Positions 1-64,000 of a stretch of 64,000 bases of DNA are shown here, one piece after another (position 1 is the first letter of the stretch; each line of letters starts with the position of its first letter). The position numbers and the translations under genes are program-made. A model generated the notes under the pieces. That model was not told the DNA's origin, ran no database searches, and worked only from the letters and a program-made list of their open reading frames with translations. The stretch is from Cyclobacterium marinum DSM 745. Its GTDB lineage: Bacteria > Bacteroidota > Bacteroidia > Cytophagales > Cyclobacteriaceae. Where the stretch lies: positions 2,738,501 through 2,802,500 of the forward strand of contig NC_015914.1 of the NCBI RefSeq assembly GCF_000222485.1. Reading direction: 5' to 3'.

Positions 1-1
1 G

Positions 2-415
2 GAAAAGAGGGCGACTGTAGAAATTACTACTTCAATAAAAGCCTATCTCTATAAAGCAGTTTATTATGATGCCTTGAATTACCTCAAACATGAAAAAGTA
101 AAAATGAAGCACAGGGAAACAAAACATCATGAATATGCCGGTGACCAGTCCATTGGGACTGTTGTTGACAATTCCGTGGAGGAGAAAGAAATTCAAACCA
201 GATTGAACCTTGCCTTAATGGCTTTGCCTGACAAATGCCGGAAAGTGTTTCATCTTAGCAGGTTTGAGGAACTTAAATATGCGGAAATTGCTGAAAGAAT
301 GGGCATTTCCATAAAAACGGTGGAGGGACATATGGGGAAAGCGTTGAAAACCTTAAGGATGGAATTGGCGGAATTTCTTCCCTTGTTTGTGATCATTTTG
401 GTAGATAAATTTTGA
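2..415 (+). CDS. ECF RNA polymerase sigma factor, C-terminal part (cut by left edge)
   Basis: The reading frame is open from base 2, so the visible 137 residues are the end of a gene that starts outside the window. The sequence holds the end of sigma region 2 (KAYLYKAVYYDALNYLKHEK, the DNA-melting/-10 recognition helix typical of ECF factors) and a full sigma region 4 helix-turn-helix (LPDKCRKVFHLSRFEELKYA followed by EIAERMGISIKTVEGHMGKA). It stops directly before a FecR-type anti-sigma gene, the classic FecI/FecR order of Bacteroidota. It should direct RNA polymerase to target genes once the anti-sigma factor is signalled. An ATG- or TTG-started ORF beginning inside the window (TTG at 74) would lack region 2 and is not the true start. 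Confidence 0.9.
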   Translation, partial: EKRATVEITTSIKAYLYKAVYYDALNYLKHEKVKMKHRETKHHEYAGDQSIGTVVDNSVEEKEIQTRLNLALMALPDKCRKVFHLSRFEELKYAEIAERMGISIKTVEGHMGKALKTLRMELAEFLPLFVIILVDKF

Positions 416-418
416 GTG

Positions 419-1396
419 ATGGAAGATAGCTTACTTATAAAATACCTGCTCAAGGAAACCAGTAAAGAAGAGTCTCTTGTTGTGAAAAGTTGGATTGAGT
501 CAAAAAAAGAGAATGAAAAATATTACAATGACTTTTGTTGGGTATGGAAAAAATCCATAGCGATAGCCAGTACAGAAGAGATAGATGTTGATGCAGCATG
601 GGAGCAGTTTAAAAAGAATAGAGAATCAAAACTTCTAAATTCCGGGCCTTTTAGTAGCCAACCATTTTTTTCGTTGCCATGGGTTAAGGTAGCTGCTTCG
701 ATTGTGCTGTTGCTGGGGGTGACTGCCATGGCTTTTTCCTTTCTACCCCATTCGGGCAAGGCGTATTATGCCAGTGTGAACCTTACTTCTTTAGAAGAGT
801 CCAAAGAAGAAGTATTACTTGATGGTTCTCAACTAACGCTTAATAAACACACCAAACTTTCCTACCGTCAGAAATTATTAGGAGAAGGCCGTTTTGTAGA
901 ATTAATGGAAGGTGAAGCTTATTTTGAAGTCCAAAAGAATCCTCGAAAGCCCTTTATTATTTCAGTCGATGAGGTAAGGGTAAAAGTATTAGGGACTTCA
1001 TTTAATATTAAAAAAACTCTAGGCAAAACCATCATTATAGTAGACGAAGGCCTTGTTCAGGTGAGTACCGGAAAGGATGAATTATTCCTAACAAAAAATG
1101 AAAAAGCTACCATATTTACCACTGAAGAAAAGATTCGGAAGGAGGTGTCAGAAAATCAATTGTTCAAATATTACGTTAGTAAAGAATTTGTAGCCAAGGA
1201 TATTGCTTTAGAAGAACTTGCCGAAGGATTGAATGAGGCTTATGGGAGTAATATTAAACTAGTATCGGAGCGGGCCCGAAGCTTGTTCATTACTACCACA
1301 TTGCCATATGGATCCCTTTCAGATAACCTTGAAATCATCCGTCAAACCTTGGGGGTATCCATCACTCAACGTGACGATGCAATAATTATTGAATAA
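419..1396 (+). CDS. FecR-family anti-sigma factor
   Basis: This is an inner-membrane anti-sigma factor of about 325 residues. The cytoplasmic N-terminus (residues 1-85, MEDSLLIKYLLKETSKEES) has the usual FecR start. One membrane segment lies at about 89-109 (VKVAASIVLLLGVTAMAFSF). A periplasmic FecR domain spans about 115-215 (EEVLLDGSQLTLNKHTKLSY, then the FEVQKNPRKPF and VLGTSFNI blocks), and a C-terminal DUF4974-like domain covers about 255-325. It starts one codon after the sigma stop; GTG at 416 would add one residue. The next gene overlaps or follows by only tens of bases, so sigma, anti-sigma and the exported protein probably form one unit. FecR proteins pass a periplasmic signal from an outer-membrane partner to the cognate sigma factor. 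Confidence 0.88.
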   Translation: MEDSLLIKYLLKETSKEESLVVKSWIESKKENEKYYNDFCWVWKKSIAIASTEEIDVDAAWEQFKKNRESKLLNSGPFSSQPFFSLPWVKVAASIVLLLGVTAMAFSFLPHSGKAYYASVNLTSLEESKEEVLLDGSQLTLNKHTKLSYRQKLLGEGRFVELMEGEAYFEVQKNPRKPFIISVDEVRVKVLGTSFNIKKTLGKTIIIVDEGLVQVSTGKDELFLTKNEKATIFTTEEKIRKEVSENQLFKYYVSKEFVAKDIALEELAEGLNEAYGSNIKLVSERARSLFITTTLPYGSLSDNLEIIRQTLGVSITQRDDAIIIE

Positions 1397-1430
1397 TTCT
1401 TTACCTTCGAAGAGGCTGTCGAGTACTATT

Positions 1431-3197
1431 ATGATTTTCAAGTTTTGTGGTTTTTTGCTTTTTTTGACCATCTTTCTGGTACCTCAAAAGTATTTAAGTG
1501 CGCAGGATTTTCTTTTGCATGAGGTGAATTTTGAGGCTTCTAACCAAGTTCCCTTAGGGCAAATTATGGACGAGTTATCTCAGGAAAAGGGCTTTTATTT
1601 TTCTTATCAGAGTAGCCTAATTGATCTGGATGAAATGGTAACCATTCCTTCTTACGAAGGGCAGGTAGCAGGTTTTCTTCGAGTAATTTTAGGAGAGGAC
1701 TATGAATTTAAAGAGCATGACAAATACCTAATTATAAAATATGCACCGGGTAAATTGGATGTGGATTTAATTGAAGGGAAAAAGCGATCAATCCTTAGAG
1801 GTAAAGTTAGAGATTTGCGTAGTGGGGAAGCAGTTCCGTTTGCTAGTGTTTATGAAAAAAACACTATGGTATCTTCTTTGTCGGATAAAAATGGTGACTT
1901 TGAATTAAAATATAAAAGAGAACCTGATGACTTGGTGTGGCTAGCCATTAGCAAGGAGGAGTATCGGGACACGTCTTTTGTTATTTTACCATCAGTGGAT
2001 GTAGGCTTAAGAGGAAAACCGAGAAAGTTACGGTTTTACCCGGAAGATGGAGCTGCTGAAGCAATGGAAAACAGTGCTATTGGGCGTCTATTGATCGGGT
2101 TTAGACAGAGGGTTCAGAGGCTTAATTTGGGAGGTTTTTTTGCAGAAAGTCCCATGCAGGTATCTCTTACACCAGGACTGAGCTCGCAAGGGGTCTTTAA
2201 TAGCCAGATGATAAACAATTTTTCCCTGAATATTTTTGGAGGCTATACTGCCGGTGTAGAGGGTTTGGAAATTGCGGGCATTTTTAATATAAACCAAAAA
2301 GATGTAAAAGCATTTCAGGTAGCAGGGATTTTCAATATGACTGGTGGGGATGTTGATGGTTTTCAAGTTTCCGGCATTCACAATTTTGTGTATGGTAAGG
2401 TAAATGGGTTTCAAGTGGGGGGGGTTTACAATCACGTAAAGGAGGATATTAATGGAGGACAGGTTGCAGGGATTTATAATTTCAGTCATGGTTCTTCTGA
2501 TATTCAAATAGCAGGTCTGCTCAATAAAACCAACCAAACTAATGTTTTACAAATAGCAGGTTTATCAAATCAGGCCAACCATAGTACCGAGGCATTCCAA
2601 GTAGCAGGATTGTATAATTATTCACAAGGAGAAGTGAGTTTTCAGATCGCTGGTCTGGTAAATAAGGCAGAGAATGTAACTGGTGCTCAATTTTCAGGAT
2701 TAATTAATATTGCCAAGTCTAGTGATTACCCTATCGGGTTGATTAATCTCATAGAAGATGGGCAAAAAAGTTTGTCTGTGGGTATCGATGAGACAGGGTT
2801 AGGACAAATTATTTTTCGATCTGGAGGCGGGAAATTATACGGCTTAATTGGGACAGGTTTTATGGAGCAGTCTGAGAAAATCATGTACGGGTTCGATTTT
2901 GGGTTAGGATTGCATATTTTTAAGAAAGAGAAAACAGGAATGGATTTCGAATTTGTTAATAGACAAACAACAGACTTTTCTGGTTTGACAAACAATTCAA
3001 GTTTTTTTAGATTAATCCCTTGGTATAAGTTCGGAAATCATTTTAAGCTTGCTGCAGGTCCGTCTATTGGGTTCACTGCTTTTGACAAAAACTGGTCTGA
3101 CCCAACTTTCGGTTATGTGATATCGGAGAGAACTACAACCAACGGTAGGTATTCCTTACATGCTGGTTTTTATGCCGGTATACAGTATTTGTTTTAA
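1431..3197 (+). CDS. Exported STN / carboxypeptidase-regulatory-like surface-repeat protein (LA_2272-like)
   Basis: I chose ATG 1431 (588 aa) because it directly precedes a good signal peptide (MIFKFCGFLLFLTIFLVPQK ending in LSAQ); a TTG at 1389 would bury the signal and overlap fecR. After the signal comes an STN-like domain (about 25-105, including EKGFYFSYQSSLIDLDEMVT). A CarboxypepD_reg-like beta-sandwich follows (about 120-180, LRGKVRDLRSGEAVPFASVY). Residues about 278-435 hold roughly ten imperfect 15-20-residue repeats built on FQVAGIxN (AFQVAGIFN, GFQVSGIHN, GFQVGGVYN, DIQIAGLLN, SFQIAGLVN), the pattern of LA_2272-type surface repeats. The C-terminal 150 residues alternate like an outer-membrane barrel and end in AGIQYLF, a plausible beta-signal. 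There is no TonB plug or full receptor barrel, so it is not a SusC. I infer that it serves as the surface or periplasmic partner of the preceding FecR. Confidence 0.72.
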   Translation: MIFKFCGFLLFLTIFLVPQKYLSAQDFLLHEVNFEASNQVPLGQIMDELSQEKGFYFSYQSSLIDLDEMVTIPSYEGQVAGFLRVILGEDYEFKEHDKYLIIKYAPGKLDVDLIEGKKRSILRGKVRDLRSGEAVPFASVYEKNTMVSSLSDKNGDFELKYKREPDDLVWLAISKEEYRDTSFVILPSVDVGLRGKPRKLRFYPEDGAAEAMENSAIGRLLIGFRQRVQRLNLGGFFAESPMQVSLTPGLSSQGVFNSQMINNFSLNIFGGYTAGVEGLEIAGIFNINQKDVKAFQVAGIFNMTGGDVDGFQVSGIHNFVYGKVNGFQVGGVYNHVKEDINGGQVAGIYNFSHGSSDIQIAGLLNKTNQTNVLQIAGLSNQANHSTEAFQVAGLYNYSQGEVSFQIAGLVNKAENVTGAQFSGLINIAKSSDYPIGLINLIEDGQKSLSVGIDETGLGQIIFRSGGGKLYGLIGTGFMEQSEKIMYGFDFGLGLHIFKKEKTGMDFEFVNRQTTDFSGLTNNSSFFRLIPWYKFGNHFKLAAGPSIGFTAFDKNWSDPTFGYVISERTTTNGRYSLHAGFYAGIQYLF

Positions 3198-3408
3198 TTG
3201 ATAGAATCGCGGTAATCCGGCCAGTTTAGAGAAGTAGTATTATAGTCTATTAACTGTTCTATTTTTATATTCTAGAGGGAATGAACTGGGTTTTGGCTCT
3301 TTTTCCCTTACTTTTAAGGGTTAAAATCGTTTAATTTACAAGAATTCCTATTGGTTTTAACTCATTAATTAAGTGGTCGCCACCTAATAGGCCATTAAAT
3401 TCTCTTTT

Positions 3409-4179
3409 ATGAAAAATCGGAACCAGAGCAAAAAACCCAAATTTATTGTCATAAGTGAGCAAATCATCAGTAAAATAATCTCAGGAGAATTGTTGCCGGG
3501 AGAAAAGGTGCCCTCTGAAAATGAATTGATTCATAACTTTCAAGTTAGCAATACTACCGCCAGAAAGAGCTTGCAGGAAATTGAGTCCCGTGGTTATGCT
3601 CAGCGGATAAAAGGTAAAGGTACCTTTGTGCTTAATAAAACAGAAGACCATCACTTGGTCAGGACTTTGGGCTCAATCGATGCCACTAGAAGGGGGTTTG
3701 ATGAAGGTTTGAAAGTGGAAGGCTTCAAACCAAAAACAATTGTGCTCGAAAAGACCGTATTGGATCATGGTGTTTCAGCAGAGATAAGTGGAAAAAGTTA
3801 TATTATTGAAGGGCCTGTTCTAAAAGTACATCAATTAAGATATGCTGATGAGATGTTGCTGAAAGATGAAACAAAGTACATCTCATTAAAACTTTGTCCA
3901 AAAATCAATATGCTTTCCACGGACCTGTCCTATTTTAAGGTGTATGAAGACAAATACCAGCTTAAAATTTCCGATATCAAACAGAATTTAAGTGCAATCA
4001 TTCTTCCTCCGGATGATCCAACAAATAATTTTGAATATGAAAGTGCATTACCTGTATTTGTGCTCGACAGTGTGGTGTTGAGTAGGAAAGACGCAGTACT
4101 TGAATTAGAGAAATCTCTCTACAGAGGAGATAAATATAAATTTGCTATCATCGCCCACCCAGAGTACAATGGGAATTAA
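3409..4179 (+). CDS. GntR-family transcriptional regulator with UTRA ligand domain
   Basis: The 256-residue protein has an N-terminal GntR winged helix (about 12-75, ISEQIISKIISGELLPGEKV, then PSENELIHNFQVSNTTARKS) and a C-terminal UTRA-like effector domain (about 95-250). GntR/UTRA proteins of the HutC subfamily are usually repressors released by a sugar or sugar phosphate. The gene heads a cluster with a sugar transporter and a sugar isomerase, and a 14-bp near-palindrome recurs upstream of both. I infer that it represses them until the deoxysugar or a metabolite appears. A short inverted repeat GTGG-TCG-CCAC lies about 30 bases upstream of its own ATG (around 3373-3383) and could serve autoregulation; it is unlike the other motif. 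Confidence 0.85.
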   Translation: MKNRNQSKKPKFIVISEQIISKIISGELLPGEKVPSENELIHNFQVSNTTARKSLQEIESRGYAQRIKGKGTFVLNKTEDHHLVRTLGSIDATRRGFDEGLKVEGFKPKTIVLEKTVLDHGVSAEISGKSYIIEGPVLKVHQLRYADEMLLKDETKYISLKLCPKINMLSTDLSYFKVYEDKYQLKISDIKQNLSAIILPPDDPTNNFEYESALPVFVLDSVVLSRKDAVLELEKSLYRGDKYKFAIIAHPEYNGN

Positions 4180-4270
4180 GTCCAATACTGGTCCTTGTCA
4201 CGGAGAGTTTTCCTTAATTATTATTTTTCTTAAAAACGTTTTATCACCTTGTTTTACCTTAAATTGTTAT

Positions 4271-4284
4271 CTTAGAGCGTTAAG
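4271..4284. promoter_or_regulatory. Candidate GntR operator 1 (CTTAGAGCGTTAAG)
   Basis: The 14-mer CTTAGAGCGTTAAG is palindromic in its outer arms (CTTA...TAAG) with a GC centre. It recurs exactly at 4413-4426 and with two changes at 5704-5717. It lies just downstream of a TTG (4264-4266) and upstream of a TAATTTTG stretch (4295-4302), which matches the Bacteroidota -7 consensus TAnnTTTG, so a bound protein would sit in or beside the promoter of the MFS gene. Assignment to the adjacent GntR protein is inference from position. Confidence 0.55.
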
Positions 4285-4412
4285 ATAAATTTTGTAATTT
4301 TGTTTTAATTTACTTCTATGTTCCGTAAGTTCTGATAATAAGTAGTCTATTGAGTAAAAAACAGATAATAACTTGCATTTTAATTTATATGGTTATATCA
4401 TTGTTTAATTAA

Positions 4413-4426
4413 CTTAGAGCGTTAAG
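4413..4426. promoter_or_regulatory. Candidate GntR operator 2 (CTTAGAGCGTTAAG)
   Basis: This is an exact second copy of the 14-mer at 4271-4284, spaced 142 bp from it and ending four bases before the ATG of the MFS transporter. A protein bound here could block elongation or, with the upstream site, form a loop. The exact repetition in a short AT-rich leader makes chance unlikely. Confidence 0.5.
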
Positions 4427-4430
4427 AATA

Positions 4431-5660
4431 ATGAACCCAAAAATTCGATGGTATATTCTAGCAATGGTTTTCATTGCTACAGGCCTTAATTTTTTAGACA
4501 GGCAGGTCCTTTCCATGACCATAATAAAAATTCAAGAAGAACTTTCCATTTCCGATGTACAATATGGCTGGGTGAACACTGGCTTTTTGGTAAGCTATGC
4601 CCTGATGTTCACCGTTGGGGGTCGCTTAATCGATAAATTTGGAGGAAAAAAAGGGCTTGGCTTATCAGTTGGGATTTGGTCCTTTGCCAGTGTGTTGCAT
4701 GGTGTTATGAACAGTTTTTCTCAATTGCTGGGATTCCGGTTTTTACTCGGTGTGGGTGAAGGAGCCTGTTTTCCCGGAGCAGCCAAGACGGTGTATGAAT
4801 GGTTTGATGAAAAAGAAAGGGCCTTGGCCAATGGGATAGCGATAGGAGGAGCGGCAATTGGAGCAGTAGCGGCGCCACCTTTGACCATCTTGATTGCAGG
4901 GGAATATGGTTGGCGATGGAGTTTTATTATACCCGGTTTGATTGGGTTCGTGTGGATTGTACTTTGGTTTAGCCAATCCTGGAAAAATAGCCTTCATGCA
5001 AGAGAGGTTAAAGCAATGGCCACTATCGATGAGCCTGTAGTGCAAATTTCTATTAAAAAGCTGCTTCAAAATAAGACCGTGCAGGTATTTATTTTAATTA
5101 GGTTTCTCTTAGACCCGGTATTTTACTTTTTAATGTTTTGGGTCCCTAAATACCTTAACCAAGAGCGAGATTTATCATTCGAACGGATAGGTGAATTGTT
5201 TTGGATCCCTTTTCTTGCTTTGGGTCTTTCCAATATTCTGGGTGGCTGGTGTTCAGATAAATTGGTAGCTAGGAATTTCAGTATCAATGCTGCTAGAAAG
5301 TGGGTGATGGGTTTTGCTGCGGCATTGACTTTGGTGGCTCCTTTTATTTCTACGGTTTCTACGGTAGAAGTAGCCGTACTATTGATGTCATTAATGATGT
5401 TGGCTCATGGTTTTTGGATTACCAATTACATAACCGCCATAGCAGATGTATTTGGTAAATATGCGACTTCATCAGTGGTAGGCTTATCCGGGACAGCGGG
5501 TGCTATTTCTGGGATGATCATTAATCCATTGATTGGATGGGTTGCCCAGAATTATTCTTATGGGCCACTTTGGTTGGTCTCTGGAATAATGTATCCTCTG
5601 GCCTTTGTCATTCTGATAGTATTTATACCAAAAATTAGAACAATCGAATTCGGTAAATAA
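4431..5660 (+). CDS. MFS sugar transporter (ACS family, ExuT-like)
   Basis: The 409-residue polytopic inner-membrane protein has about 12 hydrophobic segments. Its N-terminus, NFLDRQVLSMTIIKIQEELS, followed by YGWVNTGFLVSYALMFTVGG, is the hallmark of the anion:cation symporter group of the major facilitator superfamily, which carries hexuronates, galactonate and related sugar acids or sugars. The A-motif region GGRLIDKFGGKKG and the FRFLLGVGEGACFPGAAKTV block are intact. It lies between the GntR regulator and a fucose/arabinose-type isomerase, and candidate operators sit in its leader. I infer uptake of the monosaccharide released by the downstream hydrolases. Its exact substrate cannot be read from sequence. 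Confidence 0.85.
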   Translation: MNPKIRWYILAMVFIATGLNFLDRQVLSMTIIKIQEELSISDVQYGWVNTGFLVSYALMFTVGGRLIDKFGGKKGLGLSVGIWSFASVLHGVMNSFSQLLGFRFLLGVGEGACFPGAAKTVYEWFDEKERALANGIAIGGAAIGAVAAPPLTILIAGEYGWRWSFIIPGLIGFVWIVLWFSQSWKNSLHAREVKAMATIDEPVVQISIKKLLQNKTVQVFILIRFLLDPVFYFLMFWVPKYLNQERDLSFERIGELFWIPFLALGLSNILGGWCSDKLVARNFSINAARKWVMGFAAALTLVAPFISTVSTVEVAVLLMSLMMLAHGFWITNYITAIADVFGKYATSSVVGLSGTAGAISGMIINPLIGWVAQNYSYGPLWLVSGIMYPLAFVILIVFIPKIRTIEFGK

Positions 5661-5703
5661 AATTCATTTGGCAATTGGGATTGTATCAATTTGTCAAATT
5701 TAA

Positions 5704-5717
5704 CATAGTGCGTTAAG
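5704..5717. promoter_or_regulatory. Candidate GntR operator 3 (CATAGTGCGTTAAG)
   Basis: This site matches the two upstream 14-mers at 12 of 14 positions and lies 29 bases before the ATG of the isomerase gene. The conserved half GCGTTAAG is identical in all three sites. Its presence implies that the isomerase is controlled together with the transporter although the two genes are adjacent. Confidence 0.45.
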
Positions 5718-5745
5718 AAAAAATATTAATCTTAAACTTAAAACA

Positions 5746-7239
5746 ATGAAGGAAATAAATGGAAGTGGCAACCCAGCAGAGGGAAATTATAAAATAGAAA
5801 GAAGAGAATCCTCTTTGCCTAGAATTGGCGTTTTTGGTGTGGGCTATTTCAAATATTGGGCACAGTTTGAGGGGCTATTGGATGCCTTAATGGCAAAGCA
5901 AAAAGTGCTCATAGAAAAAGTTGAAAAGAACAATGCAGAGGTAATTGATTTTGGATTGGTAGATGATGCACAATCGGCCTATGACCTAGTGCCTAAGTTA
6001 CAAGCTGAAAATCTCGACTTGATATTTTGTGACATGCTTACTTATGCTACCTCGAGCACTTTTGGGACAATCATTAAAAATATAAATGTGCCTATAGTGC
6101 TGGTAGCCCTGCAGCCGGACAAGGCAATGGATTACAGTAAGGCTTCTACCTATATGCAGCTCTACAATGATGATGTATGCTCATTGCCTGAATTTGCGGG
6201 TGTGGCAGTAAGAATGGGAAAAAAAGTGCCTGATGTTATTATCGGTACCCTCCATGATGATCCCGAATCTGAGCGAATGATTGGTGATTATTGTCGAATG
6301 GCTAACGTATTACATGGTTTGAAAACAGCTAGAATTGGACATATAGGTCATCCTATAGAAGCCATGCTGGACATGCATACCGATTCAACCATGCTTACTG
6401 CCCATTTCGGGGTACATATAGTGCAATGTGAAGCCAATGAGATTGTAGGCAATTACTCCAATAAGGTTTCTGAGGCTGAAGTAACTGAAGAAGAGAAGCG
6501 TATTTTATCTTTCTTCGATACCCCCGATCCTGTTTCTGATCCTATCTCTGAGAAGTTAAAAAAGGAAGATTTAAATGTAGCAGCAGGAGTTTCTGTAGCC
6601 TTAAAGAAATTCGTTGAAGATAAAAACCTTGATGGACTGGCCTATTATTACAATGGTGAGGACAATAGTGAAACCCAATTGGTGATGTCAAACCTAATTG
6701 TTGGTAATTCACTATTGACAAGTTCCGGTTTTCCTATGTGTGGAGAGTCTGATTTGAAATGCTGCATGGCCATGTTTATCATGGATCGCTTTGGAATCGG
6801 AGGAAGCTTTGCTGAGTTTCACCCGGTTGACTTTAAAGAAAACTTTGTTTTGGTAGGGCATGATGGCCCCCACAATATTTCGATCGCTCAGGGCAAACCG
6901 GTGCTTCGAAGTCTGAAAAAATACCACGGCAAACCAGGATTTGGGGCTGGCGTTGAGTTTAAAATCAAAGAGGGCCCTATCACCATGCTGAGTATCAGCT
7001 CCAATTATGAAGGTAAATTTAAATTTGTGATTGCTGAGGGAGAATCAGTAGAAGGACCAATACCCCCTACAGGAAATACAAATACAAGAGGTTTTTTCAA
7101 ACCCGATGTACGCACCTTTTTGACAAATTTGATCAAAGAAGGACCTACTCATCACTTTGCTTTGGGAATAGGACATCATGCAAAAAGCATCCAAAAAATT
7201 GCCAATTACCTCAATATAGAATCAGTAATTGTCGCATAA
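5746..7239 (+). CDS. L-fucose/L-arabinose isomerase-family protein
   Basis: The 497-residue protein resembles the AraA/FucI fold family: a Rossmann-like N-terminal part (LPRIGVFGVGYFKYWAQFEG) and a C-terminal metal site. Its length matches AraA (about 500) better than FucI (about 590). Candidate metal ligands and catalytic acids are E305/E309 (YYYNGEDNSETQ), E334 (PMCGESDLKC), H372 (LVGHDGPHN) and the HH pair at 477-478 (GIGHHAK), in the order expected for AraA-type Mn2+-dependent aldose-ketose isomerases. It should convert an imported aldose such as L-fucose, L-arabinose or a related sugar to the ketose in the cytoplasm. The neighbouring fucosidase makes L-fucose a reasonable guess, but no kinase or aldolase is seen here. 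Confidence 0.75.
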   Translation: MKEINGSGNPAEGNYKIERRESSLPRIGVFGVGYFKYWAQFEGLLDALMAKQKVLIEKVEKNNAEVIDFGLVDDAQSAYDLVPKLQAENLDLIFCDMLTYATSSTFGTIIKNINVPIVLVALQPDKAMDYSKASTYMQLYNDDVCSLPEFAGVAVRMGKKVPDVIIGTLHDDPESERMIGDYCRMANVLHGLKTARIGHIGHPIEAMLDMHTDSTMLTAHFGVHIVQCEANEIVGNYSNKVSEAEVTEEEKRILSFFDTPDPVSDPISEKLKKEDLNVAAGVSVALKKFVEDKNLDGLAYYYNGEDNSETQLVMSNLIVGNSLLTSSGFPMCGESDLKCCMAMFIMDRFGIGGSFAEFHPVDFKENFVLVGHDGPHNISIAQGKPVLRSLKKYHGKPGFGAGVEFKIKEGPITMLSISSNYEGKFKFVIAEGESVEGPIPPTGNTNTRGFFKPDVRTFLTNLIKEGPTHHFALGIGHHAKSIQKIANYLNIESVIVA

Positions 7240-7414
7240 ATAAATAAATAACCCAAAATAACTGATTATGAAAACACTGATAGTAAGTAGATGTAGACAG
7301 ATGAGGAAAAGTCTTCGATATATCCTACCTAATGATCAAGGATTAGATGTTTATAAAGGCCTCTAATCTGAATATTAATTATTTTTGGTAATTTAGATAA
7401 ACCGTAAAATAAGA
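7240..7414. other. Intergenic leader of the sulfatase gene
   Basis: This AT-rich spacer holds no operator-like 14-mer. A 32-codon ORF (7268-7366, MKTLIVSRCRQMRKSLRYIL...) could be a remnant or chance; nothing supports its translation. Confidence 0.3.
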
Positions 7415-8863
7415 GTGAGAAGAAATAAAAATGGTAGGATTTATTTACCTGCATTACTAATAAATACTGCTTTAATCCTTTTTACATGTTGCCATAATGG
7501 CCCCACTGAAAAAGGGGATCAAAGACCCAATGTTTTGGTTATTCTTACCGACCAGCACACCAATGATGCATTAAGTTATTTGGGAATCCCACACCTAAAG
7601 ACACCCGCAATGGATCAGTTGGCTGAGGAAGGAACCTTTTTTACTGCTTCTTATTGCACCTCCCCTGTCTGCGGACCAGCAAGAAGTAGCTTGATCACAG
7701 GAAGGATGCCGCATGAAACTGGTGTGGTTTGGAATTCCACAAATATCCGATCAGAAGTACCAACCATCGGGCAGGTATTTAAAGAAGCCGGATACAATAC
7801 CGCATGGGCAGGAAAATGGCATCTTCCTCAAGCTTACCCTGCCAAAAATAAAATGGATTCCGTAGCAGGTTTTGCAGTGGTTCCGTTTCAATCTTTGGAT
7901 AAAGAATGGGATCTCGGAGAAGATACGGATGGGCCCATTGCAGACGCCACGGTAAATTACCTCAATAATTATAAAGAAGATCAACCCTTTTTATTGACAG
8001 TTTCACTTCACAACCCTCATGACATCTGCCATGTTCCCAGAAGGCCTGGTGAATATGCCAAAGCCCATGAATTGGAGAACCTACCGCCACTGCCCAACAA
8101 TTATGAAATAGATCCCAATGAACCTCAATTCCTTGAAGAAAAGCGATTAATGGATCATTATGGAGATGAATTGTTGAAGACCCTTGACTATTCAGATGAG
8201 GATTGGCAAGCCTACTTGTACCATTACTATCGTTTTACCGAAATGGTAGACAATGAAATTGGAAAAATCATGAAGGCCCTGAAGGAAAATGGCTTTGACG
8301 AGAATACAATTGTGGTGCTTACCAGTGAACATGGGGATGGGGGAGGCGCTCATAAATGGGCCGCCAAGTTAAGCCTGTACGAAGAAGCAGCGACTGTGCC
8401 TTTTATTATTCGGTATAAAGGACGAGTTCCTGCCCAAAACATTGACCGAAATCAGTTGGTTTCAGGGATTGATCTGGCACCTACAATTGTAGATTATGCA
8501 GGATTGTCTTCTTCCACTAATTTTACAGGCAAAAGCCTCAAGCCGGTATTAGAAAACCCCGGAGAAAAATTGAGAGAATATTTGGTGGTACAGTTGGCCG
8601 ATGATAAGTTGGATTCCAGCAGACAGGCCAGATTGATCAGAAATGAACGATACAAATACAACCTATACAATCAGGGGGAACGCAATGAACAATTGTTTGA
8701 TTTGTGGAAAGATCCCGGAGAGCAGCACAACCTCGCATATGTAGCTGCTTACCAATCGATCAAAAATAAGATGCATATGGCATTGGATGAATGGATTGCT
8801 GCCACAGGAGATGATTTTTATGAATGGAGCACTTTACCTAATAGTACTGAGAAATATCCGTAA
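7415..8863 (+). CDS. Secreted/lipoprotein type I sulfatase
   Basis: The 482-residue arylsulfatase-superfamily enzyme begins at GTG 7415. Its N-terminus is a hydrophobic signal ending in LFTCC, which suggests a lipoprotein or exported enzyme. The sulfatase signature is CxPxR at C86-G-P-A-R90 within SPVCGPARSSLITGR; C86 would be converted to formylglycine by an anaerobic or FGE-type maturase not seen in this window. The metal-binding LTDQH block (about 45-48) and the later LTSEHGDGGG block (about 308-317) are present. It should remove sulfate esters from a polysaccharide or oligosaccharide, making it accessible to the adjacent glycosidases. The substrate position cannot be told from sequence. 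Confidence 0.88.
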   Translation: MRRNKNGRIYLPALLINTALILFTCCHNGPTEKGDQRPNVLVILTDQHTNDALSYLGIPHLKTPAMDQLAEEGTFFTASYCTSPVCGPARSSLITGRMPHETGVVWNSTNIRSEVPTIGQVFKEAGYNTAWAGKWHLPQAYPAKNKMDSVAGFAVVPFQSLDKEWDLGEDTDGPIADATVNYLNNYKEDQPFLLTVSLHNPHDICHVPRRPGEYAKAHELENLPPLPNNYEIDPNEPQFLEEKRLMDHYGDELLKTLDYSDEDWQAYLYHYYRFTEMVDNEIGKIMKALKENGFDENTIVVLTSEHGDGGGAHKWAAKLSLYEEAATVPFIIRYKGRVPAQNIDRNQLVSGIDLAPTIVDYAGLSSSTNFTGKSLKPVLENPGEKLREYLVVQLADDKLDSSRQARLIRNERYKYNLYNQGERNEQLFDLWKDPGEQHNLAYVAAYQSIKNKMHMALDEWIAATGDDFYEWSTLPNSTEKYP

Positions 8864-8899
8864 TATCGATTTTAGACAATTAACATTAAGCCATAAACC

Positions 8900-11869
8900 A
8901 TGAAGTTAACAACTTATTACTTTTGTTTAATTGCCGGACTATGTAGCCTATTTACTTTTGGGCTGCACGCTCAGGAGAGTGCAATTTACAAACAGATGCG
9001 GCAAAATTTTCAGCAACCACCAAATACTGCCAAGCCTACTGTTTACCATTGGTGGTTGGGTGGTGATGTGGATACTGTTAGGTTAAAAGAGGAAATACTC
9101 TCTTTCGATAAGGCAGGAATAGCAGGATTTACCATATTTGAAATAGGTTCCAGGGACACGGTATTTGTAGGTGCTGGTCCGGAATTTTTGGGTGAAGCAT
9201 CCCTTGAGACGATAAAAGTTGCCGTGGAGGAAGCCGGTAAATATGGCATGGAAGTCGGGTTAAACACTGCGAGTAGCTGGAATGCAGGTGGCAATTGGCT
9301 TACACCAAAACATGCTGCTAAATCCATTTACCAGCGCAAGGTTAATGTCTCCGGCGGAGGGAAGGAGAAAATCAAATTGCCTTTCCCTGATATTCCAGAG
9401 AAAGATCCAAGAGGTAGAAAACGCCTCATTTCTTATGGGAAAGATGGGAAGCCTGTATATTCTGAAGAAATAGCGGTCTTGGCTATTCCGCTTGTCGGTG
9501 AAAACGCAGCAATAGACACCAGTCTTATAAAGGATGTTTCTATTTATTTTGATGCCAATAAAGAGGTGTTGAATTGGGATGTGCCTGAAGGAGATTGGAA
9601 AATTGTACGCTATGTCAGTTCTAATTCCGGAGAAAACCTTGTGCTACCAAGCAAGTATTCTGCGGGCCCAATTGTAGATCATTTTGATGCTGACGCAACA
9701 GCCTTTCATTTCAACTATATTATTGATCGTTTGGAGTCGAAACTGGGGGATTTGCGTAAGACGTCTTTGAAAAACCTTTACATGGCCAGTTATGAAGCTA
9801 GGGGATTCAATTGGACACCTACTTTACCACAGGAGTTCCAGGAATTGAATGGCTATGATATAAAGAAATTCTTACCTATTTTATTTGGGGAAGTTTCCCT
9901 TTCTCAAGAGGCTACTGCTGCTTTCAGAGCTGGTTTCCAAAGGACTTTGTCAGAGTTGATGATCAAGAACTTCTACATGAAATCCAAAGAGATCTGCAAT
10001 GCCCATGGATTAAAAAACAACAGTGAAGCCGGAGGACCCGGTTATCCCTTGCATGATGTTCCTGTGGAACCTTTAAAGGCCTTGGGTAAAGGACTGGATA
10101 TTCCCAGAGGAGAGTTTTGGATCAATCATCATAATTTTAGTGAAGAAGGGATGGATGTGTTGAGAGTTGTGAAGGAAGTATCTTCTGCCTCCAATATTTA
10201 TGGGGTGGGAATGGTGGAGATGGAAGCATTTACCACTTTTCAACAGTGGCAGGAAGGTCCCTATGAAATGAAACCAATGGGGGACAGGGCTTTCGCAGAG
10301 GGCATGAACAGGGTGGTAGTCCATGGATCTACTCATAATCCCAAAGGGACAGGTAACCCAGGCATCGTATACCATGCTGGCACGCATTACAATGACAAAA
10401 GGGTGTGGTGGAAGAAAGTCCGACCTTTTAATGACTACCTGGCAAGGATTTCTTATGTTTTGCAGGAGGCTGATTTCCAATCGGATGTTTTGTATTATTA
10501 TGGAGACACGATTCCGAATTACGGGGGTCACAAGCGAAGCCGCTTTAATCCCGGAGAGGGTTATGATTTTGAATTATTGAATACTGAAATACTTTTTGGT
10601 CTCGAGGTAAAAAATGGAAAAATAATAAACCCCAGGAATGGTGCTGAATTTAAGGTATTGGCCTTGACTAAAGAACATGAGATTAATCCAAAAGTGTTGT
10701 CAAAGCTGGAACAAATGGCGAGCAGTGGCGCCATTATTACTGGACCCAAGCCTAATAGGATCGCTCCGGAAAGAAACATGAAGGAGCTACCTAACATGAA
10801 TGGATGGCTGGATAATTTATGGAAACCTTTTAGCAAGCAATCTTTCAAACCAGGAAGTAAAGCCATTTATTATAATGTATCAGTTGGAGAAATTCTTAAA
10901 GCATTAGAACTCAGTCCTGACTTTAGTTACAAAGGCAATGGGTTTTATACACTTGATTACACCCATTACCAAAAAGGTGATATGGATTTTTATTTTATTG
11001 TCAATACCACTGGAGAATGGTTGTCCAGAGATTTGATCTTTCGGCAAGAAGGGAAAGTTCCTGAGTTATGGAATCCTGAAAATGGCAACATAAGTCCTAT
11101 TCCTATTTATAAGGAAACGGAGGAGGGAATTTCGCTTCCACTGTCCCTCGCTCCGCATGAAAGTGCATTTGTCGTTTTTAAACCTGGAATTAAACCAGTT
11201 CATTTCACAAAAATAGCCCATGGAGGTATTCATCCTCCTAAAGTTCGCTACAGTGATCAGGGCATTGAGTTCTGGGAGGAAGGTGAATTTGGTTTGGGAC
11301 ATGGTGAGGATACTTTAATTCTTAACAATTTTCCAAATGTAAAATCCCTTGAGGGAGCCTGGGAGATCTATTTTCCTGAAGGCTGGGGTGCTCCTGATAA
11401 GGCGATTTTCCCAGAGTTAAAATCCTGGACGGAATCTGAAAATGAGGGGATCAAATATTTTTCAGGGACTGCCCGCTATGAAAAGAAATTTATCCATGAA
11501 ATGCATGCTTCTGAGTATCCTGAGGCAAAAATCTACCTGGATTTAGGAGACCTTTCTCATGTTGCTGAAGTTTGGCTGAATGATAAACCATTGGGGATAA
11601 CATGGTCAAAGCCTTATCGATTTGATGTGACAGAAGCTATTAAACCGGGGATTAATACACTAAAAATAGAAGTAGCCAATACTTGGTCCAATAGATTGAC
11701 GGGTGATGCAATTACAGGGAAAGATTATACTCAAACCCATGTTAATAATACGGTTATTAAGGGTATGCCTAATTTTAGGGTTACCTGGGAAAATGCGCCA
11801 CTGATTCCTTCGGGAATTCTTGGGCCAGTTACTTTAACTACAGTTTTACCAATTGCAATGCCTAAGTGA
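8900..11869 (+). CDS. GH106-type glycoside hydrolase (alpha-L-rhamnosidase-like)
   Basis: The 989-residue protein has a signal peptide (MKLTTYYFCLIAGLCSLFTF ending in LHAQ). The start of the mature protein, TVYHWWLGGDVDTVRLKEEI, followed by AGIAGFTIFEIGSRD and YGMEVGLNTASSWNAGGNWL, matches the Glyco_hydro_106 N-terminal catalytic region of Bacteroidota rhamnosidases. The C-terminal 150 residues (YLDLGDLSHVAEVWLNDKPL, GINTLKIEVANTWSNRL) form a galactose-binding-like beta-sandwich common to this family. It probably acts in the periplasm on alpha-L-rhamnosyl or similar 6-deoxyhexosyl linkages. It follows the sulfatase by 36 bases, so the two are likely cotranscribed. Confidence 0.8.
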   Translation: MKLTTYYFCLIAGLCSLFTFGLHAQESAIYKQMRQNFQQPPNTAKPTVYHWWLGGDVDTVRLKEEILSFDKAGIAGFTIFEIGSRDTVFVGAGPEFLGEASLETIKVAVEEAGKYGMEVGLNTASSWNAGGNWLTPKHAAKSIYQRKVNVSGGGKEKIKLPFPDIPEKDPRGRKRLISYGKDGKPVYSEEIAVLAIPLVGENAAIDTSLIKDVSIYFDANKEVLNWDVPEGDWKIVRYVSSNSGENLVLPSKYSAGPIVDHFDADATAFHFNYIIDRLESKLGDLRKTSLKNLYMASYEARGFNWTPTLPQEFQELNGYDIKKFLPILFGEVSLSQEATAAFRAGFQRTLSELMIKNFYMKSKEICNAHGLKNNSEAGGPGYPLHDVPVEPLKALGKGLDIPRGEFWINHHNFSEEGMDVLRVVKEVSSASNIYGVGMVEMEAFTTFQQWQEGPYEMKPMGDRAFAEGMNRVVVHGSTHNPKGTGNPGIVYHAGTHYNDKRVWWKKVRPFNDYLARISYVLQEADFQSDVLYYYGDTIPNYGGHKRSRFNPGEGYDFELLNTEILFGLEVKNGKIINPRNGAEFKVLALTKEHEINPKVLSKLEQMASSGAIITGPKPNRIAPERNMKELPNMNGWLDNLWKPFSKQSFKPGSKAIYYNVSVGEILKALELSPDFSYKGNGFYTLDYTHYQKGDMDFYFIVNTTGEWLSRDLIFRQEGKVPELWNPENGNISPIPIYKETEEGISLPLSLAPHESAFVVFKPGIKPVHFTKIAHGGIHPPKVRYSDQGIEFWEEGEFGLGHGEDTLILNNFPNVKSLEGAWEIYFPEGWGAPDKAIFPELKSWTESENEGIKYFSGTARYEKKFIHEMHASEYPEAKIYLDLGDLSHVAEVWLNDKPLGITWSKPYRFDVTEAIKPGINTLKIEVANTWSNRLTGDAITGKDYTQTHVNNTVIKGMPNFRVTWENAPLIPSGILGPVTLTTVLPIAMPK

Positions 11870-11870
11870 T

Positions 11871-11914
11871 TTTGAGCAGCATTGTTGCTTTTTTCTGCAA
11901 CAATGCTGCTCAAA
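11871..11914. terminator. Bidirectional intrinsic terminator
   Basis: A perfect 18-bp inverted repeat (TTTGAGCAGCATTGTTGC at 11871-11888, its complement at 11897-11914) with an 8-base loop of mostly T sits between two convergent genes. T-rich and A-rich ends on both sides let it work in both directions. Confidence 0.85.
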
Positions 11915-11934
11915 TTCTTGACTATATTTCTTAA

Positions 11935-14283
11935 TTAGTCTGCTTGATACACTGTAAATGATTTCAATTCCATTTTGCTTTTATCACCCTTTAAAGTAAG
12001 GCGGAGTTTATCAGTTTTCACCTTATCAAAATAGTGAATCCGCTTTCTTCCTATGGTCGATCCTTCAGCTATTGTTTGCCAATTGGTCCCGTCAAAGCTT
12101 TCAAGATTGTACTGCTTGATATGTTGTCCATTGGCAATGTTTTCTTCTAAAACCATTAGATTAGCTGCTTGGTTTTTAGGAATTGTTAAGTTGAAAATAG
12201 TTTTGCCCTTGTTTTTCGACTCCTTATAATCGGCCACGGGCTGTGAGAAAGTTTGCGCAATGGCTTCTCCAAATTCTTCCAGTCGTTTTACTTCAGCCGC
12301 TGGAATCAGACCGCTGGTATCGGGTGTCATGTTTACCAGTAAATTTGCTCCCCGACCTATGGATTCGGAATACACGTTCATCATAAAAGGGAGGTCACGT
12401 AAGGTTTTGTCTGAATCGGGCTTCCAAAACCAGGTTGATCTGGTGTGGAGGTTGGCTTCGGCAGGAATCCATCCTGCACTTTGAGGGCCCACCCACTTAT
12501 CAAATCCTTCACCCGGCTGAACGGTATTTGACAAGGGATAAGCTGCCCATCCCTGCTCACTGCCCGACCAGCGGACATCCGGTTTGGTTCCTCCCATTAC
12601 AATTGCATTAGGTTGTAGAAGCCGCACCATATTGTGTATCGCGTCGCCATAGGCAGTACCCAATGGTTGCTGGGTTTCTGGATCCATGACATCCCATCCA
12701 AACGGATCATAAGCACCATCAAACCAAAGGTAGGAGATCTCCCCATAGTTGGTCAGCAACTCTCTGAGCTGCTCCAAAAAAACAGGAAAGTACTTGTGTA
12801 CATCTCCTACAATTTTCCGTTCCCCTTGTGGGTCGGGTGTGCTGGTACATCCAAAATGCTTGTCTCCACCGGAGACATAGAGGCCAATTTTCAGGTCATA
12901 CTTTCTACAAGCATCTACAAACTCCCTGACAACATCTCCTTTACCCTTTTTCCAGGTAGCATTCTTCACCGAATAATCCGTGGTTTCCGTTGGCCAGAGA
13001 CAAAAGCCATTGTGGTGCTTTGCCGTTAATACGATGTGTTTGGCGCCAAAAGATTTGGCTGTTTGGGCCCATTGATCCGCATCAAGTCTGCGGGGATTAA
13101 ATATTTCCGCAGCGGGGACACTCATCATGTCAGCGCCTATATAAGTGGCAGGCCCAAAATGGATAAAGGCTCCCAACTGTCTTTCCTGATAAGCCAATTG
13201 GCTTTCTGTGGGGCGAGTCCGTAATGGTTCAGTAGAGAAAATGGCTGTTCCATTGCCTTCTGTGCCTGCTTCCAATACCGGTAACCAGTCTCCTTGGTGT
13301 TTTGGTGCCACATCTGATTGCCCTTCGGCTTTGAAGAAATGCTCGAACAATTCTCTTGGGGTGCCGTCGTAAGTAGCCCGCTGTAAATCTCCTGCTGTAG
13401 TTTGATCGCTTCCGGTGAAATAAAGGATGGTTTTGCCTTGAAAATAGCAGAGTTCCACATCAGAAGCATTGTTCTCGGAGATGTTAGGATTAATTAAAGG
13501 GATGTTTTTATGTTCCGGATTAAAGGTGACAAAAGGCCTGTCTTCTGGTGCATCTTCCCAATGGACAAGGTCTTTGGAACGGGTAATACGTGTTTCATAG
13601 CCCGGATTGAGTGATTCCAAATAAAGTGTATAGTACCAACCTCCTTCATAATAAAGGGCAGGTCCGCCAACATATTTGTCCACTCCGTAAACCGCACCCG
13701 GAATCTCTTTCCAGTGCACCAGGTCCGAAGAGTTCATGTACCTAAAGGTAAAAGGTTTCCACTGCTTGTCACTGGTTTCATACAGCAGTACAAAGCCATC
13801 TTTTCCTCTAGTAACCGCGGTGTTAAAAAAATACTCATTGTCATTTGCCTGAAGGATGGTCTTTGGCTTGCTCCAATTAACAAGATCCTCAGAGCTGGTC
13901 ATTGTGATTTCTGTCATTTTTCGCCAGGGTTTTCCTTCTCCATAATCCCCTGCAAAAACATATACTTTGCCTTCCCAGACCAATACTGTACCGAATCCAT
14001 GGTTTTTCAGCGGAGTGGAAATGATCTGATTTGTTTGCAGGTCACGGATTCTTACCTCGTCCTCATGGAAATTGTCCCCAGGTTTTGCCCCCGGAATATC
14101 CCAAAACCGTTGGTTATTTTCCAATAAGTACAACTTCTCCTGAAAAACAAAAGGAGAAGTTTCCACTAAGGGTGACCCTAGTCTTTCTTCTTTCTGGATT
14201 GGGTTTTTCCATGGCTCTTGCGCCATTAAGTGTTGCGTAATAAAAAGTAGGGCAATACAGACAATGCTTCTCAGATACTTCAT
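11935..14283 (-). CDS. Two-domain glycoside hydrolase: beta-propeller (GH43/32-like) fused to GH29 alpha-L-fucosidase
   Basis: ATG at 14283 (782 aa) gives a clean signal peptide (MKYLRSIVCIALLFITQHLM ending in MAQ); the longer frame from 14310 only adds nine residues before it. Residues about 30-325 are a five-bladed propeller-like part with repeated SSDLVHW / SKDLVHW / SEDLVNW blade motifs, as in GH43/GH32/GH117-type proteins. Residues about 355-690 are a GH29 catalytic barrel: QLGAFIHFGPATY, HIVLTAKHHNGFCLWPTETT and ISYLWFDGAYDP, where D522 is the expected nucleophile. A C-terminal beta-sandwich follows (about 690-782). GH29 enzymes release L-fucose from fucoidan-like glycans. It faces the sulfatase/GH106 genes convergently and probably works on the same substrate. 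The propeller may be a binding or second catalytic module. Confidence 0.82.
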   Translation of the reverse strand: MKYLRSIVCIALLFITQHLMAQEPWKNPIQKEERLGSPLVETSPFVFQEKLYLLENNQRFWDIPGAKPGDNFHEDEVRIRDLQTNQIISTPLKNHGFGTVLVWEGKVYVFAGDYGEGKPWRKMTEITMTSSEDLVNWSKPKTILQANDNEYFFNTAVTRGKDGFVLLYETSDKQWKPFTFRYMNSSDLVHWKEIPGAVYGVDKYVGGPALYYEGGWYYTLYLESLNPGYETRITRSKDLVHWEDAPEDRPFVTFNPEHKNIPLINPNISENNASDVELCYFQGKTILYFTGSDQTTAGDLQRATYDGTPRELFEHFFKAEGQSDVAPKHQGDWLPVLEAGTEGNGTAIFSTEPLRTRPTESQLAYQERQLGAFIHFGPATYIGADMMSVPAAEIFNPRRLDADQWAQTAKSFGAKHIVLTAKHHNGFCLWPTETTDYSVKNATWKKGKGDVVREFVDACRKYDLKIGLYVSGGDKHFGCTSTPDPQGERKIVGDVHKYFPVFLEQLRELLTNYGEISYLWFDGAYDPFGWDVMDPETQQPLGTAYGDAIHNMVRLLQPNAIVMGGTKPDVRWSGSEQGWAAYPLSNTVQPGEGFDKWVGPQSAGWIPAEANLHTRSTWFWKPDSDKTLRDLPFMMNVYSESIGRGANLLVNMTPDTSGLIPAAEVKRLEEFGEAIAQTFSQPVADYKESKNKGKTIFNLTIPKNQAANLMVLEENIANGQHIKQYNLESFDGTNWQTIAEGSTIGRKRIHYFDKVKTDKLRLTLKGDKSKMELKSFTVYQAD

Positions 14284-14389
14284 GGTATAAGTTATACAGC
14301 TTTGGGTCATTTGTGACTACCAGGTAAATATATGAAAAGTGGGCGGGTTTTATTCTTTTGGACTGATTTGAAAAGTTGTCAACTTAAAG

Positions 14390-14580
14390 GATTAACTACA
14401 TGGAGAGCGGCAAAGAAATGAGATCTGAGTAATATCATTAAAATACTTCACGTAGAGTCGCAAAGCAATGAATTTGGTTTCTTTAAAAAGGGTTAATATT
14501 ATTATGAATTTTAGAATGTTACAAAATAGAAAAGGAGTATTTTTAGAACCTTTGCGTCTTAGCGACTCAGCGAGAACCAA
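14390..14580. repeat. Diverged outlying copies of the 17-kb repeat family
   Basis: Between the fucosidase and yihY genes are a short fragment (GAGAGCGGCAAAGAAATGAG, about 14402) and a longer pair of arms: CACGTAGAGTCGCAAAGC near 14449 and CCTTTGCGTCTTAGCGACTC near 14550. The arms are recognisably the same left and right arms as the repeats at 15868-17230 but are separated by about 80 bases of AT-rich sequence. The rest of the 14284-14636 interval shows no gene. Confidence 0.6.
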
Positions 14581-14636
14581 TAACCTAACAAGAATTGTAA
14601 ATAATCTGTGAAAATTCCTTTCGGATAACCTTGCTT

Positions 14637-15602
14637 TCAAAGCACTTCTTTATCTCCTTTTTCCCTTTTGCTTAGTTTATCTTTCTTCTGTTCAAAATCA
14701 GAAGTTCTAACTGCATGGCTGGATGGTTCAAACTGATAACCATATCTTCGGCCAAAAACCTGAGTAAATTCCGCACCGAAAAAGAGAATTAGACAGGAAT
14801 AGGAAATCCACAGTAGAAAAAGAATAATGGCTCCTGCGGCACCAAATGTAGCACCCGGATTCGACTCACTTAAATAAAGTGCAATAAGGGCTTTACCTAT
14901 GGTAAATAAAATAGAGGTTAAAATAGCACCTATCCATACCATTCGCCATTTAATTTTTACATCAGGCAAAATCTTGAATATCGCAGCAAATAGCAAAGCA
15001 ATAATAACTATTGATAATATGATGTTGGCTATATATGCCAATAAATATAGGCTTTCACTGAAATTTCGCGTAAGCCAATTTCCCAGTGAGGCAATTACTG
15101 TACTCAGCACCAATGAAAGAAGCAAGAGGAAACCGATTACAATGATTATTCCAAGAGAAGTTGCCCTGTCTTTCAATAAGGTTATGAAACCGGCATTTTC
15201 GTTTTTTTTGACTTCCCAAATAGAATTTAAAGATTTTTGTAATTGGACGAAAAGCCCGGTAGCTCCAAATAACATAGTACCTACACCCACTATGCTCATA
15301 AAGACTGATTGATCGGCAATATTTGCGTTGACTAAGATTTCAGCGATACTTTCTGCAGATTGAGCGCCTATCATACTTGTTAAACCTGAAGTGATTTCAG
15401 CGACAGTGTCAGTCCTATCCATAAAAAGGCCTATAATAGATACGATTATCAGCAACAGTCCCGGCAATGAAAATACTGCATAATAGGCTACAGAAGCGGC
15501 ATTTCCAAAAGCGTCATCATCCGACCATTCTTTATAAGTAGCCTTCAATAAAGACCAAGTGTCTTTTAATCTGTATTTCTGTTCTTTGGTAGTAGTTTCC
15601 AT
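14637..15602 (-). CDS. YihY/virulence factor BrkB family membrane protein
   Basis: The 321-residue protein has about six transmembrane segments and the family core: NAASVAYYAVFSLPGLLLII near the N-terminus, SLNSIWEV in the middle, and GAAGAIILFLLWISYSCLIL, then FGAEFTQVFGRRYG, at the C-terminal end of the hydrophobic region. The tail is charged and cytoplasmic (KKDKLSKREKGDKEV). The molecular role of this family is uncertain; the old tRNA-processing name (RNase BN) is not supported for it. The gene stands alone between repeat-rich intergenic regions. Confidence 0.9.
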   Translation of the reverse strand: METTTKEQKYRLKDTWSLLKATYKEWSDDDAFGNAASVAYYAVFSLPGLLLIIVSIIGLFMDRTDTVAEITSGLTSMIGAQSAESIAEILVNANIADQSVFMSIVGVGTMLFGATGLFVQLQKSLNSIWEVKKNENAGFITLLKDRATSLGIIIVIGFLLLLSLVLSTVIASLGNWLTRNFSESLYLLAYIANIILSIVIIALLFAAIFKILPDVKIKWRMVWIGAILTSILFTIGKALIALYLSESNPGATFGAAGAIILFLLWISYSCLILFFGAEFTQVFGRRYGYQFEPSSHAVRTSDFEQKKDKLSKREKGDKEVL

Positions 15603-15867
15603 GTTGAGTTCTTTATTTGGTTCAATTGATCTTCACTAATCCTTTATTCAATGTGGGTATAAAGTTTTGGTTAAAAAACATGTATTTTCCAATACCATGC
15701 CAAAAATAAAGTCGCGTATAGGGCTCGTATGCGCTAAGATTTAAAAATCAGCAAAATATGCTTTGGATAACTCGGGGGGAGATCGAATTAATTTAAACCT
15801 AGGTATGGTGCCTCTCAAGTTTTTTGAATGAGCTCGAAAAAATGCTAACTTAAAGGGTAAACATTAA

Positions 15868-16294
15868 AAATTGCATGCAAAGCCGCCAAGAAGGTGTGTA
15901 AAAAACAACCTTTGAGGCTTAGCACCTTAGCGAGAATTATTAATGAAATGGTGGTAAAAAATTGCACGCAGAGTCGCGGAGCCGCCAAGAAAGATCTTTA
16001 AAATCTTTGCGCCTTAGCGAAGAATTAGATATAAATAAACAATAAAAATTGTGGGCAGAGCTGCGGAGTCGCAAAGAAGGGTGTATTAATCCTTTGCGCC
16101 TTAGCGTCTTAGCGAGGATTTTGAGCTAATTAAAATTTTAAAATTGCACGCAGAGCCGCAGAGTCGCTAAGAAGGGGGGTAAAAACCTTAACGCCTTAGC
16201 GAGGATTTTGAGTTAATTTAACTTTAACAATTGCATGCAGAAACATGGAGCCTGTAAGAGGGGGGGGCAAAACCTTGACGCAATGGCGAGGATC
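15868..16294. repeat. Tandem array of degenerate inverted-repeat units, left block (about 5 copies)
   Basis: Five imperfect units begin near 15868, 15961, 16048, 16143 and 16229, each opening with (A)ATTGCACGCAGAG-like sequence. In each, a left arm (GCAGAGTCGCGGAGCCGCCA type) faces a right arm (TTTGCGCCTTAGCGTCTTAG type). The arms are rough complements, so each unit could fold into a hairpin, and AT-rich linkers separate them. The fifth unit is the most decayed and ends 14 bases before the GxxExxY gene. The array is intergenic and unlike any coding DNA nearby. Confidence 0.85.
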
Positions 16295-16308
16295 AAACCC
16301 GTAAAAAG

Positions 16309-16686
16309 ATGACCGAAAACGAACTTTCCAAAATAATAGTAGATACTTGTTATCAGATTCATGTGACGCTTGGCCCGGGTTTATTCGAGTCAGTTTATGA
16401 GGAGATTTTGTACTATGAACTAAGTCAGAAAGGCTTACTTGTTTCACGGCAACAAACCATTCCCGTAATTTGGAAAGGTGTCCAAATGGGGCCAGGTTTT
16501 CGATCGGACTTGATTGTTGAGAACTTAGTTTTGATAGAAATAAAATCCATAAGTGCAATTGCACCAGTTCATTTTAAACAAGTGTTGACCTACTTAAAGC
16601 TCACTGGGCTTAAGCTTGGATTGCTAATTAATTTCAATGAGTCCTTAATAAAAGAAGGAGTAACAAGAGTGGTAAATAATTTATAA
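16309..16686 (+). CDS. GxxExxY family protein (PD-(D/E)XK nuclease-like)
   Basis: The 125-residue protein carries the name-giving motif G24-L-F-E27-S-V-Y30. A likely PD-(D/E)XK core is D67 in GFRSDLIVENLV and E77-I-K79 in LIEIKSI, and the end of the protein, KQVLTYLKLTGLKLGLLINF, is the standard family ending. Members are small proteins of unknown function that look like nuclease-fold domains. The gene is complete but lies alone inside the repeat region, with units ending 14 bases before its ATG and resuming about 6 bases after its stop. No partner gene is visible, so it is not an obvious toxin-antitoxin pair or restriction system. Confidence 0.9.
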   Translation: MTENELSKIIVDTCYQIHVTLGPGLFESVYEEILYYELSQKGLLVSRQQTIPVIWKGVQMGPGFRSDLIVENLVLIEIKSISAIAPVHFKQVLTYLKLTGLKLGLLINFNESLIKEGVTRVVNNL

Positions 16687-16691
16687 TCGTT

Positions 16692-17230
16692 AAAATTGCA
16701 CACAGAGTCGCGGAGTCCCTAAGAGGGTGTGTGAAATACAACCTTTGCGGCTTAGTGTCTTAGCGAGAATTATTAATGAAATGGTGGTAAAAAATTGCAC
16801 GCAGAGTCGCAGAGCCGCCAAGAAGGATCTTTAAAATCATTGCGCCTTAGCGTCTTAGCGAGAATTATTAATGAAATAGTGATAGAAAATTGCACGCAGA
16901 GTCGCCAAGAAGGATCTTTAAAATCATTGCGCTTTAGCGCCTTAGAGAGGTTTATTAATAAAATATTGGTAAGGAATTGCACACAGAGTCGCGGAGTCCC
17001 CAGGAGGGTGTGTAAAAAACAACCTTTGCGCCTTAGTGCCTTAGCGAGAATTATTAATGAAATGGTGGTAAAAAATTGCACGCAAAGTCGCGGAGCCGCC
17101 AAGAAGGATCTTTAAAATCTTTGCGCCTTAGCGTCTTAGCGAGGATTTTGAGCTAATTAAAATTTAAAAATTGCACGCAGGGCCTCGGAGTTCCTAAGAA
17201 GGATTTTTTAATTACTTTGTGAGGATATAT
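16692..17230. repeat. Tandem array of degenerate inverted-repeat units, right block (about 6 copies)
   Basis: Six more units of the same family start near 16695, 16793, 16889, 16975, 17074 and 17167; the last is truncated (about 60 bp), and the array stops four bases before the left att repeat of the mobile element. Pairs of units have been copied together: an identical 41-base junction occurs at 15930-15970, 16763-16803 and 17044-17084. Short ORFs on both strands here only translate the repeat. Confidence 0.85.
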
Positions 17231-17233
17231 TAT

Positions 17234-17300
17234 ACTGTCCCCCAAAAAAAGAAAACCCCAAATAATTGACGTATAAGGGGTTTCTAGTAGCGGGAACAGG
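17234..17300. repeat. attL: 67-bp direct repeat at left end of integrated element
   Basis: Bases 17234-17300 match 26059-26125 with two mismatches (17249 and 17265). The last 13 bases copy the 3' end of the initiator tRNA gene located at the other end. This is the pattern left by a tyrosine recombinase inserting at a tRNA 3' end. Confidence 0.92.
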
Positions 17301-17418
17301 GCTATATACCTTTTATTCTTGTTTTATAGCATTTCATTTAAAAACAATGTAAATCAGTGTTTTAAGACATGACCTAATTAAATAAGAATAAAATTTGTTA
17401 AATAAGATTAAGTAAAAC

Positions 17419-17440
17419 TGTCCCCCAAACCGTCCCCCAA
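17419..17440 (+). repeat. Left subterminal tandem repeat CTGTCCCCCAAA (possible integrase arm sites)
   Basis: Two adjacent copies, CTGTCCCCCAAAC at 17419-17431 and CCGTCCCCCAA at 17430-17440, lie between attL and the integrase start. A matching pair is found at 26048-26070, and another copy lies at the edge of attL (17235). Repeated short sites beside att cores are typical of arm-type binding by tyrosine integrases. Confidence 0.55.
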
Positions 17441-17485
17441 TTTTTTAATTGTTATATTTGGGAATCGAATCAAAAGACAGAAATC

Positions 17486-18820
17486 ATGGCAAAGTTTAAT
17501 TTTTACCTCAGGGAAAAATCCAAAGATGGTGAAACCCCTATTATTTTATTTATCAGTTTTAAAAATTCCCGTTTAAAATACTCCACTGATAAAAGCATCC
17601 ATCCTAAGTTCTGGAATGAAGATAGTCAACTAGCAAGGCTTGTTAAAGAATTTCCTAAGGGTAAAGTTTTTAATGACAGATTAAAATTTATCAAGACTGA
17701 GGCAGACAGGGTATTTGGAGAATTAGAAAGGGACTTAGGACGTATCCCCGATACCCAAGAACTAAAAGGAAAACTGGATAGTGTATTGAAAGAAGTTCCT
17801 AAAGGAATTGAAAATTCTGAAAGGGTACCAACATTCATGGAGTTGTTTAAAAATTTTATTGAAGATTCTGAAAATGGTATCCGGTTGACTTCATCAGGAA
17901 AAAGGTTTGACAGGAGGTCGATTCAAAAATACAATACTGTATATGATACTTTGCTGAAATTTGGGAAAGGGTATCACCTGGCATTTGAGACAATAGATAA
18001 AAATTTTTATACCAAGTTTGTTGCCTACATGAATAAGGAAATTTCCAAGACTGTCAAAGGTGAAAAAATAATTATCAAACCAAGTTATACAGTTAATACG
18101 ATAGGAAAGTATATCCAAGTCATTAAGACTTTTTTGAACTATGCCACCGAAAATGGATATAACAACAATATGTATTTTCAGTCTAAACATTTTAAAGCCC
18201 CAAAAGTGGCGGGATTCTCAATTTACCTGAATGAAGACGAAATTAACCAAATCTACGAACTGGATTTAAGCAAAACCCCACACTTTGAACGTGTCCGAGA
18301 CTTGTTTATAGTTGGTTGCTGGACTGGGTTAAGGTTTTCTGATTTTACGGCCATCAAACCTGAAAACATTAAAGATGAATATTTAGAAATCAAGACGTTT
18401 AAAACAGGTGAAAAAGTTATTATTCCAATCCATCCAATGGTTCGGTCGATTATGGTTAAATACTCAGGGCAGTATTCAAACAGTTTGCCTCCGGCCATAT
18501 CAAACCAAAAAATGAATGCCTACCTAAAAGAGATTGCAAAACAGGTGGATTGCCTAAAAGAATTGGTGGAGGTGGAGCGCATCAAAGGAGGCTTTAAGAC
18601 AACTACAAAACAAAACAAATGGGAACTTGTCACCACCCATACTGCACGAAGGTCTTTTGCTACGAATGTTTATAAGAGTGGTTTTCCTGCCATCAGTTTG
18701 ATGGAAATCACAGGTCACAGGACAGAAAAATCCTTTTTACTTTACATTAAGGTTACCCCTGAGGAAACTGCAAAACGATTATCAGATCATTGGAATAGGT
18801 CAGTTTTAAAAGTTGGATAA
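17486..18820 (+). CDS. Tyrosine recombinase / site-specific integrase
   Basis: The 444-residue integrase has an N-terminal arm-binding region (MAKFNFYLREKSKDGETPII), a SAM-like core-binding domain (about 110-235) and a C-terminal catalytic domain. Its catalytic residues are R283 (WTGLRFSD), H385 and R388 (THTARRSF), H411 (TGHRTEKSF) and Y420 (LLYIKV). All are present, so the enzyme should be active. It lies 185 bases inside attL and reads inward. It should catalyse integration into, and with an excisionase excision from, the initiator tRNA gene. Confidence 0.95.
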   Translation: MAKFNFYLREKSKDGETPIILFISFKNSRLKYSTDKSIHPKFWNEDSQLARLVKEFPKGKVFNDRLKFIKTEADRVFGELERDLGRIPDTQELKGKLDSVLKEVPKGIENSERVPTFMELFKNFIEDSENGIRLTSSGKRFDRRSIQKYNTVYDTLLKFGKGYHLAFETIDKNFYTKFVAYMNKEISKTVKGEKIIIKPSYTVNTIGKYIQVIKTFLNYATENGYNNNMYFQSKHFKAPKVAGFSIYLNEDEINQIYELDLSKTPHFERVRDLFIVGCWTGLRFSDFTAIKPENIKDEYLEIKTFKTGEKVIIPIHPMVRSIMVKYSGQYSNSLPPAISNQKMNAYLKEIAKQVDCLKELVEVERIKGGFKTTTKQNKWELVTTHTARRSFATNVYKSGFPAISLMEITGHRTEKSFLLYIKVTPEETAKRLSDHWNRSVLKVG

Positions 18821-18826
18821 TTTAAT

Positions 18827-19597
18827 ATGGAGAATTTTTCAGAATATACCTTCAATGATTGGTTGGATAATAAACCAGAACCACGCAATGATTTAGAGGG
18901 CATAATTGCACCTAAAGAATTGAAAAAAATATTTGAGGCGAAGGAATATACATTTGAAACATCATTTAAACTAACCTTAGAATATTATAAAAGGGATTTT
19001 ATTGAAGATTTAAACAAATGTGAAATAAGAGATAAAATTGAAATAATTAAAGAGGTTATTCCCGATGCTCAGTCAAATTTCCAAAAGTTCAAAAAAAGAG
19101 AATTGATAAAGCAGGATTATCCTGATAAATTTTTAGGCATCAATGGCCATGAATATAATATGACAAAACGCCAAGAAGATGGGCTAAACAATGGTATTTA
19201 TGGCACCTTTAGTAGCAAAATAAATGATTTTCACTCTGCTGTAATTCATTATCATCTATATAAATTCTATCTTGAACTATTAGAGGAACATCAATCTCCA
19301 CTTAAAATAGTTTTGCTTACTAATATCGGACATAAATTAACTTTGCTTTATGAGTTGGGTTTCATTGATCTAATAAATAAAAGATTTATTGAGGAGAATT
19401 CCGATAAAGCAATGAGTAAAGCAAAATTAATAGGAAGCCTTTTGGGTTGTGACCAGCCAAATGATATTGAAACAGTGAGGAAATACCTTTCTTATATTGA
19501 AAATCTTGGTCATTCTAAAAGTCCTTTAACCAAAAGTTCAATAAATGAAGTTAAGAAGATATTGCAGGATTGCGGGTTAACTCCAAAAAACATATAG
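18827..19597 (+). CDS. Hypothetical element protein, 256 aa
   Basis: I do not recognise a named family. The protein is soluble, charged and predicted helical, with no signal or membrane segment. A C-terminal block (SKAKLIGSLLGCDQPNDIET, then YLSYIENLGHSKSPLTKSS) has the look of a small helical domain often seen in integrase-linked proteins of Bacteroidota elements. It begins six bases after the integrase stop, so it is probably cotranscribed and may help recombination or its control. A weak GC hairpin with a T run (GCGGGAA at 19621, TTCCCCCGC at 19636) follows and could end this transcript. Confidence 0.65.
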   Translation: MENFSEYTFNDWLDNKPEPRNDLEGIIAPKELKKIFEAKEYTFETSFKLTLEYYKRDFIEDLNKCEIRDKIEIIKEVIPDAQSNFQKFKKRELIKQDYPDKFLGINGHEYNMTKRQEDGLNNGIYGTFSSKINDFHSAVIHYHLYKFYLELLEEHQSPLKIVLLTNIGHKLTLLYELGFIDLINKRFIEENSDKAMSKAKLIGSLLGCDQPNDIETVRKYLSYIENLGHSKSPLTKSSINEVKKILQDCGLTPKNI

Positions 19598-19688
19598 AAT
19601 TTAACCTTATTTTATTTTTTGCGGGAACCCCAATTTTCCCCCGCTTTTCAACTTTGCAAATTTGTACCATCACTTTAAAACAAATGTT

Positions 19689-19976
19689 ATGGACAAATTA
19701 ATTTTAAGTACTTACACCTCTGAGGAACTTTCAGAGATCATTCACAAAGCAATCAAGGAGGTAGTAAAAGATATGGAACCTCAAATCTCCAAACAGCTAA
19801 ACGAAACACTACTTACAAGGAGAGAAATGGCTGACAAGTTGAAAATTAGCCTTGTGACACTGAATGACTGGACTAAACGAGGGATTATCCAATCTTACCT
19901 TATTGGTGGACGTGTCCTTTATAAGGAGAGGGAAATTGAAGCATCCCTCTATAAAACCCAAACTGTAAAATACTGA
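19689..19976 (+). CDS. Excisionase-like helix-turn-helix protein
   Basis: ATG 19689 (95 aa) is preferred over the upstream TTG at 19662. Residues about 42-90 hold a MerR/excisionase-type HTH_17 domain: LLTRREMADKLKISLVTLND, followed by WTKRGIIQSYLIGGRVLYKE. Such proteins bind DNA next to att sites and direct excision, or control plasmid-type replication genes. It stands before the replication genes and after the integrase transcript, where a regulator or recombination directionality factor is expected. It is closer to element HTH proteins than to chromosomal MerR regulators because it has no effector domain. Confidence 0.82.
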   Translation: MDKLILSTYTSEELSEIIHKAIKEVVKDMEPQISKQLNETLLTRREMADKLKISLVTLNDWTKRGIIQSYLIGGRVLYKEREIEASLYKTQTVKY

Positions 19977-19980
19977 TCCG

Positions 19981-20208
19981 ATGGCACCAAAAAAAGAAAG
20001 GGCACCAATCGGAATAGATCCCATTGATGCCGGAACCGCTTTAGGTATCGAATCAAAAGCAGTATTCAAAGATACCTATTATTTTTCGTTTGAACGAAGC
20101 AGAAATTGTAAAATACAATTGATGGAACGGGGCAATGATCAGTTACCTATCACCATCTTGCAATTTTTTCCCGGTATTGTAGAACCTTCAAATACTGTTA
20201 AGCTATGA
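19981..20208 (+). CDS. Small hypothetical protein, 75 aa
   Basis: The gene starts four bases after the HTH stop and overlaps the primase start by ATGA (20205-20208), an arrangement that supports translation by coupling. The protein (MAPKKERAPIGIDPIDAGTA...) has no membrane segment and no family I recognise. Confidence 0.6.
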   Translation: MAPKKERAPIGIDPIDAGTALGIESKAVFKDTYYFSFERSRNCKIQLMERGNDQLPITILQFFPGIVEPSNTVKL

Positions 20209-21752
20209 AACTGAATCCTGTATTTGATGACCTTAATAATCCGTCAACTATTATAAACCACGTTGAGAAACTGAAAGAAACAAGAAAAGTAACTTCACAC
20301 GCTCAAATATTAGATAAACTTATTGAGCAGTTTAAACCGTTGGACTTTGAAGTATTAGCTTTTCCACAGGCTAAAAAACTAAGAGAACAACTGAAAAAGG
20401 CAACACCCGGAAGTGAACAGGTAAAGGAAATACAAAAGCAATTGGATAAACTGAAATTGAACCTAAAACATTATTTGGTTTTATCAATTGAAAACATCTT
20501 ACTATTTGCAGAAAAAAACCGTTGGGGCTTATGTAAAAACCACGATTTTATTTACCTGTACAACGGTATATTTTGGACTGAGATTGACAAAGAAACATTC
20601 CAAAAGTTTTTAGGCGAAGCAGCCGAACAAATAGGAGTTGCAAAGTTTTCAGCAAGGTATTACCAATTTAGAGAACAGCTATTTAAACAATTCCTTGCAA
20701 CGGCATTTTTACCCACACCTGAAAGCAATAAAGATACGGTATTGATTAATCTATTAAACGGAACATTTGAAATAAGCCCACAAGGTACCAAATTAAGACC
20801 GTTTGACCGTTTGGACTTCCTTACCTACCAATTACCATTTGAATACAACCTAAAGGCGAAAGCACCATTATTTGAAGCTTATTTAAACAGGGTTTTGCCA
20901 GACAAAGAACGACAAAGGGTATTAGCTGAATATTTGGGCTTTGTATTCATTAAACATGGGAGTAATTCACTTAAAGAGGAAAAAGCTTTAATACTTTACG
21001 GTTCTGGTGCAAACGGGAAAAGCGTATTTTTTGAAATAGTTACTGCAATGTTCGGACGTGATAATGTAAGTAATTATTCATTACATAGCTTAACAGAGGA
21101 AAAAGGTTTTTATCGGGCAAAGATTGGTAATAAGTTAGTAAACTATGCAAGTGAAATAAGTGGAAAGTTGGAAGCAAGTTTATTTAAAAATATGGTTTCC
21201 GGTGAACCCGTTGAAGCCTGTCTGAAATACGGGCAACCTTTCACAATGACAGAATACGCAAAGTTTATTTTCAATTGTAATGAGTTACCCAAAGACGTTG
21301 AACATACAAATGCCTATTTTAGGCGGTTTTTAATCATTCCATTTGATGTTACTATACCACCACCGGAACAAGATAAAAACCTACATACTAAGATTATTGA
21401 TAACGAACTTTCAGGCGTATTCAATTGGGTATTGCAGGGGCTTAACAGGTTATTGGAGCAAAAGAGGTTTTCAGATTGTGAAGCAGCCCAACAAGCCATT
21501 GAGCAATACAAAATGGAAAGTAACAGCGTACAGATGTTTTTGAACGAAAACCAATATAAAGGCAGTCCAAAAAATTTCAAGTTAATCAAAGACCTGTACT
21601 TGGAATACAGAATATTTTGTAATGATGACGGAATGATACCCTTTAAAAAGTCTAATTTCATAAAACAGTTACGGGTGTTGGGTTTGATTGTAGATAGGGT
21701 TTCACAAAACCAAATGGCGGTATTTATTGAAGCACTCGGATTTAATTATTAA
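20205..21752 (+). CDS. P4-type phage/plasmid primase-helicase
   Basis: The 515-residue protein has an N-terminal D5_N-like region and a superfamily 3 helicase domain. The Walker A motif is G266-SGANGKS-273, followed by a conserved block (SLTEEKGFYRAKIGNKLVNY) and the sensor region AKFIFNCNELPKDVEHTNAY, which ends with arginine-finger-like FRRFLIIPF. P4-family proteins unwind and prime element DNA after excision. The C-terminal part (MFLNENQYKGSPKNFKLIKD) is a winged-helix DNA-binding tail. It is translationally coupled to the small protein before it, and the zinc-finger gene follows by 24 bases. Confidence 0.88.
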   Translation: MKLNPVFDDLNNPSTIINHVEKLKETRKVTSHAQILDKLIEQFKPLDFEVLAFPQAKKLREQLKKATPGSEQVKEIQKQLDKLKLNLKHYLVLSIENILLFAEKNRWGLCKNHDFIYLYNGIFWTEIDKETFQKFLGEAAEQIGVAKFSARYYQFREQLFKQFLATAFLPTPESNKDTVLINLLNGTFEISPQGTKLRPFDRLDFLTYQLPFEYNLKAKAPLFEAYLNRVLPDKERQRVLAEYLGFVFIKHGSNSLKEEKALILYGSGANGKSVFFEIVTAMFGRDNVSNYSLHSLTEEKGFYRAKIGNKLVNYASEISGKLEASLFKNMVSGEPVEACLKYGQPFTMTEYAKFIFNCNELPKDVEHTNAYFRRFLIIPFDVTIPPPEQDKNLHTKIIDNELSGVFNWVLQGLNRLLEQKRFSDCEAAQQAIEQYKMESNSVQMFLNENQYKGSPKNFKLIKDLYLEYRIFCNDDGMIPFKKSNFIKQLRVLGLIVDRVSQNQMAVFIEALGFNY

Positions 21753-21776
21753 ACCAATGAAAAAAAGGTTTCTTCA

Positions 21777-22898
21777 ATGAGTAACTTTAATAACTTTAGT
21801 AACTCACACCGATACAGTTTAGAAAAAGGCAGTAAAAAGCACCATTGCCCGGCTACTGATTGCGGAAAAAAAACATTTGTTCGCTATGTAGATAAACAAA
21901 CAGGCGACTATTTACCCGAACAGTATGGACGTTGCGACCGTGAAAGCAAATGTACGTACCAACTTAATCCCTATTTGGACGGATACGCAAAAATTATCTG
22001 GAAACAGGAACAAAAGGTTACTGGAGTTACTAAAGTTACCCTTCCAAAACAACAATATTTCCGCATACAACCCCAACCAGCACCTGCACCAGTATTTTTT
22101 GATTTTTATTCATTCAAACAAACATTGCAGTCCGAACGCTATGAAAAGAATATGTTTATACAGAACTTAATTTACAAGGTACAATTTCCCTTTGAAGTTG
22201 ATCAAGTTACAAAAGTTATTGAGTTATACCGTATAGGAACAGTTGCAAATGGTTACAGATCAGGGGCAACTACTTTTCCTTTTATTGATATACAGGACAA
22301 TGTACGGGCAATTCAAGTAAAGCAATTTGATGAGAACAACCACACTACGAAAACGGACTTCTTACATTCAATAATTGAAAAGCACCACAATCGAAATAAT
22401 AAAGCATTGCCTGAATGGTTGAAAGCGTACACAAAGCAGGATAAACGAATTTCTTGTTTGTTTGGGGAACACCTTATGAATAAATACATGTCTAATCCCA
22501 TAGCATTGGTTGAAGCCCCCAAAACAGCTATTTACGGTACTTTATATTTTGGACTACCTGAAACACCACATAGTTTTATTTGGATGGCCGTTTACAACAA
22601 AAGCAGTTTTACATATGATAAGCTTAAAGTATTGAAGGGGCGTTTCGTGTATGTATTCCCGGATTTATCAAAAGATGGTAAAACCTTCATTGAATGGGAA
22701 AAAAAAGCCAAAGAGTTTGAACAACGTTTACCAGGAACACGGTTTATTTTCTCGAATTTATTGGAAAAGCTAGCAACAGATCATGACAAGCAACAAGGCA
22801 AAGATATTGCGGATTATTTTATAGATCAGGATTGGAAAAATTATAGAAAATTAACATTGGGTCATGAATATTCAAAAAAAAATAACATAGTATGGTAA
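21777..22898 (+). CDS. DUF6371-like zinc-finger / Toprim-like replication protein
   Basis: The 373-residue protein starts with a CHC2-like zinc ribbon (KHHCPATDCGKKTFVRYVDK ... YGRCDRESKCTY; C and C plus C and C). The middle and C-terminal part resembles the primase-like DUF6371 family found in Bacteroidota elements: PIALVEAPKTAIYGTLYFGL, with an E of Toprim type, then GRFVYVFPDLSKDGKTFIEW, which places a D as a possible second acidic residue. It probably supplies RNA primer synthesis or template binding beside the SF3 helicase. The DUF assignment is from memory of the family pattern. Confidence 0.68.
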   Translation: MSNFNNFSNSHRYSLEKGSKKHHCPATDCGKKTFVRYVDKQTGDYLPEQYGRCDRESKCTYQLNPYLDGYAKIIWKQEQKVTGVTKVTLPKQQYFRIQPQPAPAPVFFDFYSFKQTLQSERYEKNMFIQNLIYKVQFPFEVDQVTKVIELYRIGTVANGYRSGATTFPFIDIQDNVRAIQVKQFDENNHTTKTDFLHSIIEKHHNRNNKALPEWLKAYTKQDKRISCLFGEHLMNKYMSNPIALVEAPKTAIYGTLYFGLPETPHSFIWMAVYNKSSFTYDKLKVLKGRFVYVFPDLSKDGKTFIEWEKKAKEFEQRLPGTRFIFSNLLEKLATDHDKQQGKDIADYFIDQDWKNYRKLTLGHEYSKKNNIVW

Positions 22899-23181
22899 AG
22901 GTATTTTTAAAGTGTTATTTTAGGTGAGTATGTAGGAAAGTGAAGCGCAGATACACCGGAATTCTAATAAATTGGAATTTCTTAATGAATTAAAATCAGA
23001 ATGGCTAAATTATATCTTTCCCAAATTGGATCATGGAAATTTGAGTATCTGGAGGAATTTGTTAATTTCAGGCTATTAAGACATTTTCTTTTTGTCTACA
23101 AAAAAAAAAAACTATACCAATTCAAAATATATCAAGCTCAATAAAATTTAGTCAGTGTTATATGATTATTCCATACATACG
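22899..23181. other. AT-rich spacer in element
   Basis: This stretch separates the replication genes from the cargo. It includes a run of about 14 A (around 23098-23111) and no convincing ORF or hairpin; it may hold an origin, but no iterons are visible. Confidence 0.4.
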
Positions 23182-23979
23182 ATGAGAAGGCATAAAGACA
23201 GCAGTAAAGCCCTACAACAGGAAAAGGTAGTTTTAAAGCTTTGGAAATTTGTGAAAGAATTGCTAAAAGAAGATAAACTAGGGATAGCATTTGACTTTAA
23301 AAAGAAGGCCGAATCAGATATTAAATTCTACACTACAGTAAAAACATTATTAACTGAATATGCCAAATTAAAAAGTATGCAGTTTAATGATGTCCTTAAC
23401 AGGTTTGAGGATGTACTAAAGAGAAAACTTAATGATGCCGATAAAGAGTATTTAAAAACCTTATGGGATGAATTAAAAAAAGAAACCTCGAAACCAAAGA
23501 CAGAGTTAGAACCTAGAATAGATAATCCTGTAAATGAGGAAATATCAAATGATCTTAAAAGTGATCAATTCGAAAGTACTAAAAAGGAATTTGCCGAAAA
23601 CGTTAACTCTAAAACCGATAATAGAACTAAAATATATGGAGAATCGAACTTCATTATGAAGTGGATAGCTGAAAGGAAGGTTACTACCAATAAATTGATA
23701 GGTTTTCAATTTATATATTTTGGTATAATGATTGGTTTGGCTTATACACTAGGTGCTCTTAATTCAGTTATATTATATGGTGGTAAAACCATCGACGAAT
23801 GGAGGCTGATTGAATCGAAAGTAAGATATGAAAGGGAGCTTTTCATATGGGTTGGGAGTTCTGGAGTAAAGGGGGAAGAGGTTTTTAATTGGGGTCTTTT
23901 TTATAATGTTTTCATTTATTTGTTTATTTTAGACCTAATAATAATAGGTTTGGTTTTTTGGAGTAGGCAAGAAGATTGA
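23182..23979 (+). CDS. Hypothetical cargo membrane protein, ~265 aa
   Basis: ATG 23182 is preferred over GTG 23155. The first 150 residues are highly charged and helical (LQQEKVVLKLWKFVKELLKE), then a linker, then two membrane segments (about 180-200, FQFIYFGIMIGLAYTLGALN; and about 238-262, NVFIYLFILDLIIIGLVFWS). No family is recognised. The layout of a long cytoplasmic helical domain plus two membrane helices recalls membrane effectors of some defence or exclusion genes, but that is only inference. Confidence 0.6.
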   Translation: MRRHKDSSKALQQEKVVLKLWKFVKELLKEDKLGIAFDFKKKAESDIKFYTTVKTLLTEYAKLKSMQFNDVLNRFEDVLKRKLNDADKEYLKTLWDELKKETSKPKTELEPRIDNPVNEEISNDLKSDQFESTKKEFAENVNSKTDNRTKIYGESNFIMKWIAERKVTTNKLIGFQFIYFGIMIGLAYTLGALNSVILYGGKTIDEWRLIESKVRYERELFIWVGSSGVKGEEVFNWGLFYNVFIYLFILDLIIIGLVFWSRQED

Positions 23980-24198
23980 TGGTTTCCTTAATTTATCAAA
24001 TAAAATGGTTGTATAATTTTATTTATTTATTAAAACATCTGTTTAGTTGGGTTATTTGTTCAGAATATTCTAGATTAAGAAGTGGGTTTACTAAAAGTAT
24101 TAATTTTTTTACTAGATTAGTATGAAGTTGCATAGTGTTTATCTATGTTTATGGTTTTAATCCTAAACAAAGTTTTCTGTACTATATATATATCAAAT

Positions 24199-24534
24199 AT
24201 GGCAAATGTAGATTTAAGTCAGGTAGAAAAAGGAATTAAGTTTTTTTTAACCGTAAATAATAGTGAATTGAAAGCAGGTGAAAAAATTGTTTTAATTACT
24301 GTTATTAGGCTGTTAGATGAGAAGCATGTTATTTCTAAAAATGAGGTATGCAAAAACAATAGTGCAAAAAGGGATACTACTTACAGTTTATTACGTTCCT
24401 TGGAGTTTAAAGGATATTTGAAAGCCGTAAGAAATAATCAATATTATGCCCTGTCTTTTATATCGCTTACCCAAAAAGGATTATTATTTTCGTCTAGATT
24501 GAAAAATTTCATTATTAAAAATAAATCCAATTAA
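24199..24534 (+). CDS. Possible winged-helix DNA-binding protein, 111 aa
   Basis: ATG 24199 (MANVDLSQVEKGIKFFLTVN) is chosen over 24145 because the extra N-terminus is hydrophobic and unlike the rest. The pattern is that of a winged helix: helices KAGEKIVLITVIRLLDEK and SKNEVCKNNSAKRDTTYSLL, then RSLEFKGYLKAVRNNQYYAL as a wing-like turn. The fold is uncertain. It could regulate the neighbouring membrane genes. Confidence 0.5.
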   Translation: MANVDLSQVEKGIKFFLTVNNSELKAGEKIVLITVIRLLDEKHVISKNEVCKNNSAKRDTTYSLLRSLEFKGYLKAVRNNQYYALSFISLTQKGLLFSSRLKNFIIKNKSN

Positions 24535-24626
24535 TTGAAAAAATGCAGTAGGAAAAGGCAGTTTTTAATGTCTAATTTTCTTAAAATACGATAATTTATT
24601 CGCTATATTTTCTTTTATTAGTTATT

Positions 24627-25052
24627 ATGATAAAGCTATTAAAATTATTAATTCTTATTCCACTGATTGTTTTTATTTATCTATTATTAGATTTCGGTTT
24701 ATTCTATTTGCTTTATTATTTAGTACAAAGTGATTTCGGTTATTTAATGTTTATTTTATTAATTGGATTCGGTGGTATAGCAATAGCAGTTCCAATTGTA
24801 ATTATTATACCTGTATTGATATCTTTTATAATTATCAAATTATCTCCCAATATTAAGTTTGGCGCAATTTTGACAATTATTTTATCTATTTTTAACCAAA
24901 TTTATTTTCTGATTTTGATGTTCTATTTATCTGATGAATATCATTTTAATGAAAATTTCATGTCGTTTATTATTGTAATTGTAATTTCACTATACATTTT
25001 TTACCTAGCTATTAAAAGTTCTTATGATTCTTATATCTCAAATCATTATTAA
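24627..25052 (+). CDS. Small polytopic membrane protein, 141 aa
   Basis: Almost the whole protein is hydrophobic, with about four membrane helices (IKLLKLLILIPLIVFIYLLL; LMFILLIGFGGIAIAVPIVI; FGAILTIILSIFNQIYFLIL; FIIVIVISLYIFYLAIKSSY). There is no recognisable family. It is extremely AT-rich, as is its surrounding DNA, which marks it as element cargo. Confidence 0.5.
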   Translation: MIKLLKLLILIPLIVFIYLLLDFGLFYLLYYLVQSDFGYLMFILLIGFGGIAIAVPIVIIIPVLISFIIIKLSPNIKFGAILTIILSIFNQIYFLILMFYLSDEYHFNENFMSFIIVIVISLYIFYLAIKSSYDSYISNHY

Positions 25053-25141
25053 AGTTAATTATAAACAATTTATTTGCTTTTATAACACATATATAATTTA
25101 TTAATTTTAGTAAACCCAAATTATTTTTCAAATATCCTTAA

Positions 25142-25402
25142 CTATTTCCACTTCAAGCCTAAGTAAATACCAATTAAAAGTACTAATATGAAAACTACAA
25201 AGTCAATATAATTTAAACCTATCAATTTATGTATGAAATAAAAAACTCTAGTTTCTATTGATGGCTTTTCCATCATTTTAAGTTCCATAAGAGTGTAATC
25301 AACGGAACTCTTATTCTTGTCAATTCCAATTAGTAGTATGGATGGAAGAAGTGCTGATATGATCTTTGCGATTAAAACATATAAAATTTGATTTAGTATG
25401 CT
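25142..25402 (-). pseudogene. Membrane-protein reading frame without a start codon (likely fragment)
   Basis: On the minus strand an open frame of 86 codons runs from an upstream in-frame stop (25403-25405) to TAG at 25142-25144. It encodes two good membrane helices (LNQILYVLIAKIISALLPSI and YIDFVVFILVLLIGIYLGLK) with a charged linker (DKNKSSVDYTLMELKMMEKP). The first membrane helix precedes any ATG, GTG or TTG, so the gene is either truncated or frameshifted, or uses a rare start. It follows the DUF6804-like gene by 16 bases. Confidence 0.5.
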
Positions 25403-25418
25403 CTAAATGATTAATTTT

Positions 25419-25730
25419 CTATAATTCTTTTAAAGATTTTTTAGGATTCACAAAAAGTGAAGTAATTAAAAGTATTGCCCAAATTACGTCTAAGAAATTC
25501 CATAATTCACGGCCAAGGTAAATTTTAAAAATTGGATTTATTAATATTGCTGAAGCCAACCAAACAACAAACCAGACTTCGTTTTTTTTGTAATTATTAT
25601 AAGCTAATATTCCAAAACCTACCATACCAAAAAATTTAATAAGTTGGTAATATCCATATGGCATATCCAGCAAGCAGACTAATAATAGCACGCTTAAAAT
25701 TATTTTAATGAATTTCTCAGTTTTGGGCAT
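25419..25730 (-). CDS. DUF6804-like small membrane protein, 103 aa
   Basis: The protein has three or four membrane segments and the pattern LVCLLDMPYGYYQLIKFFGM, followed by VGFGILAYNNYKKNEVWFVV, which I associate with the DUF6804 family of small membrane proteins; its function is unknown. It reads against the other element genes and could form a small minus-strand unit with the fragment downstream of it. Confidence 0.6.
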   Translation of the reverse strand: MPKTEKFIKIILSVLLLVCLLDMPYGYYQLIKFFGMVGFGILAYNNYKKNEVWFVVWLASAILINPIFKIYLGRELWNFLDVIWAILLITSLFVNPKKSLKEL

Positions 25731-26047
25731 TCTTGTATGTATAATTTAGTCCTTTCAATTATAAATTAATGCAAAAATTGATTCTAAAGCAATATTCGAA
25801 ATCAAATACCTTAAAACACCTAATAAAAATTTTAATTTAGCTGTTTAAGCACCTCCTAGGTGTTATATACTATGTTTGACTAATGAAATTTTAAAAAGAA
25901 ACGGAAAAAAATTGACCCGGTAGGTGCCTTTTTACAAATTTTGGTTTTGAAAACTGTTTTTTGGATACGGTTGACTATTATTCTAAATGATGAATAATTT
26001 TAATGGCTTATTTCAGGCTAATTTAAATTAAGGCTAAATCCTTTAAA
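25731..26047. other. AT-rich right end of the element, non-coding
   Basis: No ORF is convincing. The motif CACCT / AGGTG recurs: AACACCTAA near 25818, the inverted repeat CACCTCCTAGGTG near 25850, and GTAGGTGCC near 25920. These could be protein-binding sites near attR. Nothing else is seen. Confidence 0.35.
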
Positions 26048-26070
26048 CTGTCCCCCAAACTGTCCCCCAA
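26048..26070 (+). repeat. Right subterminal tandem repeat CTGTCCCCCAAA
   Basis: Two adjacent direct copies (26048-26060 and 26060-26070) mirror the pair at 17419-17440 and abut the att core. The orientation is the same at both ends of the element. Confidence 0.55.
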
Positions 26071-26112
26071 AAACAGAAAACCCCAAATACTTGACGTATA
26101 AGGGGTTTCTAG

Positions 26113-26125
<13 letters not shown>
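26059..26125. repeat. attR: 67-bp direct repeat overlapping tRNA 3' end
   Basis: This is the partner of attL (17234-17300). Its last 13 bases (26113-26125) are the 3' end of the tRNA gene, so insertion rebuilt a complete tRNA. Confidence 0.92.
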
Positions 26126-26185
<60 letters not shown>

Positions 26186-26216
26186 ATATATTTTCAATTT
26201 AACATTTCAATTTTAA

Positions 26217-26289
26217 GGACTCGAACCTGAGTCCGCCGCGGCGGATATGAGCCCAACGATTTCGCCTTGGCGAATCCATCCCGCGATAT
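26217..26289 (-). pseudogene. Decayed duplicate of tRNA-fMet with two palindromic replacements
   Basis: Three blocks are identical to the true tRNA region: 26217-26229 (GGACTCGAACCTG), 26246-26259 (TATGAGCCCAACGA) and 26275-26289 (TCCATCCCGCGATAT). Between them, where the tRNA has two 12-base segments, there are 26230-26245, containing the perfect palindrome TCCGCCGCGGCGGA, and 26260-26274, containing the hairpin TTCGCC-TT-GGCGAA. The 3' acceptor strand is missing. It cannot form a working tRNA. Confidence 0.8.
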
Positions 26290-26425
26290 GTCTTTGAATT
26301 TTATTATTATCGCTCTGTTAAAGTTTACGACTACAAACGTTTTTTGTTGCCCTTTCCTTTATTGTGGTACAAAGGTAAGGACATATTATGAAAAATCAAG
26401 TACCTTTGTAAAAAAATCTGAGACC

Positions 26426-27316
26426 ATGTCGGAAAACACACATAAAGCAGGCTTTGTAAATATTATAGGTAAACCCAATGTGGGCAAATCTACACTTATG
26501 AATGCCCTGCTCGGAGAAAAGCTTTCTATCATTTCATCCAAAGCCCAGACTACACGTCATAGGATCTTGGGGATAATGAATGAGCCTGAGTATCAGATCG
26601 TCTTCTCTGATACCCCCGGTATGCTAAAACCGAAATATGAATTACACAAAAGCATGATGGGCTTTGTAAACCTATCCCTTGAAGATGCAGATGTAATTGT
26701 TTTTGTAACCGACCTTTTTGAGAATGACGAAGAAATTGAAGATATTATAAAAAAAATAAATGCCGCAGATGTTCCTGTTTTACTGATCATCAATAAAATT
26801 GATCTGAACAAAGAAGAAAAGCTTGCTGAAGTAACCCAATACTGGACAGAAAAAATAAATGCAGATATTGTTATTCCTATTTCGGCCTTAGAAGGATTTA
26901 ACCTTCAAAAGATTTTGCAGGAAATCTTGGATCGGTTGCCTGTGCATCCACCATTTTATGATAAAGAAGAACTAAGTGACCGTCCGGAGCGTTTCTTTGC
27001 TTCTGAAATTGTTCGTGAGAAAATATTTATTCAGTATAAAAAAGAAATCCCTTACAGCACAGAAGTCCGCATAGAAGATTTTGAAGAAACTGAAAACTTG
27101 ATCCGCATGCGTGCTGTGATATTTGTGGAAAGAGATAGCCAAAAAGGAATAATCATAGGAGACAAAGGGAAAGCACTGAAAAGAGTGGGAACTCAAGCTA
27201 GGATTGAGATGGAGAAATTTTTTGGAAAGAAAGTTTTTCTTGAAACCTTTGTAAAGGTGGAGGACAACTGGCGAAAAAATAAAAATAAATTGAGGAAATT
27301 TGGTTACGACCAATAA
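26426..27316 (+). CDS. era: GTPase Era
   Basis: ATG 26426 (MSENTHKAGFVNIIGKPNVG, 296 aa) is the true start; the open frame reaches back to 26267 only by reading through the tRNA remnant. G1 is GKPNVGKS, G3 is DTPG (SDTPGMLKPKYELHKSM), G4 is NKID, and a C-terminal KH domain includes IIGDKGKALKRVGTQARIEM. Era binds the 3' end of 16S rRNA and helps assemble the small ribosomal subunit. It sits 11 bases before der, another ribosome-assembly GTPase, as in many Bacteroidota. Confidence 0.97.
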   Translation: MSENTHKAGFVNIIGKPNVGKSTLMNALLGEKLSIISSKAQTTRHRILGIMNEPEYQIVFSDTPGMLKPKYELHKSMMGFVNLSLEDADVIVFVTDLFENDEEIEDIIKKINAADVPVLLIINKIDLNKEEKLAEVTQYWTEKINADIVIPISALEGFNLQKILQEILDRLPVHPPFYDKEELSDRPERFFASEIVREKIFIQYKKEIPYSTEVRIEDFEETENLIRMRAVIFVERDSQKGIIIGDKGKALKRVGTQARIEMEKFFGKKVFLETFVKVEDNWRKNKNKLRKFGYDQ

Positions 27317-27327
27317 TAAATAAAATT

Positions 27328-28641
27328 ATGGCTAATATAGTAGCAATTGTAGGGAGACCTAATGTGGGCAAGTCCACACTTTTTAATAGACTTGTAGAAG
27401 AAAGGAAGGCCATTGAGGACAACCTAAGTGGTGTTACAAGGGATAGGCATTATGGGCATGCTCAGTGGGGAGGTAAGTTTTTCTCCGTCATTGACACCGG
27501 AGGATATGTTAAAGGCTCTGAGGATGTTTTTGAAAAGGAAATTCGTAAACAAGTAAAATTGGCCATAGAAGAGGCATCGGTGATTTTATTTGTAGTTGAC
27601 TGTATGGTTGGGCTAACTGATCTGGATGCAGAGTTTGCCAAAGAGCTAAGGGGTACGGATAAGCCTATTTTTATCGTTGCCAATAAGGCAGATAATCTGG
27701 AAAGTATGCTTATGGCCAATGAATTTTATGCACTGGGGATAGGAGAGGAAATAATTTATCCTACCACCGGAACCAGTGGAAGCGGTTTAGGAGATTTATT
27801 GGACGAAGTAATACAAAAATTTCCCGATGAAGGTGAAAGAGATCCGGATGAGGGAATCCCTAAATTGGCGATTTTGGGTAGGCCTAATGTAGGGAAATCC
27901 TCTTTTTTAAATGCCTTAATAGGAAAAGAAAGGTCCATTGTCACAGATGAGGCCGGGACAACAAGAGATGCGATTCATACCCGTTACCAATTGTATGGGA
28001 AGGATTATATACTTACGGATACTGCCGGCATTAGAAAAAAAGCCAAAGTAAAAGAAGACATTGAGTTTTATTCTGTCATGCGATCTTTAAGAACCCTTGA
28101 AGATTCAGATGTGATCATAATCATGGTGGATGCTACAAGAGGACTTGAAGCTCAAGATGTCAATCTTATCTCTTTGTCAATCAAAAATAATAAAGGGCTG
28201 ATGATCATGGTAAACAAATGGGATTTGGTGGAGAAAGACCACAAAACCATGCAGAAGTTTAAAGACAATATGACCGAAAAGCTAGGTGAAAATAAATGGA
28301 TACCCATCATTTTTATTTCCGCACTCACAAAGCAAAGGATATACCAGGCCATGGAACTTGCGATGAATGTTTATGATAATAAACATCGAAAAGTACCTAC
28401 TTCGAAATTGAATGAATTATTATTACCGGAAATAGAAAAATACCCACCACCGGCAAATAAAGGGAAGTATATAAAAATTAAATACATAACTCAATTGCCT
28501 ACCAAAAATCCAGTATTTGCCTTTTTCTGTAATTTGCCTCAATATATTAAATCACCCTATACCAGATTTTTGGAAAATAGGTTGAGGGAGAACTTTGATT
28601 TTACTGGGGTGCCAGTTAAAATTACCTACAAAAAGAAATAA
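27328..28641 (+). CDS. der: Ribosome-assembly GTPase Der (EngA)
   Basis: The 437-residue protein has two tandem GTPase domains, GRPNVGKSTLFNRLV at the N-terminus and GRPNVGKSSFLNALIG at about residue 183, each with a DT(G/A)G G3 box (DTGG and DTAG) and NK(A/W)D G4 boxes (NKAD and NKWD). A C-terminal KH-like domain follows (about 355-437). Der acts in maturation of the large ribosomal subunit. It is directly downstream of era and probably cotranscribed. Confidence 0.97.
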   Translation: MANIVAIVGRPNVGKSTLFNRLVEERKAIEDNLSGVTRDRHYGHAQWGGKFFSVIDTGGYVKGSEDVFEKEIRKQVKLAIEEASVILFVVDCMVGLTDLDAEFAKELRGTDKPIFIVANKADNLESMLMANEFYALGIGEEIIYPTTGTSGSGLGDLLDEVIQKFPDEGERDPDEGIPKLAILGRPNVGKSSFLNALIGKERSIVTDEAGTTRDAIHTRYQLYGKDYILTDTAGIRKKAKVKEDIEFYSVMRSLRTLEDSDVIIIMVDATRGLEAQDVNLISLSIKNNKGLMIMVNKWDLVEKDHKTMQKFKDNMTEKLGENKWIPIIFISALTKQRIYQAMELAMNVYDNKHRKVPTSKLNELLLPEIEKYPPPANKGKYIKIKYITQLPTKNPVFAFFCNLPQYIKSPYTRFLENRLRENFDFTGVPVKITYKKK

Positions 28642-28649
28642 CTATACTC

Positions 28650-29189
28650 ATGAAAACTTCTCTATATTCTATCTTTTTATTGGCGCTTCTATTGACTGGG
28701 AGTTGCACGAGCGACGCAGACAGTGAAAAACCTGTGCTAGTATTGGCGAATACCGAATGGGAGCTTCTTGAGGCCACCCTAATCGGAAGAGGAACTGTTG
28801 AGGTGCCCGGCTCTTCTACTAGAGTACCTGTAAATATAGATGGAGTTGGTCAAGATTATGACATGAGTTTGACCTTTAGTGATGGTGATCAGCTGGTTGC
28901 TGCCACCGGAAGATTTGTATTCGATGTCTCAGTAAGTGCATTGGGTGTGCCTCTTCAAAGTGAGAGGATACCTGTGCAAGGCGTGGAAATCTTTTCAGGA
29001 AACTGGGAATTACTTGGTGATGAGTTGGTGATTACTGATAATGAAGAGGTGGTAAGACTGGATATTGTTGACAATTCTGAAACCATGCTCAAACTAAATG
29101 GAGCCATTGATGCATCCGATTTTGAAAGCTTACAAGAAGAGGGACTTACTGTTAGTGAATCCAGTATAGAAATTGTTTTGGTAAAGTAA
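28650..29189 (+). CDS. Putative lipoprotein, 179 aa
   Basis: The N-terminus is a lipoprotein signal, MKTSLYSIFLLALLLTGSCT with a TGSC lipobox, followed by an acidic linker. The remainder is a beta-rich domain starting with NTEWELLEATLIGRGTVEVP and resembles the lipocalin-like or META-like secreted proteins of Bacteroidota (WELLGDELVITDNEEVVRLD). No name can be given. It lies eight bases after der and before a terminator, so it ends that transcript. Confidence 0.75.
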   Translation: MKTSLYSIFLLALLLTGSCTSDADSEKPVLVLANTEWELLEATLIGRGTVEVPGSSTRVPVNIDGVGQDYDMSLTFSDGDQLVAATGRFVFDVSVSALGVPLQSERIPVQGVEIFSGNWELLGDELVITDNEEVVRLDIVDNSETMLKLNGAIDASDFESLQEEGLTVSESSIEIVLVK

Positions 29190-29210
29190 ATCTAGTTAGT
29201 ATTAGAAATT

Positions 29211-29255
29211 AAAAACCCGAAAAGGAGTGATTACCGACCTCTTTTTCGGGTTTTT
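29211..29255. terminator. Bidirectional intrinsic terminator
   Basis: AAAAACCCGAAAAGGAG faces CTCTTTTTCGGGTTTTT across a 12-base loop, between convergent genes (the lipoprotein gene and rsmG). A and T tracts on both sides fit use in both directions. Confidence 0.85.
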
Positions 29256-29283
29256 AATTAATTGGATACCCAGGTTTTAATTT

Positions 29284-29934
29284 TCACCTTTTACCTTCAA
29301 AAGGAATATAGACTACCTTTTTGGTCTCAAAAAACGGCTCTCTAAAGTAGTCTTCAAGATGGTAGCAAACATAATTTAAATGTAAGGCCTCCAGTTCTTC
29401 ATCGACATCGCCACCCTTTAGGTACAGTATTCCATTCTGAAACTCATCGTGTACATCTTCTTTCCTGAAGCGACCCTTTACCCAAGGATAAAATTTCTCC
29501 ATTTGAGTTACAGCACGGCTCACAATAAAATGGTATTTTCTACTCATTAAGTTTTCTGCACGAACTTGTTGAGGCTCTACATTTTTTAAACCCAGCTGCT
29601 TGACCACATCTTTTACTACAGATATTTTTTTTCCTATTGAGTCCACCAAATGAAACTGTACTTCTGGAAAAAGAATAGCCAAAGGAATTCCAGGAAAACC
29701 TCCTCCGGTACCGATGTCAAGAATTTTGGTTCCGGGCTTGAAGGAAACCGTCTTTGCGATACCAAGTGAATGCAGGACATGGTGCACATAAAAGCTGTCC
29801 ATATCTTTTCTGCTGATAACATTGATTTTACTGTTCCAATCAAGGTATAGTTCTCCCATTCGTTCAAACTGTCCCATTTGTAGGGCGTTCAATTCAGGAA
29901 AATATTGCTGGATCAGCTTGTGGTCTGGATTCAT
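29284..29934 (-). CDS. rsmG: 16S rRNA (guanine527-N7)-methyltransferase RsmG
   Basis: The 216-residue SAM-dependent methyltransferase has motif I ILDIGTGGGFPGIPLAI and the downstream block FHLVDSIGKKISVVKDVVKQ. The N-terminus (MNPDHKLIQQYFPELNALQM) and the WNSKINVISRKD stretch are family-specific. It makes m7G527 in 16S rRNA; loss gives low-level streptomycin resistance in known bacteria. The start lies six bases from the end of the sigma-factor gene, so they share a transcript. Confidence 0.95.
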   Translation of the reverse strand: MNPDHKLIQQYFPELNALQMGQFERMGELYLDWNSKINVISRKDMDSFYVHHVLHSLGIAKTVSFKPGTKILDIGTGGGFPGIPLAILFPEVQFHLVDSIGKKISVVKDVVKQLGLKNVEPQQVRAENLMSRKYHFIVSRAVTQMEKFYPWVKGRFRKEDVHDEFQNGILYLKGGDVDEELEALHLNYVCYHLEDYFREPFFETKKVVYIPFEGKR

Positions 29935-29939
29935 TGAAA

Positions 29940-30551
29940 TTAGATATGTTTGTTTTTTCCTTCAGCGATCTCTAAGAGCAATTCCCTTGAGCGGTGAAGT
30001 TGCGCTTTTACTGTTCCAAGGGGTTTGTCTAGTTCGGCAGCAATTTCATCATAGGACAACTCATCAAAATACCTGAGCTTTACTAGTTTTCGGTATTTTG
30101 CAGGTAGCTTGTCCACAAAGATTCGCACCATTTCTTTTCTTTGGGTTTTGATAAACTCATCCTGAGGATTGTTGTCATCATCTTCCACATCGATATTTAC
30201 AGCATTGCCACCATCATCAGTCATGGTGTTGTTCAAACTCATGGTTTTGAGTTTTTTCTTCCGTATAAAATCAATGGTGTTGTTGGTCGCTATTCTAAAG
30301 AGCCACGTACTAAATGTATAATCTTTTTTGAATTTATGAAGATTCTTAAAAGCCTTGGCAAAAGCTTCCATGGTGAGGTCTTCGGCATCGTCGGCACCTC
30401 TGATCATTTTTAAGATCATAAAGTAGACGGCCTTCTTGTACCGCTTCATGAGCGAAGCGTACGCTTGCTGGTCTTTGTCATTGACCGCTTTGTCGATCAA
30501 TTCGAAATCTTCTAACGCTTTATCTGAAAAACTTCTTTCGTTTATTTCCAT
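29940..30551 (-). CDS. RNA polymerase sigma factor, ECF/sigma-70 family
   Basis: The 203-residue protein has sigma region 2 (MKRYKKAVYFMILKMIRGAD, DAEDLTMEAFAKAF, and TFSTWLFRIATNNTIDFIRK) and sigma region 4 (LPAKYRKLVKLRYFDELSYD, then EIAAELDKPLGTVKAQLHRS). There is no adjacent FecR-type anti-sigma gene, unlike the sigma gene at the left edge. The N-terminal 30 residues are an acidic extension. Its start overlaps the glycosyltransferase stop by ten bases, so it belongs to that operon. Its regulon is unknown. Confidence 0.92.
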   Translation of the reverse strand: MEINERSFSDKALEDFELIDKAVNDKDQQAYASLMKRYKKAVYFMILKMIRGADDAEDLTMEAFAKAFKNLHKFKKDYTFSTWLFRIATNNTIDFIRKKKLKTMSLNNTMTDDGGNAVNIDVEDDDNNPQDEFIKTQRKEMVRIFVDKLPAKYRKLVKLRYFDELSYDEIAAELDKPLGTVKAQLHRSRELLLEIAEGKNKHI

Positions 30552-31669
30552 TTAACTGTTTTTGACAGATAACCTTTTGTTCCTAAGGTCCAAAAATAAA
30601 TCATGTACATCAAATCAAAAAATATGGTCCATATTACCTTCCCAGTCCCCTCTAATTTTTTTCTAACCCGGTGAATAATTAAATACTGGAGCATTGCTCT
30701 AGAGAAAACTAACCCCAATACTAGGGCAATTGGTTCCCAAGTGCTTTCAAGAATTACAATTCCTATAGCAGAAGCCCAGAATACTAAATGACTTAACGAG
30801 TATAAACCCAATTTTAGTTTATCGCGGTTACGATAATATTTGCCGGCATGAAAATGCCTTTTCTTTTGGGTAAAATAGTCCTTGAAATTGGTCTTTGGTT
30901 GAGAAATTGTAATGCTATCTGGCTGTGCAACAATAGCAGTGTTGGTTGCAGTTGCATATTTATTTACGAACAGATCATCATCGCCACCTTCTATGTGCCA
31001 GAGTGATTTAAAAGCTTTCTTTTCCATGAAAAAATCCTTACGATAACAAAGATTTCTGCCTACACCCATAAAGGGTGATTTCCAATAGCCAAAAGAAAAA
31101 TAGTAAATAGCTGTCAGTAATGTTTCATATTGAATGATTTTGTTCAATAAACCGGGTAAAGTCAGGTAAGATCCATGCCCCAGTGCAAAAGTTTTACCTT
31201 CATTCCGGATAGGTGCAGACATCCTTCTAATCCATTGTGAGGAAACGGGTCTGCAATCTGCATCTGTCAATAGGATTGTCTCGTATTTAGAAACTTTTAT
31301 TCCTAGGGTAAGTGCGTATTTTTTGGCTGTTACATGTTGGGGGGTGTACCTAATATTTACGATTTTTAGCTTGTCATATTTGCCGGAAAGTGACCTTAAT
31401 AAATCCTCAGATTCATCAGTGGAGCAATCATTAACTACCAATACCTCGAAGATGGGGTAGTCTTGCTCCATTAGTAATGGGATAAGGTCATTCAAATGTG
31501 CAGCTTCATTTTTTGCAGCAATAATTACGCTTACACCACTCAAATTTAAATCTTCACCGATTTCTTCTTGTCTTTTATGAAAAAAAGCAAACCTGCCAAA
31601 GACTACCATCAAGTAAGTAAATTGTAGCCCCGAAGCCAAAAAAAATATCCACCATAATGTGTTTTCCAT
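30542..31669 (-). CDS. Membrane-associated family 2 glycosyltransferase
   Basis: The 375-residue protein has an N-terminal membrane anchor (LWWIFFLASGLQFTYLMVVF). A GT-A domain follows: VSVIIAAKNEAAHLNDLIPL, the DxD-type motif LLTDADCRP, an acidic GGDDDLF block and a QKKRHFH block like the (Q/R)XXRW motif. Three C-terminal membrane segments close the protein. The layout matches processive or single-transfer GT2 enzymes that use a nucleotide sugar at the inner leaflet of the inner membrane. The product cannot be told. Confidence 0.87.
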   Translation of the reverse strand: MENTLWWIFFLASGLQFTYLMVVFGRFAFFHKRQEEIGEDLNLSGVSVIIAAKNEAAHLNDLIPLLMEQDYPIFEVLVVNDCSTDESEDLLRSLSGKYDKLKIVNIRYTPQHVTAKKYALTLGIKVSKYETILLTDADCRPVSSQWIRRMSAPIRNEGKTFALGHGSYLTLPGLLNKIIQYETLLTAIYYFSFGYWKSPFMGVGRNLCYRKDFFMEKKAFKSLWHIEGGDDDLFVNKYATATNTAIVAQPDSITISQPKTNFKDYFTQKKRHFHAGKYYRNRDKLKLGLYSLSHLVFWASAIGIVILESTWEPIALVLGLVFSRAMLQYLIIHRVRKKLEGTGKVIWTIFFDLMYMIYFWTLGTKGYLSKTVKWK

Positions 31670-31957
31670 ATTTATGCTTACTGTCAGTTCTATAAGATTA
31701 ATTCAAAAAGCTCAAATTTTTGTTTTATTGCAGTTATTTTTGTGTTCCATTTGGGGCAAGCATTAATTTTCTTGATGCTTGTCTCAATTAAAAAGAGAAC
31801 TGAATAGCTGAAGATCGAAATATAGCAAGGCCAAATTATGGCAAAATTTTAAATATTATCTTATTCTGAATATTTTCAATGCCTAAGAATTTCACTACTG
31901 CCTAATTCGGATTCAAATATAATAAGTAAATGAGGGATATTTCAATGAAAGGGAGGA

Positions 31958-33088
31958 ATGAAATTTAAACTTGTAAGTAAGGATAAAAAGTCAAAAGCCA
32001 GAGCCGGAGAAATTCAAACGGATCACGGTACCATTCAAACACCAATTTTTATGCCGGTAGGGACTGCAGGTTCTGTAAAGGCTGTGCACCAAAGAGAATT
32101 GACCTATGATGTGAAAGCTCAAATTATTTTAGGCAATACTTATCACCTTTATTTAAGACCGGGTTTGGAAGTGCTTGAAAAAGCTGGAGGTCTGCATAAA
32201 TTTATTGGTTGGTCTAGCCCTATCCTAACTGACAGTGGAGGGTATCAGGTTTTCTCCTTAGAAGGGAATAGAAAAATAAAAGAAGAAGGGGTGGTTTTCA
32301 AATCACATATTGATGGATCTAAACATCATTTTACCCCGGAATCTGTGATGGATATTCAGCGTACCATTGGAGCCGATATCATCATGGCTTTTGATGAATG
32401 TACGCCTTATCCTTGTGAATGGAGTTATGCCAAAAACTCCATGCATCTTACTCATAGGTGGCTGAAAAGATGTATTGAGCGGTTTGATAGTACAGAAGGG
32501 AAATATGGCTATAGTCAATCTTTGTTTCCTATTGTTCAGGGAAGTACTTTTAAAGACCTGCGTCAGGATGCTGCCCGGTTTGTAAGTGATCAGGATAGGG
32601 AGGGAAATGCCATTGGAGGATTGTCTGTAGGGGAGCCGGCCGAGATGATGTATGAGATGACAGATTTGGTAACTGATATATTGCCTGAAGAGAAGCCCAG
32701 GTACCTCATGGGTGTAGGAACACCAGCAAATATTTTGGAATCCATAGCGCTTGGGATAGATATGTTTGACTGTGTGATGCCTACCAGAAATGCCAGGAAT
32801 GGCATGCTTTTCACCACCGAAGGTATTATCAATATTCGGAATGAAAGGTGGAAAATGGATTTCTCACCCATTGATAGTGGCTTTCATTCTCATGTGAGTA
32901 ATTTTTACTCGAAAGCTTATATTAGGCACCTGACCATAAGTAAAGAAATGCTTGCTGCTCAAATCGCAAGTATTCACAATTTATCCTTCTATCTTTGGTT
33001 GGTGACACAAGCTAGAGAACGAATCCAAGCAGGGGATTTTACTTCTTGGAAAAATGCGATGGTTGAAAAAGTAAGCCGTAGATTATAA
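31958..33088 (+). CDS. tgt: tRNA-guanine transglycosylase (queuine tRNA-ribosyltransferase)
   Basis: The 376-residue TIM-barrel enzyme exchanges guanine-34 for a queuosine precursor in tRNAs with GUN anticodons. Motifs present include TPIFMPVGTAGSVKAVHQRE, the D of ILTDSGGYQVFSL, IIMAFDECTPYP and the nucleophile region FDCVMPTRNARNG. A strong ribosome-binding site (GGGAGG) precedes ATG 31958. The usual zinc ligands (C-x-C-x2-C) before the YSxAYxxHL block are replaced by DSGFHSHVSNFYSKAY, leaving only the later His of IHNL. It is otherwise full length. The 288-base gap upstream holds the divergent promoters. Confidence 0.95.
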   Translation: MKFKLVSKDKKSKARAGEIQTDHGTIQTPIFMPVGTAGSVKAVHQRELTYDVKAQIILGNTYHLYLRPGLEVLEKAGGLHKFIGWSSPILTDSGGYQVFSLEGNRKIKEEGVVFKSHIDGSKHHFTPESVMDIQRTIGADIIMAFDECTPYPCEWSYAKNSMHLTHRWLKRCIERFDSTEGKYGYSQSLFPIVQGSTFKDLRQDAARFVSDQDREGNAIGGLSVGEPAEMMYEMTDLVTDILPEEKPRYLMGVGTPANILESIALGIDMFDCVMPTRNARNGMLFTTEGIINIRNERWKMDFSPIDSGFHSHVSNFYSKAYIRHLTISKEMLAAQIASIHNLSFYLWLVTQARERIQAGDFTSWKNAMVEKVSRRL

Positions 33089-33142
33089 GATTTCTTTTAA
33101 AGTAGCCGTTTCATTTGAAAGACTAGAGAAAGACCAATTGGT

Positions 33143-34216
33143 ATGAAGTTATTGGATAAGTTAATCATCAAAGATTTTCTCAAAACCTATTTGTTTGTGG
33201 TTTTGATGTTGATTCTGGTCGTTTTGGTACTGGATTTTACTGAAAAGAATGATACCTATATTCGAAATGATGTGCCCGCTTCTGAGATTTTACAATACAT
33301 GCTTAATTATGGGCTTTATCTTAATAATTTACTTACACCAATTACTGTCTTTATCTCTGTAATCTTCATTACTTCTAAAATGGCTGGGAGAACTGAGATT
33401 ATAGCAATTCTCAGTAGTGGGGTAAGTTTTTTACGAATGCTTGTACCTTTCCTCTTTTCCGCTTTCTTGATCGCTGTAGTAAGTTTCTTTCTCAATGGCT
33501 GGGTGTTGCCGGTTGCCACAGAGGGGGTTTCAAAATTTAGGGTTGAATACTTGGACAAAGGTCAAGATGTCAACCAACAAAATATTCATATTAAGGTGGC
33601 ACCGAATTTATTTGCCTATATGAGGAGGTATTTTACCTCTGTAAATTCAGGGCACGATTTCACTTTAGAAAATATTAAAGACGGGGAACTTATCTCCAAA
33701 TTTTCAGCAGAAAGGATTGTTTGGGATACAGCCAAACATGTCTGGAATGCACGAAACTGGAGGTTGAGAGAGTTTAACGAAATGGGGGAGACCTGGACTA
33801 CCGGAGATGCCATGGATACCACCCTGTCAATTACTCCCAATGATTTTGACCTTCCCCTCAACCATCATGAAACCCTAACCCTACCTGATCTATCCAAACA
33901 AATTTTGATTCTTGAAGATAGGGGAGCGGACAATGTAAGTTTTTATAAAATAGAAAAATATGTGCGTTTCATGTCTCCGTTTGCAGCGATTTTACTGACC
34001 TTTATAGGGGTCATTGTTTCAGCCCGTAAAACCAGAGGAGGATCAGGTTTTAAAATTGCTTTGGGCTTTATGCTTGCTTTTGTGTATATCATACTTTTTT
34101 TACTTTCAAGAACATTTGCGGAAGCAGGCACTGCCTATCCGGTCCTAGCCGTGTGGATGCCAAATATTGTATTTGGAATTACCGGTCTTGTGCTATACAA
34201 AACGGTTCCAAGATAA
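33143..34216 (+). CDS. LptF/LptG family LPS-export permease
   Basis: The 357-residue protein has the YjgP/YjgQ layout: membrane helices at about 15-35, 55-85 and 100-120, a long periplasmic beta-jellyroll-like domain (about 125-275), and three helices at the C-terminus (PFAAILLTFIGVIVSARKTR, IALGFMLAFVYIILFLLSRT, PVLAVWMPNIVFGITGLVLY). LptF and LptG form the inner-membrane channel of the Lpt machine with LptB ATPase. Which of the pair this is cannot be decided. Confidence 0.9.
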   Translation: MKLLDKLIIKDFLKTYLFVVLMLILVVLVLDFTEKNDTYIRNDVPASEILQYMLNYGLYLNNLLTPITVFISVIFITSKMAGRTEIIAILSSGVSFLRMLVPFLFSAFLIAVVSFFLNGWVLPVATEGVSKFRVEYLDKGQDVNQQNIHIKVAPNLFAYMRRYFTSVNSGHDFTLENIKDGELISKFSAERIVWDTAKHVWNARNWRLREFNEMGETWTTGDAMDTTLSITPNDFDLPLNHHETLTLPDLSKQILILEDRGADNVSFYKIEKYVRFMSPFAAILLTFIGVIVSARKTRGGSGFKIALGFMLAFVYIILFLLSRTFAEAGTAYPVLAVWMPNIVFGITGLVLYKTVPR

Positions 34217-34225
34217 AAATGGCTT

Positions 34226-35131
34226 ATGGTAAAAGATTACTTATGGCTTCATCTTGTGGTTTTAATCTGGGGGTTTACGGCGATTTTAGGCTTACTGATA
34301 AGTCTTCCTGCTGTTGAGATCGTTTTTTATCGAACCTTGCTGGCTAGTATCGGCCTGTATTTCTTGCTAAAGATTAAGAGGAGAAATATAAAGGTTAAGT
34401 GGAATGCTTTGCTTAAATTTTTGGTTACCGGAGGCCTAATCGGAGCACATTGGATATTGTTTTTTTGGGCAGCGCAAGTGTCTACAGCATCTGTTTGTTT
34501 GGCCGGTATGGCTACCTGTACTTTGTGGACCGCTATTATTGAACCCCTAGTAAATAAACAGGCGATAAAATGGTATGAGGTATTATTGGGCTTTGTTGTA
34601 ATTCTTGGGTTAATAGTGATTTTTAAGTTTGAATCGGGTTATGCTTTAGGGCTCTTCTTGGCAGTCCTTTCTGCGTTATTAAGTGCCTCTTTCACAGTGA
34701 TTAATGGAAGGTTGACTAAATATCACAGTCCTTTTATTATTACTTTGTATGAAATGATTGGTGCCTTTATCCTAACCACAGCTTTTATCCCATTTTATAT
34801 CAATTGGTTTACAGAAGATGGATTTTCTTGGGTTCCACAAGGTTTAGATTGGTTTTGGCTGCTGGTTTTGTCTCAAGTTTGTACAGTGATTGCTTTTACT
34901 CTGTCGGTGAATTTAATGAAAAGATTAACAGCTTTTGCAGTGAATTTGACAGTGAATATGGAACCTGTGTATGGGATTCTTTTGGCTTTTATCATCTTTG
35001 GCGAAAAAGAGAAAATGACTCCGGAATTTTACTTGGGAACCCTGATTATTATGGCTTCGGTTTGTATTTATCCTTTGATTCGCTATGTTCAAAAAAGAAA
35101 ACTAGGGGGCATGATGAGGAAAATCCACTAG
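34226..35131 (+). CDS. DMT-superfamily (EamA) transporter
   Basis: The 301-residue protein has ten hydrophobic helices in two EamA repeats, the first opening with LWLHLVVLIWGFTAILGLLI and the second around LLSASFTVINGRLTKYHSPF. PVYGILLAFIIFGEKEKMTP is the typical end of the second repeat. EamA proteins export metabolites or amino acids; the substrate is unknown. It lies nine bases after the LptF/LptG gene and converges on ispE. Confidence 0.88.
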   Translation: MVKDYLWLHLVVLIWGFTAILGLLISLPAVEIVFYRTLLASIGLYFLLKIKRRNIKVKWNALLKFLVTGGLIGAHWILFFWAAQVSTASVCLAGMATCTLWTAIIEPLVNKQAIKWYEVLLGFVVILGLIVIFKFESGYALGLFLAVLSALLSASFTVINGRLTKYHSPFIITLYEMIGAFILTTAFIPFYINWFTEDGFSWVPQGLDWFWLLVLSQVCTVIAFTLSVNLMKRLTAFAVNLTVNMEPVYGILLAFIIFGEKEKMTPEFYLGTLIIMASVCIYPLIRYVQKRKLGGMMRKIH

Positions 35132-35191
35132 GAATAAAAGTAGGATAATAGTCTTTGGGCCGAATCCTTACAAAACAAGTTCGTTGATGCT

Positions 35192-36001
35192 TTAAGGTAA
35201 TTTTTCAGTAAATACGAAATAATTTTCCGGCAAATCCATGGCTGTCGGGCAGTCTTTGAATAATCCAAAAACAGCAGAACCGGAACCGGACATAGCCGCA
35301 TACCACGCACCTGCTTCATATAGTTTTTCTTTGACAGTGGCAATTTCCGGGTGGCTGTTGAAAATTCCCTTCTCAAAGTCGTTGATTAGCTGAGATTTCC
35401 AAGTTGATTGATCCGAAAGAATGGTTCTCAAATTCTTGCCACTAAGCTTGGGTTGTATGCCTCCATAGGCTTCTTTTGTGCCGATATGGATTCCCGGGTG
35501 AATCATGCATAGCCAATTCCCGGATAGATCGAGGTGCAAGGGGGCTAATTTTTCACCTCTTCCTTCTGCCATCTGTGGATTGTTTTGGATAAAAAATGGA
35601 CAATCACTACCCAATTGTGAGGCGTAGTTTTCCAATTGTTTTGTAGTTAGCCCTAATGAAAATAGTTGGTTTAAAAGACTTAAGGTAAAGGCTGCATCTG
35701 CAGAGCCTCCTCCCAGGCCTGCACCGATAGGAATACTTTTATGTAAATGGATCGCTACGGTGGGTAATTCAGGAAAATCTTCGGCTAATAGTTGGTAAGC
35801 TTTTACGATCAAGTTGTTGTCTGAATCACCTGGAATAGAGATGCCACTATGACTGAAAGAGAAGGATTTGGAAGGGATTATTTCCAAAGCTTCTTTTAAA
35901 GGAATGGGGTACATGCAGGTTTCAATATCATGAAATCCATCGTTTCTTTTCCTGAGAACATGTAGGCCAAGGTTAATTTTGGCATTGGGAAAAATGATCA
36001 T
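35192..36001 (-). CDS. ispE: 4-diphosphocytidyl-2-C-methyl-D-erythritol kinase
   Basis: The 269-residue GHMP kinase phosphorylates the 2-hydroxyl of CDP-ME in the non-mevalonate isoprenoid pathway. The start (MIIFPNAKINLGLHVLRKRN), DGFHDIETCMYPI, the ATP loop PIGAGLGGGSADAAF and the end-region GSGSAVFGLF are all present. It stands alone between a convergent transporter and the divergent ilv operon. Confidence 0.95.
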   Translation of the reverse strand: MIIFPNAKINLGLHVLRKRNDGFHDIETCMYPIPLKEALEIIPSKSFSFSHSGISIPGDSDNNLIVKAYQLLAEDFPELPTVAIHLHKSIPIGAGLGGGSADAAFTLSLLNQLFSLGLTTKQLENYASQLGSDCPFFIQNNPQMAEGRGEKLAPLHLDLSGNWLCMIHPGIHIGTKEAYGGIQPKLSGKNLRTILSDQSTWKSQLINDFEKGIFNSHPEIATVKEKLYEAGAWYAAMSGSGSAVFGLFKDCPTAMDLPENYFVFTEKLP

Positions 36002-36385
36002 ATTTGTATAGCTTTAGGTTCTAAAATTAAAACAAAGCTGTGGATTTTCTATACAGCATTTTAATTCATTTTTTTAGATATTGGCTTACTTCTGTTTAAA
36101 GTTGATAAGGATCACTTGAAAGTCGGTTTTTTTGAGGAAAATTTAACAAAAGTTTGCATCAGAATAAAATTTTGAATTTTTTTACCTTAATTAATTTTTT
36201 TAAAATAAAATTTTTGATAATCTACTATTTAAGGCTTTAATTTTTTATTTAATTTCATTTACATTATTTTCTTATTTTTGAGAAATTAAAAAAAGAATTA
36301 AAATATTGTAAGTGTGGATTAAGGGTTTTAATATTGCATTATAATAATATAAAATAAAGTCAGAAATAATACGCTCAAAAGAGAT
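36002..36385. other. AT-rich promoter region of the ilv-leu operon
   Basis: About 380 bases without a gene separate ispE and the leader peptide. They are extremely AT-rich, with T and A runs. TATTTTTG at 36273-36280 fits the Bacteroidota -7 consensus TAnnTTTG, but a -33 TTG is not clear, so the start of transcription is only a guess. The leader would then be roughly 250 bases long. Confidence 0.35.
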
Positions 36386-36433
36386 ATGTTAGTAGTTGTC
36401 AGCCTTGTCGTCCTAATTGTCATTATCATTTAG
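36386..36433 (+). CDS. ilv operon leader peptide MLVVVSLVVLIVIII
   Basis: ATG 36386 opens a 15-codon frame ending in TAG at 36431. After Met the residues are L, V, V, V, S, L, V, V, L, I, V, I, I, I: thirteen of fourteen are valine, leucine or isoleucine. A purine-rich stretch (AAAAGAGAT) precedes the ATG. It stands 110 bases before ilvD, upstream of an antiterminator and an intrinsic terminator. Such leader peptides act as ribosome-based sensors for charged tRNA: stalling at scarce Val/Leu/Ile codons should favour the antiterminator. The peptide has no other expected job. Confidence 0.85.
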   Translation: MLVVVSLVVLIVIII

Positions 36434-36438
36434 TAAGT

Positions 36439-36490
36439 GATGAAGCGCTGATCTATTGCCAATAGAAAAAATCAATCAAAGTGCTTCATT
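36439..36490 (+). promoter_or_regulatory. Antiterminator of the ilv attenuator
   Basis: GATGAAGCGCT (36439-36449) can pair over 11 positions, with two G-U pairs, with AGTGCTTCATT (36480-36490). That second strand is also the left arm of the terminator, so the two folds exclude each other. A weaker helix in the leader (ATCATT at 36425-36430 with AGTGAT at 36436-36441) could hide the antiterminator while the ribosome finishes the peptide. Confidence 0.7.
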
Positions 36491-36510
36491 CGAGTGAAGC
36501 ACTTTTTTTT
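36478..36510 (+). terminator. Intrinsic terminator of the ilv attenuator
   Basis: AAAGTGCTTCA (36478-36488), loop TTCGAG, and TGAAGCACTTT (36495-36505), ending in a run of eight T (36503-36510), form an 11-bp hairpin 32 bases before ilvD. It is not between two transcripts but inside a leader, as an attenuator requires. Confidence 0.85.
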
Positions 36511-36542
36511 ATAAGCCAGTTGTTAAAAATAATTCAGTTATA

Positions 36543-38225
36543 ATGAGCAATTCAAAAAAGAATAGTTGGGAGGTAAGCGATAATCAAGAGAATCCGGCGT
36601 CAATGGCCATGTTGTATGCAACAGGGCTGACGGATGAGCAGATGAAGCAACCTTTTGTGGGGGTAGCTAGTTGCGGGTATGAAAGTAATCCTTGTAACAT
36701 GCACCTTAATGACTTTGCAAGAGCCATAAAGGCATCTACTAGAAAGTCAAAACTGACTGGATTGGTCTTCAATACAATAGGTATTAGTGATGGGATTTCA
36801 ATGGGGACTTCAGGAATGCGATATAGTCTTCCTTCCCGAGAGATCATCGCTGATTCCGTAGAGTCATTTATTCTAGGTCATTCGTTTGACGGGATAATTA
36901 CCGTAGCTGGTTGTGATAAAAACATGCCGGGTGCAGTCATGGGTATGCTAAGGGTCAATAGGCCTTCCATCATGGTGTATGGAGGCACCATTAGGTCTGG
37001 TAAATATAAAGGAGAAAAGCTGAATATTGTTTCGGCTTTTGAAGCCTATGGAAAGAAAATCAAAAATGAAATTTCTGATGAGGATTACACGGGCGTAATC
37101 AAAAATGCATGTCCCGGAGCAGGTGCTTGTGGTGGGATGTATACCGCCAATACCATGTCTTCTGCCATAGAAGCTATGGGGCTTTCACTTCCCTACAGTG
37201 CATCCAACCCTGCCAATTCTCAGGAAAAAGCAGCTGAATGTGAGGCCGCTGGGGAGTTTATAGCCAACTTATTGGCAATGGATTTGAAGCCGAAAGATAT
37301 TGTCACCAAGAAAAGTTTAGAGAATGCTGTAAGGGTGGTTGTGGCACTTGCAGGAAGTACCAATGCGGTATTGCACTTGTTGGCCATTGCCCGAACTGCT
37401 GAAATTGACTTTGGTTTGGAAGATTTCAAGAAGATTAATGCCACCACTCCTGTATTAGGTGATTTCAAACCTAGTGGTAAATACATGATGGAAGACTTGC
37501 ATGATCAAGGAGGATTGCCGGCATTTATGCGGTACCTTCTAGACAATGGACTCCTACATGGTGATTGCATGACGGTTACCGGCAAAACTATTGCTGAAAA
37601 TTTGGCTAACGTTGCGCCAATTAAAGTTGCTAAAGGAAGTGTAATCAACCCTATTGATTCTCCTGTAAAAGAAACAGGACACCTTTGTATATTGACAGGA
37701 AACTTAGCACCTGAAGGTTCAGTGGCCAAGATATCAGGAAAAGAAGGTGTCTCTTTTACCGGACCTGCAAAGGTGTATAACTCAGAACAAGAGGCCAATG
37801 ATGCCATGAAAAACATGGAAGTTCAAAAAGGTGATGTGGTCGTCATCAGGTTTGTAGGTCCAAAGGGTGGACCCGGAATGCCTGAGATGCTTAAACCTAC
37901 CTCAATAATTATTGGAGCAGGATTGGGAGCTGATGTAGCGCTCATTACAGACGGAAGATTTTCAGGAGGCACCCATGGCTTTGTCGTAGGTCATGTTACG
38001 CCGGAAGCATATACAGGTGGTCCAATAGGACTTTTACAAAATGGCGATATGGTTACCATCAATGGAGAAACACTTGAAATCTCTTGTGATGTATCTGAAG
38101 AAACTTTTGCAGAGCGAAAGAAAACTTGGGTAAATAAAGACTTGAGCCATTTAAATGGAACGTTAAAAAAATATTCTCAGTTAGTTTCTACGGCATCTGA
38201 AGGATGCGTTACGGATAAAGATTAA
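36543..38225 (+). CDS. ilvD: Dihydroxy-acid dehydratase
   Basis: The 560-residue iron-sulfur enzyme removes water from 2,3-dihydroxy-3-methylvalerate and -isovalerate. Conserved blocks are [79 protein letters not shown] and the C-terminal [20 protein letters not shown]. Cysteines in [13 protein letters not shown] and GACGG fit the cluster ligands. It is first in the operon, downstream of the attenuator; the next gene starts five bases after its stop. Confidence 0.97.
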
Positions 38226-38230
38226 CGACT

Positions 38231-39925
38231 ATGAATGATTCACAGATAAGAGGGGCAGAAATTGTAATCAAATCCCTGGTAGCAGAAAATGCCAAATTTA
38301 TTTTTGGCTACCCGGGAGGGGCTATCATGCCGGTGTATGATGCACTCTATGATTATATGGATCAAATCCAGCATATCCTCACCCGACACGAACAAGGGGC
38401 AATTCATGCTGCCCAAGGATATGCCAGAGTTTCCGGAAAAGTAGGGGTTTGTATGGCCACCTCCGGCCCGGGAGCAACCAATTTAATAACAGGCATGGCT
38501 GATGCCTTAATTGACAGTACACCTCTGGTCTGTATTACAGGACAGGTATTGTCACCGCTTCTGGGAACAGATGCTTTTCAAGAGACCGATGTGGTAGGGA
38601 TTTCTATGCCTGCCACTAAATGGAATATTCAAGTAAGAAGGGTGGAGGATATCGCACCAGCTATTGCTAAAGGTTTTCATATTGCCAGATCCGGAAGACC
38701 TGGGCCTGTATTGATAGACATTACAAAGGATGCTCAGGTAGCGCTAGGGGACTATAACTATGTGCCTTGTCTAAATATTCGCTCTTACCGACCTTATCCA
38801 AAGGTGGAAGACAGTGTGATTGATGCGGCAGCTAAGCTAATCAATAATGCAAAAAGGCCTTATCTTTTATATGGACAGGGTGTAATATTGGGTAAAGCTG
38901 AAAGTCAGTTAAAGGCATTTTTAGATAAGACAGGAATTCCTGCAGCTTGTACCTTATTGGGAACAGGTGCCTTGTCAGAGGAACATCCAAATTATGTAGG
39001 GAAGTTGGGTATGCATGGCAATTATGCGCCGAATATGCTTACCAACAAGTGCGATGTTTTGATCAGTGTGGGGATGCGGTTTGATGACCGAGTAACGGGA
39101 GATGTAAAGCGTTATGCCAAACAGGCCAAGGTGATTCATCTTGAATTGGATCCTGCGGAAATTAACAAGATTGTAAAAGCCGAAGTACCTATTTTAGGTG
39201 ATTGTAAGGTCAGTTTGGAAAAGCTTGTTGAGAAAGTAGACAAGAAAGAACATCCGGAATGGTTCAAGCAATTCAGAGAGCTTGAAGCAGAGGAAAAAAG
39301 AGTGGTTGTGGGCAATGATTTGTCACCGACCAAGAATGGCCTGACCATGGGTGAAGTGATTCGACATATCAATGAGTTTAAAGCAGACGATGCGATTCTG
39401 GTTACTGACGTAGGTCAGCATCAAATGGTCGCTTGGAGGTATTTTGAATACAAAAACTCCAGAACACAGGTTACCTCCGGGGGCTTGGGTACCATGGGCT
39501 TTTCTCTTCCTGCCGCCTTAGGAGCTCAGCTCCATGATTACAGCAAAGAAGTAATCTGTGTAGTAGGAGATGGCGGAATTCAGATGACCATTCAAGAGCT
39601 AGGGGCCATTATGCAAACCAAGGCTCCAGTGAAAGTTGTTTTGCTAAACAATAATTTCTTGGGCATGGTAAGACAGTGGCAGCAGTTGTTCTTTGACAAG
39701 CGCTACTCTTTTACGGAACTTGATAACCCTGACTTTATAAAAATTGCAGAGGCTTATAATTTTAAGGTTCAAAAAGTAGATGAAAGAGCTGAATTACGTC
39801 AGGCTGTAGCTGAGATGTTTGTACATGATGGACCTTATTTCCTTGAGGTGAAAGTAGAAAAAGAGGACAATGTTTTTCCAATGATTGCCACCGGCAGTTC
39901 TGTAGAAGAAGTTAGACTTAAATAA
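38231..39925 (+). CDS. ilvB: Acetolactate synthase large (catalytic) subunit
   Basis: The 564-residue thiamine-diphosphate enzyme condenses two pyruvates, or pyruvate with 2-oxobutyrate. The N-terminal catalytic glutamate is in ILTRHEQGAIHAAQGYARVS; the PYR/FAD region shows ATSGPGATNLITGMADALID. The ThDP motif is VVGDGGIQMTIQELGAIMQT through the NNNFLGMVRQWQ block. A small regulatory-subunit gene follows at once. Feedback by valine would act through that partner. Confidence 0.97.
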   Translation: MNDSQIRGAEIVIKSLVAENAKFIFGYPGGAIMPVYDALYDYMDQIQHILTRHEQGAIHAAQGYARVSGKVGVCMATSGPGATNLITGMADALIDSTPLVCITGQVLSPLLGTDAFQETDVVGISMPATKWNIQVRRVEDIAPAIAKGFHIARSGRPGPVLIDITKDAQVALGDYNYVPCLNIRSYRPYPKVEDSVIDAAAKLINNAKRPYLLYGQGVILGKAESQLKAFLDKTGIPAACTLLGTGALSEEHPNYVGKLGMHGNYAPNMLTNKCDVLISVGMRFDDRVTGDVKRYAKQAKVIHLELDPAEINKIVKAEVPILGDCKVSLEKLVEKVDKKEHPEWFKQFRELEAEEKRVVVGNDLSPTKNGLTMGEVIRHINEFKADDAILVTDVGQHQMVAWRYFEYKNSRTQVTSGGLGTMGFSLPAALGAQLHDYSKEVICVVGDGGIQMTIQELGAIMQTKAPVKVVLLNNNFLGMVRQWQQLFFDKRYSFTELDNPDFIKIAEAYNFKVQKVDERAELRQAVAEMFVHDGPYFLEVKVEKEDNVFPMIATGSSVEEVRLK

Positions 39926-39930
39926 CTCAG

Positions 39931-40431
39931 ATGAAAAGAAGATACACAATTTCTGTATTTACAGAAAATTTCATAGGAATACTCAGTAGAATTACCCTAA
40001 TATTTACCCGAAGGGGAATCAATATTGATGGTTTTACTGCCTCAGAAAGTAGAGAAGAGGGGATTTACAGGATCACCATTGAGGTGAATACAACTGAAGA
40101 GCAAGTGATTCAGTTGTCAAGGCAAATCGAAAAAATCATTGACGTAATCAAAGCTTTTTATTACTTGGATGATGAAATGGTTTTTCAAGAAATTGCTTTG
40201 TACAAAATTCCAATTGACAGTATAGATCCAGGTTTGGAGAAAGTAATTCGCCAGTACAACGCGAAGATTATTTCAGCCGAGAAGGATTTTGTGGTCGTAG
40301 AGATGACAGGCCATAAAGAAGACACCCAGGATTTGCTGGAAGTTTTAAAAGAATTCAATGTTCTGGAATTTGTTAGGTCCGGCAGGGTAGCTGTGGCCAA
40401 GCCAATGGTGAGTATTGATAAATATTTATAA
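39931..40431 (+). CDS. ilvN: Acetolactate synthase small (regulatory) subunit
   Basis: The 166-residue protein has an N-terminal ACT domain (YTISVFTENFIGILSRITLI, then FTRRGINIDGFTASESREEG) that binds branched-chain amino acids, and a C-terminal ALS_ss domain (about 85-160, LYKIPIDSIDPGLEKVIRQY). It gives IlvB full activity and valine feedback. It begins five bases after ilvB. Confidence 0.95.
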   Translation: MKRRYTISVFTENFIGILSRITLIFTRRGINIDGFTASESREEGIYRITIEVNTTEEQVIQLSRQIEKIIDVIKAFYYLDDEMVFQEIALYKIPIDSIDPGLEKVIRQYNAKIISAEKDFVVVEMTGHKEDTQDLLEVLKEFNVLEFVRSGRVAVAKPMVSIDKYL

Positions 40432-40463
40432 TACCAATTTAAAATCAATTTTAATTTATAGTT

Positions 40464-41507
40464 ATGAAACTGAAGTTCGGTACAGTTGAAGAAAACGTAG
40501 TGACAAGAGAAGAATTTCCTCTTGAAAAAGCCAAGGAAGTCCTAAAAGACGAAGTTATCGCCGTATTAGGATATGGGGTTCAAGGCCCAGGACAGGCGCT
40601 AAACCTTAAAGACAATGGTTTCAATGTCATTGTTGGACAACGAAAAGATTCCAAAACTTGGGACAAAGCTGTCGCTGACGGATGGGTTCCCGGTGAAACA
40701 CTTTTTGAGTTGGAAGAAGCCTGTGAAAAAGGAACAATTCTTCAGTTCTTGTTGTCTGATGCCGGACAAATTGCCTTATGGCCAACAGTTAAGAAACATT
40801 TGACTCCAGGAAAAGCACTTTACTTTTCTCATGGCTTTGGTGTTACTTACAAAGAGCAAACAGGTATCGTTCCACCAGCGGATGTGGACGTGATTTTGGT
40901 TGCCCCTAAAGGTTCAGGAACTTCATTGAGGAGAATGTTTGTTGAAGGTAGAGGATTGAACTCATCTTTCGCTATTTTCCAAGATGCGACAGGAAGAGCA
41001 AAAGAGAGAGTAGTTGCTTTAGGTATTGGTGTAGGTTCAGGATATTTATTCGAAACTGATTTTTACAAAGAAGTAACGTCTGACCTTACAGGAGAAAGAG
41101 GTTCTTTGATGGGTGCTATTCAGGGTATTTTCGCAGCTCAGTACGAAGTATTAAGAGCCAATGGTCATACTCCTTCAGAAGCATTCAACGAAACTGTTGA
41201 AGAATTGACACAAAGTTTGATGCCTTTAGTAGCTGAAAACGGAATGGATTGGATGTATGCCAACTGTTCAACTACAGCTCAAAGAGGTGCATTGGATTGG
41301 TGGAAACCTTTCAGAGATGCAACCAAACCTGTATTCGAAGACTTATACAATAGTGTAAAGACAGGAAAAGAAGCAGCCAAGTCTATTGAAGCCAATAGTA
41401 AGCCTGACTATAGGGTGAAATTGGAAGAAGAATTGAAAGAATTGAGAGATTCTGAAATGTGGCAAGCGGGAGCAACTGTCCGTAAATTAAGACCAGAAAA
41501 CAATTAA
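40464..41507 (+). CDS. ilvC: Ketol-acid reductoisomerase
   Basis: The 347-residue class I enzyme isomerises and reduces acetolactate or acetohydroxybutyrate with NAD(P)H. The nucleotide-binding loop is GYGVQGPGQALNLKDNGF, then VIVGQRKDSKTWDKAV. The metal and substrate residues lie in the C-terminal knotted domain (TDLTGERGSLMGAIQGIFAA and EALNEAVEE-like SEAFNETVEELTQSLMPLVA). It is between ilvN and leuA in one operon. Confidence 0.96.
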   Translation: MKLKFGTVEENVVTREEFPLEKAKEVLKDEVIAVLGYGVQGPGQALNLKDNGFNVIVGQRKDSKTWDKAVADGWVPGETLFELEEACEKGTILQFLLSDAGQIALWPTVKKHLTPGKALYFSHGFGVTYKEQTGIVPPADVDVILVAPKGSGTSLRRMFVEGRGLNSSFAIFQDATGRAKERVVALGIGVGSGYLFETDFYKEVTSDLTGERGSLMGAIQGIFAAQYEVLRANGHTPSEAFNETVEELTQSLMPLVAENGMDWMYANCSTTAQRGALDWWKPFRDATKPVFEDLYNSVKTGKEAAKSIEANSKPDYRVKLEEELKELRDSEMWQAGATVRKLRPENN

Positions 41508-41516
41508 AAAATAACG

Positions 41517-43016
41517 ATGTCAGAAAAGCTTTGGATATTTGATACCACCCTTAGGGATGGAGAACAGGTACCGGGTTGCCAACTCGATACCAGGGAAAAA
41601 ATTGTAGTAGCCAAGGCTTTGGAAGCATTGGGAGTTGATATCCTTGAGGCTGGATTTCCTGTATCCAGCCCCGGGGATTTCAATTCTGTTGTGGAAATAT
41701 CAAAGGCAGTAGAAGACCCTATCATCTGTGCCCTCTCCAGAGCGGTGGAGAAAGACATAGAAGTGGCAGCTGAGGCATTAAAGTATGCCAAAAAAAGCAG
41801 GATCCACACCGGTATAGGTGTCTCCGGTTACCACATTGAGCATAAGTTTAGAAGTACTCCTGATGCCGTGCTTGAAAAAGCTGTCAAGGCAGTGAAGTTT
41901 GCAAGGAACCTTGTAGGAGAAGTGGAGTTTTATGCTGAGGATGCCGGAAGGGCAGATCCTGAATTCCTTGCGAAAATTGTTGAAGCAGTGATCAAAGCAG
42001 GAGCTACAGTCATCAATATTCCGGACACTACAGGCTATTGTCTTCCAGAGCAGTACGGAAATATCATTCGTTTTCTCAAAGAAAATGTCTCAAATATAGA
42101 CAAGGCCATTTTGTCTACCCACTGTCACAATGACCTTGGTTTGGCCACAGCCAATAGCCTTTCGGGCGTACTAAATGGGGCCAGACAAGTAGAAGTGACC
42201 ATGAATGGCATAGGTGAACGTGCCGGCAACACCTCATTGGAAGAAGTGGTGATGGCCATAAAAAGTCACAAAGAGGTACCGGTATATACCGGAATCAATA
42301 CCAAGAAAATTTACGAAACGAGTAGGATTATTTCCAAACTCATGAACATGCCTATACAACCAAATAAGGCTATTGTAGGTAGAAATGCATTTGCACACTC
42401 ATCCGGAATACACCAAGACGGTGTCTTAAAAAACAGGGAGAATTATGAAATTATAGATCCCAAAGATGTAGGTGTAGAAGAATCATCCATTGTCCTTACA
42501 GCAAGAAGCGGAAGGGCAGCGTTAAAGCATCACCTGAAATTATTGGGGTTTGAATTTGACAAAGAAAAATTGGATGAAATTTACGCTGATTTCTTGACCC
42601 TTGCAGACTCAAAAAGAGATATAGGAAGAAAAGACCTATTGTCTTTATTAGGTGAACATTTGGAAAACGCTCCCTTCATTGAAATGAAAGAGGTTTTCTA
42701 CGAAGGCAGTGAAGGAGCAGGAGGTCATGCAAAAGTTGTTCTTGCCATTGGTGAAGAAGAAAAGAGAAGTGAATCCGACGGAAATGGCCCTGTAGATGCA
42801 GTCATTAAATCCATCAAGAAATTAATTCCTCAGCAGGTTATATTGGATGAGTTCTTGATCCAAGCAATCACAAAGGGGAGTGACGATGTATGTAAAGTAC
42901 ATATGAGATTGATGCATAATGAACGTCCCTATCATGGGTTCGGATCCGAAACAGACATAGTATTGGCCTCGGCCAAGGCATTTATTGATGCTTTAAATAA
43001 ATTACCTGTCAAATAA
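41517..43016 (+). CDS. leuA: 2-isopropylmalate synthase
   Basis: The 499-residue enzyme condenses acetyl-CoA with 2-oxoisovalerate, the first step of leucine synthesis. The HMGL-like barrel starts with [20 protein letters not shown], has the metal-binding [16 protein letters not shown] block and the [19 protein letters not shown] block. The C-terminal regulatory LeuA_dimer domain (about 365-498) contains the leucine-feedback fold. A second LeuA-like gene lies three genes downstream. Confidence 0.95.
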
Positions 43017-43038
43017 ATTTGGCAAAAATCTAAATATA

Positions 43039-44460
43039 ATGGAGAAGAAATCATTATTTGATAAGATTTGGGATGCGCATGTGATCCAGTCTATCCCAAG
43101 TGGTCCGGATGTGTTTTTCATAGATAAGCATTTTATCCACGAAGTAACCAGCCCGGTTGCATTCCTTAATCTTGAAAAAAGAGGAAACAAGGTTATGTTT
43201 CCTGAAAGGACCATTGCTACTCCCGATCATAATGTACCCACTGTTGATCAGGACAAAACGATCAAGGATCAACTTTCCCGTATGCAAGTTGAAAAATTAA
43301 GGGAAAATTGTAAGAAGCACGGAATAGATCTTCACGATCTAGGTACGGACCATCATGGTATAGTCCATGTAATTGGCCCCGAGCTTGGCATTACCCAGCC
43401 GGGAATGACCATAGTTTGTGGAGATAGTCATACTTCTACACATGGAGCTTTTGGTACCATTGCTTTTGGTATAGGTACTTCAGAAGTTGAAATGGTTTTT
43501 GCTACTCAATGCATCATGCAAGCAAAACCTAAAAAAATGCGTATAACCATTGATGGTGAATTAGGCAAAGGGGTTACCTCTAAGGATATTATATTGTACA
43601 TCATTGCTCAGATTTCCGCCAGTGGTGGTACGGGGTATTTCATTGAATATGCAGGAAGTGCCATCAGGTCTTTGAGCATGGAAGCAAGAATGACCATCTG
43701 TAATATGAGCATAGAGATGGGGGCAAGAGGTGGCTTGATAGCTCCTGACGAAACTACTTTTGAGTACCTCAAAGGGAAACAATATTCCCCTAAAGGAGAA
43801 GAATGGGACAAGGCTGTTGCACATTGGAAAACACTTCAAACTGATGAGGGTGCTACATTTGATGTAGAATACCAATATGATGCTGCAGACATTGAGCCGA
43901 TGATTACCTATGGTACCAATCCGGGTATGGGAGTGAAGGTGAGAGGAAATATCCCAACAACAGACGGGATGAATGAGAGTGAAAATAAATCTTATATCAA
44001 ATCCTTGGATTATATGGGCTTCCAGCCTGGAGAGGCTATGGAAGGCAAAAAAATTGACTATGTATTCGTGGGTAGTTGTACCAATGGACGTATAGAAGAT
44101 TTGAGGTCTGTCGCTCAATTTGTAAAAGGCAAAAAGAAAGCAGACAATATCACTGCTTGGATTGTTCCAGGTTCTAGAGAAGTAGAGAAAAAAGCAATCG
44201 AAGAAGGAATTGTTCAGACCCTTGAAGAGGCCGGTTTTAAATTAAGACAACCGGGTTGTTCTGCTTGTTTGGCAATGAATGATGATAAAATCCCTTCCGG
44301 AAAATATGCTGTTTCAACTTCAAACAGAAACTTTGAAGGACGTCAAGGACCAGGAAGCCGAACGCTACTTGCTTCTCCACTTACTGTAGCGGCTGTAGCC
44401 ATTACAGGCGTGATTACAGACCCAAGGGATATAATAGAAGAATTAGTACAAGAAAAATAA
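43039..44460 (+). CDS. leuC: 3-isopropylmalate dehydratase large subunit
   Basis: The 473-residue aconitase-family protein has the [4Fe-4S] ligands in [12 protein letters not shown] and in the [11 protein letters not shown] pair. The substrate region ([20 protein letters not shown]) is intact. It works with LeuD to isomerise 2- to 3-isopropylmalate; the same complex can serve citramalate. Confidence 0.96.
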
Positions 44461-44464
44461 TATC

Positions 44465-45055
44465 ATGGCATACGATAAATTTGATGTTTTGACCAGTAGG
44501 GTGGTTCCGCTTTCCTCAGAAAATGTAGATACTGACCAAATTATTCCGGCTAGGTTTTTAAAAGCTACAGAACGAAAGGGATTTGGAGACAATCTCTTTA
44601 GAGACTGGCGATATGATAAAGAAGGAAATCCTAAACCGGATTTCGTTTTAAATGACCCGACATATAGTGGTAAAATACTTTTAGCAGGTAAAAATTTCGG
44701 ATCAGGTTCAAGTCGTGAGCATGCGGTATGGGCCATTTATGATTATGGATTTAGATGTGTGGTTTCAAGTTTCTTTGCTGATATTTTCAAGAATAATTGC
44801 TTGAATATTGGCGTGCTTCCAGTTACCGTTTCTCCGAAATTTGCAGAAGAATTATTTGCAGCTGTGGAAGCGAATCCTGAAGCAGAAGTAGAGGTAGATA
44901 TCAATAAACAAACCATTACTTTACTTTCTACCGGAAATTCAGAATCTTTTGATATCAATTCTTACAAAAAGCAAAACATGAAAAATGGGTTTGATGATAT
45001 CGATTATTTGCTGAACCTTAAAGAAGAAATAGTGGCATTCGAAGCCAAAAGGTAA
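44465..45055 (+). CDS. leuD: 3-isopropylmalate dehydratase small subunit
   Basis: The 196-residue swivel-domain subunit has the start FDVLTSRVVPLSSENVDTDQ followed by IIPARFL, and the catalytic GKNFGSGSSREHAVWAIYDY block. It directly follows leuC by four bases, matching the obligate heterodimer. Confidence 0.96.
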   Translation: MAYDKFDVLTSRVVPLSSENVDTDQIIPARFLKATERKGFGDNLFRDWRYDKEGNPKPDFVLNDPTYSGKILLAGKNFGSGSSREHAVWAIYDYGFRCVVSSFFADIFKNNCLNIGVLPVTVSPKFAEELFAAVEANPEAEVEVDINKQTITLLSTGNSESFDINSYKKQNMKNGFDDIDYLLNLKEEIVAFEAKR

Positions 45056-45106
45056 ACTTTGCTCTGAGTTTCGAAGTTTCAATTGTGTCAGGTTAATGGT
45101 AAGGGA

Positions 45107-46696
45107 ATGCGTAGAGAAAAGAATATAGAAATCATGGACACCACCCTGAGGGATGGAGAGCAAACCTCTGGGGTGTCATTTCTTCCTTCAGAAAAACTCC
45201 AGATTGCGAAGCTTTTACTGGAAGAGCTTAGAGTGGACCGAATTGAGGTTGCTTCTGCCAGGGTTTCAGAAGGAGAGATGGAAGGAGTCAAAAGGATTAC
45301 AAATTGGGCAGAGGAGAGAGGCTTTTTAGGGAGCATTGAGGTTTTAGGGTTTGTAGATACTCCAAAATCTGTAGATTGGATGGTAGAAGCCGGTGCCAAA
45401 GTAATGAATTTGCTTACAAAAGGCTCCCTAAATCATCTAACCCATCAACTTAAAAAAACACCTGAAGTTCATTTTGCAGAGATAGAAAAGTGCATTTCCT
45501 ATGCAAGAACTCATGGCATTGAAGTGAATGTTTATCTTGAGGATTGGAGCAATGGTATGCGAAATTCTAGGGATTACGCCCTCTCAATGATCGAATTTCT
45601 CTCCCAGCAGCCGGTCAAAAGAATTATGCTTCCGGATACCTTGGGGCTGCTCTGTCCTGATGAAGTAAAGGAGTTTCTGGAACTTATTTGTGATAAGTTT
45701 CCGGAAGTGCATTTTGATTTCCATGCGCACAATGATTATGACCTGTCTGTTGCCAATGTCCTTCATGCGGTAAATACCGGCGCCAAAGGCATACATACCA
45801 CAGTAAATGGTTTGGGTGAGAGGGCCGGTAATGCTCCTCTTGAGTCCATCGTAGCAGTAATAAAGGATTTTACACCTTGTCATCTCAATGTAAACGAGAG
45901 TAAAATCTACAGAATAAGTAAGCTGGTAGAGCAATTTTCAGGCTTGAGAATTCCTGCGAATAAACCGGTGGTTGGGGAAAATGTATTTACCCAAACAGCT
46001 GGTGTTCATGCTGATGGGGACAATAAAAAGAACCTGTATTTTAGCGATTTGCTTCCTGAGCGATTTGGGAGAACGCGAAAATATGCCTTGGGAAAAACCT
46101 CAGGCAAAGCCAATATTTCCAAAAATCTGGAAGAGCTGGGTATTTCCCTTGAGCCCGAAGAATTGACAAGGGTGACACAAAAAATCATTGAGCTAGGAGA
46201 CAAAAAGGAGCGGGTTACAACTGAAGATCTTCCCTATATAATCTCAGATGTGCTTCAAAATAATTCCATTAATAAAGACATTGTTATTGATGGATACCAT
46301 ATGGTGCATTCCAAAGGCCTAAAGCCTTCTGTTCAGTTGCGAGTCAAAATATTCGACAACTATTATGAACAGAATGCCTCCGGTGATGGGCAGTATGATT
46401 CATTTATGAAAGCCCTAAAGAAAATCTACAAGGGTCTGGACATGCAGCTACCAAAGCTGACGGATTTTCATATAAGTATCCCCCCGGGGGGGAAGACCGA
46501 TGCTTTTGTAGAATGTGTGATTACTTGGGATTTGAATGGAAGGATCTTCAAGACCAAAGGTTTGGATAGTGACCAAACCATTGCGGCCATGATGGCCACC
46601 GAAAAAATGCTTAATATCATAGAACAAATCAAAAATAGTAACAAAACTGAAAAAAAGAATCCTTATGGAAATGAATATAGCCCTATTACCTGGTGA
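45107..46696 (+). CDS. LeuA-like alpha-isopropylmalate/citramalate synthase
   Basis: ATG 45107 is favoured over the TTG at 45083 because the family start ([20 protein letters not shown]) follows it directly. The HMGL-like barrel has FDFHAHNDYDLSVANVLHAV and GLGERAGNAPLESIV, and a C-terminal LeuA_dimer regulatory domain (about 390-510) is present. It is a second, diverged paralogue of leuA inside the same operon. Members in this place are often called (R)-citramalate synthase, which would make isoleucine from pyruvate using LeuC, LeuD and LeuB. That role is inferred from position; the substrate pocket was not checked. Confidence 0.8.
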   Translation: MRREKNIEIMDTTLRDGEQTSGVSFLPSEKLQIAKLLLEELRVDRIEVASARVSEGEMEGVKRITNWAEERGFLGSIEVLGFVDTPKSVDWMVEAGAKVMNLLTKGSLNHLTHQLKKTPEVHFAEIEKCISYARTHGIEVNVYLEDWSNGMRNSRDYALSMIEFLSQQPVKRIMLPDTLGLLCPDEVKEFLELICDKFPEVHFDFHAHNDYDLSVANVLHAVNTGAKGIHTTVNGLGERAGNAPLESIVAVIKDFTPCHLNVNESKIYRISKLVEQFSGLRIPANKPVVGENVFTQTAGVHADGDNKKNLYFSDLLPERFGRTRKYALGKTSGKANISKNLEELGISLEPEELTRVTQKIIELGDKKERVTTEDLPYIISDVLQNNSINKDIVIDGYHMVHSKGLKPSVQLRVKIFDNYYEQNASGDGQYDSFMKALKKIYKGLDMQLPKLTDFHISIPPGGKTDAFVECVITWDLNGRIFKTKGLDSDQTIAAMMATEKMLNIIEQIKNSNKTEKKNPYGNEYSPITW

Positions 46697-47735
46697 TGGT
46701 ATTGGCCCTGAAGTAATCGCTCAGGCAGTAAAAGTTGTAGATGCTGTCGCTAAGAAATTTGGACATAAAATCACTTACAATGAAGCCATCACAGGTGCTG
46801 CCGCTATTGATGCAGTAGGTAACCCTTACCCAGACTCCACACACGAAGCCTGTGTTGCAGCAGATGCAGTACTTTTTGGTGCTATTGGTCATCCTAAGTT
46901 TGACAACGACCCAAGTGCAAAAGTAAGGCCTGAGCAAGGGTTATTGGAAATGAGAAAAAAATTAGGGCTATTTTCAAATGTTCGTCCTACCTTTACTTTT
47001 CCTTCCTTGCTCCACAAGTCCCCTTTGAAAAAAGAAAGAATTGAAGGTACAGATTTGGTTTTTTTAAGGGAACTTACAGGAGGCATCTATTTTGGAGAAC
47101 CAAGAGGTAGAAATGAACAAGGAACAAAGGCTTTTGATTCTTGTGTTTATTCCGTAGAGGAAATTGAAAGACTGGCTAGAATGGGCTTTGAATTTGCAAG
47201 GAAAAGAAGGAAACTATTGACCTGCGTGGATAAGGCTAACGTTTTGGCCACTTCTCGTCTTTGGAGAGAAACTGTACAACGTCTGGCCCCTGAATACCCT
47301 GATGTCAAAGTTGAATATGAATTTGTGGATGCTGTAGCCATGAGATTGGTTCAATGGCCTAAAGCCTATGATGTCTTGATCACAGAAAACCTGTTTGGAG
47401 ATATTCTTACAGATGAAGCTTCTGTAATTAGTGGTTCAATGGGATTGATGCCGTCTGCTTCCATTGGGCTTAAAACCAAGCTTTTTGAGCCTATCCACGG
47501 TTCATACCCACAAGCAGCAGGTAAAGACATTGCTAATCCATTGGCAGCGGTTTTGTCAGCTTCTATGATGTTTGAATATGCTTTTGATTTAATGGATGAA
47601 GCTAAAGCTATTTCAGACGTGGTAAATCTGTCTTTGGAAAAAGGCGTGGTAACCGAAGATCTTTCAGAAGGGGAGAAATCCTATAAGACTTCTGAAGTAG
47701 GAGATTGGTTGGCTGAACAAATTGAAAAAATGTAA
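46665..47735 (+). CDS. leuB: 3-isopropylmalate dehydrogenase
   Basis: The 356-residue NAD-dependent beta-decarboxylating dehydrogenase has the start MNIALLPGDGIGPEVIAQAV, the LGLFSNVRPTF block, the ELTGGIYFGEPRG block and the metal-binding ENLFGDILTDEASVISGSMG region. It overlaps the preceding gene by about 30 bases, indicating translational coupling; ATG 46671 is an alternative start. It ends the operon, followed by a terminator. Confidence 0.96.
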   Translation: MEMNIALLPGDGIGPEVIAQAVKVVDAVAKKFGHKITYNEAITGAAAIDAVGNPYPDSTHEACVAADAVLFGAIGHPKFDNDPSAKVRPEQGLLEMRKKLGLFSNVRPTFTFPSLLHKSPLKKERIEGTDLVFLRELTGGIYFGEPRGRNEQGTKAFDSCVYSVEEIERLARMGFEFARKRRKLLTCVDKANVLATSRLWRETVQRLAPEYPDVKVEYEFVDAVAMRLVQWPKAYDVLITENLFGDILTDEASVISGSMGLMPSASIGLKTKLFEPIHGSYPQAAGKDIANPLAAVLSASMMFEYAFDLMDEAKAISDVVNLSLEKGVVTEDLSEGEKSYKTSEVGDWLAEQIEKM

Positions 47736-47757
47736 AAATTATATTACATACAAAAAG

Positions 47758-47797
47758 AAAGCCCCTACTGCTAGTTAATAGCTTTAGGGGCTTTTTT
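47758..47797. terminator. Bidirectional intrinsic terminator
   Basis: AAAGCCCCTA faces TAGGGGCTTT with a T run between the convergent leuB and fabI genes. An inner CTGCTA...TAGCT pairing extends the stem. Confidence 0.85.
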
Positions 47798-47811
47798 AGT
47801 TGGTATACAAT

Positions 47812-48633
47812 TTATTTTTTACTTGCTACGTAGGCATCAATTAATTCTTGCGTAATGCCTGTAGTAGAATAGCCTCCATCATGAAACAGGTTTTGCATGG
47901 TTACCATTCTGGTGAAATCGGAAAACATGGTGACAATGTACTCTGCACAGGATTCTGCTGAAGCATTACCCAAAGGAGAAGCTAGGGCTGCGAAATCAAA
48001 GAAATCATCAAAGCCTCCAATTCCTGAACCTGCTACAGTTTTTGTAGGGGATTGAGAAATGGTATTTACTCTTACATTTTTGTTTTTTCCATACCTTAGG
48101 CCATAGTTTCTAGCTATACTTTCTAGTATGGCTTTGGCTTCAGACATGTCACTATAAAAAGGGAATGCTCTTTCTGCGGCAATATAACTTAATGCAATCA
48201 CAGAAGCCCATTCATTTAGGACGTCTTTCTTTTCTGCCACTTGGAGCATTTTGTGAAAAGAAACTGCTGACACATCGTATGACTTTTGTACCCAATCATA
48301 ATTCAAGTCTCCATAAGATCTTCCCTTCCGTACATTGGGAGACATACCTATTGAGTGGAGTAAGAAATCAAAATTCCCACCCAAATATTCCTTTGCTTCA
48401 TCGTATAATTTTTCGATATCTTCGACAGAGGTAGCATCTGCAGGAATAACTATGGTTCCACATTCATCAGCTAAATCCTGAATGGCGCCCATACGCATCG
48501 CAATTGGGGCATTGGTAAGGACAAATTTTGCCCCTTGTTCTTTTGCTTTTAAGGCCGTATGCCAGGCAATAGAATTTTCATCAAGTGCACCGGTAATAAT
48601 TCCTTTTTTTCCTTTTAATAAATTTTCAGGCAT
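47812..48633 (-). CDS. fabI: Enoyl-[acyl-carrier-protein] reductase (NADH)
   Basis: The 273-residue SDR-fold enzyme does the last reduction in fatty-acid elongation. The nucleotide-binding start is KGIITGALDENSIAWHTALK, the active-site tyrosine and lysine lie in YSDMSEAKA (Y-x6-K), and the C-terminal block is QNLFHDGGYSTTGITQELID. It is the target of triclosan-type inhibitors in other species. It stands at the end of a long minus-strand gene run. Confidence 0.95.
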   Translation of the reverse strand: MPENLLKGKKGIITGALDENSIAWHTALKAKEQGAKFVLTNAPIAMRMGAIQDLADECGTIVIPADATSVEDIEKLYDEAKEYLGGNFDFLLHSIGMSPNVRKGRSYGDLNYDWVQKSYDVSAVSFHKMLQVAEKKDVLNEWASVIALSYIAAERAFPFYSDMSEAKAILESIARNYGLRYGKNKNVRVNTISQSPTKTVAGSGIGGFDDFFDFAALASPLGNASAESCAEYIVTMFSDFTRMVTMQNLFHDGGYSTTGITQELIDAYVASKK

Positions 48634-48738
48634 TGTATTATTTTGATTTTACAACTTCAATTAAATAATATTCTATAAAATTAACTAATTATGGGTGAAA
48701 CATTTTCCACGTGGCTTCTAGAAAAGAGATGCGATTGT

Positions 48739-50391
48739 CTATTTCGTGAGCAATTCTTTTGCATTTTCAAAGGCCGTAGTGGAGGGGTTTGACCCGGAAA
48801 TCATTTTAGCAATTTCAAGTAATCTTTCTTCTGGGTTTAATAATTTAATTTTACTAATTGTTTTCTTAGAGCTATTGTCTTTGAAAACAAAATAGTGTTT
48901 TTCTCCTTTTGCGGCTACCTGCGGCAAATGGCTTATGCAGATAACCTGATGTTTGGTAGCAATTTCTTGCATCATCCGGACCATTTGTAGGGCTATTTCT
49001 CCGGATATCCCTGTATCTATCTCGTCAAAAATAAGAGTAGGCAAGGCCATTTTATCTGCCATGACATATTTGATGGCAAACATTAGTCGTGAAAATTCAC
49101 CCCCTGAGGCTACTTGTCCAATGGGTTGAGGCTGAATGCCCTTGTTGGCAGAAAATAGGATATCAATATCATCGATACCTGATTCATTTGCTGTGACTTC
49201 TTTTCGAAGGATTTCCACCCTGGCATTTTCCATTCCCAACTGTGCCAATAAGGATTGTATTTCTCTGCTAAAACCATTAAAGATTGCCTGTCTCTTTTTT
49301 GACAACTTCTGGCCCATTGCACTAAGTTTCTCTTTGGTTTCATTCAGTAAAATTTGTTGATTGGCCAACTCCTCCTCTAAGTGATCGCCTTTAAAAACCT
49401 TGTCTGCAAGAGCTGAGGCCAGCTCCAAGAGCTCTTTATCACTTTGTACGCCATGTTTCTTCTGAAGCTGGTAGATTTTACTTAATCTTTCCCTTACCCA
49501 CTCAGACTTTTCAAAATCTACTTCGATTTCCTGCTCTTCCAAAGAAAGACTTTCTAAAATATCATTTAGCTCTATTAGCAAACTTTCAAACCTTTGATTT
49601 AAATCTTCAAAATTCTTTCCGAATTTCTGTAGGTATTGAAAGTGTTGCTTGGCTGCAGCCAACTGTTGCATTGCACCCAATTCCTCGTTTTCAAGGTGGT
49701 CCAGTGCTTGGGATGCTCTTGATTTTATTTCTTCTGCATGGTTTAATAATTCTTCCTTTGCTTCCAAAGAGGCTTGTTCCCCTTCTTCTAAGTTTAAACT
49801 TGACAACTCTTCCAACTGAAACTGATTGTAATCTGCTTCCTGTTGGTATTGCTGCTTTTCTTGTTCTAGCAAACGCACCTTTTTTTGCGTTTTTATATAG
49901 TCATGATACTGTATAGAATAAGCTTCTTTCTCTTTGCTAACCTTAGCAAAAGCATCTATCAGGGAGAGCTGGTAGGAGGAAGCTCCCAACAATAAGGTCT
50001 CATTTTGGGAATGAACATCCATCAGAATTTTCCCCAAGACCTTCAGGTTTTCCAGCCTTACTGGTGTGTCATTAATGAAAGCACGAGATTTTCCTGATGG
50101 AGAAATTTCCCGCCGAATAATGCATGCAGGTTCATAGTCCAACTCTTCCTTCTCAAAGAATCTTTCTAAACCATAATTTTGAATATTGAATACGCCTTCA
50201 ATAATGCATTTTTTTTGCTCATCAAATAATGCTTTGGAATCAGCCCTATTTCCCAATAGTAAGCCCACTGCCCCAAGCATAATGGATTTTCCGGCTCCTG
50301 TTTCACCGGTGATCATATTGAGACCGGCACAAGGCTCCATTTCTAATTTTTCTATCAAAGCATAGTTGGTAATGCTAAGGTTGGTTAACAT
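48739..50391 (-). CDS. recN: DNA repair protein RecN
   Basis: The 550-residue SMC-like protein has a Walker A GETGAGKSIMLGAVGLLLGN at the N-terminus, a central coiled coil (about 150-370, VRLLEQEKQQYQQEADYNQF), the signature QVASGGEFSRLMFAIKYVMA and Walker B TLIFDEIDTGISGEI. It acts early in double-strand break repair. It follows the DUF4835 gene by 47 bases and precedes fabI. Confidence 0.95.
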   Translation of the reverse strand: MLTNLSITNYALIEKLEMEPCAGLNMITGETGAGKSIMLGAVGLLLGNRADSKALFDEQKKCIIEGVFNIQNYGLERFFEKEELDYEPACIIRREISPSGKSRAFINDTPVRLENLKVLGKILMDVHSQNETLLLGASSYQLSLIDAFAKVSKEKEAYSIQYHDYIKTQKKVRLLEQEKQQYQQEADYNQFQLEELSSLNLEEGEQASLEAKEELLNHAEEIKSRASQALDHLENEELGAMQQLAAAKQHFQYLQKFGKNFEDLNQRFESLLIELNDILESLSLEEQEIEVDFEKSEWVRERLSKIYQLQKKHGVQSDKELLELASALADKVFKGDHLEEELANQQILLNETKEKLSAMGQKLSKKRQAIFNGFSREIQSLLAQLGMENARVEILRKEVTANESGIDDIDILFSANKGIQPQPIGQVASGGEFSRLMFAIKYVMADKMALPTLIFDEIDTGISGEIALQMVRMMQEIATKHQVICISHLPQVAAKGEKHYFVFKDNSSKKTISKIKLLNPEERLLEIAKMISGSNPSTTAFENAKELLTK

Positions 50392-50438
50392 GTTGCTTTG
50401 GTTTCGTTTAAGGTGTCAAAATTAACCAAAATTGAGGA

Positions 50439-51350
50439 TTATCCTTTCAAAATATCATTGTATTTTCTGGCATTGTTAGGGTCTACCTTGAGCAATACTT
50501 CTACGGCTTCTTCCTTCAATTCCATAGGAGCAGCCTTAAGTATCTTGCTAATTTCATCCGATTTAGCATCCATAAAACTAATCGTTAGAATACTATTTGG
50601 TTGAACCTTGTTGGCTTCCTGCACCATTTTTATTGCCTCTACTATGTTTTGATAACTTTCAGATGGTTTCGTAGTTAACAAATCAAGCCCCATTCTGTGG
50701 TACAAATAATAGGCATCCCTAACAGGCACCATCACTTGGGAGTTGTAAAGGTCATTGGCCAGCCAATACCGATTTCTCTTATCTGAAGGGTTTTGATTCC
50801 ATCCCGAACTTGACGATTGTTGTGCATTGGCTACAATATTGTTGGCAACTTCAAAATAGGGATCTCCTCCTCTTGGTGAAAATGAGTCATGGTCTATCCC
50901 TATGGCTATATAGGCATAATAGGCCAAGAGTGAAGTAATATTGTTTAAATAAGAGAACTGATTGAATTCCAATGGCTGGGATTCTGTATATTCAAAGGTC
51001 CAATTCCGGTCTGCAAAGTTCAGGATCAAGCTTTCATAATTGGATCCATATATGGGCCTAACCGTTTGGACTTGGACTGTGGCATTGAATATGCCTACTT
51101 GAGGCATGTCATTAATTGTGATCAATAGGTTGCCTTTTATTCTTTCCTGGGGCTTGAGTTCTGCATCCGTCCAGTTACGCCCATTAAGGAATTGCTCAAA
51201 AGCAGATTTCATCTGATCGAAAATATCTGTATCCTGGGTTCTTGCACGTTCACTATTTATTGTAACAGTGAAATTAAGTTGCTGAGAAAGCAACTTTATG
51301 GGACTTAAAAAAAGCCCAAAAAGCAATATGAAAACTGTGGGGCGTACCAT
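50439..51350 (-). CDS. DUF4835 family protein (PorD-like)
   Basis: The 303-residue exported protein has a signal peptide (TVFILLFGLFLSPIKLLSQQ) and the family blocks NFTVTINSERARTQDTDIFD and YIAIGIDHDSFSPRGGDPYF. Proteins of DUF4835 are called PorD in some annotations and linked with the type IX secretion system, but the role is not settled. Its neighbours bamD, rpoZ, coaBC and recN match the usual Bacteroidota order. Confidence 0.85.
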   Translation of the reverse strand: MVRPTVFILLFGLFLSPIKLLSQQLNFTVTINSERARTQDTDIFDQMKSAFEQFLNGRNWTDAELKPQERIKGNLLITINDMPQVGIFNATVQVQTVRPIYGSNYESLILNFADRNWTFEYTESQPLEFNQFSYLNNITSLLAYYAYIAIGIDHDSFSPRGGDPYFEVANNIVANAQQSSSSGWNQNPSDKRNRYWLANDLYNSQVMVPVRDAYYLYHRMGLDLLTTKPSESYQNIVEAIKMVQEANKVQPNSILTISFMDAKSDEISKILKAAPMELKEEAVEVLLKVDPNNARKYNDILKG

Positions 51351-51509
51351 TTGATCCTTTTGTAAGCTGAATGGAAACTCTTAAAACCCGAAAGGTTCTA
51401 ATCCTTTCGTTACCTGCTGAAATATTAACCTAACTATCAACTGCTTCTGTTAATATTTATTTTCTCAAAAACCTTTAATGATTAACCCAAAGGTTTGCAT
51501 CATACCATT

Positions 51510-52739
51510 TTAAACGTCAGTATTGTCAAACTTGTTTTCTAGAAGCGAACCAATCCGATCCAGAAGCTGAATGGCCAGCAATTCCTTAGACATTACCGGA
51601 GTTTTAATATTTTCTTTATTTTTTGACAGTATAGTTACCTGGTTAGTGTCTTTTTGAAATCCTGCTTCGGAGTCAAGAAGTGAATTTAAGACCACAAAAT
51701 CAAAGTTTTTTTCTTTAAGTTTATTCTCTGCACTCAATACACCTTCATCTGTTTCTAAGGCGAAACCGATATGCAACTGTCCCTGTTTTTTATTGGCACC
51801 CAGTGTTTTAGCAATGTCAGGATTTTTAACCAATTTGATTTGAAGGGCACTATCCTTTTTCTTTATTTTTTCAACAGAAGGTTTTTCTGATCTATAATCA
51901 GCTACTGCAGCACAAAATATGACCACCTTTGCTTCATTATGATGGTTTTGGCTGGCCTCAAACATATCCAAGGCACTCGTCACCGGAATGATTTTTATGT
52001 TAGGATGGGGTTTGGGCTTTAAGGCCGTTGGTCCTAAAATCAAGGTTACTTTAGCTCCTCTCTCTGCGGCTTTCTCTGCCAGTGCAATGCCCATCTTACC
52101 GCTTGAATGATTACTGATATACCTCACAGGATCTATGGCCTCTTGCGTAGGGCCTGCAGTAATAAGTATATTTTTACCTTGAAAACTAAGGTCAGGATTT
52201 AAGATATCATGAATTGCGGCGAAGATCGCTTCTGGTTCAGGCATCCGTCCTTGACCAATTAATCCACTGGCCAATTCTCCGCTTGTAGCTTCCATGATAT
52301 GGTTGCCATAGCTCTCAAGGGTGGCAAGGTTTTGTTTTACAGAAGGGTGTTGGTACATATCCAAATCCATTGCCGGGGCTAGAAGCACCGGGTGGGTACA
52401 TGAAAGATAGGTACAGGACAATAAACTGTCACTCTGCCCACTAGCCAATTTGGAAAGGGTATTTGCTGACAATGGAGCGATCACCAATAAGTCAGCCCAA
52501 GCCCCTAAAGCTACGTGGTTGGTCCATTCCCCCGTTTTTTGATTAAAAAAATCAATAGAAACCGGGTTTTTGGATAAGGTGGCCAAGGTAAGTGGTGTAA
52601 TAAAGTCAGAAGCAGAAGTTGTCATTATAACTTTAACTTCTGCCCCTGACTTTACCAATAAGCGAACAAGGTGTGCGGCTTTGTAAGCAGCAATTCCCCC
52701 GGTTACACCTAATAGAATACGTTTGCCTGTTAGCGGCAT
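51510..52739 (-). CDS. coaBC: Phosphopantothenoylcysteine decarboxylase / phosphopantothenate-cysteine ligase
   Basis: The 409-residue bifunctional enzyme makes 4'-phosphopantetheine for coenzyme A. The N-terminal FMN-binding CoaC part shows ILLGVTGGIAAYKAAHLVRL, the catalytic histidine in TNHVALGAWADLLVIAPLSA, and PAMDLDMY. The C-terminal CoaB ligase begins at about 188 with ILITAGPTQEAIDPVRYISN and has KNPDIAKTLG. It starts within two bases of the rpoZ stop, so they share a transcript. Confidence 0.95.
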   Translation of the reverse strand: MPLTGKRILLGVTGGIAAYKAAHLVRLLVKSGAEVKVIMTTSASDFITPLTLATLSKNPVSIDFFNQKTGEWTNHVALGAWADLLVIAPLSANTLSKLASGQSDSLLSCTYLSCTHPVLLAPAMDLDMYQHPSVKQNLATLESYGNHIMEATSGELASGLIGQGRMPEPEAIFAAIHDILNPDLSFQGKNILITAGPTQEAIDPVRYISNHSSGKMGIALAEKAAERGAKVTLILGPTALKPKPHPNIKIIPVTSALDMFEASQNHHNEAKVVIFCAAVADYRSEKPSVEKIKKKDSALQIKLVKNPDIAKTLGANKKQGQLHIGFALETDEGVLSAENKLKEKNFDFVVLNSLLDSEAGFQKDTNQVTILSKNKENIKTPVMSKELLAIQLLDRIGSLLENKFDNTDV

Positions 52740-52740
52740 G

Positions 52741-53058
52741 TTATGATTTGCTTTCCTCTTCTTCCTGGAACCTAAACATTACTTTGTCTTCCATGAATTC
52801 CTCCATAGCCAAAGTACTAGGCTTAGGCATTCTTTCATAGAATTTTGATATTTCAATTTGCTCTTTATTTTCAAATACTTCCTCAAGATTATCAACAGTT
52901 GAAGCAAACTCAGAAAGTTTGTTGTTCAACTCTTCCTTCATTGTGGATGAAATTTGCTTTGCTCTTTGTGAAATTGTGAAAATAGATTGGTAAAGGTTTC
53001 CTGATTTCTCAGCTACTTTGTCCAAATCTCTTGTAATAATTGACGGATTGATTGCCAT
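52741..53058 (-). CDS. rpoZ: RNA polymerase omega subunit
   Basis: The 105-residue protein (SIITRDLDKVAEKSGNLYQS, then IFTISQRAKQI) matches the Bacteroidota RpoZ family, whose length and C-terminal tail differ from E. coli. It helps assemble core polymerase. It lies between bamD and coaBC. Confidence 0.88.
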   Translation of the reverse strand: MAINPSIITRDLDKVAEKSGNLYQSIFTISQRAKQISSTMKEELNNKLSEFASTVDNLEEVFENKEQIEISKFYERMPKPSTLAMEEFMEDKVMFRFQEEEESKS

Positions 53059-53071
53059 ATTTAATCGGTTT

Positions 53072-53998
53072 TTAATTGCCTACATTTTTTAAAGCTTCAG
53101 TAGCTTCTTGGTTTTTTTGTTCTTCTTCTCTCCTTTTAAGTGCCTCCGCTGTTCTGGCTTCATACTGTGCTTTTAAAGCATAGTGGTCGTCCAGCTTTTC
53201 CTTGGCTTCGGATTGAATTTCTATCACTTCTTCTAAGTATTCGCTTTCGGGATATTTTTTCTTAAAATCATCTGCAAAACCAAGTGATTGTTCAAATCTT
53301 TCTTCTCTTTTATCGAATACGCTTCTTTCAGCATATGCCGCACTCACTTCTACCAATTTGAATGCAAGTTCCTCATTGTAGTCACTATCCGGATAGGATT
53401 TAGCGAAATTTTGAAAATTGACTATGCAAGCCCTGAAAAATTCACCTGGAAATAAGCCTTCAGTAAGACGGTAATACATTTTTGATTCGGTATAAGCCTT
53501 CTCTTCAAATCTTTTCTGGAGAACATCGATCATGGAAATTGCGCGCTCATAAGAATCAGATTCAGGAAATCTGTTCATAAACAACTGAATCGCATTGACA
53601 GCCTCTTTCGAACTCCTTTGATCCAAATTATAATCAGGGGCATCCAAATACAACGAATAAGCATTCATGAACAGTGCCTCTTCAGCCAAAGGTGAACGGT
53701 TATAGGTGTCGAAAAATGTTTTAAAATATTCTGCTGCTTCAATGTATCTCTTGGTCCTAAAATGAGCATATGCATAATTGAACTCAGCCAATTCTGCTTT
53801 TCCACTTCCTTTTATTACAGGTAAAACTCTGTCATATAGGATAATGGCTTTGTTGTGCTCCCCTTCATCATAATAGCGATTGGCGGCTTCATAGAGTTCG
53901 TCCCAATTGGTACTTTTCTCTAATTTGTAAAATTCGCCACAGCTAAAAGTTAGCAGTGAAGCAAAGAATATTAATATGTAATGGTGTGCTTTTATCAT
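53072..53998 (-). CDS. bamD: Outer membrane assembly lipoprotein BamD
   Basis: The 308-residue lipoprotein has the signal MIKAHHYILIFFASLLTFSC with the lipobox TFSC. It then has five TPR-like helical repeats (WDELYEAANRYYDEGEHNKA; AELAEFNYAYAHFRTKRYIE; NAIQLFMNRFPESDSYERAI), and a coiled-coil-rich C-terminus (EAKEKLDDHYALKAQYEART). BamD binds BamA in outer-membrane protein insertion. Confidence 0.93.
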   Translation of the reverse strand: MIKAHHYILIFFASLLTFSCGEFYKLEKSTNWDELYEAANRYYDEGEHNKAIILYDRVLPVIKGSGKAELAEFNYAYAHFRTKRYIEAAEYFKTFFDTYNRSPLAEEALFMNAYSLYLDAPDYNLDQRSSKEAVNAIQLFMNRFPESDSYERAISMIDVLQKRFEEKAYTESKMYYRLTEGLFPGEFFRACIVNFQNFAKSYPDSDYNEELAFKLVEVSAAYAERSVFDKREERFEQSLGFADDFKKKYPESEYLEEVIEIQSEAKEKLDDHYALKAQYEARTAEALKRREEEQKNQEATEALKNVGN

Positions 53999-54063
53999 TT
54001 GACCTGCAAATATAATGGATTAATAATTGGTTATCAAGGAGGTTTCTACGCGAATGCCTATAC

Positions 54064-54777
54064 TTATCTTTTGACGTAGAGTTTTTTTGTGACAATATTT
54101 TTATTGTCAACGATCAAAGTATAGAAATAAGTACCTGGGTTCAGGTCTGTAACGGGGATTATTAAAGATTCTTGTGAAGGATCGAGCCTAAAATCATAAA
54201 TGGGATTCCCTATGAAACTATTGATTACTACGCGAACATTTGCGCTTGAATTTTTTATTTTATAATCCAATTGTGCAGTTCTTACACTTGGATTAGGGTA
54301 GATTTCATCCAAATCCACATCTTTATGACTGAAATTATCTGAAGGTTGATCAGAAACTACATTGTAAACATTTTCAACTATAAATGCATCTCTGTTGTTA
54401 GAAGTATTGAAGAAATGTAAATCAAAGGTTCCTTTTGTGGCTGTGATTCCTAATTCAAATTCTATATAAATATTTGTTGTTACCTCCCCCGGCTCTAGTG
54501 TAAACCTAATTTGCGAAAGATCCTTTCTCGGGTCAAAGCAGTTATCTCCGATACAAATAAGAATGTTCTGTGAAGAACCAACATTCCCTTGCAAGTAGCG
54601 AAGGTAGTAAGTGGCACTTTCTTTAGCATCATTCTGAAGGATGAGCGTTTTTCTTTGGGTAGTATTCACCTTACCATTAAATTCAATTTTATCGCTCAAC
54701 ACACGTACTTGATTTGCAGCTACAAACTGTAGCGCAAACAACTGTAAGGTGATAAAAAGTGATAAAAATAATTTCAT
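54064..54777 (-). CDS. Secreted protein with T9SS type A C-terminal sorting-like domain
   Basis: The 237-residue protein has a signal peptide (MKLFLSLFITLQLFALQFVA). A beta-rich region of unknown role covers about 25-150. The C-terminal 80 residues are a Por-type tail: DEIYPNPSVRTAQLDYKIKN, a DLNPGTYFYTLIVDNKN block and the final KKLYVKR. This tail routes proteins through the type IX secretion system. It may also be a surface-structure protein rather than an enzyme. Confidence 0.8.
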   Translation of the reverse strand: MKLFLSLFITLQLFALQFVAANQVRVLSDKIEFNGKVNTTQRKTLILQNDAKESATYYLRYLQGNVGSSQNILICIGDNCFDPRKDLSQIRFTLEPGEVTTNIYIEFELGITATKGTFDLHFFNTSNNRDAFIVENVYNVVSDQPSDNFSHKDVDLDEIYPNPSVRTAQLDYKIKNSSANVRVVINSFIGNPIYDFRLDPSQESLIIPVTDLNPGTYFYTLIVDNKNIVTKKLYVKR

Positions 54778-54995
54778 GTAAAGTCTAGTTCAATAAGTTT
54801 TTTGTTTCGTTAACAAAGATTTTCTCCCTCGTTTAGAAGTATATACGTATAAAAATACCAAATTGGTTCCACTTTATCGGTAGGTTTGGGTTAAAAAATG
54901 TTAACAATCATAAAATTTTTTTTACAAATCACCGTTGAAAAAATTTTCCCGAAAACTCAAACTTCAAAAAAATGTAAGATGTACAGTAAATCGAA

Positions 54996-56603
54996 TTAAT
55001 TATCGGTAATAATTTGTATTTCATCATTTTCAGGGTAGGGGAGCTTTACATCGGGTTCATCAAAAAAGCTATACCGGTTTTTGTCCCTGATTTTTGGCGT
55101 TCTCCAGTCATTTATAGTTTTTCGACTGGGTCTTTCGTCAGCTCTCCATGTAAACCCTTCTAAACTTTGATCTCCTTCTTCAAATAAATGTGGCGGTGTA
55201 AAAGATGCTTCAGGTTTTATAGTATGGCTAATCCTTGAAACGGTTCCCTCTTTAAATTCCATGATTATCCTTCCACACAACAGCTTATTTAAACCTTTAA
55301 TTGTAGTGTCGTTTTCTACTGCAAAATACAAGGACTCCCCATTTCCTTCCACATCCAACTTATCCATTTCGCTTTCTATAAAATACCCGGTCATCTTTCT
55401 TCCCTTAATTTGGTTAAAGTTGCCTATGGTGTCTCGAGTGATGGCAAAGGCATTATTCCTTAAAAAAGCCCTATCTATTTCCTGATTTGCAATCAAAAAA
55501 TTAATACTGTCAGCTGTTATTTGGCTTTTATTGCTCCAAAGTACAGGGTCAGAATACAGATGAACAGTTGAGTCGGCATAAATATAAGCCATAGAATCTG
55601 ACCTTCCTGCCAGCTCAGATTTAATCAAACGCATGTTAGGATAGGCTAGGGTATACTTTTCTTCTGCATTTTCCCCATCTTGGGTGATAAGTGTGTCGGC
55701 AATCATAAGCAAAGTATCCGTCTCAAAATACTTTCTTACCAGGGCATTCCCATAAACCTCAGAATACTGTCTGTCCTCCCAATACTTACCTTCATCACCG
55801 AAAACTTCTACATTCCTTTCCTTGTTTAGAATGCTTACATTCTTTTTGGCTTCATAATATTGAGCCTTTTCATCAAAGAAAAGTGTCTCTCCATACACAA
55901 CGCTGTTATCGGACTCTACATCCCCATCATAAAAGCGAAAAATTTTATTTTCAGTGTCATAAAAACTTCCTTTTTGTGCATTTAGCTTATTGCCATCCTT
56001 GGATAGGATGTTGGTAAGCTTTTCTGTTTCTGCAATTTTGGTAGTAGTGTAGTAATAGAGTGTATTTGATTTCATGGTGTAGTCAGGATTTTCCAAGACC
56101 ACCTTTTTATTGAAAGTAATTTTTTCAATTTTTGTTTCATACAACCCTTTTTCACTGGTTAGAACATTGGTGCTGTCTTTAACCATCCCTGAATTGAAAT
56201 AAATTGCTTCTCCTGTAGCTCTGTTGTAATCCAAGAAGTCTGTATAAAGCGTGGTGCCCTCATTGACTAAAACCACATTGTTTCTTAACAGCGCAAGCTG
56301 AGTATCACCATCATATTCTGCATAACGACTAGTGACGGTAACTGAATCTTGTTTATCATCGATTTTTACATTGCCGAAAAGTTTGGCAATATTTTCCTCA
56401 GAATAGAAATGCGCCGAATCACAATAAATCAAGGAAGACTTGTGTTTCATGATTACATCTGTGATTAACCTTTCAAAACCTTTGCCTCCCAAAAGTGAGT
56501 CGGCTTGTAGGATTTCCAGACGACTATTATTCTCCTGAGCCATTGTCTTTGAAAGACTCAAGCTAGTTAGTAAGCAAAATAAAATAATTCTGATATTTGT
56601 CAT
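54996..56603 (-). CDS. OstA-like (LptA/LptD-type) LPS-transport protein
   Basis: The 535-residue exported protein has a signal peptide (IRIILFCLLTSLSLSKTMAQ). A beta-jellyroll repeat pattern of the OstA_2 type follows (LIYCDSAHFYSEENIAKLFG; VTVTSRYAEYDGDTQLALLR; LYTDFLDYNRATGEAIYFNS). This is the periplasmic bridge fold that carries lipopolysaccharide to the outer membrane. It lacks the LptD barrel. It is divergent from tilS. Confidence 0.85.
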   Translation of the reverse strand: MTNIRIILFCLLTSLSLSKTMAQENNSRLEILQADSLLGGKGFERLITDVIMKHKSSLIYCDSAHFYSEENIAKLFGNVKIDDKQDSVTVTSRYAEYDGDTQLALLRNNVVLVNEGTTLYTDFLDYNRATGEAIYFNSGMVKDSTNVLTSEKGLYETKIEKITFNKKVVLENPDYTMKSNTLYYYTTTKIAETEKLTNILSKDGNKLNAQKGSFYDTENKIFRFYDGDVESDNSVVYGETLFFDEKAQYYEAKKNVSILNKERNVEVFGDEGKYWEDRQYSEVYGNALVRKYFETDTLLMIADTLITQDGENAEEKYTLAYPNMRLIKSELAGRSDSMAYIYADSTVHLYSDPVLWSNKSQITADSINFLIANQEIDRAFLRNNAFAITRDTIGNFNQIKGRKMTGYFIESEMDKLDVEGNGESLYFAVENDTTIKGLNKLLCGRIIMEFKEGTVSRISHTIKPEASFTPPHLFEEGDQSLEGFTWRADERPSRKTINDWRTPKIRDKNRYSFFDEPDVKLPYPENDEIQIITDN

Positions 56604-56652
56604 TCGAATTTATTTCCGAGGCAAAATTAATATAAAATAGTACTTTTGGTTT

Positions 56653-57993
56653 ATGCTGGAACGATTTATCAATCATGTACGCAAAAATAAAATTTTAGAT
56701 GTGCAATTACCCTATCTTGTTGCTGTAAGTGGAGGGGTAGATAGTGTCGTTTTGGCCCACTTGCTTACTTTGGCAGGGTTTAAAATCTCAATAGTTCATT
56801 GCAATTTTCAATTGCGTGGAGCAGCTAGTGATGCGGATGAGCTTTTTGTAATTGAGCTTGGCATACAATTGGGAGTGCCTGTGCACACCAAGACTTTTGA
56901 TACCCATGCCTATATGGATAAACATGGGGTTTCGCTACAGATGGGGGCCAGAGATTTAAGGTACAATTGGTTTGAAGAGCTTAATTCCTGTATGGGTACT
57001 GATGGGGTGATAGTTGCCCATCATGCTGATGATCAAATAGAGACAGTAATGCTCAACCTATTGCGTGGAACAGGGATAGAGGGTGTGTATGGCATGAGCA
57101 GTAAAAGGGATTTTATCCGAAGGCCTTTGCTTCCCTTTTCTAGAAAGGAAATAAAGACATTTTTGGAAAGGAATAACCTGCATTGGACGGAAGACCAGAG
57201 CAATGCCAAAACCATTTACAAAAGAAATTTTATTAGGCACAAATTTTTGCCTTTGCTTCTTGAGTTTGATCCTAAAGGGCCCGAGTTAATCCAATATAGT
57301 TTTGACAGACTGAAAGATACAGGAAAGGCATTTTTTTACCTTTTTGACCGGTGGGTGGATGAAAATGTTGTTTTAAATGATGGGTTTGAGGTATTGTCAT
57401 TTTCAAGTATAGCAGGTCTGCCGGGAAAATCATCACTGCTTTTTTATTGGTTAAGAAGAAAAGGTTTTGTATATGCACAGATTGAGGATATCTTGTATGC
57501 TGTAGAACGTCAAGAATCAGGTAGACAATTTCTCTCAGAAGGTTGGCTATTAAATATCGATAGGGAGGGTTTGATTTTAGGAAAACAATATGAAGAGAGA
57601 AAACTTATCAAAATTGACCTGACTGATGAAGGGTTTGTCTTGGATAATAAGTACAGCTACAATTGTACCCGACTTGACCATTCAGTAGCACTGGATCGCT
57701 CAGCTCAAAATGCCTTATTGGATTTTGATTTGCTTAACTTTCCTTTGATCATAAGAAACTGGGAAAAGGGGGATAAGTTCATGCCACTAGGGATGCGAAA
57801 TTTTAAAAAAGTAAGTGATTTTTTGATTGATAGAAAAGTACCACTAATCAAAAAAAATGAGGTGAAAGTTATGTGTTCTGGTGACAGCATCGTTTGGCTA
57901 GTGGGCTTTAGAATTGATGACAGGTTCAAAATCAGCAATCGAACCAAGAAGGTGTTTTATGTAAAAAAATTAAACCATGATAAATCCTTTTAA
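56653..57993 (+). CDS. tilS: tRNA(Ile)-lysidine synthase
   Basis: The 446-residue N-type ATP pyrophosphatase has the PP-loop AVSGGVDSVVLAHLLTLAGF and the DGVIVAHHADDQIETVMLNL block. The C-terminal domain (about 375-446) begins with RNWEKGDKFMPLGMRNFKKV. It changes C34 of the CAU-anticodon tRNA(Ile) to lysidine so that it reads AUA. It overlaps the next gene by 17 bases. Confidence 0.95.
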   Translation: MLERFINHVRKNKILDVQLPYLVAVSGGVDSVVLAHLLTLAGFKISIVHCNFQLRGAASDADELFVIELGIQLGVPVHTKTFDTHAYMDKHGVSLQMGARDLRYNWFEELNSCMGTDGVIVAHHADDQIETVMLNLLRGTGIEGVYGMSSKRDFIRRPLLPFSRKEIKTFLERNNLHWTEDQSNAKTIYKRNFIRHKFLPLLLEFDPKGPELIQYSFDRLKDTGKAFFYLFDRWVDENVVLNDGFEVLSFSSIAGLPGKSSLLFYWLRRKGFVYAQIEDILYAVERQESGRQFLSEGWLLNIDREGLILGKQYEERKLIKIDLTDEGFVLDNKYSYNCTRLDHSVALDRSAQNALLDFDLLNFPLIIRNWEKGDKFMPLGMRNFKKVSDFLIDRKVPLIKKNEVKVMCSGDSIVWLVGFRIDDRFKISNRTKKVFYVKKLNHDKSF

Positions 57994-58492
57994 GAAAACC
58001 TATAGTCCGTCAGAGCAGAAAAAATTTACCTTTTTAGGAAAAGTTAATTTTTTCGCGGATTTAACTTTTGATGAAATGTCACAATTCTTACCGGCTATTC
58101 ATCAAAGAAAGTATGTGCAAGATGAGGTGGTGTTTTTTAGAAATGATCCGAGCCAAGCACTGTATATCCTTGAAAAAGGGGAAGTGACACTGAATATCGA
58201 TATTCGGACAGATTTTGAAACAATTATTAAAATCAATGAAGGGGAGCCTTTTGGGGAGAATTCTCTGCTCGAGAACTCCAAAAGAATATATACAGCTATA
58301 GTAAGCACTGAGGAGGCTGTGTTATGGGTGATTCCAAATTATGCCATTTTGGATATCTTTCACAGCAATCAAAAGGTAAAGGCAAAAATGATGAGTTCTC
58401 TTGCCACTTTCTATGACCGCAGAAACCAACAGCTTTTTTCTTCTTACAAGAAGTCCTACGGGTTTTTTAACCTTGGACAGATGTTTGAATAA
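57977..58492 (+). CDS. Cyclic-nucleotide-binding domain protein without HTH
   Basis: The 171-residue protein consists of one cNMP-binding beta-barrel (LYILEKGEVTLNIDIRTDFE; INEGEPFGENSLLENSKRIY; ALVSTEEAV-like AIVSTEEAVLWVI) and a short helical C-terminus. There is no DNA-binding domain, so it is not a CRP-type regulator. It may act as a signal-bound partner of another protein. Translation is coupled to tilS by overlap. Confidence 0.8.
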   Translation: MINPFKKTYSPSEQKKFTFLGKVNFFADLTFDEMSQFLPAIHQRKYVQDEVVFFRNDPSQALYILEKGEVTLNIDIRTDFETIIKINEGEPFGENSLLENSKRIYTAIVSTEEAVLWVIPNYAILDIFHSNQKVKAKMMSSLATFYDRRNQQLFSSYKKSYGFFNLGQMFE

Positions 58493-58578
58493 TTATGAGG
58501 ATTCCTTCATATAAAGCACATTCTTTAATATCTTAGCGCAAATTTTGATAAAACATTAATCTAAATCGATTATAAAAG

Positions 58579-59517
58579 ATGACAAAAGTAACCGTAGTCG
58601 GAGCCGGAAATGTTGGTGCCACATGTGCTGATGTATTGGCTTACCGAGAAATAGCAGAGGAAATTGTCTTAGTAGACATCAAAGAAGGTGTGGCTGAAGG
58701 CAAAGCTCTAGACATCTGGCAAAAAGCCCCTATCAACGCATATGATAGTAGGACTGTCGGGAGTACCAATGATTATTCTAAAACTGCCGGATCAGATGTG
58801 GTTGTGATAACATCAGGTTTACCACGTAAGCCGGGGATGACCAGAGATGATTTGATCGAAACCAATGCAGGTATTGTGAAAATGGTTACAGAAAATGTAA
58901 TCAAACATTCTCCGGATGCCATTATCATTATCGTTTCAAATCCATTGGACGTAATGACTTACCAAGCACATATTGTATCTAAATTACCAAGAACAAGAGT
59001 GATTGGTATGGCCGGTATCCTTGATACAGCAAGATACAGAGCTTTCTTGGCGGAAGCACTTAACATCTCCCCTAAAGAAATCCAAGCGATATTAATGGGT
59101 GGACATGGTGATACCATGGTGCCGTTGCCTCGATACACGACGGTTGCAGGTATCCCTGTTACTGAATTGATCGATAAGGATACTTTAGACGCGATCATCG
59201 CAAGAACAAAATCAGGAGGAGGAGAACTTGTTAAGTTGATGGGGACTTCTGCATGGTATGCACCGGGATCTGCAGCTGCCCAAATGGTAGAAGCAATTGT
59301 TAAAAATCAAAAAAGAGTATTCCCTGTTTGTGTTAAGCTTGAAGGAGAATATGGAATTGACGACTGTTACCTAGGTGTGCCGGTAATCCTTGGTAAGAAT
59401 GGTATTGAGAAAGTGATTGAATTGGATTTGAATGATGATGAAAAAGCATTGTTAGAAGTTTCGAGAAATCATGTAAAAGAAGTGATGTCGGTTTTGGATA
59501 AAATCGGCAACAAATAA
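58579..59517 (+). CDS. mdh: Malate dehydrogenase
   Basis: The 312-residue LDH-like enzyme has the NAD loop VVGAGNVGATCADVLAYREI, an active-site loop arginine in RKPGMTRDDLIETNAGI, and the catalytic histidine in ILMGGHGDTMVPLPRYTTVA. It is the LDH-like MDH form used by Bacteroidota in the TCA cycle. It is followed by a terminator. Confidence 0.95.
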   Translation: MTKVTVVGAGNVGATCADVLAYREIAEEIVLVDIKEGVAEGKALDIWQKAPINAYDSRTVGSTNDYSKTAGSDVVVITSGLPRKPGMTRDDLIETNAGIVKMVTENVIKHSPDAIIIIVSNPLDVMTYQAHIVSKLPRTRVIGMAGILDTARYRAFLAEALNISPKEIQAILMGGHGDTMVPLPRYTTVAGIPVTELIDKDTLDAIIARTKSGGGELVKLMGTSAWYAPGSAAAQMVEAIVKNQKRVFPVCVKLEGEYGIDDCYLGVPVILGKNGIEKVIELDLNDDEKALLEVSRNHVKEVMSVLDKIGNK

Positions 59518-59541
59518 TTAAGTAATTGAGCTTTTTTATGG

Positions 59542-59575
59542 AAATCCCAACTTTGATTAGTTGGGATTTTTTTGT
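59542..59575 (+). terminator. Intrinsic terminator after mdh
   Basis: AAATCCCAACT (59542-59552) pairs perfectly with AGTTGGGATTT (59559-59569), followed by a T run. Confidence 0.85.
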
Positions 59576-59617
59576 TGTTTTGAGAGTAGTTGATACATAT
59601 TAAAAGACAATAGCCTA

Positions 59618-62335
59618 TTGAAAAATCTGCTGGTAATTTTATTAGTTTTGGTGTTTGGATTTATTGGCTTTTTGCTGGTAAAAAGCGATTTTTTTAACTC
59701 AAAATTAAATGGGATGGAAGTTATTTCTCCAAACGCCATTTTTGTTTTTGAGACAAATGACCCGGTAGGCTATTGGAACAATTTGGTCAACCAGCCTGTG
59801 TGGGAGAAACTTCACAATATCCCTGCTCTGGCGACGGTGGAGTCTCAATTGATTTTATTAGACAGTGTTACAGGTAAAAATGGAAATCTGGACAAATACC
59901 TCAAAGGACAACGGTTTAGGTTATCTTTGCACCCCACAGGCAAAGGAGCTTTTGGTTTTCTAATTGCCGTTGCATTTAACAATGAGCAGTTTTTAGAATT
60001 TATTGAAAAGCTAAAGTCTAGCCCAAACCAAGAAGGTAAAGGATTGAGAAAGAGACTCTACAGTGGAGTAGAGCTTTACGAAATACAATCTGAGGCAGAA
60101 TCTCAGGCTTTTACATTCGCCCTTTATGAGAATGTATTGATGGGAAGCCATACTTCGTTTTTGGTAGAAGATGGTATTAGATATGCCAAATCCCTTGAGT
60201 TAAAAAACTTCAAGCAATCCTATCCTCATTTGTTTCAGCCCTCCAAACCATTGAATTCCCAAGGGGTATTGAGACTATCCGGAGAAGGATTTGCCGCGTT
60301 AGTAAATGAATTGACTGCTAACAATGCAGAATTATTGTTGCGAAAATTAAGGGAAAATAAATTGTCTGCTAATTTAATTCCTTCCTTTAGGGATTCATCC
60401 CTGTCATTTAGTGGCCAATTTTTCACAGATGGCAAATCCGGTGTCATGCAGACCATTGGAGACACCCCTAATGGCATGTCCTTTGCGCCGGTCATTAGCA
60501 ATAGGGCAGCCTGGATTACCCAGTATCTGTTTCCAAATTTCAGTGGGTTCAACCAAGTGCCAAATAGGGCTTTTTCGCCTAGACCTCTTATTGCCACAAC
60601 CCTAGAAGAAAGTGAAGAAATAAAAGCCTATATCAATGGACTTGGAGGAGAGGCAACCATGGTTCTTGAGGAAAATCTATTTGATAAAAATCCCAATCAA
60701 ATCCTGTTGCTTAACCCTGAAAATACTGAGCGCAGGTACAAGAATTTAGAAAAATTTGCTTTGGAAGTTAGTCAGGATGATAGTACTAAACTCTTCAAAG
60801 AGTTTTTTATGGGCAAGGAAATATTTATGCTTGACATAGAAGAATTCCCTGCCCATATTTTTAAAGGGAACTTCACCGGGTTTTCTAAAAGTTATATTTC
60901 CATGGCAGGAGGGCACCTAATTATTGGCAATAGTCTTAAGACTGTGAAAAACCTTTTGGAAGACCATTACAATGACAATACTTGGGGTAAGTCTCTATCA
61001 TATAAAGATATTTTAAAAGATCAAAATAACGGGGCACCTGTCCGGATAATTGTAAACAATGACCGTTTTTACCCTATTTTAATAAGAAATAGCGATCCTT
61101 CTTGGAGCCCTGTGTTTCAAAAATATGAACCTGTATTTCGTTCTTTCGACTGGCTTAATATTTCTATATTTAAAGAGGGTAATGCTGAGATCAAGTTAAA
61201 TATTAACTTGGGAAAAGCAGATGCTAACAAGCAATTGGTGCTTACAGAATCCAATAGTACTGACTTCGGTAAACCGCTGATATATGGGCCTTCCGGTATT
61301 CGGAATTTTAATGATAAAAGTACTGATTTCTTGGTTCAGGATGAGGATCATTATATTCATTTGGTTAGTGAGGAAGGAGAGAAGGTATTCGCTCAACAAA
61401 TTCCGGGAGCGATTGTAGGCGAAGTACATCAAATAGACTATTATAAAAATGGTAAGCTTCAGTTGGTTTTTGCTACCCAAGACTTTATTTATGCCTTGGA
61501 CAGGTATGGGAATTTGTTACCAGGATATCCTATTCCTGTGGAAGCCGGTAAAGAAATTGCGTATTTAAACGTTTTGGATTATGACAATAATAGGAATTAC
61601 AGATTTTTTGTAGGCACTAAAGACGGGGACTTGTTATTATTTGATCAGAAAGGCAATCTTTTGGAAGGTTGGAACCCCAATGACAACAATAGTGGGCCAT
61701 TAAGTTATTTACCTAGCCACCATAGGGAAGCCGGTTTGGGCGATTTTATGATAAGTATTCATTCGAATGGAAAGCTTAACTTGTACAATCGCAGAGGAGA
61801 ATTGAGAATTGGAGGAGGCGTGCTCCTCGGTAATGGTGTAAATACAGGATTCGCCATTGAGGAAGGAAGTAATAATGAGCCTTCTAAACTTGTAACCATT
61901 AATGAGGAGGGGGAAGTGATTAAGCTAAACTTCAAAGGAGAAATTACTTATAGGAACCAACTGCTTCGTCCTGATACGGATACTCGGTTTAGCCTAGTGA
62001 ATGACCAGAGCAAGAACGAATATGTATGGGTGGTAGAGGAGTATAACAAACTCAAGGTGCTTCGGCCAAATGAACAGCAATTATTTGAAATGAGCATTCC
62101 CTCAAATGATATGGAATATAAATATTTTTCTTTTGGGGAAGGGAATGAGATTTTTGCGGTTTTAGATAAGGTTCAGGAATTCGCCTATCTTTATAATGCC
62201 AAAGGCCAATTGATTAATCAGAAACCAATAAGTGTTAGTCAGAGCCTTTGGATCCATTTTTCCGGAAGTGATAATGCCTATACGCTGGTGACCCTTTTTG
62301 GAGATAAACTTTACGAATACAAAATACCATTATAA
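59618..62335 (+). CDS. DUF3352-like membrane-anchored protein with C-terminal propeller-like region
   Basis: The start is TTG 59618, which directly precedes a membrane anchor (LKNLLVILLVLVFGFIGFLL); the first in-frame ATG would lose it. Residues about 35-560 are of DUF3352 type (SPNAIFVFETNDPVGYWNNL; LSFSGQFFTDGKSGVMQTIG). Residues about 600-905 contain repeated beta motifs (FIYALDRYGNLLPGYPIPVE; DGDLLLFDQKGNLLEGWNPN; GKLNLYNRRGELRIGGG) like a beta-propeller. The protein is 905 residues and probably periplasmic. No function can be assigned. Confidence 0.65.
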   Translation: MKNLLVILLVLVFGFIGFLLVKSDFFNSKLNGMEVISPNAIFVFETNDPVGYWNNLVNQPVWEKLHNIPALATVESQLILLDSVTGKNGNLDKYLKGQRFRLSLHPTGKGAFGFLIAVAFNNEQFLEFIEKLKSSPNQEGKGLRKRLYSGVELYEIQSEAESQAFTFALYENVLMGSHTSFLVEDGIRYAKSLELKNFKQSYPHLFQPSKPLNSQGVLRLSGEGFAALVNELTANNAELLLRKLRENKLSANLIPSFRDSSLSFSGQFFTDGKSGVMQTIGDTPNGMSFAPVISNRAAWITQYLFPNFSGFNQVPNRAFSPRPLIATTLEESEEIKAYINGLGGEATMVLEENLFDKNPNQILLLNPENTERRYKNLEKFALEVSQDDSTKLFKEFFMGKEIFMLDIEEFPAHIFKGNFTGFSKSYISMAGGHLIIGNSLKTVKNLLEDHYNDNTWGKSLSYKDILKDQNNGAPVRIIVNNDRFYPILIRNSDPSWSPVFQKYEPVFRSFDWLNISIFKEGNAEIKLNINLGKADANKQLVLTESNSTDFGKPLIYGPSGIRNFNDKSTDFLVQDEDHYIHLVSEEGEKVFAQQIPGAIVGEVHQIDYYKNGKLQLVFATQDFIYALDRYGNLLPGYPIPVEAGKEIAYLNVLDYDNNRNYRFFVGTKDGDLLLFDQKGNLLEGWNPNDNNSGPLSYLPSHHREAGLGDFMISIHSNGKLNLYNRRGELRIGGGVLLGNGVNTGFAIEEGSNNEPSKLVTINEEGEVIKLNFKGEITYRNQLLRPDTDTRFSLVNDQSKNEYVWVVEEYNKLKVLRPNEQQLFEMSIPSNDMEYKYFSFGEGNEIFAVLDKVQEFAYLYNAKGQLINQKPISVSQSLWIHFSGSDNAYTLVTLFGDKLYEYKIPL

Positions 62336-62378
62336 TACCTGACCAATGATTGGTTTTAATAAAGAGAGAATTTTAACA

Positions 62379-64000
62379 ATGAATAATTGCATGCGAAATA
62401 CTATAGGAATTTATTTTTTTATTTTTTTAGGCTATGTTTCATCCTTGCAAGCACAAGTATTCGATTCCGGTTCTCTTATATTGGAAGATACCACCGATCA
62501 CAATAATTTCAGTTCTCCTTACCACACAACCTATACTTTTTTTTATAACCTGAATGAACCCAATTATAATCCGGAAATCGCTGCCAAGGCATTGAATATG
62601 GAGGGGAGTGAAGGGCAAGATGCCGCAGCTTTGGCAGTCAAACTAAAGCAGGTTTTTGATGGTAAAGGTGTTTATGTTCGAATGAATACCGTACCAAATA
62701 CAGCTGAATATAGAGATACCCTGAGAAATGGACAGCATGTATTTGTATTTGATGAGTTAATACTCCCTTCAGTTTATTTAGAGAAAGTCGGAGATCGTTG
62801 GAAGTTTTCTTCGGCCACTGTTAAAAATATAAAAGCATTACACCAAGAAACCTATCCCTTGGGGACAGCTAAATTGCTTGATATATTGCCTAGAATAGGT
62901 AGCCAAAGTTATTTTGGTCTTTACTTATGGCAGTTAACAGGTATTTTCTTTTTAGTCTTGATGGTTTTTACAAGCCATAAGCTTTTCACGCTGCTGATCG
63001 ATCGACTCTTTTATTACTTTCTTATTAAATCCGGTTATGGGCAAATTGCTAAACAGTACCTATTGCCAGTAGCGAGAATAATAAGTATTTACATAATTAT
63101 TTTGCTCCTTGCTATTTTTATTCGGGTTTTGCAACTTCCGATTAGTGTGGCCTCTTGGGTTACCATACTCCTAAATGCTGCAGAACCTTTTATCGTTACG
63201 GTCATCTTTTATAAGTTGGTCAATGTATTATCAGCGTACATGGCTAGGATGGCTGATAAGACAACTTCTACCCTTGATGACCAGTTGGTGCCTTTGGTGC
63301 GAAAGACCCTTAAGACCTTTGTCATTGTAATTGGTTCGTTATTTATATTGAAATATGGTTTACGGATTGATATTGTACCTTTCCTAACCGGGTTGTCAAT
63401 TGGTGGTCTTGCCTTTGCTTTGGCCGCACAGGATACCATTAAAAATTTCTTTGGCTCCGTTATGATTTTTATAGACAAACCATTTCAGGTAGGTGATTGG
63501 ATTACTAGTGGGGAAGTAGATGGGACAGTAGAAGAAGTAGGCTTTCGTTCAACCAGGGTCAGGACTTTTAGAAACTCATTGGTTTATATACCTAATGGTA
63601 AAATTGCTGATGCCACCGTAGATAACCATGGACTGAGAAAATATCGGAGGTTTTATACCAATATTACCATCACCTATGATACTCCTCCAGAGTTGATAGA
63701 GGTTTACTTAAGTGGCTTACGTAAGATTGTTCAAAATCACCCTAAGACTAGAAAAGACTATTACAATATTTATTTGAACAATCTTTCAGCTTATAGTTTG
63801 GATATTATGTTCTATGTCTTTTTTAAGGTGCCTACTTGGCCGGAAGAACTAAAGGCAAGAGAGGATTTGATTCTATCGGCGATTCGACTTGCCAATGAAT
63901 TAGGGGTTAGGTTTGCTTTTCCAACGCAAACATTACATATGGAAACCTTTCCTGAGAAAAAGGGGCTGATGCCTGTTTATGAAGATGATAAGGCTGCCTA
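62379..64000 (+). CDS. Mechanosensitive ion channel (MscS family), cut by right edge
   Basis: The frame is open for 540 codons to the window end, where two bases of the next codon (TA) remain, so the stop may be just outside. A signal-like N-terminus (NTIGIYFFIFLGYVSSLQAQ) and a periplasmic domain (about 30-180) come first. Four or five membrane helices follow, ending in the MscS pore block GLSIGGLAFALAAQDTIKNF followed by FGSVMIFIDKPFQVGDWI, and the vestibule block VEEVGFRSTRVRTFRNSLVY. The channel opens under membrane tension and relieves osmotic shock. Confidence 0.9.
   Translation, partial: MNNCMRNTIGIYFFIFLGYVSSLQAQVFDSGSLILEDTTDHNNFSSPYHTTYTFFYNLNEPNYNPEIAAKALNMEGSEGQDAAALAVKLKQVFDGKGVYVRMNTVPNTAEYRDTLRNGQHVFVFDELILPSVYLEKVGDRWKFSSATVKNIKALHQETYPLGTAKLLDILPRIGSQSYFGLYLWQLTGIFFLVLMVFTSHKLFTLLIDRLFYYFLIKSGYGQIAKQYLLPVARIISIYIIILLLAIFIRVLQLPISVASWVTILLNAAEPFIVTVIFYKLVNVLSAYMARMADKTTSTLDDQLVPLVRKTLKTFVIVIGSLFILKYGLRIDIVPFLTGLSIGGLAFALAAQDTIKNFFGSVMIFIDKPFQVGDWITSGEVDGTVEEVGFRSTRVRTFRNSLVYIPNGKIADATVDNHGLRKYRRFYTNITITYDTPPELIEVYLSGLRKIVQNHPKTRKDYYNIYLNNLSAYSLDIMFYVFFKVPTWPEELKAREDLILSAIRLANELGVRFAFPTQTLHMETFPEKKGLMPVYEDDKAA

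Follow-up and report, generated by a model that had tools for sequence, protein, structure and literature searches.

Does the DNA ahead of ilvD in Cyclobacterium marinum DSM 745 hold a leader through which the supply of branched-chain amino acids controls transcription of their own biosynthetic genes? Ribosome-mediated attenuation is a classic mechanism and a textbook case in E. coli. A sequence-only reading of this locus had proposed that the enterobacterial logic operates in this lineage too, and the proposal is supported by the reading frame, the helices, the terminator, the codon-to-strand ruler and the modelled switch described below. It is very likely that a ribosome-mediated transcription attenuator of the ilv/leu type controls the nine-gene operon. 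Positions are those of the window, the whole stretch of 64,000 nucleotides that was analysed.

Architecture of the leader and its operon

Between 36300 and 36550 the + strand carries, in order, promoter-like boxes, a short open reading frame (ORF), strand 2, a terminator hairpin with its U-run, and ilvD (Table 1). The leader ORF, MLVVVSLVVLIVIII, begins with an ATG at 36386 and ends with a TAG at 36431-36433, giving 15 codons. After the methionine 13 of its 14 residues are V, L or I (6 V, 3 L and 4 I). The sole exception is a Ser codon, AGC, which sits in strand 1 and is AGC in 12/12 species of the genus.

The terminator arms (36478-36488 and 36495-36505) form 11 bp; scored by a second method the stem has 12 bp, with one extra U-G pair, and a 4-nt loop. 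The U-run occupies 36503-36510, three of its eight U falling inside the stem, and a spacer of 32 bases (36511-36542) separates it from ilvD, which starts at 36543. The core of strand 2 is GATGAAGCGCT (36439-36449). A further element, strand 1, which is absent from the sequence-only reading, lies within the ORF (36390-36414) and pairs with strand 2 (36439-36459); the helices 1:2, 2:3 and 3:4 are therefore all able to form. Folding of the leader, which that reading had proposed as a check, was run on 36370-36515 and gives a stable minimum-energy structure of -35.8 kcal/mol (z -3.47; 1/200 shuffles equally good). At full length this fold consists of 1:2 and 3:4, with GUCAGCCU (36398-36405) and its neighbours paired to strand 2.

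Downstream the nine genes run in the order ilvD-ilvB-ilvN-ilvC-leuA-leuC-leuD-cimA/leuA-like-leuB, with gaps of 4-32 nt and one overlap of 32 nt. Their products, valine, leucine and isoleucine, are exactly the amino acids of the leader. Should the second LeuA/CimA-like ORF encode a citramalate synthase, isoleucine could be made from pyruvate through this operon, in keeping with a leader whose codons cover all three. The upstream neighbour ispE is divergent from ilvD, so the terminator on the + strand does not belong to ispE. The genome is a single contig of 6,221,273 bases, and among the matches listed the closest named ilvD is that of Aquiflexum (76%).

The layout thus agrees with what had been claimed from the letters. 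The coordinates given for the 15-residue V/L/I leader ORF are exact, and codon reading bears out that 13 of the 14 residues after Met are end products of the operon. The strand at 36439-36449 that competes for the left arm of the terminator is present, as is the 11-bp terminator (36478-36505) with its U8, 32 bases ahead of ilvD. The single nine-gene ilv-leu operon also stands, its nine genes being identified mostly by profile models over their cut-offs.

Table 1. Features of the leader region and the operon, in window coordinates
Feature	Position	Strand	Support
Promoter-like boxes TTG and TAATATTG	36306..36336	+	Box pair in 65/65 relatives
Leader ORF MLVVVSLVVLIVIII	36386..36433	+	Intact in 65/65 relatives
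Strand 1 (core GUCAGCCU, 36398-36405)	36390..36414	+	Minimum-energy fold, helix 1:2 pairing, own-partner energies
Strand 2, antiterminator left arm (core 36439-36449)	36439..36459	+	Helix 2:3 pairing 96.8%
Strand 3, terminator left arm and antiterminator right arm	36478..36489	+	Terminator search, helices 3:4 and 2:3
Strand 4 and U-run (right arm 36495-36505, U 36503-36510)	36494..36510	+	Helix 3:4 pairing 98.8%
ilvD, dihydroxy-acid dehydratase	36543..38225	+	TIGR00110 over cut-off
ilvB, acetolactate synthase large subunit	38231..39925	+	TIGR00118 over cut-off
ilvN, acetolactate synthase small subunit	39931..40431	+	TIGR00119 over cut-off
ilvC, ketol-acid reductoisomerase	40464..41507	+	TIGR00465 over cut-off
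leuA, 2-isopropylmalate synthase	41517..43016	+	TIGR00973 over cut-off
leuC	43039..44460	+	TIGR00170 over cut-off
leuD	44465..45055	+	TIGR00171 over cut-off
Second LeuA/CimA-like synthase (start codon uncertain)	45083..46696	+	NF042433 (CimA, Leptospira), 693 bits, below cut-off 950
leuB, 32-nt overlap with preceding ORF	46665..47735	+	TIGR00169 over cut-off

The genome was also searched for other copies of the RNA with a model of it (R1), 150 of 4450 first-look candidates being scored. A strong match occurs only here (116.1 bits; 39.5 on the other strand). Two further places (37.0 and 31.8 bits), which have a terminator-like end, were dropped because no V/L/I-rich short ORF lies in the stretch read.

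Conservation in the close family

The genus sample comprises all 12 genomes, and the family sample 55 further genomes with ilvD at 73-85% identity from 245 drawn in the family; one family genome in rank order (G127) was left out of the set of upstream regions. The resulting 67 regions were reduced to 65 by removal of two identical ones and aligned (alignment A1). In 12/12 genus genomes an ATG ORF with at least 9 I/L/V among 10 consecutive residues lies at most 400 nt 5' of ilvD, against 0.00 in dinucleotide shuffles.

The leader ORF is intact in 65/65 relatives, all of which have the hairpins. It encodes 15-23 amino acids and its ATG is invariant; the other two frames of the same stretch contain stops in 51/65 and 39/65. 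None of these 65 keeps the hairpins with a broken V/L/I frame, an outcome that the sequence-only reading had named as fatal to its proposal. Across the final five control codons, T occupies the middle position in 64-65 of the 65 sequences and the two outer positions vary, which suggests selection on I/L/V codons and not on the RNA sequence. Outside the genus the peptides are quite divergent (for example MFELVTPLSFIILICNK), with a mean I/L/V share of 0.59 and a minimum of 0.25 in L155.

A terminator follows the leader in 12/12 genomes of the genus and in 53/54 of the rest of the close family. Mutually exclusive helices are present throughout the alignment: 3:4 is paired in 98.8% of cells (slid registers 33-57%), 2:3 in 96.8% (27-50%) and 1:2, the least uniform, in 73.5% in one register (24-44%). 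The covariation score of each helix exceeds all 500 shuffles, with kinship uncorrected. Further pair types are not above shuffles in any of the three helices (1:2, 2:3 and 3:4 reached by 442, 500 and 500 of 500). As to pairs in which both partners changed, the observed number is equalled in 66 shuffles of 500 for 1:2, 500 for 2:3 and 10 for 3:4. At A1 columns 106/157/170 one genus set has G-C-G and another A-U-A, strands 2, 3 and 4 having changed jointly. On a tree of 33 ilvD genes this switch needs two changes, with L113 in between, so the compensation is close to one event. The sequence-only reading had looked to an alignment for conserved V/L/I-rich leaders and for compensatory changes in the alternative helices. 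The leaders are kept (ORF 65/65); compensatory changes exist, but they are few as independent events, the clearest being essentially one.

Pairing between strands of the same leader was also compared with pairing to strands swapped between leaders (64/65 sequences; L135, without an anchor, was dropped). The binding energy with the own and the swapped partner is -14.35 vs -12.70 for 1:2, -16.36 vs -14.53 for 2:3 and -17.05 vs -15.58 for 3:4, and with kinship ignored 0/2000 permutations match the observed mean for each of them. The control pairs 1:3 and 1:4 show no own-partner effect (445 and 1813 of 2000 permutations).

Upstream of the ORF lie the boxes TTG (36306-36308) and TAATATTG (36329-36336), which we take to be of the Bacteroidota -33/-7 promoter type. 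The tighter box pattern, written after a first look at the promoter data (TTG - 16 to 24 nt - TAnnTTTG with at most one mismatch, at most 140 nt 5' of the leader ATG), is found in 65/65 relatives, against an expectation of 7.4 from dinucleotide shuffles (maximum 13 in 50 rounds). The exact TAnnTTTG box occurs in only 16/65, with 1.1 expected. A transcription start 3' of 36433 had been named in advance as speaking against attenuation; the predicted promoter is instead 5' of the ORF in 65/65, and to judge from these boxes transcription would start upstream of the leader ORF. A promoter of the sigma-70 type was set aside, with 6 matches vs 6.6 in shuffles. Tetramers resembling a Shine-Dalgarno sequence lie within 20 nt 5' of the leader ATG in only 2/65. 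The block around the first box (36306-36336) is conserved past the TTG, being TTGTAAG-like in 63/65, and could be a part of the promoter or a regulator's site.

Codon choice in the leaders differs from that of the ilvD genes in the same 33 genomes, the counts not being independent by kinship. GTC makes up 89/111 leader Val codons vs 180/1233 in ilvD and CTC 25/84 Leu codons vs 108/1438; among Ile codons ATC is lowered (35/156 vs 555/1211). This bias may be due in part to base pairing of the strands. A missing tRNA-Val(GAC) was considered as the cause of the GTC preference and rejected: it is absent from a first list of 36 tRNAs and was found by pattern search, and the genome has both tRNA-Val(GAC) and tRNA-Leu(GAG). 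Since only 150 of 400 candidates were scored and tRNA-Ile(GAT) is missing, the list is incomplete and nothing further was drawn from it.

Codon-to-strand spacing and the modelled switch

In 62/65 relatives the last I/L/V codon begins 13-16 nt ahead of the strand 2 core, the others being at -10, -19 and -19. The position of the stop codon relative to strand 2 varies from -11 to -1 across the 65. At about a distance of 13-16 nt a stalled ribosome would only just leave strand 2 exposed. Automatic finding of strand 2 in the close family places 32/64 within -17..-12, with 4.5 expected and the interval chosen after the first data; the count is low because the best duplex often starts some bases further 5' and the ORF picker is sometimes misled, and the alignment-based count is preferred.

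The effect of a ribosome was modelled by masking the RNA as far as 14 nt from the first base of its A-site codon. In the 65 sequences the modelled probability of the antiterminator, P(2:3), has a mean of 0.98 over the I/L/V codons and is 0.94 at the last of them (at least 0.5 in 64/65); at the next three codons it falls to 0.64, 0.11 and 0.00 in turn. At the stop the mean is 0.14, with 48/65 at or below 0.1. Across the 65 sequences, then, strand 2 is freed in this folding model by a ribosome at a control codon and blocked by one that has reached the end of the reading frame.

For the window itself, with the ribosome at the stop, P(2:3) is 0.57 without pairing behind the ribosome and 0.05 with such pairing allowed. 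Given these values and a genus stop at -11, shut-off in the genus of the window probably also requires 1:2 to re-form after release. In a ribosome-free nascent chain 2:3 is the favoured helix at equilibrium (mean 0.71 over the 65; window 0.71). When RNA behind the ribosome may pair, stalling raises P(2:3) above this ribosome-free value in only 53/65, and late stalls in L115 (codons 13-15) give 0.00. The model does not favour termination in the untranslated state; there 1:2 would have to win by folding first, being formed before strand 3 is made.

The proposed course of events is as follows. Under a shortage of charged Val, Leu or Ile tRNA, the ribosome would stall on an I/L/V codon, covering strand 1 and freeing strand 2; helix 2:3 would then form, the terminator would be blocked and the nine genes would be transcribed. 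With an ample supply of the amino acids it would instead reach the stop, where its leading edge would meet strand 2 and/or 1:2 would re-form after release. With strand 2 so occupied, 3:4 would form and transcription would end ahead of ilvD. We infer leader translation, ribosome-polymerase coupling and a response to amino acids.

A different reading sees in the hairpin no more than a leaky terminator that acts constitutively, or an element of RNA stability; the ORF would then be a chance V/L/I-rich reading of a U-rich strand. U-rich DNA does easily yield V/L/I codons, and when only 6 of 10 residues are demanded the shuffles already give 2.6 of 12 in the genus. At 8 of 10 or more, however, the same search finds 12/12 genus genomes vs 0.1 from shuffles, and chance would leave unaccounted for the frame kept in every relative, the fixed second codon base among varying others, the conserved strand 2 that competes for strand 3, and the codon-to-strand ruler; this reading is very improbable. 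No more credit is due to a sensor of another nature (a trans-acting factor, a small-molecule riboswitch or a T-box) to which the ORF would be secondary. A leader of such size could accommodate one, and the TTGTAAG-like block at the first box is strikingly conserved. Against this, Rfam at its curated cut-off reports only a tRNA across the window and no family at the leader, T-boxes and described riboswitches included (the best weak match in 36001-36560 has 23.3 bits vs a cut-off of 80), and the three-helix switch is the only clear structure.

Within the attenuator reading, the three amino acids might carry unequal weight, the switch answering mainly to isoleucine (and leucine). The final control residue is Ile in 61/65 relatives, as is the third last in 53/65, and many relatives have as their only Val codon the GUC of strand 1. 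The genus, on the other hand, has four to six Val codons, some of them beyond strand 1 (codon 12 is GTC in 12/12), and a stall on any I/L/V codon has the same modelled outcome, so a restricted response of this kind seems rather unlikely to us. We prefer an attenuator in which one leader would sense all three amino acids, as the codons suggest: the leader of the window holds Val, Leu and Ile codons. Many leaders outside the genus, however, keep a single Val codon.

Precedents and breadth across Bacteroidota

The attenuator of ilvXGMEDA in E. coli K-12 (ilvL; NC_000913.3) belongs to a different species and an operon of different content. It shares with the window a V/I/L-rich leader peptide ahead of an ilv operon and, by the same procedure, a terminator with a U-run and a competing strand 2. 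It differs in that its peptide has 32 residues and its strand 2 lies inside the coding tail, whereas the window has 15 residues and a strand 2 after the stop. Counted from where strand 2 begins, E. coli has the final Ile of its run at -7, I18 at -13 and the stop codon at +32; its ruler is therefore less strict.

The 2004 survey of Vitreschak et al. reportedly counts Bacteroidetes/Chlorobi among the groups in which amino-acid operons have candidate attenuators. For Flavobacterium psychrophilum, of the same phylum, strong clues from transcriptome and structure evidence were described in 2021 for the same mechanism, leader-peptide attenuation upstream of amino-acid biosynthesis operons; the passage in question names no operon or peptide (PMC9723704). 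The 2020 map of Bacteroides thetaiotaomicron, also of this phylum, notes short ORFs reminiscent of leader peptides in 5' UTRs; the idea is the same, and the main text presents no ilv case, 'ilv' occurring in it 0 times (PMC7366714). In the full texts searched, which include few subscription papers, no paper turned up that brings together leader-peptide attenuation, ilv and Bacteroidetes. The locus is very probably a real attenuator of a known kind, in a phylum for whose amino-acid operons leader-peptide attenuation has already been suggested in print. It would bring an entire branched-chain operon, in a large environmental phylum, under a stalled-ribosome switch, with a predicted anatomy given base by base.

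Breadth was assessed on named loci, the best 80 of 594 confirmed, mostly Bacteroidota. An ATG ORF with at least 7 I/L/V of 10 consecutive residues, at most 400 nt 5' of ilvD, is found in 25/80 (2.3 expected), some of the ORFs picked looking unlike leaders (e.g. L020, L055, L058, L076), and 55/80 have no such leader at this cut. At 8 of 10 the count is 16/80, with 0.3 expected from shuffles. Record titles of loci with leaders include Flavobacteriaceae, Chitinophagaceae, Saprospiraceae and an Ignavibacteriae MAG. Among more distant family members, taken nearly in rank order from 150 with a match, a V/L/I-rich leader occurs in 9/26 (0.3 expected).

When stretches of up to 450 nt are considered, a leader is present at 26/80 named loci, and a terminator follows 20 of these 26 (0.2 expected) vs 7/54 leaderless loci. 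Of 27 distant leaders that have a terminator, 21 end their run with a codon at -17 to -12 relative to the best partner of the terminator's left arm, with 2.2 expected, the interval chosen after the first data and L043/L059 and L172/L182 being near-duplicates; taken singly, only 4/27 of the strand-2 partners pass p 0.01 against shuffles. L053, L062 and L064 (tails such as PALNGGGALI) resemble E. coli, with strand 2 within the coding tail and the stop at +17 to +20.

Bacteroidota ribosomes are described, in a passage of PMC9976891, as failing to recognise Shine-Dalgarno sequences. We give about even chances to the wider view that attenuation is an old and widespread habit of Bacteroidota, extending from ilv throughout the phylum to the his, trp and thr candidates of this genus, exercised by ribosomes without Shine-Dalgarno pairing and obeying a ruler of about 12-17 nt from last control codon to antiterminator regardless of peptide or stop. 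If this is true, ribosome and RNA polymerase would be closely coupled throughout the phylum. The switch works only with a ribosome close behind the polymerase, and the conserved leaders of many Bacteroidota are therefore evidence, at the sequence level, that transcription and translation are coupled in organisms with ribosomes that ignore Shine-Dalgarno sequences. The ruler also offers a simple criterion for finding leaders whose peptides cannot be aligned.

Leader candidates for other amino acids were seen in the genus. A short ORF with clustered His codons (e.g. ...MHHAGHHCS, L218) lies ahead of hisG in 12/12 genomes (L218-L229), about 270 to 85 nt before the hisG match; a clear U-tailed hairpin was not seen in the alignment of these 12 leaders. 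In the two measured, a TAAATTTG box ends 7 nt 5' of the ATG, so the His leader mRNA may be nearly leaderless. Ahead of thrA, a fused aspartokinase-homoserine dehydrogenase gene, a short ORF with a Thr-rich end (e.g. SGNTTTTTGITG, L278) is present in 11/12 genomes (L278-L289; none in L288 by the same search), about 200 to 84 nt before the gene. A short ORF with WWW (e.g. MKNQNQNWWWLSYFF, L265) precedes a trpE-like gene in 12/12 genomes (L254-L265), about 770 to 700 nt before the match to the chorismate-binding domain. It is followed in the alignment by a hairpin, GGCTTGCTGG...CCCGGCAAGCC, with a T-run, and in the trp leader candidates measured a TATATTTG box ends 9 nt 5' of the inner ATG.
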